NCBI GenBank assembly: GCA_026418905.1
Contig: JAOAAK010000017.1
Coordinates: forward strand, 1 to 34,121
DNA from: Bacteroidales bacterium
GTDB taxonomy: Bacteria; Bacteroidota; Bacteroidia; Bacteroidales; DTU049
DNA length: 34,121 nucleotides
Reading direction: 5' to 3'
Position numbers and translations under genes: made by a program. Numbering within the stretch: position 1 is the first letter of the stretch; each line of letters starts with the position of its first letter. Under the pieces are notes generated by a model that was not told the origin of the DNA, searched no databases, and saw only the letters and a program-made list of their open reading frames with translations. Positions 1-34,121 of the stretch are shown piece by piece.

Positions 1-275
1 ATCAGCAGAACAATGGTCAATCTATTTCAAGACCTCAGCAGACACCTAATTACAATCAACCCACATACGAGATGAACAACTCTGGTGGTCAGGTGCCGTC
101 AAATACGATTAGACCTCAATCCAATGTTTCTACAGGGACGAGTGTGAGGCCAAATATTAATCAGCAGAACAATGGTCAATCTATTTCAAGACCTCAGCAG
201 ACACCTAATTACAATCAACCCACATACGAGATGAACAACTCTGGTGGTCAGGTGCCGTCGAATACGATCAGACCT
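1..275 (+). repeat. In-frame tandem repeat, period 159 bp (53 codons)
   Basis: Bases 1-116 recur at 160-275 with only two differences (101 A/G, 110 T/C). Both are third-position synonymous changes (Ser TCA/TCG, Ile ATT/ATC). The first copy is cut by the window edge, so the full copy number is unknown. The second copy diverges after position 275. Confidence 0.95.
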
Positions 276-638
276 GAACCCTCCAATCATAATCAAGTTA
301 AAGAAACTATCATTTCCCCAAATTATTACGGTACTCGTCCTAATCAACCGTATTATCAAACACCTTACTCAACATCCCCTCAAGATCAGAAACAAAATAG
401 GGTTAATACTCCGTCTTATACTCCTCCGGCTTATCATCGTATGCCACAAAAAAATGAATATTCTCGTCCGACAAATTCAAGCAGCTCTTTTTATTCTCCT
501 TCGACTTCTAATCCTTCATCTTCAAAGATCAGAGAATCCAATTATTCATCGGATAGGTCTAGAAGTTTTTCCGGAGGTAACAACTCTTCTTCATCGAGAC
601 CATCTACAAGTAGTGGTTCATCAACACATAGAAGATAA
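1..638 (+). CDS. C-terminal part of a repeat-containing, low-complexity protein (5' end outside window)
   Basis: The reading frame is open from the window edge (codons begin at base 3) to the TAA at 636-638, so this is the 3' end of a longer gene and the ATG at 72 is internal. The visible 211 residues are rich in Asn, Gln, Pro, Ser and Tyr. They begin with a tandem repeat of 53 residues (one full unit and about 38 residues of a second). After that comes a Pro/Tyr-rich stretch and a Ser/Gly/Arg tail ending in SSTHRR. No catalytic domain is visible here. The composition suggests an extracellular or envelope-associated disordered tail; this is inference. Only 5 bases separate it from the downstream outer membrane protein gene, which suggests co-transcription. 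Function unknown. Confidence 0.7.
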   Translation, partial: QQNNGQSISRPQQTPNYNQPTYEMNNSGGQVPSNTIRPQSNVSTGTSVRPNINQQNNGQSISRPQQTPNYNQPTYEMNNSGGQVPSNTIRPEPSNHNQVKETIISPNYYGTRPNQPYYQTPYSTSPQDQKQNRVNTPSYTPPAYHRMPQKNEYSRPTNSSSSFYSPSTSNPSSSKIRESNYSSDRSRSFSGGNNSSSSRPSTSSGSSTHRR

Positions 639-643
639 TCAAT

Positions 644-2089
644 ATGAAGAAGTTTTTTACTTTAGCTTTTCTATTGTTTAACTTAATAACATTTTCTCAG
701 AATGAATATGATGCTTTAAGATATTCGTATTTGCAACCCATAGGTACTGCACGTTATTCAAGTCTTGGAGGTTCTTATAATGCCATAGGAGCCGATATAT
801 CAACACTTTTTTCAAATCCTGCTGGTTTGGGAGTTTATAAAATTTCTGAGTTTACTTTAACACCTGGTTTTACAATTCTTTTTAGTAAGAGTTCTTATTT
901 GAATTCAGCTATGAATGATAATCAATTTGCTTTTAAATTTCCTAACATAGGTGTAGTATTTGTTGGAAACACAGCACAAGAGAAAGGGTGGACTAGGTGG
1001 CAGATAGGTTTTGGCATTAATAGTTTGGCAAGTTTTAATCGGAATTTTTTTATTGAAGGACACAGTCCAAATACTTCCATTGTTGATGTATTTTATGCAG
1101 ATGCTATCGGAACTCCTTATTATAAGCTTGATCCTTTCAGTACACAATTAGCATATAATACGTATTTGATCGATACAGTTGGTACAGTTTCGTCATATGA
1201 ACGTGTAATAGAAGGCGGGGTTCTTCAACAAAATAATATATACTCTAGAGGCGGGGGGCATGATTTTTCGATAGCTTTTGCCGGTAGCTTTGAAGATAAA
1301 TTGTACTTGGGCATTGGCCTTGGTATACCTTCTGTTCGTTTCAAAATGGAGAATTATTATAAAGAATATGACGATGCCGATACTATACCTGATTTTAAAA
1401 TGCTTTCTTATAACAATTACTTGACAACCAAAGGCAGTGGTATCAATGCGCGTTTTGGATTGATTTACCAGATTGGTAAGCATCTGAGATTGGGGATGTC
1501 GTTTCATACCCCAAGTAGCATATCTTTGAAAGACAACTATAATTCAGTTGTTCGTGCCGATCTTGAAACAAATACTTTTGAAAGTTCATCTCCTCAAGGG
1601 ATTTTCAAATACAGAATAACAACACCCTTTAGGTTTGAATATGGGGTCAGCATTTTACATCCTTATATTGGTTTATTTTCTATTTCACACGAAATGGTGA
1701 ACTATTATCAAGCCAGAATTCGCAGTACCGACTACTCGTTTAGTCATGAAAATGAAAATATAACGAGTTCATTTAAAACTGGTCATAATATAAAAGCCGG
1801 AGTAGAAATCAAATTGCCCCTATTGGCAGTGCGTGGTGGTTTTGCATGGTACGGATCACCTTACAAACTTCACCTAAATGATGCTTCAACTAAAATAATT
1901 TCTGGAGGGATGAGTTATAGAGAAAAATTATATTTCTTCGATATTTCTTATTCATTTCAGATACAAAAAGTGGACTACTACTTATACAATCCTGCTCTTT
2001 TGCAGAGTATAGGTAAAGAGTTAGAACCAGCTAATCTCAAGCATTATGGTCATTATCTGTTTTTTACGATTGGCTTTAAGATTGAATAA
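644..2089 (+). CDS. FadL/OMPP1-like outer membrane beta-barrel protein ('hemin receptor' type)
   Basis: The 481-residue protein starts with a Sec signal peptide (MKKFFTLAFLLFNLITFSQ, cleavage near residue 19). The mature start carries the motif set typical of Bacteroidota FadL/TodX-like porins: GTARYSSLGGSYNAIGAD at about 35-52, then an S/N-P-A-G-L-G motif. The rest has alternating beta-strand patterning and ends with an aromatic strand (YLFFTIGFKIE) suited to recognition by the BAM machinery. The expected role is a passive channel for hydrophobic compounds in the outer membrane. The name 'hemin receptor' used for this group is by homology only, and no haem site is visible. It lies 5 bases after the repeat protein and 38 bases before the O-antigen-ligase-like gene. 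Confidence 0.8.
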   Translation: MKKFFTLAFLLFNLITFSQNEYDALRYSYLQPIGTARYSSLGGSYNAIGADISTLFSNPAGLGVYKISEFTLTPGFTILFSKSSYLNSAMNDNQFAFKFPNIGVVFVGNTAQEKGWTRWQIGFGINSLASFNRNFFIEGHSPNTSIVDVFYADAIGTPYYKLDPFSTQLAYNTYLIDTVGTVSSYERVIEGGVLQQNNIYSRGGGHDFSIAFAGSFEDKLYLGIGLGIPSVRFKMENYYKEYDDADTIPDFKMLSYNNYLTTKGSGINARFGLIYQIGKHLRLGMSFHTPSSISLKDNYNSVVRADLETNTFESSSPQGIFKYRITTPFRFEYGVSILHPYIGLFSISHEMVNYYQARIRSTDYSFSHENENITSSFKTGHNIKAGVEIKLPLLAVRGGFAWYGSPYKLHLNDASTKIISGGMSYREKLYFFDISYSFQIQKVDYYLYNPALLQSIGKELEPANLKHYGHYLFFTIGFKIE

Positions 2090-2127
2090 TTTTTTTTGAT
2101 TTTATTTTTAACAAGTTTTTTGTTCGC

Positions 2128-3372
2128 ATGTTAAAATTGAAGGGTAAAGAATTCTATTTCCTACTTCCATTTTACCTCGTTTTGTTTTTTATTCCTTTAT
2201 ATAAAAAGGTTGTATCCCTACTGATTGTTTTTTTAATAGTTGGAACTGTGTATTATTTGATAAATTCAAAACGTTGGGGGATAATTATCAAATTTTCCGA
2301 AATCAACCTTTATTGGTTTTTATTGTGGGTAATGTTTGCTACATCACTTTTATATACTGAGAATATTGATGCTGGTGTTTTTGATCTGCAAGTTAAAGCT
2401 AGCATGGTGATCTTTTCTTTCTTTTTTTCACTAAAATCTATTCGTGATGTTTTATGTAAAGAATTTTATCATATTATTGTAATTTGGATAGCAGGTATTT
2501 TTGCTAGTTTTTTGTATCATATTGGGTTTGCCGTTTACGATTATATTTTTCGATCACATTCTTTTGATTCCTTTTTTTATACATTTTTAAGTAACAGTTT
2601 TCATCCATCTTATTTGTCGATGTATGTTGTGACGGGGTTAATTTTTTTGCATGAAATCATGCTTCGGAAACGATTAGATCAATTAACAAATGCTATCATA
2701 ATTGTTGTTCAATTTTTGTTGGTTCTGTTTGTTTTTTTATTAAGTTCAAAGGCGAATATTATCTCGTTATTTTTGATTTATGTTTTGTATACTTCATATT
2801 TAATCAAGCAAAAGAGATGGACGTGGTTTTTGGGGTATTTTCTTGTGATGATTGTTCTGTTTATTTTTTTTCTTTTATCATTTTCTGTATTTAGAGACAG
2901 AATCCTGCAAGTTGTGAACTTTCCCTCTTCAAAAAGCCTTGAGCAGAAAAAAGTTCAAGTTCAATCAGAGGGAGGAAGCACACACGACAGATATCTCATC
3001 TATCTGTCTTCATTACAAGTAATCGAGAAAAACCTATGTTTGGGGGTAGGAGTTGGAGATGTGAAGCAAGAACTCTCAAAAAAATACTTACAGAATAACT
3101 TTAAAAAAGGAATTGAGAAAAGATACAATGCCCATAATCAATTTTTGCAGAATTGGCTTGCAACTGGGTTAGTTGGATTTTTATTGTTGTTGGTTGTTGT
3201 ATTTAACATTTTTAGAAAAGGATTCTATGAGCAAAAAATTTACCTTATTGCTTTTGGGATTGTTTTATTTGTTAATTTGATGGTTGAATCTATGCTTGAA
3301 ACACAGGCGGGTAGTGTATTTATAGTATTAATGAGTTCGTTCCTGATGAGTACACAAGAAATTAGTGGATAG
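2128..3372 (+). CDS. O-antigen ligase / polymerase (Wzy/WaaL)-like membrane protein
   Basis: The 414-residue protein is almost entirely hydrophobic, with about 10-12 predicted transmembrane helices. A large soluble loop (about residues 260-335) contains the typical sequence HDRYLIYLSSLQVIEKNLCLGVGVGD and then the NAHNQFLQNWLATGLVGF motif. This loop, with its conserved Arg and His before the last helices, is the signature of the O-antigen ligase/Wzy family (PF04932 type). These proteins join lipid-carrier-bound glycans to an acceptor in the inner membrane. Whether this one is a ligase or a polymerase cannot be told from sequence, and no glycosyltransferase genes are adjacent. Its stop codon lies inside the 3' end of the convergent aminotransferase gene (11-bp overlap). 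Confidence 0.75.
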   Translation: MLKLKGKEFYFLLPFYLVLFFIPLYKKVVSLLIVFLIVGTVYYLINSKRWGIIIKFSEINLYWFLLWVMFATSLLYTENIDAGVFDLQVKASMVIFSFFFSLKSIRDVLCKEFYHIIVIWIAGIFASFLYHIGFAVYDYIFRSHSFDSFFYTFLSNSFHPSYLSMYVVTGLIFLHEIMLRKRLDQLTNAIIIVVQFLLVLFVFLLSSKANIISLFLIYVLYTSYLIKQKRWTWFLGYFLVMIVLFIFFLLSFSVFRDRILQVVNFPSSKSLEQKKVQVQSEGGSTHDRYLIYLSSLQVIEKNLCLGVGVGDVKQELSKKYLQNNFKKGIEKRYNAHNQFLQNWLATGLVGFLLLLVVVFNIFRKGFYEQKIYLIAFGIVLFVNLMVESMLETQAGSVFIVLMSSFLMSTQEISG

Positions 3373-4564
3373 TTCCCGGATATTTGTTGAGAGCGATTTT
3401 AAGCAATTCCATAGATCGTTGCATGTGCTTTACTTCGAGAACAAAGCTTATGCGAACTTCATTTTTTCCAGATTGGGTTGGATCGGCATAAAAACCAGTT
3501 GCAGGAGCAAGCATTATAGTTTCGTTGTTGTCTGAAAAATTTTCAAGCAACCACTGGCAGAATTTGTCGCTATCATCAATAGGTAACCTGGCGACCACGT
3601 AAAATGCACCGCGTGGGGTGGGACATAGTGCACCAGGTATTTCATTTATGGATTTTACTACAACGTCTCGGCGAGCCTTATATTCTTTAAGTACCTCTTC
3701 GAAATACGAAGCAGGAGTATCAACAGCAGCCTGTGCTGCTATTTGACCGAAAGTCGGAGGACTTAGACGTGCTTGAGCAAATTTCATAGCAGTAGAAAAG
3801 AGTTCTTTGTTTCTTGTTATAAAAGCACCGATTCTAAAGCCGCATGCGCTGTATCTTTTTGAGACAGAATCGACCATGATAACATGATCCTCAAGCCCTT
3901 CCAGATTCATCACAGAAAAATGAGAAAAACCATCGAAAACAAATTCTCGATAGACTTCATCAGCAATAAGGAAAAGGTTATATTTTTTTACCAATTTCCC
4001 TAATTGCTCTATTTCTTCTCTACTGTAGAGATAGCCAGTAGGATTGTTGGGATTGCAAATGAGTATAGCTTTGGTACGAGAAGTAATTTTCTTTTCAAAT
4101 TCTTCGATCGGAGGAAGTGTAAAACCATTTTCAATATTACTAGGAATAGGAACAACTCTAACCCCTGCATTTACTGCAAAACCATTGTAATTGGCATAGT
4201 AAGGTTCAGGAATAATAACTTCATCACCTTCGTCCATCGTAGAATTAAATGCAAAGAGTATAGCTTCCGAGCCACCAGTTGTAACAATGATTTGATCGGT
4301 GTTGAGATAAATTCCATGTCTTTCGTAATATTCGACCAGTTTTTTTCGGTAGGAAAGAAGTCCCGCACTGTGAGAATACTCAATGACTTTTTCACGGTAA
4401 TTTCGGAGAGCTTCTAAAGCTATTTCTGGGGTTGGGATATCAGGCTGTCCAATGTTCAAGTGATAGACTTTAATACCCTTCGCCTTAGCTTGGTCTGCAT
4501 AAGGTACAAGCTTTCTAATTGGCGAAGGAGGCATAAGTTGACCTTTCTTTGAAATTTCTGGCAT
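3362..4564 (-). CDS. Class I/II PLP-dependent aminotransferase (AspC-like fold type I)
   Basis: The 400-residue protein has the full fold-type I set: LNIGQPD near 36-42, NPNNPTG at 171-177, DEVY at 202-205 (Asp binds the pyridine nitrogen of PLP), SVSKRYS with the Schiff-base Lys at 236, Arg244, and a C-terminal Arg in NEVRISF that would bind the substrate carboxylate. It would transfer amino groups between an amino acid and a 2-oxo acid in the cytoplasm. The exact substrate (aspartate, aromatic or other) cannot be decided. It is the last gene of the probable minus-strand unit starting at 7572, 68 bases after the second DUF1573 gene. Its 3' end overlaps the O-antigen-ligase-like gene by 11 bp. 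Confidence 0.9.
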   Translation of the reverse strand: MPEISKKGQLMPPSPIRKLVPYADQAKAKGIKVYHLNIGQPDIPTPEIALEALRNYREKVIEYSHSAGLLSYRKKLVEYYERHGIYLNTDQIIVTTGGSEAILFAFNSTMDEGDEVIIPEPYYANYNGFAVNAGVRVVPIPSNIENGFTLPPIEEFEKKITSRTKAILICNPNNPTGYLYSREEIEQLGKLVKKYNLFLIADEVYREFVFDGFSHFSVMNLEGLEDHVIMVDSVSKRYSACGFRIGAFITRNKELFSTAMKFAQARLSPPTFGQIAAQAAVDTPASYFEEVLKEYKARRDVVVKSINEIPGALCPTPRGAFYVVARLPIDDSDKFCQWLLENFSDNNETIMLAPATGFYADPTQSGKNEVRISFVLEVKHMQRSMELLKIALNKYPGTIH

Positions 4565-4632
4565 AAATTAAGATTTAAACCCACATTACATGGACGCAAA
4601 GTTGCTATATTTTTTTTATTTAGACAAAAAAT

Positions 4633-4998
4633 TTATGGTTCAACTACCCCTTTAATAACAAGAACCACAGGTGAATTTTCTGCGTTTGAGAAAACCGTAA
4701 CGTATTTGGTGAAAACTCCTTTTTCTTCGGCGTCGTATGTTACTACTATTTTATTTTTTTGACCAGGCATAATGGGTTCTTTAGGGTAAGATGGCACAGT
4801 ACAACCGCATGTTGAGCGAGGTTCTGAAAGAAAAAGAGGTGCTTTGCCAGTGTTTATGAAAACAAATTCGCAACTTACTTTACTTCCTTTTTTTATTTTA
4901 CCAAAATCATGGGTGGTTTTTTCAAAAGTTATGATTGGTTCTTGACTGAGAAGAACCCCTGTCAACAAAAAAATAAATAATACAACTGTTTTTTTCAT
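4633..4998 (-). CDS. Secreted DUF1573 protein (copy 2)
   Basis: The 121-residue protein begins with a signal peptide (MKKTVVLFIFLLTGVLLSQ) and consists of one DUF1573 domain. The hallmarks are an F-x-K-x-x-H-D-F-G-K-I opening strand, FINTGKAPL, the STCGCTVPSYPKEPI segment and VTYDAEEKGVF. This is an Ig-like beta-sandwich family that is abundant and exported in Bacteroidota; its biochemical role is not established. The conserved CGC pair could form a disulphide or bind metal (inference). It is a close paralogue of the gene just upstream, from which it is separated by 15 bases, so a tandem duplication is likely. Confidence 0.85.
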   Translation of the reverse strand: MKKTVVLFIFLLTGVLLSQEPIITFEKTTHDFGKIKKGSKVSCEFVFINTGKAPLFLSEPRSTCGCTVPSYPKEPIMPGQKNKIVVTYDAEEKGVFTKYVTVFSNAENSPVVLVIKGVVEP

Positions 4999-5013
4999 AG
5001 CTGGAATTTATTA

Positions 5014-5439
5014 TTAGGGTGCTATTGGAACATTATTATTGTCAAAATTCTGGGAAGGTATAATTAGAGAAGGTTTTTGAATGACTTCGCCTGTAATTCT
5101 AAGCGACACTTCACCATTAGTAGCATTAGATAGAACAGTAATTTGCTTATTGAATTTACCAATTCGATTGGTGTCGTAACGAGCTTTGATCAAACCTGTT
5201 TTTCCAGGAAGAATAGGTTCTTTGGGATAGAAGGGAACAGTGCAACCACAACTTGACTTCACATTGGATATCAGAAGTGGAGCATCACCTGTATTGGTAA
5301 ATACGAATTCGGCAACTGCTTCTGTACCTTCTTGAATTTGACCAAAATCATGAACCAGTTTCTGAAATGTGATTTCTGCTCCCTTTTGAGCTCTAAGTCC
5401 GGTGACGAGAAAAACAAACAAAATAATTATTTTTTTCAT
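5014..5439 (-). CDS. Secreted DUF1573 protein (copy 1)
   Basis: The 141-residue protein has a signal peptide (MKKIIILFVFLVTGLRAQ) followed by one DUF1573 domain with HDFGQI, FTNTGDAPLL, SSCGCTVPFYPKEPI and ARYDTNRIGKF. It aligns over its whole domain with the paralogue at 4633-4998 but has an additional Pro/Asn-rich C-terminal tail of about 25 residues (ending NNNVPIAP). It lies 22 bases after the rhodanese-like gene and 15 bases before its paralogue, inside the same minus-strand unit. The role is unknown beyond export to the periplasm or surface. Confidence 0.85.
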   Translation of the reverse strand: MKKIIILFVFLVTGLRAQKGAEITFQKLVHDFGQIQEGTEAVAEFVFTNTGDAPLLISNVKSSCGCTVPFYPKEPILPGKTGLIKARYDTNRIGKFNKQITVLSNATNGEVSLRITGEVIQKPSLIIPSQNFDNNNVPIAP

Positions 5440-5461
5440 GGCAAAATCTATTAATCAAATT

Positions 5462-5899
5462 TTATACCATCTTTTTCTCCCGTAAGCGTAATTGACAAGT
5501 ACAGCTTCCACTGAGTCTGTTTTCTTTGAATACTTTTATAGGTAAACCATCTTTTTCCCATTCGACAAAACCACCAGCAAGGCTTGCCAAAAAACAAAAG
5601 CCTTTTTCTTTTAAAATATTCATCATTGGTATAACTCTATTAGAGGTAGAATCGGCAATGATGATAATTTTATCAGATGGCAATTGTGAAAGATTTGTTG
5701 TCACATCCATTTGGCATAAGTAAAAAACATCGGGGATGTCGAATTGTTTGAACCTAATAAGATCTAAAGAACGTATGTCAAGTAAAACAGCTTCTTTTTG
5801 TTGAATAAGTGTCCATGCTTTTCGGGGTGTAATGGCATAATATTGCTCGACTTTAAAAGCGTATTGTTCAAGGAGTACTAGTGGTTCCATAAAAGACAA
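5462..5899 (-). CDS. Rhodanese-like domain protein lacking the catalytic cysteine
   Basis: The 145-residue cytoplasmic protein has a single rhodanese fold: AVLLDIRSLDLIRF near 37-50, then IIIIADSTSNRV at 78-89, then LAGGFVEWEKDGLPI at 108-121. In active single-domain rhodaneses the loop reads Y-C-x-x-G-x-R-S. Here the aligned residues are A82-D83-S84-T85-S86-N87-R88-V89, so the sulphur-carrying Cys is replaced by Asp and the family Gly by Ser. Sulphur transfer is therefore unlikely, and a binding or scaffold role is inferred. The tail has an extra GSCTC motif. The ATG at 5899 overlaps the upstream carboxypeptidase gene by 22 bp. A second ATG at 5890 would shorten the overlap to 13 bp. Confidence 0.75.
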   Translation of the reverse strand: MSFMEPLVLLEQYAFKVEQYYAITPRKAWTLIQQKEAVLLDIRSLDLIRFKQFDIPDVFYLCQMDVTTNLSQLPSDKIIIIADSTSNRVIPMMNILKEKGFCFLASLAGGFVEWEKDGLPIKVFKENRLSGSCTCQLRLREKKMV

Positions 5900-6633
5900 T
5901 TATTATTAATTCCTTTTACAAAGTTATCAAAAATGTTTAAGATTCTAGCTGTTTCTGATCCAGCAAAACCTTTAATATCGTCATAAGTAATTAATTTTTC
6001 GTATGCTTGCAGATATTTTGAAGAGAGGGGCATGTAGGACCAATGCCATGGTTCAGGTTGATAACCGGTTGAACGAAGTTCTCCGAACTCAATGTATGGC
6101 TGGCAGAAGCCAAAAGAGGCAGCATGAATTTGAAGCCAAGTGTAGACTTGATTACCTTCAGTGGTTTTAAAGTAAGCAGGATCCACACTGTTGATATCGA
6201 TATCAGTTCCCCAATGATGACGAGAAGTGCCAGGCATACTACTGTAACGTAAGATAAAGCGAGCTCTTTCGACAGGATCAGGATGAGTTTGAGTAAGGTT
6301 TTTACCTTCAACCAAGTTCTTACCATACCATTTTTTCTCCCAGATGTTTTTTTGGTCATTAAAGGTTCTTGTAGCAGATACAATGAATAGATGAATACCT
6401 TCTTTTTTAGCGCTGTCGCACATGCGTATGAATGCTTCATAGGCTTCGCGTTGCATATATATATTCTTCTTATATGTATATAGGGAATCTATTAGGGTAA
6501 AATCAGGATGTTTAGAAGGTTCATATTTTCCTAACAAGAAATTTCTCATAATTGAATCTGCATTAAATAGGTTGCCTTGAGCCTGTAAAAGCCAAAATAA
6601 GATCAATGCCACCATAAAGGATATATAGCGCAT
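5878..6633 (-). CDS. M15-family (VanY/DdcY-type) D-alanyl-D-alanine carboxypeptidase
   Basis: The 251-residue protein has a short hydrophobic N-terminal export signal (about 1-19) and the M15 zinc peptidase motifs: SATRTFNDQ at 86-93, SRHHWGTDID at 137-146 (zinc ligands His139 and Asp146), and EPWHW at 194-198 (catalytic Glu194, zinc ligand His197). The family trims the terminal D-Ala from peptidoglycan stem peptides in the periplasm. The start codon directly abuts the stop codon of the transketolase gene, with no intergenic base, so translational coupling is likely. The 3' end overlaps the rhodanese-like gene. Nothing nearby points to vancomycin resistance, so a cell-wall remodelling role is the simplest reading. 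Confidence 0.87.
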   Translation of the reverse strand: MRYISFMVALILFWLLQAQGNLFNADSIMRNFLLGKYEPSKHPDFTLIDSLYTYKKNIYMQREAYEAFIRMCDSAKKEGIHLFIVSATRTFNDQKNIWEKKWYGKNLVEGKNLTQTHPDPVERARFILRYSSMPGTSRHHWGTDIDINSVDPAYFKTTEGNQVYTWLQIHAASFGFCQPYIEFGELRSTGYQPEPWHWSYMPLSSKYLQAYEKLITYDDIKGFAGSETARILNIFDNFVKGINNNCLLWNH

Positions 6634-7572
6634 TTATTTTTTCTTGAAAAGTTTTAGAGCTTCATCTACGATTTGATCGGTATGCAATCCATACTTAATA
6701 AGTAACTCCTCTGGTTGACCAGATTCTCCGAAAGAGTCGGGCATGCCCATGATTTTCATGAGAACAGGATAATGTTGACTAAGACATTCAGCCACAGCTG
6801 AACCTAAACCACCATGAATTTGATGTTCTTCAATGGTAAGAACGCAACCTGTTTTACGGGCGTGGAATATGAGGCTTTCTTGGTCTAAAGGTTTGATGGT
6901 ATGAACATTCAGAACCGATGCAGATATGTTCAGTGTGTTAAGCTTTTGAGCGGCCTTGAGAGCATGATAGACCATATGTCCTGTGGCGACGATGGTTACG
7001 TCTTTTCCTTTGATAAGTTCATCGATTTTGCCCGGGGTAAATTTGTCGGTAATGGATGTAAAATTGGGAACGGCTTCTCTACCAAAACGAACATAAACGG
7101 GACCTTTGATTTGCTGGATTGCAGCCTTGGTTGCAAGATAGGTTTGATTTGCGTCGCAAGGGGAAAGTACAGTCATATGTGGTAGAGCACGCATAACGGC
7201 AATATCTTCAAGAGCCTGATGAGTAGCCCCATCTGGGCCAACAGAAATGCCAGCATGAGCACCTCCTATGATGACATGAATATTATTGTAACATATTGAG
7301 ATACGTATTTGGTCCGATGCTCTGAAAGCTGCAAAAACGCCATAAGTACTAAAAACGGGAATAAAACCTTCCAGGGCAAGTCCAGCAGCTATGGTAGCTG
7401 CGTTTTGCTCGGCAATGCCGATTGAAAAAAAACGTTCTGGGAATTTTTCAGCAAACCAGTGTACACACACTGAAGAAGAAATATCTAAACCAAGAACAAT
7501 TAATCGTTTTTCTATTTCACCTACATCTCTTAATGCTTCACCAAACCCAAAACGAGTAGGCTTTAATTCCAC
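6634..7572 (-). CDS. Transketolase, C-terminal subunit (split-type)
   Basis: The 312-residue protein corresponds to the pyrimidine-binding and C-terminal domains of transketolase. Visible motifs are RFFSIGIAEQNAATIAAGLA (Glu55 is the residue that activates the thiamine diphosphate aminopyrimidine ring), the GPDGATHQALEDIAVMRALP segment, and a C-terminal domain with TIEEHQIHGGLGSAVAE. The N-terminal pyrophosphate-binding half is absent. In split transketolases it is normally a separate, usually adjacent gene, but the upstream neighbour here is an unrelated plus-strand gene. A working enzyme of the non-oxidative pentose phosphate pathway would need a partner subunit encoded elsewhere. It is the first gene of the minus-strand unit running to 3362, and a promoter-like element lies just upstream. 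Confidence 0.88.
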   Translation of the reverse strand: MELKPTRFGFGEALRDVGEIEKRLIVLGLDISSSVCVHWFAEKFPERFFSIGIAEQNAATIAAGLALEGFIPVFSTYGVFAAFRASDQIRISICYNNIHVIIGGAHAGISVGPDGATHQALEDIAVMRALPHMTVLSPCDANQTYLATKAAIQQIKGPVYVRFGREAVPNFTSITDKFTPGKIDELIKGKDVTIVATGHMVYHALKAAQKLNTLNISASVLNVHTIKPLDQESLIFHARKTGCVLTIEEHQIHGGLGSAVAECLSQHYPVLMKIMGMPDSFGESGQPEELLIKYGLHTDQIVDEALKLFKKK

Positions 7573-7584
7573 TGATTTTTTTTA

Positions 7585-7616
7585 CAAAGATTTAAAAAAT
7601 TTAATCATATAACAAA
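7585..7616 (-). promoter_or_regulatory. Candidate Bacteroidota promoter for the transketolase unit
   Basis: On the minus strand TTTG (7616-7613) is followed after exactly 20 bases by AATCTTTG (7592-7585). This fits the Bacteroidota -33 TTTG / -7 TAnnTTTG pattern with one mismatch in the -7 box. Only 12 bases lie between the -7 box and the start codon at 7572. The assignment is by pattern only. Confidence 0.45.
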
Positions 7617-7668
7617 TTTGTGTCAAAAAATATTTCATGTGCCCAGGATTTATAATTTTTTTCTTTTG

Positions 7669-7700
7669 TATGACAAAATTTCAAATAATGTTTATATTTG
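7669..7700 (+). promoter_or_regulatory. Candidate Bacteroidota promoter for the MmpS-like lipoprotein gene
   Basis: TATATTTG at 7693-7700 (a perfect TAnnTTTG) is preceded 20 bases upstream by TATG at 7669-7672, which matches the -33 TTTG at three of four positions. The -7 box ends 13 bases before the chosen ATG at 7714. This also argues against the upstream start at 7618, because it would lie before the promoter. Confidence 0.45.
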
Positions 7701-7713
7701 CTCAAAATTTAAT

Positions 7714-8085
7714 ATGAAATACATAGTGCGTTTACTATCGATATTTTTTGTGTTTTTTATCATAAGTGGATGTGAAAAAAATAATTGGCCAATTGTCCTT
7801 AAATCAAAAGTAACGTATAAAGTTTCAGGAACTGCTTCGGAGGTCATTATTATGTACCGTGATGAAACGGGGTCGAATAAAATCAAGGGCATTTCAAGTT
7901 CGTCTGCTTTACCCTGGAAATATGAGTTTCGTGTTAAACCCGATACGTACGTATTCTTACAAGCGAAGAACAATACAGCCTCGGGTGAAGTAGTTGTAGA
8001 AATTTTGAAAGGATCTAAAGTTATTTTTACAGACAAAAGCTCGATTCCTTATGGGACAGCTACATGCAGTGGTTACATTAAATAA
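7714..8085 (+). CDS. MmpS-like small lipoprotein
   Basis: I start this gene at ATG 7714, not at the possible ATG at 7618, because MKYIVRLLSIFFVFFIISGC is a clear lipoprotein signal with Cys20 as the lipidated residue, and because a promoter-like element lies between the two. The 123-residue product has a VTYKVSGTASEVIIMYRD strand, an ALPWKYEF segment, NNTASGEVVVEI and a C-terminal TATCSGYI. This pattern of a short beta-sandwich with 'v-x-Y-x-V-x-G-x-A', 'LPW' and a late Cys resembles the MmpS accessory domain (PF05423 type) known from mycobacterial MmpL transport partners. The similarity is inferred by eye and the function here is unknown. Only 4 bases separate its stop from that of the convergent exonuclease gene. 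Confidence 0.7.
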   Translation: MKYIVRLLSIFFVFFIISGCEKNNWPIVLKSKVTYKVSGTASEVIIMYRDETGSNKIKGISSSSALPWKYEFRVKPDTYVFLQAKNNTASGEVVVEILKGSKVIFTDKSSIPYGTATCSGYIK

Positions 8086-8089
8086 CAAT

Positions 8090-9421
8090 TTAAAGCTTAA
8101 TTAATCGAATTGTAGTTTTGTTGATTTTAGGTGAGTTTAAAATAAGTTTCAGAAATTTGGTAAGTTCAAGAGGAGGAAGTGGTATAATTTTCAAAAACAG
8201 ATAAATTTCGTCAATTGAAGTTAAAGTAAAATCTGAAGGAAAATAGCCATATCCTTGAAATAGTCCATTCTTAATAAATACAAATGGTGTAGCGTTTGAA
8301 TTCTGGTTATCAATGATGAGAAAAGTTTTCTTTTCGAACAATTGGGAAAAAATAAGATTTTCAACACGTTGATTGTAAATATCTGGAGGTTCTTTATGGT
8401 TGTAAGTATTATGATAGAGTTGATACTCACAATGTAAATTTTTATTATTGAGTCCACATAGATTTTCGTAAAGCTCATTAGTTAAACACCATGCATAAAG
8501 TTCTTTTTTGGCTTCTTCTATTGTATCGAAGTGAATGAGAGGAAGTTCGTTTTTCTTTTTACTGGTTGGATGAATTTCGAAACAGATATATCCTTCATCG
8601 TTTACCTGATGGTAAATTCCTATTTTTTTAAGAAAACCATGTTTGCGCCTAAGATGAGCTTTTACTTTTTGAGTTTCAACCCATTCAAGCAAATTTGCAA
8701 TAAGTAAACTTTGAGTTTCAATATAACTAACATCCTCGAAAGATTGCTGAAGTGATTTATTGCGTGAATAGAAACTTCGGTATTGTTGTTGTACGGATTT
8801 TCTGATGTTCTCAGAGCTTTTGACAAGAAGTACGTTTTTATCTTTATCTAGAAGGAAAAACAATCCAGGAGTATCTGGCAGATATGAAAAAGAGTTGAAA
8901 TTGTCACATAAAGAGTAGTCTTGAAGTGAAAGAATTTTTAGAAAAAGGTTTGCTGTTGCCATAGCATCGCTAAGAGCGCGATGATGATCATGCAAAGGGA
9001 TGTCAAGCCAAGAAGTTAGTTTTTTCAGCTGATATGAAGGAAGGTCAGGAAAGAATTCGCGCGAAAGTCTTAAAGTGTCAATTATCGGAATTTCAAAATT
9101 GATGCCCATACGGGCAAATTCTGATTGTATGACTTTATAATCAAATGTTGCATTATGAGCAACAAAAATTGATTCTTTAAAAAAATTGAGCACATCAAAA
9201 GCAATTTCATGAAAATAGGGGGCATCTTTAATCATTTCATTGGATATTCCAGTTAGATTAGTTATGAAAGGAGGAATATGTTTGCCAGGATGAACAAGAC
9301 TATGAAAAGTTTCGGTAATTTTTTGATTTTCTATGCGAATAAGTGCAATTTCAATGATTCTATTTTGATTTAAAGTTCCACCTGTGGTTTCAACATCACA
9401 AACCACATATGATTTATTCAT
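8090..9421 (-). CDS. DnaQ-like 3'-5' exonuclease fused to a degenerate GIY-YIG domain
   Basis: The first ~165 residues of this 443-residue protein form a DEDDh exonuclease: Asp9 and Glu11 in CDVETTGG, Asp94 in HNATFDYKV, and His147 and Asp152 in HHRALSDAMAT are all present, so this half should be active. Residues about 182-260 align with the UvrC-type GIY-YIG nuclease fold (PGLFFLLDKDKNVLLVKSSENIRKSV), a fusion common in Bacteroidota. The nuclease residues are lost: GIY reads GLF, YIG reads LVK, the catalytic Arg is Ser209, and the metal-binding Glu position is Ala242. The C-terminal ~180 residues show no recognised domain. The role is probably nucleic-acid repair or processing, not the replicative proofreading subunit. 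It is the last gene of the chain starting at ribF, with a 4-bp overlap with the upstream lipoprotein gene. Confidence 0.85.
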   Translation of the reverse strand: MNKSYVVCDVETTGGTLNQNRIIEIALIRIENQKITETFHSLVHPGKHIPPFITNLTGISNEMIKDAPYFHEIAFDVLNFFKESIFVAHNATFDYKVIQSEFARMGINFEIPIIDTLRLSREFFPDLPSYQLKKLTSWLDIPLHDHHRALSDAMATANLFLKILSLQDYSLCDNFNSFSYLPDTPGLFFLLDKDKNVLLVKSSENIRKSVQQQYRSFYSRNKSLQQSFEDVSYIETQSLLIANLLEWVETQKVKAHLRRKHGFLKKIGIYHQVNDEGYICFEIHPTSKKKNELPLIHFDTIEEAKKELYAWCLTNELYENLCGLNNKNLHCEYQLYHNTYNHKEPPDIYNQRVENLIFSQLFEKKTFLIIDNQNSNATPFVFIKNGLFQGYGYFPSDFTLTSIDEIYLFLKIIPLPPLELTKFLKLILNSPKINKTTIRLIKL

Positions 9422-9936
9422 TGTTTTATGAGTTGTTCGAATCCATGAATTTTTTTGAGTTTTTCAAATAACGGGCGTGGATCAGCGGAAAGATTCCCTG
9501 CAGCAAGTTTACCACAATAATATGCATAGCCATTCAAAATTTCTTGATTATGATTGTCGAATAATTTGATTTTATAGTTTTTTCCAGAATCACAACCTGA
9601 TTCGATTATTTCTTCCTTCTTATGAAGTTTGAGTGAATCGATACTTTTGACCATGTCATGAAAAAAGTTTTCAGGAAGGATAAAAGTAGTATCGTGAAAA
9701 ACCCGGTATGCATTATATACTTTAACGTTCATGTTTGTAGGGGTAATTGTTGCTTTGTAATTTCTAATGTTTTCTTCAGATTTTCTCCTGACGTCTTCAA
9801 AAATGAAAATGATTTGTGTAGGCTTATATTGAATGATACTATCCTTTGGGTTTGTTTTATTGTCTTTATTGCTTGAATTGCAAGATAACAATAACAAAAC
9901 AATTAGACCTGAAATGAAAAGTATTATGCGGATCAT
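9418..9936 (-). CDS. Putative lipoprotein of unknown function
   Basis: The 172-residue protein has a lipoprotein signal (MIRIILFISGLIVLLLLSC, Cys19) followed by an Asn/Lys/Ser-rich linker and a globular domain of about 130 residues. That domain contains two further cysteines, in ESGCDSGKNY and YYCGKLAAGN, which could pair in the periplasm. I do not recognise the family. The ATGA overlap (4 bp) with the exonuclease gene downstream and a 4-bp overlap with truB upstream show that it is embedded in a translationally coupled chain. Confidence 0.7.
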   Translation of the reverse strand: MIRIILFISGLIVLLLLSCNSSNKDNKTNPKDSIIQYKPTQIIFIFEDVRRKSEENIRNYKATITPTNMNVKVYNAYRVFHDTTFILPENFFHDMVKSIDSLKLHKKEEIIESGCDSGKNYKIKLFDNHNQEILNGYAYYCGKLAAGNLSADPRPLFEKLKKIHGFEQLIKQ

Positions 9937-10646
9937 ACTTGAATCATTTTATTTTCGATAAGTTTTTCGACGAAGATGATAAATTCTTTGGGGTGCATGG
10001 CATCTTCAAGTTTATATTTTCCGATTTGTGTTCTACAGAGGGAGCCCAGGTAAGCTGCTGTCTCCAGGGCGTCGCCGAAGTCTCTTGCAATGGAACGAAT
10101 ATAAGTGCCTTTGCTGCAAACTATTTGAAAGTCCACTTCAGGAAGTTCAATACGGGTGATATTGAATTCATAAATCGTAATAGGGCGTGGAGATAGATGG
10201 ATAGTTTTACCATTTCTGACATACTCGTAAGCTCTTTTGCCGTTGACTTTGATGGCACTGTATTGAGGTGGCATTTGCATCTGGTTACCTATCATTTCTT
10301 TGGCTTTCTCCATAATAAGTTCGGGAGTAATATGGTCAATTGGGTATCCATCCTCAAGCTGGTCGAGTGTTTCTTTGTCGAAAGATGGAGTAAAAGCTCC
10401 GAGGACGAAAGTTCCCTCGTATGTTTTTGGAAGATTTTGGATTTTGCTAGCCATTTTGGTTTTTTTGTTAGTGAGAACAATAAGTAATCCGGTTGCAAGT
10501 GGATCAAGGGTGCCCCCATGACCAATTTTTATGGGTTTTTTCAAAAGCCTGTGTAGATTTTGTTTAATGAAATTGACTACGTCGAAAGACGTCCAAGTGT
10601 AGGGTTTATCAATTAGGAGAATTTCACCGCTTTCAAAATCGAACAT
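9933..10646 (-). CDS. truB: tRNA pseudouridine(55) synthase TruB
   Basis: This enzyme isomerises U55 in the T-loop of tRNAs to pseudouridine. The hallmark KIGHGGTLDPLATGLL carries the catalytic Asp, and later motifs (PPQYSAIKVNGKRAYEYVR, CSKGTYIRSIARDFG) are those of TruB. I use ATG 10646 (protein of 237 residues, beginning MFDFESGEILLIDKPYTWTS), the usual TruB N-terminus. A longer frame from 10721 would add 25 non-conserved residues and overlap uppP by 73 bp. With the chosen start the gene begins 2 bases after the uppP stop. The protein lacks the extra C-terminal PUA domain found in longer TruB forms, as is usual in this phylum. Confidence 0.93.
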   Translation of the reverse strand: MFDFESGEILLIDKPYTWTSFDVVNFIKQNLHRLLKKPIKIGHGGTLDPLATGLLIVLTNKKTKMASKIQNLPKTYEGTFVLGAFTPSFDKETLDQLEDGYPIDHITPELIMEKAKEMIGNQMQMPPQYSAIKVNGKRAYEYVRNGKTIHLSPRPITIYEFNITRIELPEVDFQIVCSKGTYIRSIARDFGDALETAAYLGSLCRTQIGKYKLEDAMHPKEFIIFVEKLIENKMIQV

Positions 10647-10648
10647 AT

Positions 10649-11428
10649 TTATAGATTTGTAAATGTTATTCCTGCATTCATTAAAATCAGGAAAATCATA
10701 CTTAATATGATACGATACCAACCAAAAAACTTAAATCCAAATTTAACAAGAAATGAAATGAATGATTTTATGACAAGGATGGCGATTATAAAAGAGATGA
10801 AATTGCCCAAAATGATTAATTTCAAATGAAATGGATCAAGCAAAACTTCATGATTTTTGTAAAGCTCAAATCCTGATGCTGCTGTGATGGTAGGTACTGC
10901 GAGAAAAAAACTAAATTCTGCTGCTTGTTTTCTGCTAAGTTTTTGTGCAAGACCACCTATGATGGTAGCTGCAGAGCGACTCACTCCAGGTAACATTGAA
11001 AAAACCTGGAAAAGGCCTATGAAAAAAGAGTGTCTCGGTGTAATCTTAGGTGCGTCTTCTCTATTTCCAAGTTTATCAATGAAAATCATGATTATGCCAA
11101 CTATGAAAAGATTAATAACAACCATCAGAACGTTAGACAGAAATTCTTCAATATAGGAATGAAACAATAAACCCAGCAGAGCTGCTGGAAAAAAAGCAAT
11201 AAATAAATTGAGGTAGAACTGAAGGTCTTTAAAAAATTCTTTATAATACAAAACAACAACTGCTAATATTGCTCCGAACTGGATAGAAATAATATATGTT
11301 TTGACAAATTCGGTTGATTCAATTTGCAACAATGATTGAGCTAAAATGAGATGTCCCGTTGATGAGACTGGTATAAATTCAGTTAGGCCTTCGACTATAG
11401 CAAGGACAATGGCTTCGAAAAGTGTCAT
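10649..11428 (-). CDS. uppP: Undecaprenyl-diphosphatase UppP (BacA)
   Basis: The 259-residue polytopic membrane protein has both signature motifs of the BacA/UppP family: EGLTEFIPVSSTGHLIL near 14-30 and the second loop with SMLPGVSRSAATI near 141-153. It dephosphorylates undecaprenyl diphosphate to recycle the lipid carrier used for peptidoglycan and O-antigen synthesis. About eight transmembrane segments are apparent and the length is normal. The start overlaps the DUF3098 gene by 4 bp (ATGA) and the stop is 2 bases before truB; this order is a conserved Bacteroidota string. Confidence 0.95.
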   Translation of the reverse strand: MTLFEAIVLAIVEGLTEFIPVSSTGHLILAQSLLQIESTEFVKTYIISIQFGAILAVVVLYYKEFFKDLQFYLNLFIAFFPAALLGLLFHSYIEEFLSNVLMVVINLFIVGIIMIFIDKLGNREDAPKITPRHSFFIGLFQVFSMLPGVSRSAATIIGGLAQKLSRKQAAEFSFFLAVPTITAASGFELYKNHEVLLDPFHLKLIILGNFISFIIAILVIKSFISFLVKFGFKFFGWYRIILSMIFLILMNAGITFTNL

Positions 11429-11679
11429 TTCTTATTATTATTTGCTGGGCGGTAAAGTATGGCTATCACATTTACCACGATTCCTAGAACAATGAGAATG
11501 GGGGCTAAAGTCAATCTTTGAAAAGAAAAAATTTCGTAATTAAAAACCTTGGGATCATGGGAACCACCACCTATCATTAAAAGATATCCCAAAGCCATAA
11601 GTAAGATGCCGCCTAGCATTAGCAAATAGTTTATTTTTCCGAAAACCATTTGGGGTTTGTTTTGAGGAGTTTGCTTCAT
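11425..11679 (-). CDS. DUF3098 small membrane protein
   Basis: I use ATG 11679 (MKQTPQNKPQMVFGKINY, 84 residues). An upstream ATG at 11715 would add 12 residues outside the family's usual N-terminus and overlap the LRR gene by 13 bp. The protein has a short polar N-terminus and two transmembrane helices joined by a loop with GGGSHDPKVFNYEIFSFQRLT, which is characteristic of DUF3098. The family is restricted to Bacteroidota and normally lies between ftsX and uppP. Here ftsX is not upstream; an LRR protein gene occupies that place. The role is unknown, although the usual neighbourhood suggests a link to cell division or envelope growth. Confidence 0.87.
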   Translation of the reverse strand: MKQTPQNKPQMVFGKINYLLMLGGILLMALGYLLMIGGGSHDPKVFNYEIFSFQRLTLAPILIVLGIVVNVIAILYRPANNNKK

Positions 11680-11702
11680 GTTTTTTTGCAAAGTTAATTT
11701 TT

Positions 11703-12293
11703 TTAATTTCTGCAATTACAACTTTGACTGAAAAAAATCCTAGTATGAGGAAGAAGATTTTCGATATAGCTTTGTTGTTCTTTGGTAAGTGGAATAACTC
11801 GAAGATCTAAGTATTGAAGAGAAGAGGATATCTTTTGAATTTCTTCAGGTAAACTAGTTATATTAGTTCCTGCCAAATTAAGAGATTTGAGATTTGTTAA
11901 ATTTCCTATCTCTGAAGGTAGGGTAGACAGGTCATTGAAACGAAGAATGAGGGTAGAGAGTTGAGAACACTTGCCTATTTCAGGAGGAAGTGTTTTAATC
12001 CGATTGTTACCGAGATTAAGAACACGTAGATTTTTAAGTTCTGCAATCTGAGGTGGTATCTCTTCAATTCTATTGAAGCTAAGGTCAAGATAGATAAGAT
12101 TTTTGCATAAGAATATTTCGGATGGGAAAGATTTAAGGCCTTTATGGGTCAATTTAATAAATTGGACACTATCAGGATTTTGTCTAATTTCGGACAATTT
12201 TTTATAAGGTTTTAGTAATTTGTAATTAAAGTCATTTTGCGTCAATAAAGAAATGGTATAAAAGAAGAAAAGTATTGAAACAATTGTTTTCAT
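11703..12293 (-). CDS. Leucine-rich repeat protein, exported
   Basis: The 196-residue protein begins with a hydrophobic signal (MKTIVSILFFFYTISLLTQ). It then has about five leucine-rich repeats of 23 residues between roughly 60 and 175, with the consensus L-x-x-L-x-L-x-x-N-x-I-x-x-L-P-x-E-I, closest to the bacterial 'PPxE/LPxEI' type. It ends with a Cys-containing tail (SQSCNCRN). LRR solenoids bind proteins; the partner here is unknown. The gene overlaps the end of ribF by 4 bp (12290-12293) and precedes DUF3098, so it appears co-transcribed with core genes even though LRR genes are not usual members of this string. Confidence 0.8.
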   Translation of the reverse strand: MKTIVSILFFFYTISLLTQNDFNYKLLKPYKKLSEIRQNPDSVQFIKLTHKGLKSFPSEIFLCKNLIYLDLSFNRIEEIPPQIAELKNLRVLNLGNNRIKTLPPEIGKCSQLSTLILRFNDLSTLPSEIGNLTNLKSLNLAGTNITSLPEEIQKISSSLQYLDLRVIPLTKEQQSYIENLLPHTRIFFSQSCNCRN

Positions 12294-13237
12294 TTGAATT
12301 GTTTTGCAAGAAGAGCAAGGGTTTTAGCTTTATCACGGTGGAGTTGGGAAGTGAGTTCTTCCGAAGAGGAGAATTTTCTTTCTTCTCTAATTCGGTCATA
12401 AATTTGAATAATTAATTCTTTTCCATAAAGATCAATGTTAATATCTAACAAATGGGCTTCTAACCTAAGGCTTTTTCCATTGAATGTAGGTCTTGTTCCA
12501 ATATTGACCATAGCAGGATAAGCTTGATGATCTACTTTGATTATAGCAGCGTAAACTCCGTTTGGTGGGAGTAGTTTTTCTGATAAGTCTATGGCTATGT
12601 TGGCTGTGGGAAACCCTAATTTTGAGCCAAGGTGATCCCCATGGATAACCGTACCTATAATAGTATAAGGATAGCCTAATAAACGATTTGCCAGTTGAAT
12701 GTTTCCATAAGTAAGAAGTTTTCTGATTTTAGAAGAACTAACAATGAGACCGTTTATTTCGACTGGCTCAAGCCGAATAAGTTGAATCTTAAGTTCGTTA
12801 CATATTTTTTCAAGCGTCTCGCTGTTTCCTTCTCTATTTTTTCCAAAAGCATGATCGTGACCAATGACGATGACGGATGCATGAAAAACACGGTGAAGAA
12901 TATCACGGACGAAATGTTCGGGGGGTATTTCTGCAAATTCAGTTGTAAAAGGTTGAAAATGAATATAGTCTGGTTTGAAAGGAAGGTAAGACAATAGGTG
13001 TATTTTTTCCTTGTTGGTAGTTAGAACTTTAACACTTTGGTCACCTTGGTAGAGAATGTTTCTTGGATGTTGTGCAAAAGTATATAAAAGTGAAGGAATT
13101 TGTTTCTCTCGTGCAATCGAATGTAGCCTATTTAAAATAGTTTGATGCCCTATATGGATTCCATCAAAAGTGCCTACGGTGATGGCAAGTTGGTTAGAGT
13201 GTAACTCGTGGATGTTATCTGGAGTTAAAGTTTTCAT
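12290..13237 (-). CDS. ribF: Bifunctional riboflavin kinase / FAD synthetase RibF
   Basis: The 315-residue protein has an N-terminal nucleotidyltransferase domain with VGTFDGIHIGHQTIL near 21-35 and SSSKIRKLL near 167-175, and a C-terminal riboflavin kinase domain with GDHLGSKLGFPTANI, then PPNGVYAAI and the RPTFNGKSLRLEAHLLD stretch. It phosphorylates riboflavin to FMN and adenylates FMN to FAD. Length and motifs are complete. It leads the coupled minus-strand chain that continues to 8090 and is divergent from sucC. A TATTTTTG element lies 14 bases upstream of the ATG. No FMN riboswitch-like structure fits in the 130-bp spacer. Confidence 0.95.
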   Translation of the reverse strand: MKTLTPDNIHELHSNQLAITVGTFDGIHIGHQTILNRLHSIAREKQIPSLLYTFAQHPRNILYQGDQSVKVLTTNKEKIHLLSYLPFKPDYIHFQPFTTEFAEIPPEHFVRDILHRVFHASVIVIGHDHAFGKNREGNSETLEKICNELKIQLIRLEPVEINGLIVSSSKIRKLLTYGNIQLANRLLGYPYTIIGTVIHGDHLGSKLGFPTANIAIDLSEKLLPPNGVYAAIIKVDHQAYPAMVNIGTRPTFNGKSLRLEAHLLDINIDLYGKELIIQIYDRIREERKFSSSEELTSQLHRDKAKTLALLAKQFK

Positions 13238-13251
13238 GTATAGATTGTTTG

Positions 13252-13259
13252 CAAAAATA
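13252..13259 (-). promoter_or_regulatory. Candidate -7 element for ribF
   Basis: On the minus strand TATTTTTG matches TAnnTTTG and ends 14 bases before the ribF start at 13237. No convincing -33 TTTG was found 19-21 bases further upstream, so confidence is limited. Confidence 0.35.
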
Positions 13260-13322
13260 ATTTTTTCTTAGTGATAAAAGTTTTGATCTAAGACATTTCG
13301 TATTATCAGAAAATTTAATGAT

Positions 13323-13354
13323 TTTGTTAGTTAGAGAAATTTCGATTACGTTTG
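13323..13354 (+). promoter_or_regulatory. Bacteroidota promoter for sucC
   Basis: TTTG at 13323-13326, a 20-base spacer, then TACGTTTG at 13347-13354. Both boxes match the phylum consensus perfectly. The -7 box ends 13 bases before the sucC ATG, so transcription should begin only a few bases before the start codon. This is the best promoter in the window. Confidence 0.65.
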
Positions 13355-13367
13355 CAAAAAAGATGTT

Positions 13368-14558
13368 ATGAATTTGCATGAGTATCAAGCAAAAATGTTG
13401 TTGAAACAATATGGGGTTTTGGTTCCAGTGGGATATGTAGCAAGTAATTCTGAAGAAGCTTTGATGGCTGCTAAAAAAGTTTGGGATGAAACCAAAGTAG
13501 AAGGTTGGGCTATTAAAGCTCAAATTCATGCAGGGGGGAGAGGTAAGGCTGGTGGAATTAAAATAGCTCGCCATATGGAGGAAGTTGAGTTATTTTCCCA
13601 ACAGCTTATCGGGAGCAAGCTAATTACTCCTCAAACTTCTGCGGAGGGTAAACTAGTACGAAAGATTTTGATCGAGCAAAACATATATTATCCAGGAGAA
13701 GAACAACCGCTGGAGTTTTATGTTAGTTTTCTGTTAAATAAAGCCCTGGAAAAATACATGTTTATGTATTCCATCCAAGGTGGCATGGAAATTGAGGTAG
13801 TTGCTGAGAAAAATCCCGAACTTATTTTTACTGAAATCATTGATCCTATGTTGGGTCTTATGCCGTATCAGGCTAGAAGAATGGCATATAATCTTGGTTT
13901 AAAAGGAGTGGCTTTTCAAAACATGGTTTCTTTTCTTCTGAATTTATACCGTGCGGCTATTTCTATAGATGCTAACCTTGTCGAAATCAATCCGGTTTTG
14001 AAAGCATCGGATGGTAAAATATTTGCAGCTGATGCTAAGGTGGTTATTGATAACAATGCGTTATTCAGGCATCCTGAGATTGCACAAATGGATGATCCTG
14101 ATGAAATGGATTCACTTGAAAGAGAAGCTACGCACTATAAACTTAATTACATAAAGTTAAACGGCAATGTGGGTTGTATGGTTAACGGAGCAGGTCTAGC
14201 CATGGCAACGATGGATGTTATTAAGATGAGTGGAGGTGAACCTGCTAATTTTCTTGATGTGGGTGGAAGTGCAGATGTCGACAGAGTAGAAAAAGGTTTT
14301 CGCATTATTCTAAAGGATCCCAATGTAAGGCTGATTTTTGTGAATATTTTTGGAGGTATTGTTCGTTGTGATCGCGTTGCCAATGGTATTGTCCAAGCGT
14401 ACAGGAACATTGGTGAGATACCTGTACCAGTGGTGGTTCGGTTGCAAGGAACAAATGCAGAAGAAGGAAAACAACTTATTGCTGAGAGTGGATTAAAAGT
14501 ATATTCTGTAATTTACATTGAGGAGGCAGCTGAATTGATCAATAAATTATTGTCTTAA
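13368..14558 (+). CDS. sucC: Succinyl-CoA synthetase (ADP-forming) beta subunit
   Basis: The 396-residue protein has the canonical SucC N-terminus MNLHEYQAKMLLKQYGV, an ATP-grasp domain with QIHAGGRGKAGGIK near 52-65, and a CoA-ligase domain with NFLDVGGSAD, FVNIFGGIVRCD and VRLQGTNAEEGK. It forms the heterotetramer with SucD that converts succinyl-CoA to succinate with nucleoside triphosphate formation in the TCA cycle. sucD is not next to it; the following gene is convergent. Separate sucC and sucD loci are known in Bacteroidota. A strong promoter sits immediately upstream. Its TAA shares the TTAA at 14555-14558 with the stop of the convergent aldolase gene. Confidence 0.96.
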   Translation: MNLHEYQAKMLLKQYGVLVPVGYVASNSEEALMAAKKVWDETKVEGWAIKAQIHAGGRGKAGGIKIARHMEEVELFSQQLIGSKLITPQTSAEGKLVRKILIEQNIYYPGEEQPLEFYVSFLLNKALEKYMFMYSIQGGMEIEVVAEKNPELIFTEIIDPMLGLMPYQARRMAYNLGLKGVAFQNMVSFLLNLYRAAISIDANLVEINPVLKASDGKIFAADAKVVIDNNALFRHPEIAQMDDPDEMDSLEREATHYKLNYIKLNGNVGCMVNGAGLAMATMDVIKMSGGEPANFLDVGGSADVDRVEKGFRIILKDPNVRLIFVNIFGGIVRCDRVANGIVQAYRNIGEIPVPVVVRLQGTNAEEGKQLIAESGLKVYSVIYIEEAAELINKLLS

Positions 14559-15364
14559 TGGGGATAATGAGAAAAAATATTTTTGAGTTTGCGAATGGTG
14601 CGATAGGATAATAGATGCGGATTTAGTCGCATGTGATTGATTTGCATGTAAATATGGACAGCATGATCAAGTAAATCCAAGCGTTCAGTTATGTCTTCTA
14701 CAGATTTTCCTCTTATCACGATACCATGATTTTGCCATAGACATATAGGAGATGTAAGCATAGTATGAGCCGTAGTATTCGCAAGCTTTTCAGAACCAGG
14801 TAGGGCAAAAGATAGAATGGAAATACCTTCAGGTAATCTGATAATAAGTTCTGGTAAAAGAGAAAAAAGCAATCGATTTATTTTGCGTTCTCCACGAAAA
14901 ACGTTAACTTTAATATGGGATAAAGCTATAAGAGAAGGAATATGGGCATGAACAAGAATATGACTATCAATCGATTTTTTTTTAAGAGCATGATGGACAG
15001 CAAAATGTGTTCTCCATTCTGAAGTAGGCAAAATACCTTCAAGAGGAGCGTAAAGTTCTATATAGTTGGTATGAAAAACACATAAAACAACATGTTGTAC
15101 TGGATCTTTAGCTATTTCACTCATCGAAGTTCCTGAAGCTGAGAGAACTAGAGCATGATTGGTGAGATATGTGTAAGGATTTTCCTTGAGGAAAATAGTT
15201 TTGTGGGGAAAATTGTCAAGAATGGAAATTTGAAAAGTATCTTTCCATGGGAAACGTAGAGAAATATTACCTCCTGTTGCGTAAGCCCAACCCCTATCGT
15301 GTAGATATGTTGCTAGCTGAGAGAAAGTAGAGGAGAATTCAATTTCTTGTTTAAAATTTAACAT
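14555..15364 (-). CDS. Class II aldolase, rhamnulose-1-phosphate aldolase (RhaD)-like
   Basis: The 269-residue protein follows RhaD along its whole length: an N-terminal TGGNISLR segment, LVLSASGTSMSEI (phosphate loop region), PTSEWRTHF (the Glu is the catalytic base equivalent to RhaD Glu117), VHAHIPSLIALSHI (two zinc His), PEGISILSFALPGSEKLA, and ICLWQNHGIVIRG (third zinc His). All metal ligands are present. The expected reaction is the reversible cleavage of rhamnulose 1-phosphate to dihydroxyacetone phosphate and L-lactaldehyde, but no other rhamnose genes are nearby, so the substrate is uncertain. The start codon overlaps the 3' end of the large secreted protein gene by 14 bp. The protein is cytoplasmic, with no signal peptide. 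Confidence 0.8.
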   Translation of the reverse strand: MLNFKQEIEFSSTFSQLATYLHDRGWAYATGGNISLRFPWKDTFQISILDNFPHKTIFLKENPYTYLTNHALVLSASGTSMSEIAKDPVQHVVLCVFHTNYIELYAPLEGILPTSEWRTHFAVHHALKKKSIDSHILVHAHIPSLIALSHIKVNVFRGERKINRLLFSLLPELIIRLPEGISILSFALPGSEKLANTTAHTMLTSPICLWQNHGIVIRGKSVEDITERLDLLDHAVHIYMQINHMRLNPHLLSYRTIRKLKNIFSHYPH

Positions 15365-18300
15365 GTACCGTCTGAGTATATTCTTGATTGTTGATTATCA
15401 GTTTTAATAAATAGGTTCCTTCAGATAAGTGTGCAAGTGATATTCGTTTTTCATTAATTTCATTAAGATGCTCCCATAGTACAAGTTTTCCTTGTGGGTC
15501 ATAAATTGACAAATAGCCAGATACAGGATTATTGGGGAAATGAATAAAGAAAATTCCATTGGATGGATTAGGAAATATTACAAAGGGAAGGGAAGAATTT
15601 TCGGCAATTGATAAGGGGTCTACAAGAAGTAAAGCAGAGTTAGAAGTGGCGTTCCCACATGTTCCATTCACTATGCATCGATAATAGCCTTGATCTGCAG
15701 GTGTAACATTGAAAATCTGTAGAGTTGAAGAATTAGCACCAGAAATATGGCTGTTGTTGGAGAGATTAACTCCATCTTTTTGCCATTGATAGGTGAGATT
15801 TGTGCCAGATGCAACCACTGTAAAAGTAGCATTGCTTCCTTCATTAATAGAAAGATTGGCTGGATGGGATGTGATGATGGTACTTGGATAGACAGTAAGT
15901 GTAGCATTGGAACTGTTAGTCGAACCACAGCTATTAGAAACCACACAAGAATAAGTTCCGGCATCTGCAGTAGTAACAGACGAGAGCATTAGGGTAGAAG
16001 AAGTGGCTCCTGGGATACTAATACCATCTTTTTTCCACTGATATTGAAGGGGTGATGAGCCAGAAGCATTAATACTAAAAGTAACATTGTTTCCTTGGCA
16101 AACTGATTGAGAGGTGGGTTGTGTAGTAATAGTTGGGGGATTAGAGAGTGTAAGAGTAGCGGGATTGCTTTCAGCATTACCACACGCATTGCTAACAACA
16201 CAGGTGTAAGATCCTACATCTGATGAACCAACGGATGTTATGGTAAACGTTGAATTGGTAGCTCCATTGATATTGGTGCCGTTCTTTTTCCATTGATAAG
16301 ATATGGGAGGGGTGCCATTCGCGGAAACTGTAAAACTTACCTGAGAACCTGGGCAAGCTGAAGTACTGGTAGGATGAGTGGCTATGGTTGCTGCAGTACA
16401 ACCCACTGTTGAATTAATCACAAGATCATCAATCCAAAGCATAAACTTGCCACTTGATACGTGTTGAATGGCAAGATAAATGGTTTGGTTGTTGTAAGAA
16501 GAAAGATCGTAGGTAAATTGGGTCCATGTTGAGGGTGCTTGAACAGGATTGCTTCCACTTATGGGTGTAAAGCTAGAAGGATTATTATTAGTGGTAGAGA
16601 CAAGTACTTTGAATTCATCATTACCCCATGTACCAGGCTTTGGGCTTAGGGCCCAAAAAGAGAAACTGGAATTGGTACCAAGTTGAATAGGGGGAGAAAT
16701 AAACCAATCATTGCTAGCAGAACCATCGGCAGGACAGATGGACATTCCACAGCGAGAACCTCCATGAGCTACATCACCTTGAGATGCGGTCCAGCCACTT
16801 GCAACGGGATTCATGCACATCCATGCAAATGCAGAACCCTCATTGGGGAAATTGCAATCAGCACTTTGATAAGTAGGTTTGCCATCGCCATCGTAAGTTG
16901 TCCATGGTGTAAAATCGGTCGTATAATCAGTTGAATTTTCAAAGTCCCATGTGAAAGGAAAAGAATTAATGGGGGCGGTGAGGGTGGTAGCTTGTGCAGT
17001 AACACCTGTACTCCAATTGTAACTTCCTGTGTTACTCCATAACTTATAATAATAAGTTGTATTGGGAGATAATCCTGTATGTGAGAAAGATGTCGCCGAT
17101 CCATAATAAATGACAGTCCCACCCCCTGGAATGTTTTGACCCGGTGAATAAGAGGTTCCATTTGCAGGGGTTCCGAAAGTGGGGGTGGTGGAATATGCTA
17201 GAAGTACTGGATTGTTACTGGAATTCAGATTCCAAGTTAGGTTAATTTGCGAAGAAGAAACAGCGTTAGCTGTAAAATTGGTTGGATTGGTATTATTTGG
17301 AAATTTGAAAGCAATGATGGTAGTTTTTTTTGTACTGGTATTTACACCCATGTAGGATGATGAAAACCAGAAAGTTTCTTCATCCACTGGATCAACCGAC
17401 ATAAGGGCATAATCGCCCCATCGATTAACGGAAGCTTGATAAGTTGTTCCATCAGCTATAGTATATTCACTTACATCAAAAACGCCTGAAGCATTCACAT
17501 TTTCTGATGCTGTTTGTCCTGTAAGACGAAGTCCAGGATATAAATTCGAACTAGCGATACTATATGCGACGGCTATATCTTTATTTTTATTGATAGCAAT
17601 ACTTGCGTTCCATCTACTATTAGCATCTGGCTTATAGGTTCCACTTTGACGAATTTCCCACTGACCTGAGGTTTGATTCTTTTTCAATTCATACCAACGA
17701 ATCCCAGCTTGCTGACTACCTACATCCACAGCATGACATGCTACGATTCTTTCGTCACCATTTCCAAAATTTCTGTATTTTACTGAGTACATAAGCATCT
17801 CACTAAGGGCATCCAATTTTTGTGTAGTGCCTTTTTGTGTAATGTCGTTCCAGTTAGTTCCAAAAACAGCATCAAAAGCAGGAACATTGATTTGCTGGAT
17901 TCTTGAAAAGGTCGAACTCTGGGGATTGGACCAGTTAACAGTCAATGCATATAACCATAATTGATCAGACCCACCCCATGCATTATCGTTGATGGTTAAA
18001 AATAAACCAGGGGTTCCGCTTGGAGCAAATGTTCCATCGTTATCCACAGGCATGATACAATGAAATCCAGAAGCAGTAGAGGGGCGATAAGGGTTATCAA
18101 AGCCAACCATAGCAGGGTTACTACCTCCATTAAGCATGGTCGATCGATCAAAGACATATACATCTTTTCCTGAAGAATTATTGACAGCCATGTAATATCC
18201 ATCGCGCCAAATACCAAATTTCATATAATCAGGCATATCGTCCACATCAAAAGACCATCGATACCATGTTCCTGTGGGATCACTTGAGGTGCTTACAGCG

Positions 18301-18902
18301 ATAAGCATGTAATCGTTAGACCCTGAAACAGAAAATTCAGCCGCCAGCCATCTCTGAGCATTTTCATCATAAAGAATAATAGGATCACCATCGTTGTAAG
18401 AAGATCCAGTCACCCCACTGAACAATGTGTTATAATTAGTAGGACCTGCCACCGTATTTCCTTGTTTATTGTAAATCTTGTATTGAACATTATAGGCTTG
18501 AAAATAATGATTGGGTCCAACAGATCCATTAGCATCAGGAGGAAAACTACTATTATTAGGTCCGGCAAATTGCACAACAATTTGAGGTGTTGCTTTACTA
18601 GCAGGTAAAAAGTTCTGAAGAACAGGATCTACTTCTATAATTTCTTTCACATTAGGGTTAGGTTGCAACGGGGGTTTTTTAACATCTACCTTCTTACCTT
18701 TTTCTTTTGGAGGATCAATGCCAAGATCTCTCAAAGGTGGTGAAATATCAAAATATACGGGGTATTTAATTACACTAGGATATACAACTTCGACTCCTGT
18801 TGAGTTTTGGACAGAAATTGTTTTTTGATCGGTTAACACCTGCCCCATTAATCCTAGATACAGGACAAAACTGATGAAAAACAAACCCCTTTTTATCCAC
18901 AT
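15351..18902 (-). CDS. Large multidomain T9SS-secreted surface protein
   Basis: This 1183-residue protein starts with a signal peptide (MWIKRGLFFISFVLYLGLMGQ). Residues ~100-530 form a region with repeated Trp/Asp-rich strands that looks like a beta-propeller. Residues ~537-640 are a fibronectin type III domain. Residues ~642-832 are a 'choice-of-anchor J'/cleaved-adhesin jelly-roll (FPFTWDFENS, NDWFISPPI, SFWALSP). Three immunoglobulin-like domains follow at ~835-920, 921-1003 and 1004-1090, each with the C-x(n)-YQWKKNG and D-x-G-x-Y-x-C core. Residues ~1104-1183 are a type A T9SS sorting domain (FPNPSNGIFFIHF, LSEGTYLLKL). The protein should be exported through the Sec and Por systems and anchored at or released from the cell surface. 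No protease or glycosidase motif was seen, so an adhesive or binding role is inferred. Confidence 0.9.
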   Translation of the reverse strand: MWIKRGLFFISFVLYLGLMGQVLTDQKTISVQNSTGVEVVYPSVIKYPVYFDISPPLRDLGIDPPKEKGKKVDVKKPPLQPNPNVKEIIEVDPVLQNFLPASKATPQIVVQFAGPNNSSFPPDANGSVGPNHYFQAYNVQYKIYNKQGNTVAGPTNYNTLFSGVTGSSYNDGDPIILYDENAQRWLAAEFSVSGSNDYMLIAVSTSSDPTGTWYRWSFDVDDMPDYMKFGIWRDGYYMAVNNSSGKDVYVFDRSTMLNGGSNPAMVGFDNPYRPSTASGFHCIMPVDNDGTFAPSGTPGLFLTINDNAWGGSDQLWLYALTVNWSNPQSSTFSRIQQINVPAFDAVFGTNWNDITQKGTTQKLDALSEMLMYSVKYRNFGNGDERIVACHAVDVGSQQAGIRWYELKKNQTSGQWEIRQSGTYKPDANSRWNASIAINKNKDIAVAYSIASSNLYPGLRLTGQTASENVNASGVFDVSEYTIADGTTYQASVNRWGDYALMSVDPVDEETFWFSSSYMGVNTSTKKTTIIAFKFPNNTNPTNFTANAVSSSQINLTWNLNSSNNPVLLAYSTTPTFGTPANGTSYSPGQNIPGGGTVIYYGSATSFSHTGLSPNTTYYYKLWSNTGSYNWSTGVTAQATTLTAPINSFPFTWDFENSTDYTTDFTPWTTYDGDGKPTYQSADCNFPNEGSAFAWMCMNPVASGWTASQGDVAHGGSRCGMSICPADGSASNDWFISPPIQLGTNSSFSFWALSPKPGTWGNDEFKVLVSTTNNNPSSFTPISGSNPVQAPSTWTQFTYDLSSYNNQTIYLAIQHVSSGKFMLWIDDLVINSTVGCTAATIATHPTSTSACPGSQVSFTVSANGTPPISYQWKKNGTNINGATNSTFTITSVGSSDVGSYTCVVSNACGNAESNPATLTLSNPPTITTQPTSQSVCQGNNVTFSINASGSSPLQYQWKKDGISIPGATSSTLMLSSVTTADAGTYSCVVSNSCGSTNSSNATLTVYPSTIITSHPANLSINEGSNATFTVVASGTNLTYQWQKDGVNLSNNSHISGANSSTLQIFNVTPADQGYYRCIVNGTCGNATSNSALLLVDPLSIAENSSLPFVIFPNPSNGIFFIHFPNNPVSGYLSIYDPQGKLVLWEHLNEINEKRISLAHLSEGTYLLKLIINNQEYTQTVHVKF
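15635..16400 (-). repeat. Three tandem Ig-like domain-coding repeats
   Basis: Within the T9SS gene three ~250-bp segments (about 16145-16400, 15893-16142 and 15635-15890) code for homologous Ig-like domains with the recurring core Y-Q-W-K/Q-K-D/N-G and the D-x-G-x-Y-x-C-x-V motif. They have diverged in DNA sequence, so this is an old internal duplication. Confidence 0.75.
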
Positions 18903-18915
18903 AAAAGATTTTTTA

Positions 18916-18947
18916 CAAAACTATATTACTTAATTGAAAAAATCAAT
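18916..18947 (-). promoter_or_regulatory. Candidate promoter for the T9SS surface protein
   Basis: On the minus strand TAGTTTTG (18923-18916) matches TAnnTTTG and is preceded by ATTG (18947-18944) with a 20-base spacer. The -7 box ends 13 bases before the ATG at 18902. Confidence 0.45.
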
Positions 18948-18964
18948 TTTTTTATAAAAAAAAC

Positions 18965-18972
18965 TAATTTAG
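18965..18972 (+). promoter_or_regulatory. Possible -7 element for upp
   Basis: TAATTTAG differs from TAnnTTTG at one base and ends 12 bases before the upp ATG, the same geometry as at other genes here. No -33 box was seen at the expected distance. Confidence 0.25.
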
Positions 18973-18984
18973 CAAAAACAATTC

Positions 18985-19638
18985 ATGCGTATCATTAATC
19001 TAGGAGAAAAAAATAGCCTTCTGCAACATTATGTTTACGAAATTCGGGACCGTGTGATTCAAAAGGATAGACTTCGTTTTCGTTACAATATGAAACGGAT
19101 TGGTTTTATTATGGGATATGAGCTAAGCAAGATCCTAGAATATGAACCAAAACATGTCGTAACACCACTGGGTGAATGCAACATTCCGTTGGTTAAAAAT
19201 TACCCAGTTCTTGCAACAATTCTACGTGCTGGCTTGGCTTTACACGAGGGTTTGTTAATGGCTTTTGATAAGGCTGATTGCGCTTTTGTGTCGGCGTATC
19301 GTAAGCATCACAAAAGCGGAAATTTTACGATTCAGATAGAATATATTAATTCCCCTTCTTTGCAGGATCGAGTTTTAGTTTTGTCCGATCCTATGCTTGC
19401 GACTGGTTCTTCCATTGTAATTTCACTGGAACAATTATTTAATTATGGTACACCACGAGAGGTTCATGTGGTTAGTGTTATTTCGTCTTTTTATGGATTA
19501 CAATACTTAGAGAAACATTTTAGATTTGATTCCATGTACGTATGGACAGCAGCAATCGATGAAGAACTTAATTCACAAGCATATATTATTCCCGGTCTAG
19601 GTGATGCAGGAGATTTAGCATTTGGATCAAAAGATTGA
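18985..19638 (+). CDS. upp: Uracil phosphoribosyltransferase
   Basis: The 217-residue cytoplasmic enzyme salvages uracil by condensing it with PRPP to give UMP. Diagnostic motifs are ILRAGLALHEG near 78-88, the PRPP loop VLVLSDPMLATGSSI near 131-145, and the uracil-binding C-terminus with AYIIPGLGDAGDLAFG. Length is normal for Upp. It is the first gene of a plus-strand run with the permease and TamL genes; the stop codon is 2 bases before the ATG of the permease. The divergent T9SS gene shares its 82-bp upstream spacer. Confidence 0.95.
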   Translation: MRIINLGEKNSLLQHYVYEIRDRVIQKDRLRFRYNMKRIGFIMGYELSKILEYEPKHVVTPLGECNIPLVKNYPVLATILRAGLALHEGLLMAFDKADCAFVSAYRKHHKSGNFTIQIEYINSPSLQDRVLVLSDPMLATGSSIVISLEQLFNYGTPREVHVVSVISSFYGLQYLEKHFRFDSMYVWTAAIDEELNSQAYIIPGLGDAGDLAFGSKD

Positions 19639-19640
19639 GC

Positions 19641-20891
19641 ATGAAATGGACTGTGATTTACGATACTTTTTTACATGTTATACGCACCATTAGAGCTACA
19701 AGGTTACGTAGTTTTCTAACCATCATGATCATAGCTTTGGGCATTACAGCATTGGTTGGCATCTTGACCTCTATTGAAGCAATCAAAGTTTCTCTGAAAA
19801 ATAACTTTATGCTCATGGGGAGTAACACATTTACCATTACAAAGATTTCTTTTCAGAGAGAAGGACTTTTGGTTCGAAAAAAGAAAAAAATTCAGGAAAA
19901 AAAAATTACCCTCGAAGAAGCTCAAGATTTCAAAGATCGATTTGATTTTCCAGCTGTTGTTTCTTTATCGGTTCCTGTTCAATTTGCTGCTGTATGTAAA
20001 TATGAAAATATTAAGACACATCCAAATGTAAGTGTTTATGCAGTGGACGAAAACTATTTTCTGACGGCAGGGCTTGAGATTTCTGAGGGTAGAAATTTTA
20101 CAAAGAGAGAAGTAGACGGTGGACAGGTAGCTATTATTGGCAACGATGTTAATAATAAGTTATTCTCACAATTCAGTAACAGCAGTGTTATAGGAAGAAC
20201 TTTTTTAATCTCTAACATCCCCTTTCAGATTATAGGTATACTAAAACCACAAGGAAGTAGCTTTGGTTTCAGCATGGATAACAGTTGTTTTGTCCCTCTT
20301 AAAACAGGAATTGATAAATTTACTGTTTCTGATGTTTCTCTTTCAATTCATGTCATGGTTTATCAGCTTGAACAAATGAATTTTGCTATAGAAGAAGCGA
20401 GAGGGATATTCCGAAATATTCGCAAATTAGCACCCGATCATCCAGACAATTTTGAAATTAGAAAAAGCGATTCTATTTTTCAAATACTTCTTGAGAACAT
20501 TCAATATCTTACTATGGCGGCTACCTTAATCGGTGTTATAACATTGATTGGTGCTTCAATTGGTTTAATGAACATTATGTTGGTAAGTGTTTCAGAACGT
20601 ACTCGCGAAATCGGGGTTCGAAAAGCTCTAGGTGCAACATGGAAAGACATACGAAACCAATTTCTATTAGAAAGTGTTTTTATTAGTCAGTTTGGTGGAT
20701 TGCTAGGAATTCTACTTGGTATTGTTGTTGGAAATGCTATTGGATTATGGCTTGATACAGTTTTTGTAATACCATGGCTATGGGTTGGAGTAGCATTTTT
20801 GCTTACATCCATGGTAGGCATCCTTGCAGGTTCATATCCGGCCCTGAAAGCATCGAAATTACATCCAATAGATGCTCTGAGATATGAATAA
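19641..20891 (+). CDS. MacB/FtsX-type ABC transporter permease
   Basis: I use ATG 19641 (416 residues); a TTG at 19635 would overlap upp by 4 bp but is a weaker start. There is one N-terminal transmembrane helix (RLRSFLTIMIIALGITALVGI), a periplasmic MacB-type core domain of about 220 residues, and three C-terminal helices with the conserved ERTREIGVRKALGAT coupling segment that contacts an ABC ATPase. The closing PALKASKLHPIDALRYE is typical. MacB-like permeases move substrates or proteins out of the periplasm by mechanotransmission. No ATPase gene is adjacent, so the partner is encoded elsewhere. The last 8 bp overlap the TamL start, which suggests coupled expression with an outer membrane assembly factor. 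Confidence 0.9.
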   Translation: MKWTVIYDTFLHVIRTIRATRLRSFLTIMIIALGITALVGILTSIEAIKVSLKNNFMLMGSNTFTITKISFQREGLLVRKKKKIQEKKITLEEAQDFKDRFDFPAVVSLSVPVQFAAVCKYENIKTHPNVSVYAVDENYFLTAGLEISEGRNFTKREVDGGQVAIIGNDVNNKLFSQFSNSSVIGRTFLISNIPFQIIGILKPQGSSFGFSMDNSCFVPLKTGIDKFTVSDVSLSIHVMVYQLEQMNFAIEEARGIFRNIRKLAPDHPDNFEIRKSDSIFQILLENIQYLTMAATLIGVITLIGASIGLMNIMLVSVSERTREIGVRKALGATWKDIRNQFLLESVFISQFGGLLGILLGIVVGNAIGLWLDTVFVIPWLWVGVAFLLTSMVGILAGSYPALKASKLHPIDALRYE

Positions 20892-23259
20892 ATCCTATAT
20901 AGTTTGTGTTTTTTTCTTATTAACGGCTTGTTCAACGTATCGTTATTTCCCAGAAAAATATCATATTATTGATCGAAAGATCATGGTCGATGATCGTAGC
21001 ATAGATATTTACGACCTAGAAAATTTAACAAGGCAAAAAGCTGATAGAAAAATTTTAGGTGTGCGTTTTTACACGGGGATTTATTTACTAGGTTATACCC
21101 TTAAGGATAAATCATCTGAAAAGTTAAAAAAAATCGAAAGGAGAATAGAACGCAAAAAACAAAAGCACCCTGAAAAATATGTTAATCAAGCTAGGTTAAA
21201 GCAAAAAGCCAAGTCAAGTCTTAAAAGTTGGATGATGAATGTGGTAGGAGAACCCCCATCTTTTTACGATTCACTTTTGTCCAAAAGAGATATGGACAAT
21301 ATGGTTTTGTATATGAAACAAAAGGGTTTTTTTGATGTACGTGTTTACGACAGCATTAAGCCTATCAAAAAGAACAAAGTTCAGTTGATTTATACTGTTA
21401 ATGCAGGGTCTCCCTACATTGTTAAAAGTATTGAAAGAAAGAGTGAAGATGTTTACATGAACAGTTTTCTTCAGCAGTATTTACCTCAATCACTTTTACG
21501 CGAAGGAATGAGGTATGACGAAGAGGTTATGGATAATGAAAGAACTTTAATTACTAAGGAATTGCGACGAAACGGTTTTTTTCAATTTAATAAAGATTAC
21601 ATACGATTTTTTATCGATACATCTTCAAAACATAAAACAGTCAATATAGAACTACGAATTCTGATGCCTAAGAAGAATGAACAACATGTGCAACACGAGC
21701 GTTATAAAATAGGGAACATTTATGTTGATCTTAATTTTTCTTTTACTCGAAATGATTCTTCCTTAAGAGATACCTTACTTTATTCATGGAAAAGAAAGAA
21801 CGGACGACTTGATAGTATTTATTTTATTTATGATGATAAATTGTTTTTAAAACCTGCTACTGTCTCTAACAGGTTGTTTTTTTCAAAAGGAAATTGGTTT
21901 AATGAAGATGATGCCATAAGAACCATTGATGCTTTGAATGGTTTAAATTGTTTTCGTTATGTAAATGTTCGCTACTTAGCCGCACAAGATGTAGATCATT
22001 CCGAGGCAGGAACTTTAGATACTTATATCGAACTCACGCCTATGATACGAAATTCCATTAATATTGAAATGGATGCCACCAACAACGCAGGTAATTTGGG
22101 CATGGCCGGTAGCTTTGTATACAGAAATAAAAATTTATTTGCCCGAGCACAGCAATTCTCAATTTCTGCCCGCGGTGGGCTAGAGCTTCAAAGATCTTTT
22201 TTTGAAGAGGATACAACACAAAAAATTGTGAAAGTACTTCCTTTCAATTCTGCTGAATACAATTTTCAGGCGAATTTGATGGTTCCCCTCAGTAGTTCCC
22301 TGTTTGCTCGTTCTGCTCGTCCAATGATGCGTTTTGTCAGTGGTTTTCACTATCAACTTCGCCCCAGTTATTCTAGATATATTACCACATTAAGTGCTTC
22401 ATTGGAATACAAGGAATCATCATATCGATATATTCAAGTATATGCCCCTCTCAACTTGGTTAAGGTTAATCCTGATTCAATTTTTAAAGCTTTGCTCATG
22501 GAATTCCCTAAACCTTTACGATATAGCTATACAGACCACTTAATTCCTTCCATGGGACTTTCCGTTGTGTTTAATAATCAGGATGCTAAATCTCGCTTTT
22601 ATTCATATAGACGTACGAATTTTGAAATGGCTGGAATTACATATTGGATCATATTTGGATTTAACAGCGCTATGCAGAATGAGGTTTATAAACTACTTGA
22701 TATAGCTTATAGTCAGTATTTGAAACTTGATCTTGATCGTCGCTATTATTATCGAATTGGTGAAAAGCAGTTAATGGCTTTTAGGTTATTTGCTGGGTTG
22801 GGTTTTCCTTTTGGGAATAGCATCATTTTACCTTTTGAAAAAAGTTATTCGGCATCAGGTGCAAATGACATACGTGCATGGAAATTCAGATCGCTCGGTC
22901 CGGGCATATACAACGATACAACGGTTCTTGACAGAACCGGTGATATTTCTTTGATTTTGTCATATGAATATCGTTTCCCCATCTGGAGTTGGTTCAAAGG
23001 TGCTCTTTTTGCTGATGCAGGCAATGTTTGGCTGTGGAGAAAAAACAATGAATTTCCAGGTGGAGAATTTTCAGCATCTTTTTACAAACAGATTGCTTTA
23101 GGAACTGGTTTTGGCTTAAGAATGGATTTCGATTTTCTAGTTGTTCGTGTCGATGCAGCTATACCTATCCGCGATCCTGTTAAACTACCTCCATTTCTTC
23201 CTTTTAAAGAAAGTATTAAAAAAGTGAATTTTAACCTTGGAATCGGATATCCTTTTTAA
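20884..23259 (+). CDS. tamL: TamL-type Omp85 outer membrane lipoprotein
   Basis: The 791-residue protein has a lipoprotein signal with lipobox LLTAC (Cys16). It then has POTRA-like domains (about 30-390; for example the KRDMDNMVLYMKQKGFFDVRVYDS segment), and a C-terminal 16-strand Omp85 barrel (about 400-791) with the family's IRAWKFRSLGPG motif and a final strand ending VNFNLGIGYPF. Bacteroidota have such a lipidated TamA-like protein, TamL, involved in outer membrane protein and lipid assembly. A tamB gene, the usual functional partner, is not next to it. It is co-oriented with, and overlaps by 8 bp, the permease gene. The stop is inside the TTAA shared with the convergent hydrolase gene. 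Assignment to TamL and not BamA rests on the lipobox and the reduced POTRA region. Confidence 0.85.
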   Translation: MNKSYIVCVFFLLTACSTYRYFPEKYHIIDRKIMVDDRSIDIYDLENLTRQKADRKILGVRFYTGIYLLGYTLKDKSSEKLKKIERRIERKKQKHPEKYVNQARLKQKAKSSLKSWMMNVVGEPPSFYDSLLSKRDMDNMVLYMKQKGFFDVRVYDSIKPIKKNKVQLIYTVNAGSPYIVKSIERKSEDVYMNSFLQQYLPQSLLREGMRYDEEVMDNERTLITKELRRNGFFQFNKDYIRFFIDTSSKHKTVNIELRILMPKKNEQHVQHERYKIGNIYVDLNFSFTRNDSSLRDTLLYSWKRKNGRLDSIYFIYDDKLFLKPATVSNRLFFSKGNWFNEDDAIRTIDALNGLNCFRYVNVRYLAAQDVDHSEAGTLDTYIELTPMIRNSINIEMDATNNAGNLGMAGSFVYRNKNLFARAQQFSISARGGLELQRSFFEEDTTQKIVKVLPFNSAEYNFQANLMVPLSSSLFARSARPMMRFVSGFHYQLRPSYSRYITTLSASLEYKESSYRYIQVYAPLNLVKVNPDSIFKALLMEFPKPLRYSYTDHLIPSMGLSVVFNNQDAKSRFYSYRRTNFEMAGITYWIIFGFNSAMQNEVYKLLDIAYSQYLKLDLDRRYYYRIGEKQLMAFRLFAGLGFPFGNSIILPFEKSYSASGANDIRAWKFRSLGPGIYNDTTVLDRTGDISLILSYEYRFPIWSWFKGALFADAGNVWLWRKNNEFPGGEFSASFYKQIALGTGFGLRMDFDFLVVRVDAAIPIRDPVKLPPFLPFKESIKKVNFNLGIGYPF

Positions 23260-24011
23260 GGTTTTCTTTGTTGAAGTAGCCAAAAAATGTTATTTATATC
23301 GCCAAAAGCATATTTCCAAGAATCATGACCCACTCCATCATAAATGATAAACTCAGCCAGGATGCCCCCACAACCTCGTATGGCATTTACCATGTTCATA
23401 GTTCGTGCAGGAATGACCACTTTATCATCCGAACCATGAAAAGCTTTGATAGGAATATTTTTAAGCAGGCAAGCTTTATTCTCATCGCCACCTCCACATA
23501 CGGGCATAGCAGCAGCAAAAAAATCAGGACGTCTGCATAAAGCATCCCATGTTCCAAAGCCCCCCATACTTAGCCCGGTAACATAAATTCTGTGTGTATC
23601 AACAGGAAGCACTTTGATAAGCGAGTCAAGAAGATCAAACACCGCTTTTAATACATTAGATGGTTCGGATGGCATGGTGTGAGAAACAAGTTTCCACGAA
23701 ACTTCAACCCATCTCTCGTTGGGTGGGCATTGTGGAGCAAGAAAAATAAATGGATGATTCTGCATTATTTCTGGCCTGAAAAAATAATGTGAATGGGTCA
23801 ATTGGGCTTTATTGTCCTTGCCACGTTCACCCGCACCATGTAGAAACAAAATAAGAGGATATGTTGTAGAATCACCTGCGGGCACGAACAAACGATAAGG
23901 TAAAATATAACCTTTTTTTTGGAAAACGAATGGCTTTATCAGCGTATCGAGAGATTGTGAAGAGACAGAAAAAGACAATAGAAAAAACAAAGCATAGACC
24001 CAGCGAACCAT
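23256..24011 (-). CDS. Secreted alpha/beta-hydrolase (prolyl-oligopeptidase / feruloyl-esterase-like)
   Basis: The 251-residue protein has a signal peptide (MVRWVYALFFLLSFSVSSQ) and an alpha/beta-hydrolase fold with LILFLHGAGERGKDN (oxyanion region), the nucleophile Ser148 in GLSMGG, the acid Asp195 or Asp196 in FHGSDDKVV, and His229 in GVGHDSW. This set resembles the 'PHB depolymerase/peptidase S9-like' esterases that act on polysaccharide-linked esters or polymers. The substrate cannot be told. It lies 2 bases after dnaA on the same strand, and its stop overlaps that of tamL. Confidence 0.83.
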   Translation of the reverse strand: MVRWVYALFFLLSFSVSSQSLDTLIKPFVFQKKGYILPYRLFVPAGDSTTYPLILFLHGAGERGKDNKAQLTHSHYFFRPEIMQNHPFIFLAPQCPPNERWVEVSWKLVSHTMPSEPSNVLKAVFDLLDSLIKVLPVDTHRIYVTGLSMGGFGTWDALCRRPDFFAAAMPVCGGGDENKACLLKNIPIKAFHGSDDKVVIPARTMNMVNAIRGCGGILAEFIIYDGVGHDSWKYAFGDINNIFWLLQQRKP

Positions 24012-24013
24012 GA

Positions 24014-25441
24014 TTAACTTTTGAGAAGCTTTTCAATCTCCTCAACATCAGCTCTGAATCTTTTATCAGTTTCCATAAGATTTTTCACTGTTTTTATAGC
24101 ATATAGGACGGTGGAATGGTCTCTTCCACCTAATTCTTTGCCGATTGACTCCATGGACTTTTTGGTGTAACGTTTGGCCAGATACATGATAATTTGTCGT
24201 GCTTCTACCAATTCTCTTTTTCGTTTTTTGCTCAAAACTTCAGTAGGGGATATATCAAAATATTTACAAACAATCTTATATATGGTTTCAAGGGGAATTT
24301 CTTCCTTAACAGTTTTGGTGTATTGTTCAATAAGAGATTGAGCAAATTGGACAGTGATAGGAGTTTGATTGAATGAGGAATGAGCAATGAGAGAGATAAG
24401 GATACCTTCAAGTTCACGTATGTTCGAGATGATAGATGAAGCGATATATTCAATCACATTTTCTGGCATCTGGATACCATCCCGCTCAATTTTTTTCCGG
24501 ATAATCGCTATCCTCGTTTCAAGGTCTGGTATTTGCAAATCGGCTGTCAATCCCCATTTAAAACGAGATAGAAGTCTTTCTTCAAATCCCTGCAGATCAG
24601 AAGGAGGCTTGTCAGCTGTTAAAATGATTTGTTTTCCTTTCTGATGCAGGGTGTTAAAAATTTGGAAAAATACCTCTTGCGTTTTAGGTTTATTATTAAA
24701 ACAGTGAACGTCATCTAGAATAAGAACATCCAACATTTGATAGAAATAAACAAAGTCGTTGATAGAATTGTCTTTGAGAGCATCAATAAAATGGTTTAAA
24801 AACTCTTGGGCTTGAATGTAGTAGACAATCTTATCGGGGAAATTCCTTTTAATCTCAATTCCAATAGCGTGAGCCAGGTGAGTTTTTCCAAGCCCTGCGT
24901 CACTATAAACAAAAAACGGATTGAACGATGTTTTTCCAGGATTTTTAGCAATAGCAAGTCCTGCCGAACGAGATAGGCGATTGCAATCTCCTTCGACAAA
25001 ATTTTCAAAATTTAAGGTTTCGACAAGATTTGAATTGATTTTTACTTTTTGAATACCTGGTACGATAAAAGGATGAATGCTTTTGCCTTGAGCCGATAAA
25101 ATTTGGGGAGGTATGTCGACAGGAGGATTATAGATTACCTGCTTTTCATTGCTGGGTAGCTGGATGGATGTGTGGTTTTCTTGGGAATTTATGAGCTTTA
25201 TTTTGTATGAAAGTTTTGTTCCACTGCCAAATACACTGCGTATAGTCTTTTTGAGTAAATCAATATAATGCTCCTCTATCCATTCGTAATAAAATTGACT
25301 AGGTACCTCTATAGTGAGTGTATTGTTTTCGAAAGATACGGGGTGAATGGGTTTAAACCATGCTTCGAAGCTCCGATCATCAATATTGTCTCGTATGATC
25401 TCCATGCATTTTTTCCACTTCCCCGTTAATTCGTTCATCAT
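24014..25441 (-). CDS. dnaA: Chromosomal replication initiator protein DnaA
   Basis: The 475-residue protein has the four DnaA domains. Domain I (1-~85) contains WFKPIHPVSF. Domain II is a linker to ~135. Domain III is the AAA+ core: FENFVEGDCNRLSRSA, Walker A SDAGLGKTHL at 180-189, Walker B LILDDV with Asp243/Asp244, and a sensor/arginine region LLSRFKWGL. Domain IV binds DNA (the GGRDHSTVLYAI signature near 445-456). It binds DnaA boxes and opens the origin. The first glycine of the P-loop, G-x-x-G-x-G-K-T, is Ser180 here, which is unusual. The usual neighbour dnaN and a cluster of DnaA boxes were not seen, so the origin is probably elsewhere. Two ATG codons in tandem (25441 and 25438) are both possible starts. 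Confidence 0.96.
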   Translation of the reverse strand: MMNELTGKWKKCMEIIRDNIDDRSFEAWFKPIHPVSFENNTLTIEVPSQFYYEWIEEHYIDLLKKTIRSVFGSGTKLSYKIKLINSQENHTSIQLPSNEKQVIYNPPVDIPPQILSAQGKSIHPFIVPGIQKVKINSNLVETLNFENFVEGDCNRLSRSAGLAIAKNPGKTSFNPFFVYSDAGLGKTHLAHAIGIEIKRNFPDKIVYYIQAQEFLNHFIDALKDNSINDFVYFYQMLDVLILDDVHCFNNKPKTQEVFFQIFNTLHQKGKQIILTADKPPSDLQGFEERLLSRFKWGLTADLQIPDLETRIAIIRKKIERDGIQMPENVIEYIASSIISNIRELEGILISLIAHSSFNQTPITVQFAQSLIEQYTKTVKEEIPLETIYKIVCKYFDISPTEVLSKKRKRELVEARQIIMYLAKRYTKKSMESIGKELGGRDHSTVLYAIKTVKNLMETDKRFRADVEEIEKLLKS

Positions 25442-25532
25442 GAACCTTTTTTAATAATTTAAATCAATCTATTAAATGATACAAATTTGGACTGACAAAA
25501 TAAAAGGAAAAAAAGTGAAAAAAAAAGTTTTT

Positions 25533-26453
25533 TCATCCTTGTTTTTTTAAAAAATTTGTATAAGAATTCACTCCAACTAAATCACCCAAGAAGTTGAACA
25601 TCATGTCCACAATGGTAAGCTGAACTCCGTAAGCACCATTCTGAGTAATAATAATCGTTTTTCCATCGGAATTGCGTAATTGAATAGGTTTTTGTAAGAG
25701 AGTATGACTATGACCCCCAAGAATAAGATCAATGTTTTTGCTTTTTTTTGCCAAATCAAAGTCACCAATAGAGTTTGATGAGGTGTCTAAACCTAGATGA
25801 CTTAAACATATAACCGCATGACACTTTTTCTTTTTTTTCAGAAAATGAGCAAAGTATGCTGCTGTGATCTCAGGATCTTTGTATTTCACTTCTCCTAGCA
25901 ATTTTTTTTCAATCAATCCATCAGGATTAAGAAGAAGAGAGAAAATACCGATTTTGATGTGATTAAATCGATAAATGATATATGGTTTTATGATTTGACT
26001 TAGTTTTGTTTTAGAAAAATCATAATTGGATGACAATACAGGAAATCTGGCAAATTTTAAAGCTTCATAAAGACCATCAATACCTCCATCAAATTCATGA
26101 TTTCCAATAGCCATGGCATCGTATTTCATGTCGGACATGAGTTTCATTTCGAGTTCGCCTTTATAGAAATTATAATAGGGAGTGCCTTGAAAAACATCTC
26201 CAGAATCAAGTAATAGCGTAGGATATCCTTCCGCGCGTAGCTTATTGACAACAGCGGCTCGTGCTGCATAACCTCCTCTGCCAGGGTATTTAGGATGATT
26301 AAGAGGAAGTGGTTCGATTTGGCTATGTGTGTCGTTGGTGTGAATGATGCGGATGGTTTGCGTACCTAATTTATTGGCTTTTGCCTCTAAAAAAGAAAAT
26401 GTAGAAGAAGCTAGCAAGGTTAAAGATGTCTTGAGAAAATCCCTTCTATTCAT
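25533..26453 (-). CDS. 5'-nucleotidase / UshA-type metallophosphatase, catalytic half
   Basis: The 306-residue protein begins with a twin-arginine-like signal (NRRDFLKTSLTLLASS) and contains the binuclear metallophosphatase motifs: IIHTNDTHSQIEP (Asp and His ligands), LLDSGDVFQGTPYYNFYKG, AIGNHEFDGG, and LILGGHSHTLL. It corresponds to the N-terminal catalytic domain of UshA-like 5'-nucleotidases, which hydrolyse nucleotides and related phosphoesters in the periplasm. The substrate-specificity C-domain is missing from this gene and is encoded by the gene directly upstream, with which it overlaps by 8 bp. The product ends shortly after the metallophosphatase domain. The specific substrate is unknown. 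Confidence 0.88.
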   Translation of the reverse strand: MNRRDFLKTSLTLLASSTFSFLEAKANKLGTQTIRIIHTNDTHSQIEPLPLNHPKYPGRGGYAARAAVVNKLRAEGYPTLLLDSGDVFQGTPYYNFYKGELEMKLMSDMKYDAMAIGNHEFDGGIDGLYEALKFARFPVLSSNYDFSKTKLSQIIKPYIIYRFNHIKIGIFSLLLNPDGLIEKKLLGEVKYKDPEITAAYFAHFLKKKKKCHAVICLSHLGLDTSSNSIGDFDLAKKSKNIDLILGGHSHTLLQKPIQLRNSDGKTIIITQNGAYGVQLTIVDMMFNFLGDLVGVNSYTNFLKKQG

Positions 26454-27210
26454 GATTTGTTATATATTTTATTCTACCATCCTTTTTGCCCTCAATGTGA
26501 ATGTTTTTTTCTTGTAATTTCCTAAGATAAATGATAAAAGCATCGCGTAAAAGCACTTGAACTTCCGTTACCCTTGTTGCATCTTTCAATAGGTTCAGTC
26601 CATCCCCCCCAGCAGCAAGATAATTGGATGTAATAACATTGTAAATTGCATTCTCTTCTAAAGGAAATTCATTAATATAAGCTTTTGTGCAAATATTTGC
26701 TTCGAATATGAGTCTAGCCCCTGCTATGGGCATTCCACCTTTTCCTGCTATAAAATTAAAAAGTCTCTGCATATCTATTCCTTTGAGTTGTAATATAGCA
26801 ATAGTATTATCAAAAGGCATGAGTCGATAAATATCTCCTACAGTGATTTGTCCTTTTTTCAGTTCTGTTCTGAATCCTCCGTTGTTTAGTAAAACCATGG
26901 TTGGTAAATTTTCTAACATGTCATGATGATATTCTTTTACGTATTCGAGCAAAGCATCACAAAAAAAGTTTCCCAACGTACTTTCAGGTTGTCCCTTTTC
27001 CAAATTAGTGGTTGCAAAACCTATAACTTCACTCATCAACGAATCAATCTGTCTTTTATATGGCAAATATGACTGAACAATTTTCTCATCCCTTCCCAAA
27101 CTATCTATAATGATCAACGTTTGAGTTTCGAATTTATAAACCGATCGTACATGACATGAAGTTAGACTTAAGAGCAAAAAAAGAGTAAAAATGTTAAAAT
27201 ATTTAACCAT
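26446..27210 (-). CDS. 5'-nucleotidase C-terminal domain protein (lipoprotein)
   Basis: I start at ATG 27210, which gives MVKYFNIFTLFLLLSLTSC, a clear lipoprotein signal with Cys19. A TTG at 27264 would add 18 residues and start within the upstream palindrome. The 254-residue product matches the C-terminal nucleotide-binding domain of 5'-nucleotidases: TTNLEKGQPESTLGNFFCDALLEY near 76-99, NNGGFRTELKKGQITVGDIY near 119-138, and YNVITSNYLAAGGDGLNLL. It lacks the catalytic metallophosphatase domain and so should act together with the product of the downstream gene. Being lipidated, it would be membrane-anchored, whereas the partner carries a Tat-type signal. Confidence 0.88.
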   Translation of the reverse strand: MVKYFNIFTLFLLLSLTSCHVRSVYKFETQTLIIIDSLGRDEKIVQSYLPYKRQIDSLMSEVIGFATTNLEKGQPESTLGNFFCDALLEYVKEYHHDMLENLPTMVLLNNGGFRTELKKGQITVGDIYRLMPFDNTIAILQLKGIDMQRLFNFIAGKGGMPIAGARLIFEANICTKAYINEFPLEENAIYNVITSNYLAAGGDGLNLLKDATRVTEVQVLLRDAFIIYLRKLQEKNIHIEGKKDGRIKYITNHE

Positions 27211-27535
27211 TTTTATACAAAACACGTTTAAATTCAAATGGACGATAAAATTACATTTTTTCAAATGTAAAATAACTCGGTGTAATTTTTTTTAGTAATT
27301 TATATTTGATTTAAATTATATCATTGGTTAAACTTTTTTAAAATTTAAAGTAGCTATAAGATATTTTAATCTAAATAAATAAATTATAAAATATATTTTT
27401 TAATACTAATAAATTTATTAAATATATGAAAATGCATTATGATTTGACAAAAATTATTATATAAAAATCCCAACAAAATACTATTTTTCCTGTACCGAAA
27501 GGAGAGAAAACAAAATATATATTTAGGAAAAAATT
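27211..27535. other. 325-bp AT-rich spacer between divergent genes
   Basis: This is the only gene-free stretch over 300 bases. It is strongly AT-rich, contains no RNA gene or convincing open frame, and separates a minus-strand lipoprotein gene from a plus-strand PD40 gene. It contains the palindrome at 27251-27270, a TATATTTG match at 27301-27308 without a -33 partner, and AAGGAGAG at 27499-27506, which is too far (about 30 bases) from the ATG at 27536 to be its ribosome-binding site. A closer AGGA at 27525-27528 fits that role better. Confidence 0.6.
27251..27270. promoter_or_regulatory. Perfect inverted repeat, possible operator
   Basis: TTACATTT and AAATGTAA are 8-base perfect inverted arms around a TTTC spacer. 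The site lies 41-60 bases before the start of the 5'-nucleotidase C-domain gene, a position suited to a dimeric regulator. Read on the minus strand, the right arm includes TACATTTG, which fits TAnnTTTG, so an overlapping promoter is also possible. There is no GC-rich stem, so a terminator is unlikely. Confidence 0.4.
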
Positions 27536-28393
27536 ATGAGGAAATCGTGCTCATTTTGCGTTTTCGTAATAGGAGTAGTGTTTTTTTTGATTGCTGGTAG
27601 TGAAGCACCTGGCGATAGTAGTGAAAACATTAAGGCAAGGCAATTGGTTTCAATAAATACACAACATCTTTATCATCTTCCTCTTGGTTATAGTTCTGGT
27701 TCTAATGCTATTTTCTGCATTTCATTTCAGGATGGGATCGTAAGTAGTTTTTACGCAGTACAAAAACCTTTTCGTTTTTTGATGGCACCCATTGTTCAGG
27801 GACAATTGATTCAGAAATATTTATCGACACCTGAAGAATTATCGACGTGGAAAGGGATTGAAGGTAAGTTTATTGTGAGCATCATTGAAGATAACAATGC
27901 TGATTTATATGTAGTTAGATTTAGCAATGGAAGTTTTAGTACGCCCGAAAAACTATCGTTTAATTCTCCCTACAACGAAGTTATGGGTTCTTTTAACAGC
28001 GATGGAATGAAAATATATTTTTCCTCCAACAGACCTGGTGGTTATGGGGGATATGATATTTATGAGACTGAATGGGATGGTAAGAAGTGGACGGAACCAA
28101 GGAATTTGGGTGCACCTATCAACTCGGCTGGCGATGAAGTTGCACCTTTTCTGCTCAAAGATGGGGTTACACTTTATTTCAGTACACGCTCGGATGCAAA
28201 AAAAGATTTTGATATTTATGTGTCAACTTTCTCTGACGAAAATGTGTCTTGGGAGGTTCCTGAACCCTTGTCTTTTCCCGTAAATACGAAAAGTGATGAT
28301 TTGTTTTTCCGGATGTCACCCGATGAAAGTCGGGCCATCTATTGTTCTGAAGGAAAAGAAGGATATGGAATTTATGAACTCATATTCAATTAA
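27536..28393 (+). CDS. Exported PD40 (WD40-like/TolB-like) beta-propeller protein
   Basis: The 285-residue protein has an N-terminal signal (MRKSCSFCVFVIGVVFFLIAG) and a C-terminal half with PD40 repeats: SFNSDGMKIYFSSNRPGGYGGYDIYETEWDGKKWTEPRNLG, then a second with LYFSTRSD and DFDIYVSTF, and a third with SPDESRAIYCSEGKEGYGIYEL. The GGYDIY block is the family marker in Bacteroidota, where such propellers often occur in envelope or T9SS accessory proteins, usually fused to OmpA domains. No OmpA domain is present here, so this is a short stand-alone version. The function is probably protein binding at the envelope. The stop shares the TTAA at 28390-28393 with the convergent sigma factor gene. 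Confidence 0.8.
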   Translation: MRKSCSFCVFVIGVVFFLIAGSEAPGDSSENIKARQLVSINTQHLYHLPLGYSSGSNAIFCISFQDGIVSSFYAVQKPFRFLMAPIVQGQLIQKYLSTPEELSTWKGIEGKFIVSIIEDNNADLYVVRFSNGSFSTPEKLSFNSPYNEVMGSFNSDGMKIYFSSNRPGGYGGYDIYETEWDGKKWTEPRNLGAPINSAGDEVAPFLLKDGVTLYFSTRSDAKKDFDIYVSTFSDENVSWEVPEPLSFPVNTKSDDLFFRMSPDESRAIYCSEGKEGYGIYELIFN

Positions 28394-28983
28394 TTAAACT
28401 GCATTTGATATCGAGCAGATAATTTCCTCAAGTTGATTAGCGCATATCTCATCCTACCGAGGGCAGTGTTGATGCTTATGTTGAGCGTAGCTGCAATTTC
28501 TTTGAAACTCATCTCCTCGTATATTCGCATTCGTACAATTTCTTGTTGTTCGGGTGGTAGAAGTTTCAATAATTCTCTGATTTGCTCATAAGATTCTTGT
28601 TTAGATATTATCTGGTCTATATTCATGGAGTTGTCGCGAATAATGTCATTTATATCGTAGGACTCATCTTCGGTTTGTAACACGGAAGTTTCATAGTGCA
28701 GTGAAATGCTTCGAAAATGATCCATCACTAAATTATGTGTAATGCGCATAAGCCAATGAGCAAACTTGCCTTGGTGTTGATAGGAATTTTTTTTCAAAGT
28801 TTCAATGACTTTGAAAAAAACATCTTGAAGCATATCCAATGCGAGCTCCCGATTTTTTGTGATTGAAAGAAGATAAGAGTAAACTTTTGGCTTATACCTT
28901 TTAAATAAAATTTCAAATGCTTTGTGATTACCACTTTGAAACAATTCTATCAAAGCATCATCGCTCAAATCTTGCCAATTCAT
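28390..28983 (-). CDS. ECF-family RNA polymerase sigma factor
   Basis: The 197-residue protein has sigma region 2 (about 12-95; FEILFKRYKPKVYSYLLSITKN, ALDMLQDVFFKVIETLKK, FAHWLMRITHNLVMDHFR) and region 4 (about 135-190; LPPEQQEIVRMRIYEEMSFKEIAATLNISINTALGRMRYAL). Domain 3 is absent, which defines the ECF group. It would direct RNA polymerase to promoters of an envelope or stress regulon. No anti-sigma factor or TonB-receptor gene is adjacent, so its signal is not apparent. A highly acidic linker (ETSVLQTEDESYDIND) joins the two regions. A TAATTTTG match lies about 60 bases upstream. Confidence 0.93.
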   Translation of the reverse strand: MNWQDLSDDALIELFQSGNHKAFEILFKRYKPKVYSYLLSITKNRELALDMLQDVFFKVIETLKKNSYQHQGKFAHWLMRITHNLVMDHFRSISLHYETSVLQTEDESYDINDIIRDNSMNIDQIISKQESYEQIRELLKLLPPEQQEIVRMRIYEEMSFKEIAATLNISINTALGRMRYALINLRKLSARYQMQFN

Positions 28984-29063
28984 ACTTTAAGAATTTGAGC
29001 GTAGATGTGCTTCGATAGAATGTTTTCTAATTAGTTAGACGCAAAATTAAAAAAAAAGTTACG

Positions 29064-29732
29064 TTAAATAACAACAATTTTGTTTTTTATAGCATAGGCC
29101 ATAAGTGCAATGGAGTTTTTAGTATTTGTTTTAGCCATAAGGTTTGCTTTGTGATTGAGAACAGTTCGTTCACTAATACAGAGAGCTTCAGCTATTTCTT
29201 TATTGCTAAGACCTTCGCATAATAGTTGTAGAATTTCTTTTTCACGTCGAGTAAATTGGATTTTTTCAACTTCAATGGGAGTATGCTTTTCTTTTTCTCG
29301 TGATATTTGACGTGTAAAATATTCAAAAAGCTCTTCCGAGAAATAATATTTTCCATTCATGACGGCATGAATAGCTTTTTCTAAAGTTTCTTTGCTGATA
29401 TTTTTAAGCAAGAAACCTTTAGCACCTGCTTCCATCATGCTTTCTATATAGTCATCTTCTCCAAACATAGTGAGAGCTATTACTTTTAAACTGGGTGTTT
29501 TTTTCAAGGCAAGCCGGGTAGTTTCGATTCCATCCATGTCGGGCATGCGTATGTCCATGAGCACTATATCAGGTTGGTTTTGGATTAAGTCGAGAAGGAA
29601 TATGTTTCCAGATGGGTATTCACCAATCACCTTGACTTGTGGCATTTTCGACAAAACCATTTTAACGCCGTTGCGAAAAAGTTCATGGTCGTCAACGATT
29701 GAAATTTTGATCACATCATCTATGGTGTTCAT
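29064..29732 (-). CDS. NarL/LuxR-type response regulator
   Basis: The 222-residue protein has a receiver domain (acidic pair Asp14/Asp15, phospho-accepting Asp60 in VLMDIRMPDMDGIE, Thr88, Lys110) and a C-terminal LuxR helix-turn-helix (about 155-215; FTRREKEILQLLCEGLSNKEIAEALCISERTVLNHKANLM). It should be a transcription factor phosphorylated by the histidine kinase encoded 11 bases upstream on the same strand; the pair forms one operon. All catalytic residues are present. The target genes are unknown, but the divergent receiver-NuoE-NuoF operon beyond the kinase gene is the natural candidate (inference). Confidence 0.94.
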   Translation of the reverse strand: MNTIDDVIKISIVDDHELFRNGVKMVLSKMPQVKVIGEYPSGNIFLLDLIQNQPDIVLMDIRMPDMDGIETTRLALKKTPSLKVIALTMFGEDDYIESMMEAGAKGFLLKNISKETLEKAIHAVMNGKYYFSEELFEYFTRQISREKEKHTPIEVEKIQFTRREKEILQLLCEGLSNKEIAEALCISERTVLNHKANLMAKTNTKNSIALMAYAIKNKIVVI

Positions 29733-29743
29733 ATTTACTTAAA

Positions 29744-31822
29744 TTACAATGTGACTTCTAATTTAAATGAAAAACCTTTTCCAGGAGAAGAAGATACAAA
29801 ATAGTTGGCGTTGATAGATTTAATTCGACTGATGATACTTTTTAAGCCAAGGCCAGTGCTTTCTTGTTGAAGGATTAATTGGGGATCAAATCCTATACCA
29901 TCGTCTTTGTAGAAAACATAAAGCTTTTGTTCCTGTTGAATAAGCAAGATATTGATATTTTCAGCGTTAGCATGTTTGAGTGTATTGTTAATAAGTTCGC
30001 TGATGATTCTAAAAAGTATGAGTTCGAGGTCTGAATTAATCCTTTCTTTTTGAATATCGTATTCAAAATGAATGTTGATGGTGTTGGTTTTATTTATTTT
30101 TTCGCAAAAGTGTTCGATAGCTTTAATCAGTCCGTAATCATTAATAATGCTAGGCATGAGGTTATTTGCAATTTGTCGTATATTCTGAATAGATTCGTCA
30201 ATAATTTCGTGAATATGTTGTAGTAAGTCTTCTTTTTCCTGACGGGTAATATCGCCTGATAGTTCTCCAACATAGAGTTTTAATGTTGAAAGAAGAGGGC
30301 CTAAGCCATCATGGAGTTCCCTTGCAATTCTTTGACGTTCTTTTTCTTCTCCTCTAATGGCAGCACTTAGCATCTTTCTTTCTAGTTCAATACGATCTGT
30401 AACGTTTCTAACAACGCTCAGGATAAGCTTTTCGCCCCTGTAGTTTACCAATCGACTGATGAATTCGACTTTTAGTATTTTTCCCGATTTGGTAACATGT
30501 TCGGATTCGAATTGATGAAAACCTTTTTCATAGATGATACGTCGATTTTCAGAGACTTTATCTTTGTATGCTTCAGATTTGATTTCAGTAATTTTTTTTC
30601 TAAGTAATTCTTCGCGGGTATATTCAAGTTCTTTGCATGCAGCTTCATTTACTTCAATAATGTTTTCATCTTCGTCGGTGACAAAAATAGCGTCACCACT
30701 GCTGTTAAAAAGTTTTTTAAATCTGTCTTCTGAGTCAGCAAGAGCTTTTGAAACCTTGCTGAGTTGTCGTTTGCTTTTGAGTATTTCCCGACTTATTTTG
30801 TAAAGTCGGTCAGTGGTAAAATAGTACACAAATCCAACCATGAAAACAATGGCAAAAATGGAAACGAGCATAATGCCCTTCAGAGCATTTTGACGTATAT
30901 CTTCCAGTTCAACTGATGGATTTATGCTATAAATGATAAACAAGTCGAAAGGAGGAATATATTTAGCATAATAAAGTTTTTGATTGTTGTTAAATGTATA
31001 TATTTTTTGGGGATTTGAGCTCACTTGCTGCAGTTTGATGGAATCAACCTCACATTTTTTGTCTCCAGAATGAAAGTAAAGAGTTCCGTGATGGTCGACA
31101 ATACAAAGTTGTCCTGTTTTCCCCGTAACGAAATGAGACAAAAATGGTACGAGTTCATCGAAATTTTTTTCTTTGAGACCATAATAAAGCATGCCAACAA
31201 CCGAATCGTTAATCAAAATTGGCTTATAGCAAGTGTAAAACCAGTCCTTTACTACGAAAGCACGTCCTTCATAAGTTTGCTTTTTAAGTACGGTCTGTGA
31301 AATCGGGTTGTTCAGTGGAATAAAAGTAAAAAAAGCACGTTTTTGGTTAGTTTTCAAGACTGTGGTGCTAATTCTAGCAAAACCACTGTCAAATCTCTGA
31401 AAAATAGTAAGAGTACCTCCATAAAGTTGTTGAAGAGAATCAATCCATGTAGTATCTCCAATCAAATCGCGGTTTTTGATTTTCCATTTTAAGAGTTTTG
31501 ATTGAATAGATTGACCCGTGAATTGATTTTCGAGTGTAATCGAAAATTTCTCGTTGGTAAATTGAATGGGAGAGCTAGAAAATGTACGATAAAATAATGT
31601 AATAGACTTTTTCACTTCTTCTTGTTTACGCAACGCTTCACGTTGAAAAAAAAGATCCAAAAGTTTAACTTTTAGAAAAATGTCTGACTTTAAATTTTCC
31701 GTCGAACGATTGATGGTGTATTTATAATACCAAAGAGAAGTGAACACAACGATTCCTACAATGGCAATAGCAATGGGTAATATGAGTTGAATGCGCAGAG
31801 GTAATGTTTTTTTCACTTTCAT
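29744..31822 (-). CDS. Cache-PAS sensor histidine kinase (HisKA_3/NarX type)
   Basis: The 692-residue membrane protein has two transmembrane segments (about 12-33 and 311-333) that enclose a ~275-residue extracytoplasmic sensor, probably a single Cache domain (for example ENQFTGQSIQSKLLKWK and GRAFVVKDWFYTCYKPILINDSVVGMLYYGL). A PAS domain follows (about 365-480; RFKKLFNSSGDAIFVTDEDENIIEVN). After it come a HisKA_3 dimerisation domain with RQRIARELHDGLGPLLSTLKL (phospho-His near residue 503) and a HATPase domain (ISELINNTLKHANAE, GIGFDP, STGLGLKSI). The ELHDGLG motif marks the NarX/DesK class that pairs with LuxR-type regulators, as here. Cache domains usually bind small organic ligands; the ligand is not known. 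Confidence 0.92.
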   Translation of the reverse strand: MKVKKTLPLRIQLILPIAIAIVGIVVFTSLWYYKYTINRSTENLKSDIFLKVKLLDLFFQREALRKQEEVKKSITLFYRTFSSSPIQFTNEKFSITLENQFTGQSIQSKLLKWKIKNRDLIGDTTWIDSLQQLYGGTLTIFQRFDSGFARISTTVLKTNQKRAFFTFIPLNNPISQTVLKKQTYEGRAFVVKDWFYTCYKPILINDSVVGMLYYGLKEKNFDELVPFLSHFVTGKTGQLCIVDHHGTLYFHSGDKKCEVDSIKLQQVSSNPQKIYTFNNNQKLYYAKYIPPFDLFIIYSINPSVELEDIRQNALKGIMLVSIFAIVFMVGFVYYFTTDRLYKISREILKSKRQLSKVSKALADSEDRFKKLFNSSGDAIFVTDEDENIIEVNEAACKELEYTREELLRKKITEIKSEAYKDKVSENRRIIYEKGFHQFESEHVTKSGKILKVEFISRLVNYRGEKLILSVVRNVTDRIELERKMLSAAIRGEEKERQRIARELHDGLGPLLSTLKLYVGELSGDITRQEKEDLLQHIHEIIDESIQNIRQIANNLMPSIINDYGLIKAIEHFCEKINKTNTINIHFEYDIQKERINSDLELILFRIISELINNTLKHANAENINILLIQQEQKLYVFYKDDGIGFDPQLILQQESTGLGLKSIISRIKSINANYFVSSSPGKGFSFKLEVTL

Positions 31823-32032
31823 GAGTTAAAATTACAAGTTTTCAGCAAAGTCCAAACTGATGAAATTTATGATTTCTTGCATAAAACTGAAAGTTTATTT
31901 TGGTACAAAACTGCAATGAATAGAAAAATTTTTGGTAGAAAAATGCTTAAAAATTCGTATAGAACTGCTATCAGCAGGAACTGAGTCCAACGTAATTTTA
32001 TTTCAGAAAGTTTAACCCAAAAACAGAGAATT

Positions 32033-32530
32033 ATGGAAACAAAAAAGAAAATTTTAGTAGTTGATGATGACATGGATGTCATCACCATGGTGAAGGCCAT
32101 TCTTGAAAAAGAGAATTACGTGGTAGTTTCGGCCATGAATAAAAAAGAAGGATTAGAAAAGCTAAGAAAAGAAAAACCAGACCTTGTAATTCTCGATGTT
32201 ATGATGACGACGTATTTTGAAGGTTTTGAAATGGCTCGTGAAATGCTTGACAATCCCGAATTTAAACACATTCCATTCTTGATTCAGACATCGATCGACG
32301 TACTTATAACAAGTAAAGTTGCTGTTCAAGAAATGGCACGTGAGTTTAGAAAAGATCCAAACTTTAAGGATTTGCAGGTATTACTTGTAAAGAATATCAT
32401 TGATGGAACAGCAGGTATCGATTATCTGGCAGAGGATGGTAAATCTTATTGGTTCAATGTAAATGGTTTTATCAGGAAGCCTGTTGAAGCAAGCAAGCTT
32501 TTGGAAGAAGTTAGGAAATTTTTGAACTAA
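32033..32530 (+). CDS. Stand-alone receiver (CheY-like) protein with an insertion before the signalling lysine
   Basis: The 165-residue protein is a single receiver domain: Asp11 and Asp12 in ILVVDDDMDV, phospho-accepting Asp55 in LVILDVMMTTYFEGFEMARE, Thr86 in FLIQTS and Lys149 in GFIRKPVE. All active-site residues are present. From Thr86 to Lys149 is 63 residues, against about 22 in CheY, so about 40 extra residues (about 97-140; a helix, then GTAGIDYLAEDGKSYWFNVNG) are inserted between beta-4 and beta-5. There is no output domain. I recall receivers with a similar 'AGDExW-(x)-V' insertion near anaerobic oxidoreductase genes, but cannot verify this. It precedes the NuoE-like gene by only 5 bases, so it is the first gene of that operon. 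Divergent from the kinase gene across a 210-bp spacer. Confidence 0.88.
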   Translation: METKKKILVVDDDMDVITMVKAILEKENYVVVSAMNKKEGLEKLRKEKPDLVILDVMMTTYFEGFEMAREMLDNPEFKHIPFLIQTSIDVLITSKVAVQEMAREFRKDPNFKDLQVLLVKNIIDGTAGIDYLAEDGKSYWFNVNGFIRKPVEASKLLEEVRKFLN

Positions 32531-32535
32531 ACAAC

Positions 32536-33042
32536 ATGTTTGTTCAAATCAAAGAGACAGCTATGAAAGAGAAAATTCTCGAAATACTAGAAAAATATCC
32601 CGAAGGAAAACCTGAATATCTCATAGCGATTTTGCAGGACATCCAGGAAGCCATGGGATATCTATCGAGGGAAGCTATGGAAGCGGTATCGCGCCATACT
32701 TCCCTTACTCCTGCAAAAGTATTTGGAGTGGCAACATTTTATAATCAGTTTAGGTTCAAACCTCTTGGAAAGTACCACATTCAAGTATGTCGAGGTACTG
32801 CATGTCATGTGTTGGGGTCTGCAACTGTGCTAGAACATTTGGAAAAATTGATTGGAATTAAAGCTGGAGATACCACACGTGATGGTCTTTTTAGTTTGGA
32901 AGTTGTAGCTTGCCTCGGTGCATGCGGATTAGCACCAGTCGTCACTGTAAACAATGTTTTTTATGCCAGTGTAGATCAGCAAAAAATTGAAGAAATCATA
33001 AAAACTTGTCGTCATGAACAAAATGCCTTGGTTGAACAATGA
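32536..33042 (+). CDS. nuoE: NuoE/HndA/HydC-like [2Fe-2S] thioredoxin-fold subunit
   Basis: The 168-residue protein (or 159 residues from ATG 32563, which looks equally plausible) matches the 24-kDa subunit of complex I and of NAD(P)-linked hydrogenases: an N-terminal helical part with LIAILQDIQEAMGYLS, the SLTPAKVFGVATFYNQF segment, and the four cluster cysteines C85-x4-C90 and C126-x3-C130 in CRGTACH and CLGACG. It carries a [2Fe-2S] cluster (N1a type). The gene lies between a receiver gene and the NuoF-like gene (overlap about 29 bp) with no nuoA-D genes around. This suggests a soluble NADH-dependent hydrogenase, formate dehydrogenase or Nfn/Hyd-type complex and not respiratory complex I. 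The symbol denotes the family only. Confidence 0.88.
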   Translation: MFVQIKETAMKEKILEILEKYPEGKPEYLIAILQDIQEAMGYLSREAMEAVSRHTSLTPAKVFGVATFYNQFRFKPLGKYHIQVCRGTACHVLGSATVLEHLEKLIGIKAGDTTRDGLFSLEVVACLGACGLAPVVTVNNVFYASVDQQKIEEIIKTCRHEQNALVEQ

Positions 33043-34121
33043 AATCAATGAAAAGGAATTAAAATGGCTTATTTCTGAAACCATTTTGAGAGATGTCAAT
33101 AGTACATCTCGTGATGAGCGTGTTCGCAAAATTCTTAGTTTGCTCAGGCATGAAGAAGTGAAAAGACCAGTAGTTTTTGTGGGAATGGGCACATGTGGAT
33201 TGGGGGCTGGTGCCGATAAAATATGGAATAGCTTAGAAGAGATTGTTAGAAAAAATAATCTTTCAATAGATATTCTTTCTACTGGTTGTATTGGAATATG
33301 TGCTCTTGAGCCAATTATGGACGTCGTGATTCCTGGTAAATATCGACTTTCCTTTGCTCAAGTTAGGCCTGATCAGGTTGATTATATTTTAAATGAACTC
33401 TTGAAAGGGAATCTTCCAACTCCTGATTTGGTGCTAGGCCAAATTCCTATTCCATGTTCTACACCATGGGATGGAGTACCCTTGTTATCAGATCATCCAT
33501 TTTTTAGAAAACAGAAGCGAATCGTTCTAAGTAACTGTGGAATTATCAACCCATTAGATATTTATGAATACATTGCTAGAGGTGGTTTTAAAAGTTTCGT
33601 TAAGGCCATTACACATTTTACACCTGAGCAGGTTTGTGAAGAGATAGAAAAGAGTGGACTCAGAGGTAGAGGAGGTGGAGGTTTTCCGACAGGTAAAAAA
33701 TGGAAATTTGCCCTTGAGGCAAGTGGATCGCAAAAATATGTTGTATGTAATGCAGATGAAGGGGATCCAGGTGCTTTTATGGACAGGTCGGTCATCGAAG
33801 GGGATCCGTACAGATTAATTGAGGGTATGCTCATTGCAGCTTATGCTATTGGAGCTACCAAGGGTTATGTTTACATACGTACTGAATATCCACTTGCTAT
33901 TAAGCGATTGGAACATGCATTGAATGAGGTAAAATCTTTAAATCTTTTGGGGGAGAACATCTTAGGAACGGGTCTAGATGTACATATTTCGATTAAGAAA
34001 GGAGCTGGTGCATTTGTGTGTGGAGAGGAGACAGCCTTACTTCACAGTATTGAAGGAAAGCGTGGCATGCCTCGTCCCCGGCCTCCGTATCCTGTTCACA
34101 GTGGTTTGTTTGGTTGCCCAA
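33014..34121 (+). CDS. nuoF: NuoF/HydB-like NADH-binding flavoprotein subunit (3' end outside window)
   Basis: The frame is open from ATG 33014 (or 33023) to the window end, giving 369 visible residues. Residues ~1-130 form an extra N-terminal thioredoxin-like [2Fe-2S] domain with VGMGTCGLGAGAD and STGCIGICALEP, as in HydB/HndC but not in simple respiratory NuoF. The FMN/NADH core follows: GLRGRGGGGFPTGKKW near 214-229, VCNADEGDPGAF near 246-257, GAGAFVCGEETALL near 331-344 and MPRPRPPYP. The [4Fe-4S] cysteines would come after the edge. The protein oxidises or reduces NAD(P) via FMN. It overlaps the NuoE gene by 29 bp. A following [FeFe]-hydrogenase or formate dehydrogenase subunit is expected but not visible. 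Confidence 0.9.
   Translation, partial: MNKMPWLNNEINEKELKWLISETILRDVNSTSRDERVRKILSLLRHEEVKRPVVFVGMGTCGLGAGADKIWNSLEEIVRKNNLSIDILSTGCIGICALEPIMDVVIPGKYRLSFAQVRPDQVDYILNELLKGNLPTPDLVLGQIPIPCSTPWDGVPLLSDHPFFRKQKRIVLSNCGIINPLDIYEYIARGGFKSFVKAITHFTPEQVCEEIEKSGLRGRGGGGFPTGKKWKFALEASGSQKYVVCNADEGDPGAFMDRSVIEGDPYRLIEGMLIAAYAIGATKGYVYIRTEYPLAIKRLEHALNEVKSLNLLGENILGTGLDVHISIKKGAGAFVCGEETALLHSIEGKRGMPRPRPPYPVHSGLFGCP

Follow-up and report, generated by a model that had tools for sequence, protein, structure and literature searches.

Introduction

Promoters recognized by the primary sigma factor of Bacteroidota (sigma-ABfr) carry a -7 box, TAnnTTTG or TAHHTTTG, and a -33 TTTG. In published transcript maps from this phylum, leaders have medians of 24 and 32 nt, and near-leaderless mRNAs are described as rare. 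The median of 24 nt is reported for F. psychrophilum, and in F. johnsoniae 13% of leaders are 10 nt or shorter. The mapped promoters of F. johnsoniae lack a clear -33 motif, and G is nearly absent from inside the -7 box. Translation starts of this species are A-rich and Kozak-like, and adenines, not Shine–Dalgarno pairing, mark the start region (PMC6847099).

Leaderless transcripts are known from Actinobacteria and Deinococcus-Thermus. In these groups, mRNAs with no leader or a very short one are predicted from a -10-type box located about 10 bases upstream of the start codon (PMC3160421). That survey records leaderless genes in one of 37 Bacteroidetes/Chlorobi genomes, and by its authors' account only Pribnow-like boxes were identified. 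Below we describe a Bacteroidales genome that uses the same -7 box as sigma-ABfr promoters and in which many of these boxes adjoin start codons. The starting point was one 34,121-nucleotide stretch of a contig, referred to as the window.

Promoter boxes in the window

An initial annotation had noted -7-like boxes shortly before five genes of the window, and all five lie where it placed them. The A-tracts over the predicted transcription starts had escaped it. The features are as follows.

7592-7585, minus strand: -7-like box of tkt, AATCTTTG, with one mismatch; gap of 12 to the GTG start at 7572
7576..7583, minus strand: A-tract of tkt (A8), spanning the predicted transcription start
7693-7700, plus strand: -7 box of the MmpS-like gene, TATATTTG; gap of 13 to the ATG at 7714
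7704..7707, plus strand: A-tract of the MmpS-like gene (A4), 3′ of the box
13323..13326, plus strand: -33-like TTTG of sucC, 20 bases 5′ of the box; genome-wide, this element is hardly above chance
13347-13354, plus strand: -7 box of sucC, TACGTTTG; gap of 13 to the ATG at 13368
13356..13361, plus strand: A-tract of sucC (A6), 3′ of the box
13259-13252, minus strand: -7 box of ribF, TATTTTTG; gap of 14 to the ATG at 13237
13248..13250, minus strand: AAA of ribF, 3′ of the box
18923-18916, minus strand: -7 box of the gene for a T9SS-sorted Ig-domain protein, TAGTTTTG; gap of 13 to the ATG at 18902
18909..18914, minus strand: A-tract of the T9SS gene (A6), 3′ of the box

Two of the five boxes match the strict consensus TAHHTTTG, two match TAnnTTTG only, and one is mismatched. 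The boxes of sucC and the T9SS gene (two of five) contain the internal G that mapped F. johnsoniae promoters nearly lack. At ribF, the AAA does not fall at positions +4 to +6 from the box because a C interrupts the run. Profile alignments back the start codons of sucC (1/1), ribF (13/13) and tkt (Transket_pyr, 6/5), and signal-peptide-like N-termini, judged by eye from the translations, back those of the MmpS-like and T9SS genes. For the T9SS gene our home-made caller had picked 18848, an error.

Fourteen genes of the window with an intergenic start were compared, and for four of these an ORF start longer than the caller's was used. Five genes fit the pattern, tkt only when a mismatch is allowed. 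The other nine were searched strictly: TAnnTTTG precedes two, at distances of 51 and 58, and is absent from the 70 upstream bases of seven. Across the whole window TAnnTTTG is not above chance (46 found, 48.2 expected), and its enrichment adjoins start codons. We considered a local cluster of these boxes and rejected it, as TAnnTTTG at 12–14 bases also precedes 18 of the 220 well-called genes outside the window (8%). Because the window was hand-picked and this rate applies elsewhere, the five genes alone are not strong evidence.

Distance from box to start codon across the genome

A home-made, hexamer-based gene caller applied to 1.21 of the 2.11 Mb of the genome yielded 229 well-called genes. 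In 129 of them a TAHHTTTG box lies within 60 bases of the start codon; in the remaining 100 this strict box is absent. The initial annotation had proposed a constant gap of 12–14 bases and had named a genome-wide peak at this distance as its own test. No such sharp peak is present. Instead, the boxes form a broad hump, mostly between gaps of 6 and 21, where the numbers of strict boxes at successive bases are 4, 9, 4, 6, 0, 1, 4, 8, 6, 8, 7, 12, 5, 8, 7 and 2, compared with a background of 0.18 per base. At gaps of 6–14, hereafter the close class, there are 42 strict boxes in the 229 genes versus 0–3 for each of six boxes changed at one base.

In the first sample, the shape of the hump was unchanged when genes with a further in-frame ATG within 60 bases were removed. 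Only two boxes at gaps of 6–14 occur among the 82 genes for which the caller passed over the first ATG, and only two among the 71 genes with a GTG or TTG start. With one box at gaps of 10–11 in the 229 genes, two separate populations (6–9 and 12–21) might be supposed. This split was dropped because the 37 listed A-tract sites of the genome (G000), whose gaps were counted by hand, include five at gap 10 and one at gap 11.

Leader lengths were predicted with a rule borrowed from F. johnsoniae and F. psychrophilum data, by which transcription starts 4–5 bases after the box. The predicted leaders have a median of 13 nt, and 23 of the 229 genes have gaps of 6–9. The earlier prediction of near-leaderless mRNAs is sound for a large class, since -7 boxes crowd start codons genome-wide and 36% of the background-corrected boxes predict leaders of 10 nt or less, but not with a fixed gap. 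An identical pipeline applied to genome G032 gave a median of 22 nt, with 12% of leaders at 10 nt or less (68 genes, ∼29 excess boxes). These values are close to the published F. psychrophilum median (24 nt) and F. johnsoniae fraction (13%).

All 23 proteins encoded at gaps of 6–9 were scanned against NCBIfam. A start was taken as supported if a match begins no later than residue 10 of the protein and position 5 of the profile. By this measure 12 starts are supported (LepA, asparagine synthase, D-Ala ligase, RecN, an Rrf2 regulator, HemK, RsfS, SdhC, BT_3928, a nitroreductase, a racemase-like enzyme and a YtvI-like protein, below cut-off), and the other 11 proteins have no profile support for the start.

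An A-tract over the predicted transcription start

Aligning the promoters on their boxes reveals a run of A's immediately downstream. AAA occupies positions +4 to +6 from the box in 35 of the 42 close genes, 17 of 49 middle genes and 8 of 32 distant genes. At matching positions relative to the start codon, AAA occurs in only 9–13% of other genes; it is expected in 5.4 of the 42 close genes, and the largest value among 5000 draws was 15. At gaps of 6–14 the frequency of A is 0.95, 0.90 and 0.90 at +4 to +6, and it is 0.20 at +9. The tract is not confined to close promoters, as between one-quarter and one-third of the remaining promoters also have AAA at +4 to +6. Whole-genome counts anchored on ATGAAA, which need no gene calls, give AAA at 37 of 63 close sites versus 4 of 38 distant sites.

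Eight of the 12 profile-supported genes at gaps of 6–9 have the A-tract. Four genes with some of the most firmly placed starts, those for LepA, asparagine synthase, RecN and HemK, lack AAA at +4 to +6. Among the matches listed from the open-licence literature, the accessible text describes no A-tract-linked near-leaderless class in Bacteroidota.

The -33 element and Shine–Dalgarno sequences

The bases 20 upstream of the window boxes are as first reported: TTTG at tkt and sucC, TATG at the MmpS-like gene, ATTG at the T9SS gene and AAAC at ribF. The counts do not support a fixed -33 spacing as a rule. TTTG (exact or with one mismatch), TTG, TTGA and TTGAC (with one mismatch) were tried at spacings of 10–33 before 151 boxes, and only a weak excess was seen. 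Exact TTTG is highest at a spacing of 20 (4 of 151 boxes, mean 1.7) and TTG at 19 (9, mean 3.8). TTTG with up to one mismatch has no peak, occurring before 24 of the 151 boxes at spacing 20 with a mean of 21.1 over all spacings. A scan for TTTG-N19-21-TAnnTTTG, suggested with the initial annotation, finds 118 sites in the genome and 60 for the reversed pattern, a control that ignores the -7 box's own enrichment. Within the window, TTTG and TAnnTTTG at spacings of 17–23 occur together once versus 2.9 expected. A weak -33 remnant is possible. Mapped F. johnsoniae promoters also lack a clear -33 motif.

Shine–Dalgarno-like words are not enriched before genes: they occur at 11 of 382, versus 13 at positions 35 bases farther upstream, and for operon genes the corresponding counts are 20 and 16 of 429. 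Because the genome has no Shine–Dalgarno signal, the earlier argument that the leaders would be too short for this interaction is moot.

A probable compact unit of promoter and translation start

The sequence makes it likely that a known Bacteroidota promoter and the translation start have merged into a compact unit with next to no leader. The promoters would be of the ordinary housekeeping type, with a -7 TAHHTTTG and no clear fixed -33, and in this lineage they would often adjoin the start codon closely enough to leave the mRNA almost without a leader. Transcription would begin 4–5 bases past the box, on the A-tract. Gaps of 6–9 would give 5′ ends such as AAA-AUG, with leaders of ∼2–5 nt, whereas gaps of 12–14, as at the five window genes, would give oligo-A leaders of ∼7–10 nt. 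The A-tract would most likely do two jobs, offering RNA polymerase a good start site and giving ribosomes an unstructured, A-rich point of entry. In the second role it would replace the upstream adenines at about -11 to -14 that are normal in Shine–Dalgarno-free Bacteroidota mRNAs, for which a short leader has little or no room.

Each part of this arrangement seems to be of a known type, and what appears unusual is the amount of near-leaderless promoters and the A-run. An A-rich stretch near -18 is common to this genome and to sigma-ABfr promoters, but the close class differs in having an A-tract that spans the predicted start site. Boxes of this genome are also nearer to start codons than those reported for F. 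johnsoniae, F. psychrophilum and B. thetaiotaomicron. In F. johnsoniae the A's are fixed relative to the start codon and the mRNAs are mostly leadered, whereas the tract found here is fixed to the promoter. The leaderless mRNAs of Actinobacteria and Deinococcus-Thermus differ from this arrangement, which has a TAHHTTTG box, predicted leaders of ∼2–10 nt and an A-tract.

One alternative, which we consider rather unlikely, is slippage of RNA polymerase on the A-tract at the start. Untemplated A's would then lengthen the 5′ oligo(A) leaders beyond what the genome sequence encodes. In poxviruses and yeast virus-like elements, 5′ poly(A) leaders have an A-run at the transcription start, little templated leader and, as reported, untemplated A's. 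The A-run at the start and the scant templated leader, both predicted in this genome, are common to these systems, and such leaders are known from vaccinia virus and from yeast cytoplasmic virus-like elements. Of the 42 close genes, 35 have a run of at least four A's touching +4 to +6, and so do 29 of the 76 other genes (p = 2e-6), the start site again being predicted. However, A is common as early as +2 and +3, ahead of the predicted start. Furthermore, AAA occurs about as often as expected site by site (0.95 × 0.90 × 0.90 = 0.77, versus 0.83 seen), so the frequencies show no special need for an unbroken run. An extended form of this proposal, which also strikes us as improbable, is that box, A-tract and AUG form one module of 20–25 bases on which slippage produces 5′ oligo(A) leaders for many chromosomal mRNAs. 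Such leaders would be the bacterial equivalent of the 5′ poly(A) leaders found in poxviruses, and would let Shine–Dalgarno-blind ribosomes load at the 5′ end.

It is similarly doubtful that the A's merely reflect the ordinary A-richness of translation starts (at about -3, -6 and -11 to -14), with close boxes adjoining them by chance. Enrichment of A near start codons is known in F. johnsoniae, operon genes of the present genome have 0.58–0.65 A at -11 to -13, and a gap of 12–14 brings the tract near -11 to -14. This explanation is largely refuted by the sharp alignment of the tract on the box at gaps of 6–14 and by the scarcity of AAA in other genes at equal distances from the start codon. Very improbable is a set of background boxes or of misplaced start codons with the true starts downstream: the caller was wrong on one window gene, a first-ATG rule could bias gaps downwards and 11 of the 23 starts at gaps of 6–9 lack profile support, but the one-base-changed boxes are nearly absent at gaps of 6–14, the hump persists without genes having another nearby in-frame ATG (first sample), the profile-supported starts argue against misplacement, the same pipeline returns longer leaders in G032 and the ATGAAA counts are independent of gene calls.

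A compact module of promoter and translation start would bear on how Bacteroidota initiate translation without Shine–Dalgarno pairing. If more than one-third of recognizable promoters in a lineage imply leaders no longer than 10 nt, with A's on the transcription start, that lineage would offer a natural test of the role of upstream A's, and the module would be a very compact expression element. The results also suggest that surveys based on Pribnow boxes only may miss leaderless genes in Bacteroidota.

Related genomes

In ATGAAA-anchored counts, AAA is more frequent at close than at distant sites in all 12 genomes of the family (one-sided p from 0.03 to 8e-7), although these are not independent because six belong to one genus. 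The gene-called close class has AAA in 7 of 10 genes in G002, 0 of 3 in G001, 0 of 2 in G032 and 0 of 6 in G028. The gene-called set of G044 contained just two boxes at up to 60 bases and was excluded from later comparisons. In the stretches of G001 and G002 compared, few orthologues of the close genes have matching N-termini. Among eight sucC loci of the family with readable upstream DNA, a strict box is present in one (in the relative G009, gap 19), where it is identical to the sucC box of the window, a one-mismatch box in another (gap 18), and none was seen by eye at six. Since most of these loci have no box, neither the spacing nor even the box is conserved at sucC.

The net ratio of close to distant sites is 1.55 in this genome, compared with a median of 0.38 for 40 further genomes from the order. 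Of these 41 genomes, only one ranks above it for close-versus-distant sites and none for A-tract sites. It is not unique. In a draw of 118 genomes from the phylum, compared by eye with controls subtracted, close sites outnumber distant ones in some genomes from other families too (G052, 21 versus 12; G092, 19 versus 10; G044, 15 versus 3). Within the order, G148 (12 versus 5) and G135 (7 versus 7) likewise reach or pass parity.

Promoter boxes close to start codons

The initial annotation placed the -7 element of the Bacteroidota primary sigma factor (TAnnTTTG; strict form TAHHTTTG) 12–14 bases before the start codons of five window genes: tkt, an MmpS-like gene, sucC, ribF, and a gene for a T9SS-sorted Ig-domain protein. 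When the sequence was re-read, its box and start coordinates proved correct at all five. Family profile alignments back the start codons of SucC (from residue 1), RibF (from 13/13), and the transketolase (from 6/5 of Transket_pyr), and the N-termini of the MmpS-like and T9SS proteins are signal-peptide-like, as judged by eye from the translations. By its domain content, the tkt gene appears to encode one of the two parts of a split transketolase:

Window 6634–7572 (-): tkt, GTG start, pyrimidine-binding and C-terminal domains only

The five genes are among 14 in the window with intergenic starts. Two of the other nine carry boxes at gaps (bases between box end and start codon) of 51 and 58, and strict TAnnTTTG is absent from the 70 bases upstream in the remaining seven. 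Across the window as such, TAnnTTTG is not enriched (46 occurrences versus 48.2 expected).

To place these genes in the context of their 2.11-Mb draft genome, 1.21 Mb was gene-called with a hexamer caller, yielding 1012 genes. Of these, 229 were retained in which the chosen start is an ATG, no other ATG precedes it in its frame, and the neighbor is at least 50 bases away if divergent or at least 60 if on the same strand. The strict box occurs 4, 9, 4, 6, 0, 1, 4, 8, 6, 8, 7, 12, 5, 8, 7, and 2 times at gaps 6 through 21, respectively, over a background of 0.18 per base. Thus, the gap forms a broad hump, and the constancy of 12–14 bases seen at the five genes does not hold genome-wide. Gaps 10–11 are nearly empty (one strict box) whereas 6–9 and 12–21 are well filled, a scarcity that agrees only partly with the pattern sites listed for the same genome.

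At gaps 6–14, the real box is found 42 times, compared with 0–3 times for each of six kinds of one-base-changed box. Boxes within 20 bases of the start number 36 in 118 divergent genes versus 12 in 279 operon-internal genes of a first sample. Because changed boxes are rare and boxes per gene are more frequent in divergent than in operon-internal genes, these promoters are real as a class.

A -33 word at a fixed spacing of 20 bases, which had also been proposed for four of the five genes, is not borne out as a rule. Among 151 boxes, TTTG with at most one mismatch occurs there 24 times, and the mean over spacings is 21.1; an earlier test gave 13 of 96 boxes, with similar values at neighboring spacings. 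Exact TTTG is highest at spacing 20 (4, mean 1.7) and TTG at 19 (9, mean 3.8). The proposed genome scan for TTTG-N19-21-TAnnTTTG does reveal an excess, 118 occurrences versus 60 backwards (a control that ignores enrichment of the -7 box alone). Promoter maps of F. johnsoniae likewise lack a clear -33 element (PMC6847099).

Predicted leader lengths

Published maps place transcription starts 4–5 bases after the box (PMC6847099) or the box at -12 to -5 (PMC9723704). Using 4 bases and background-corrected boxes, we predict a median leader of 13 nt for the window's genome, with 36% at 10 nt or less and 21% at 5 nt or less. The identical pipeline gives a median of 22 nt and 12% at 10 nt or less for comparison genome G032 (68 genes, ∼29 excess boxes). 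Reported leaders have a median of 24 nt in F. psychrophilum (PMC9723704); in F. johnsoniae, 13% do not exceed 10 nt (PMC6847099), and in B. thetaiotaomicron 3.7% are shorter than 10 nt (PMC7366714). The agreement of G032 with these values is a rough calibration, its counts being small. Medians for other genomes are 15 (14%) for G001, 16 (29%) for G002, 17 (7%) for G106, and 18 (21%) for G028; between 10.7 and 43.8 excess boxes underlie each value. The excess of very short predicted leaders is real. The near-leaderless mRNAs of the initial annotation stand as predictions about RNA, shorn of a constant gap.

An A-tract over the predicted transcription start

Close boxes are followed by a linked feature that had escaped notice. 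In the 42 genes with gaps of 6–14, A occurs at frequencies of 0.95, 0.90, and 0.90 at positions +4, +5, and +6 after the box and 0.20 at +9, so that the A-run is centered where transcription is predicted to start. AAA occupies +4 to +6 in 35/42 genes at gaps 6–14, 17/49 at 15–21, and 8/32 at 22–60. At matched positions relative to the start codon, AAA is found in 9–13% of other genes, and random draws of such positions average 5.4/42 with a maximum of 15 (5000 draws). These low values tie the A-tract to the promoter. Four of the five window genes have AAA; ribF instead carries CAAACAA. C directly follows the box at 60% of gap 8–14 sites (own genome, first sample, n = 20), where TTTG plus CAAA often makes the palindrome TTTGCAAA.

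All 23 proteins with gaps of 6–9 were scanned against NCBIfam. Twelve match from residue 10 or earlier and profile position 5 or earlier, which supports their start codons; the other 11 have no such match. AAA is present at +4 to +6 in 8 of these 12 and absent from LepA, asparagine synthase, RecN, and HemK. Two of the latter have boxes at gap 6, predicted leaders of ∼2 nt, and ATG positions well fixed by their protein families:

L026:3585–5528 (-): asparagine synthase, N-terminal MCGICG
L007:2697–4484 (-): LepA

Words resembling Shine-Dalgarno sequences are not enriched before genes of this genome. In F. johnsoniae, A at -3, -6, -12, and -13 promotes translation (PMC6847099). Since a leader of 2–5 nt has no position -12, such A's would be shifted onto the 5′ end, where they could serve polymerase and ribosome alike. 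A bolder reading, possible and compatible with the data though not needed to explain them, is that RNA polymerase slips on the A-tract and adds A's.

Occurrence in relatives

Relatives were compared independently of gene calls by whole-genome counts of TAHHTTTG-N-ATGAAA, the backwards pattern serving as control. At gaps 8–14, the window's genome shows 63 sites (control 12), and at 22–28 it shows 38 (control 5), for a net ratio of 1.55. The median among 40 other genomes of the order is 0.38; G148 alone exceeds 1.55, and its counts are small (12 and 5). In the collection, the family comprises 12 genomes in four genera, and its other members range from 0.38 to 0.91. Among the named SucC matches listed, a list from which very near records may be missing, the best are about 66% identical and come from metagenome bins labeled Sphingobacteriia and Bacteroidales, followed by Marinilabiliales at 64%. 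The genome thus represents a Bacteroidota lineage with no close named relative among those matches, probably near Bacteroidales. In a phylum draw of 118, compared by eye, some genomes outside the family pass a ratio of 1; the shift to close boxes is therefore not unique. Close box-ATGAAA sites outnumber distant ones in G052, G092, and G044, which belong to other families, so that Bacteroidota may have acquired short leaders repeatedly.

AAA follows 37/63 close versus 4/38 distant sites in the window's genome, and close exceeds distant in each of the 12 genomes of the family (one-sided p from 0.03 down to 8e-7); these are not independent, six being of one genus and sharing sites. The 40 other genomes of the order have 0 to 13 AAA close sites each (pooled 113/919). 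Gene-called close sets, all small, give 7/10 in G002, 0/3 in G001, 0/2 in G032, and 0/6 in G028.

Eight family loci have readable DNA upstream of sucC. One keeps TACGTTTG, at gap 19, and in a second the box carries one mismatch and stands at gap 18; by eye, no comparable box was found in the other six. Comparison of these sequences indicates that the module characterizes the promoters of the genome as a set, not any individual gene. At one relative's locus, minisatellite-like runs of GGGAGACT-type units are present, apparently in intergenic DNA.
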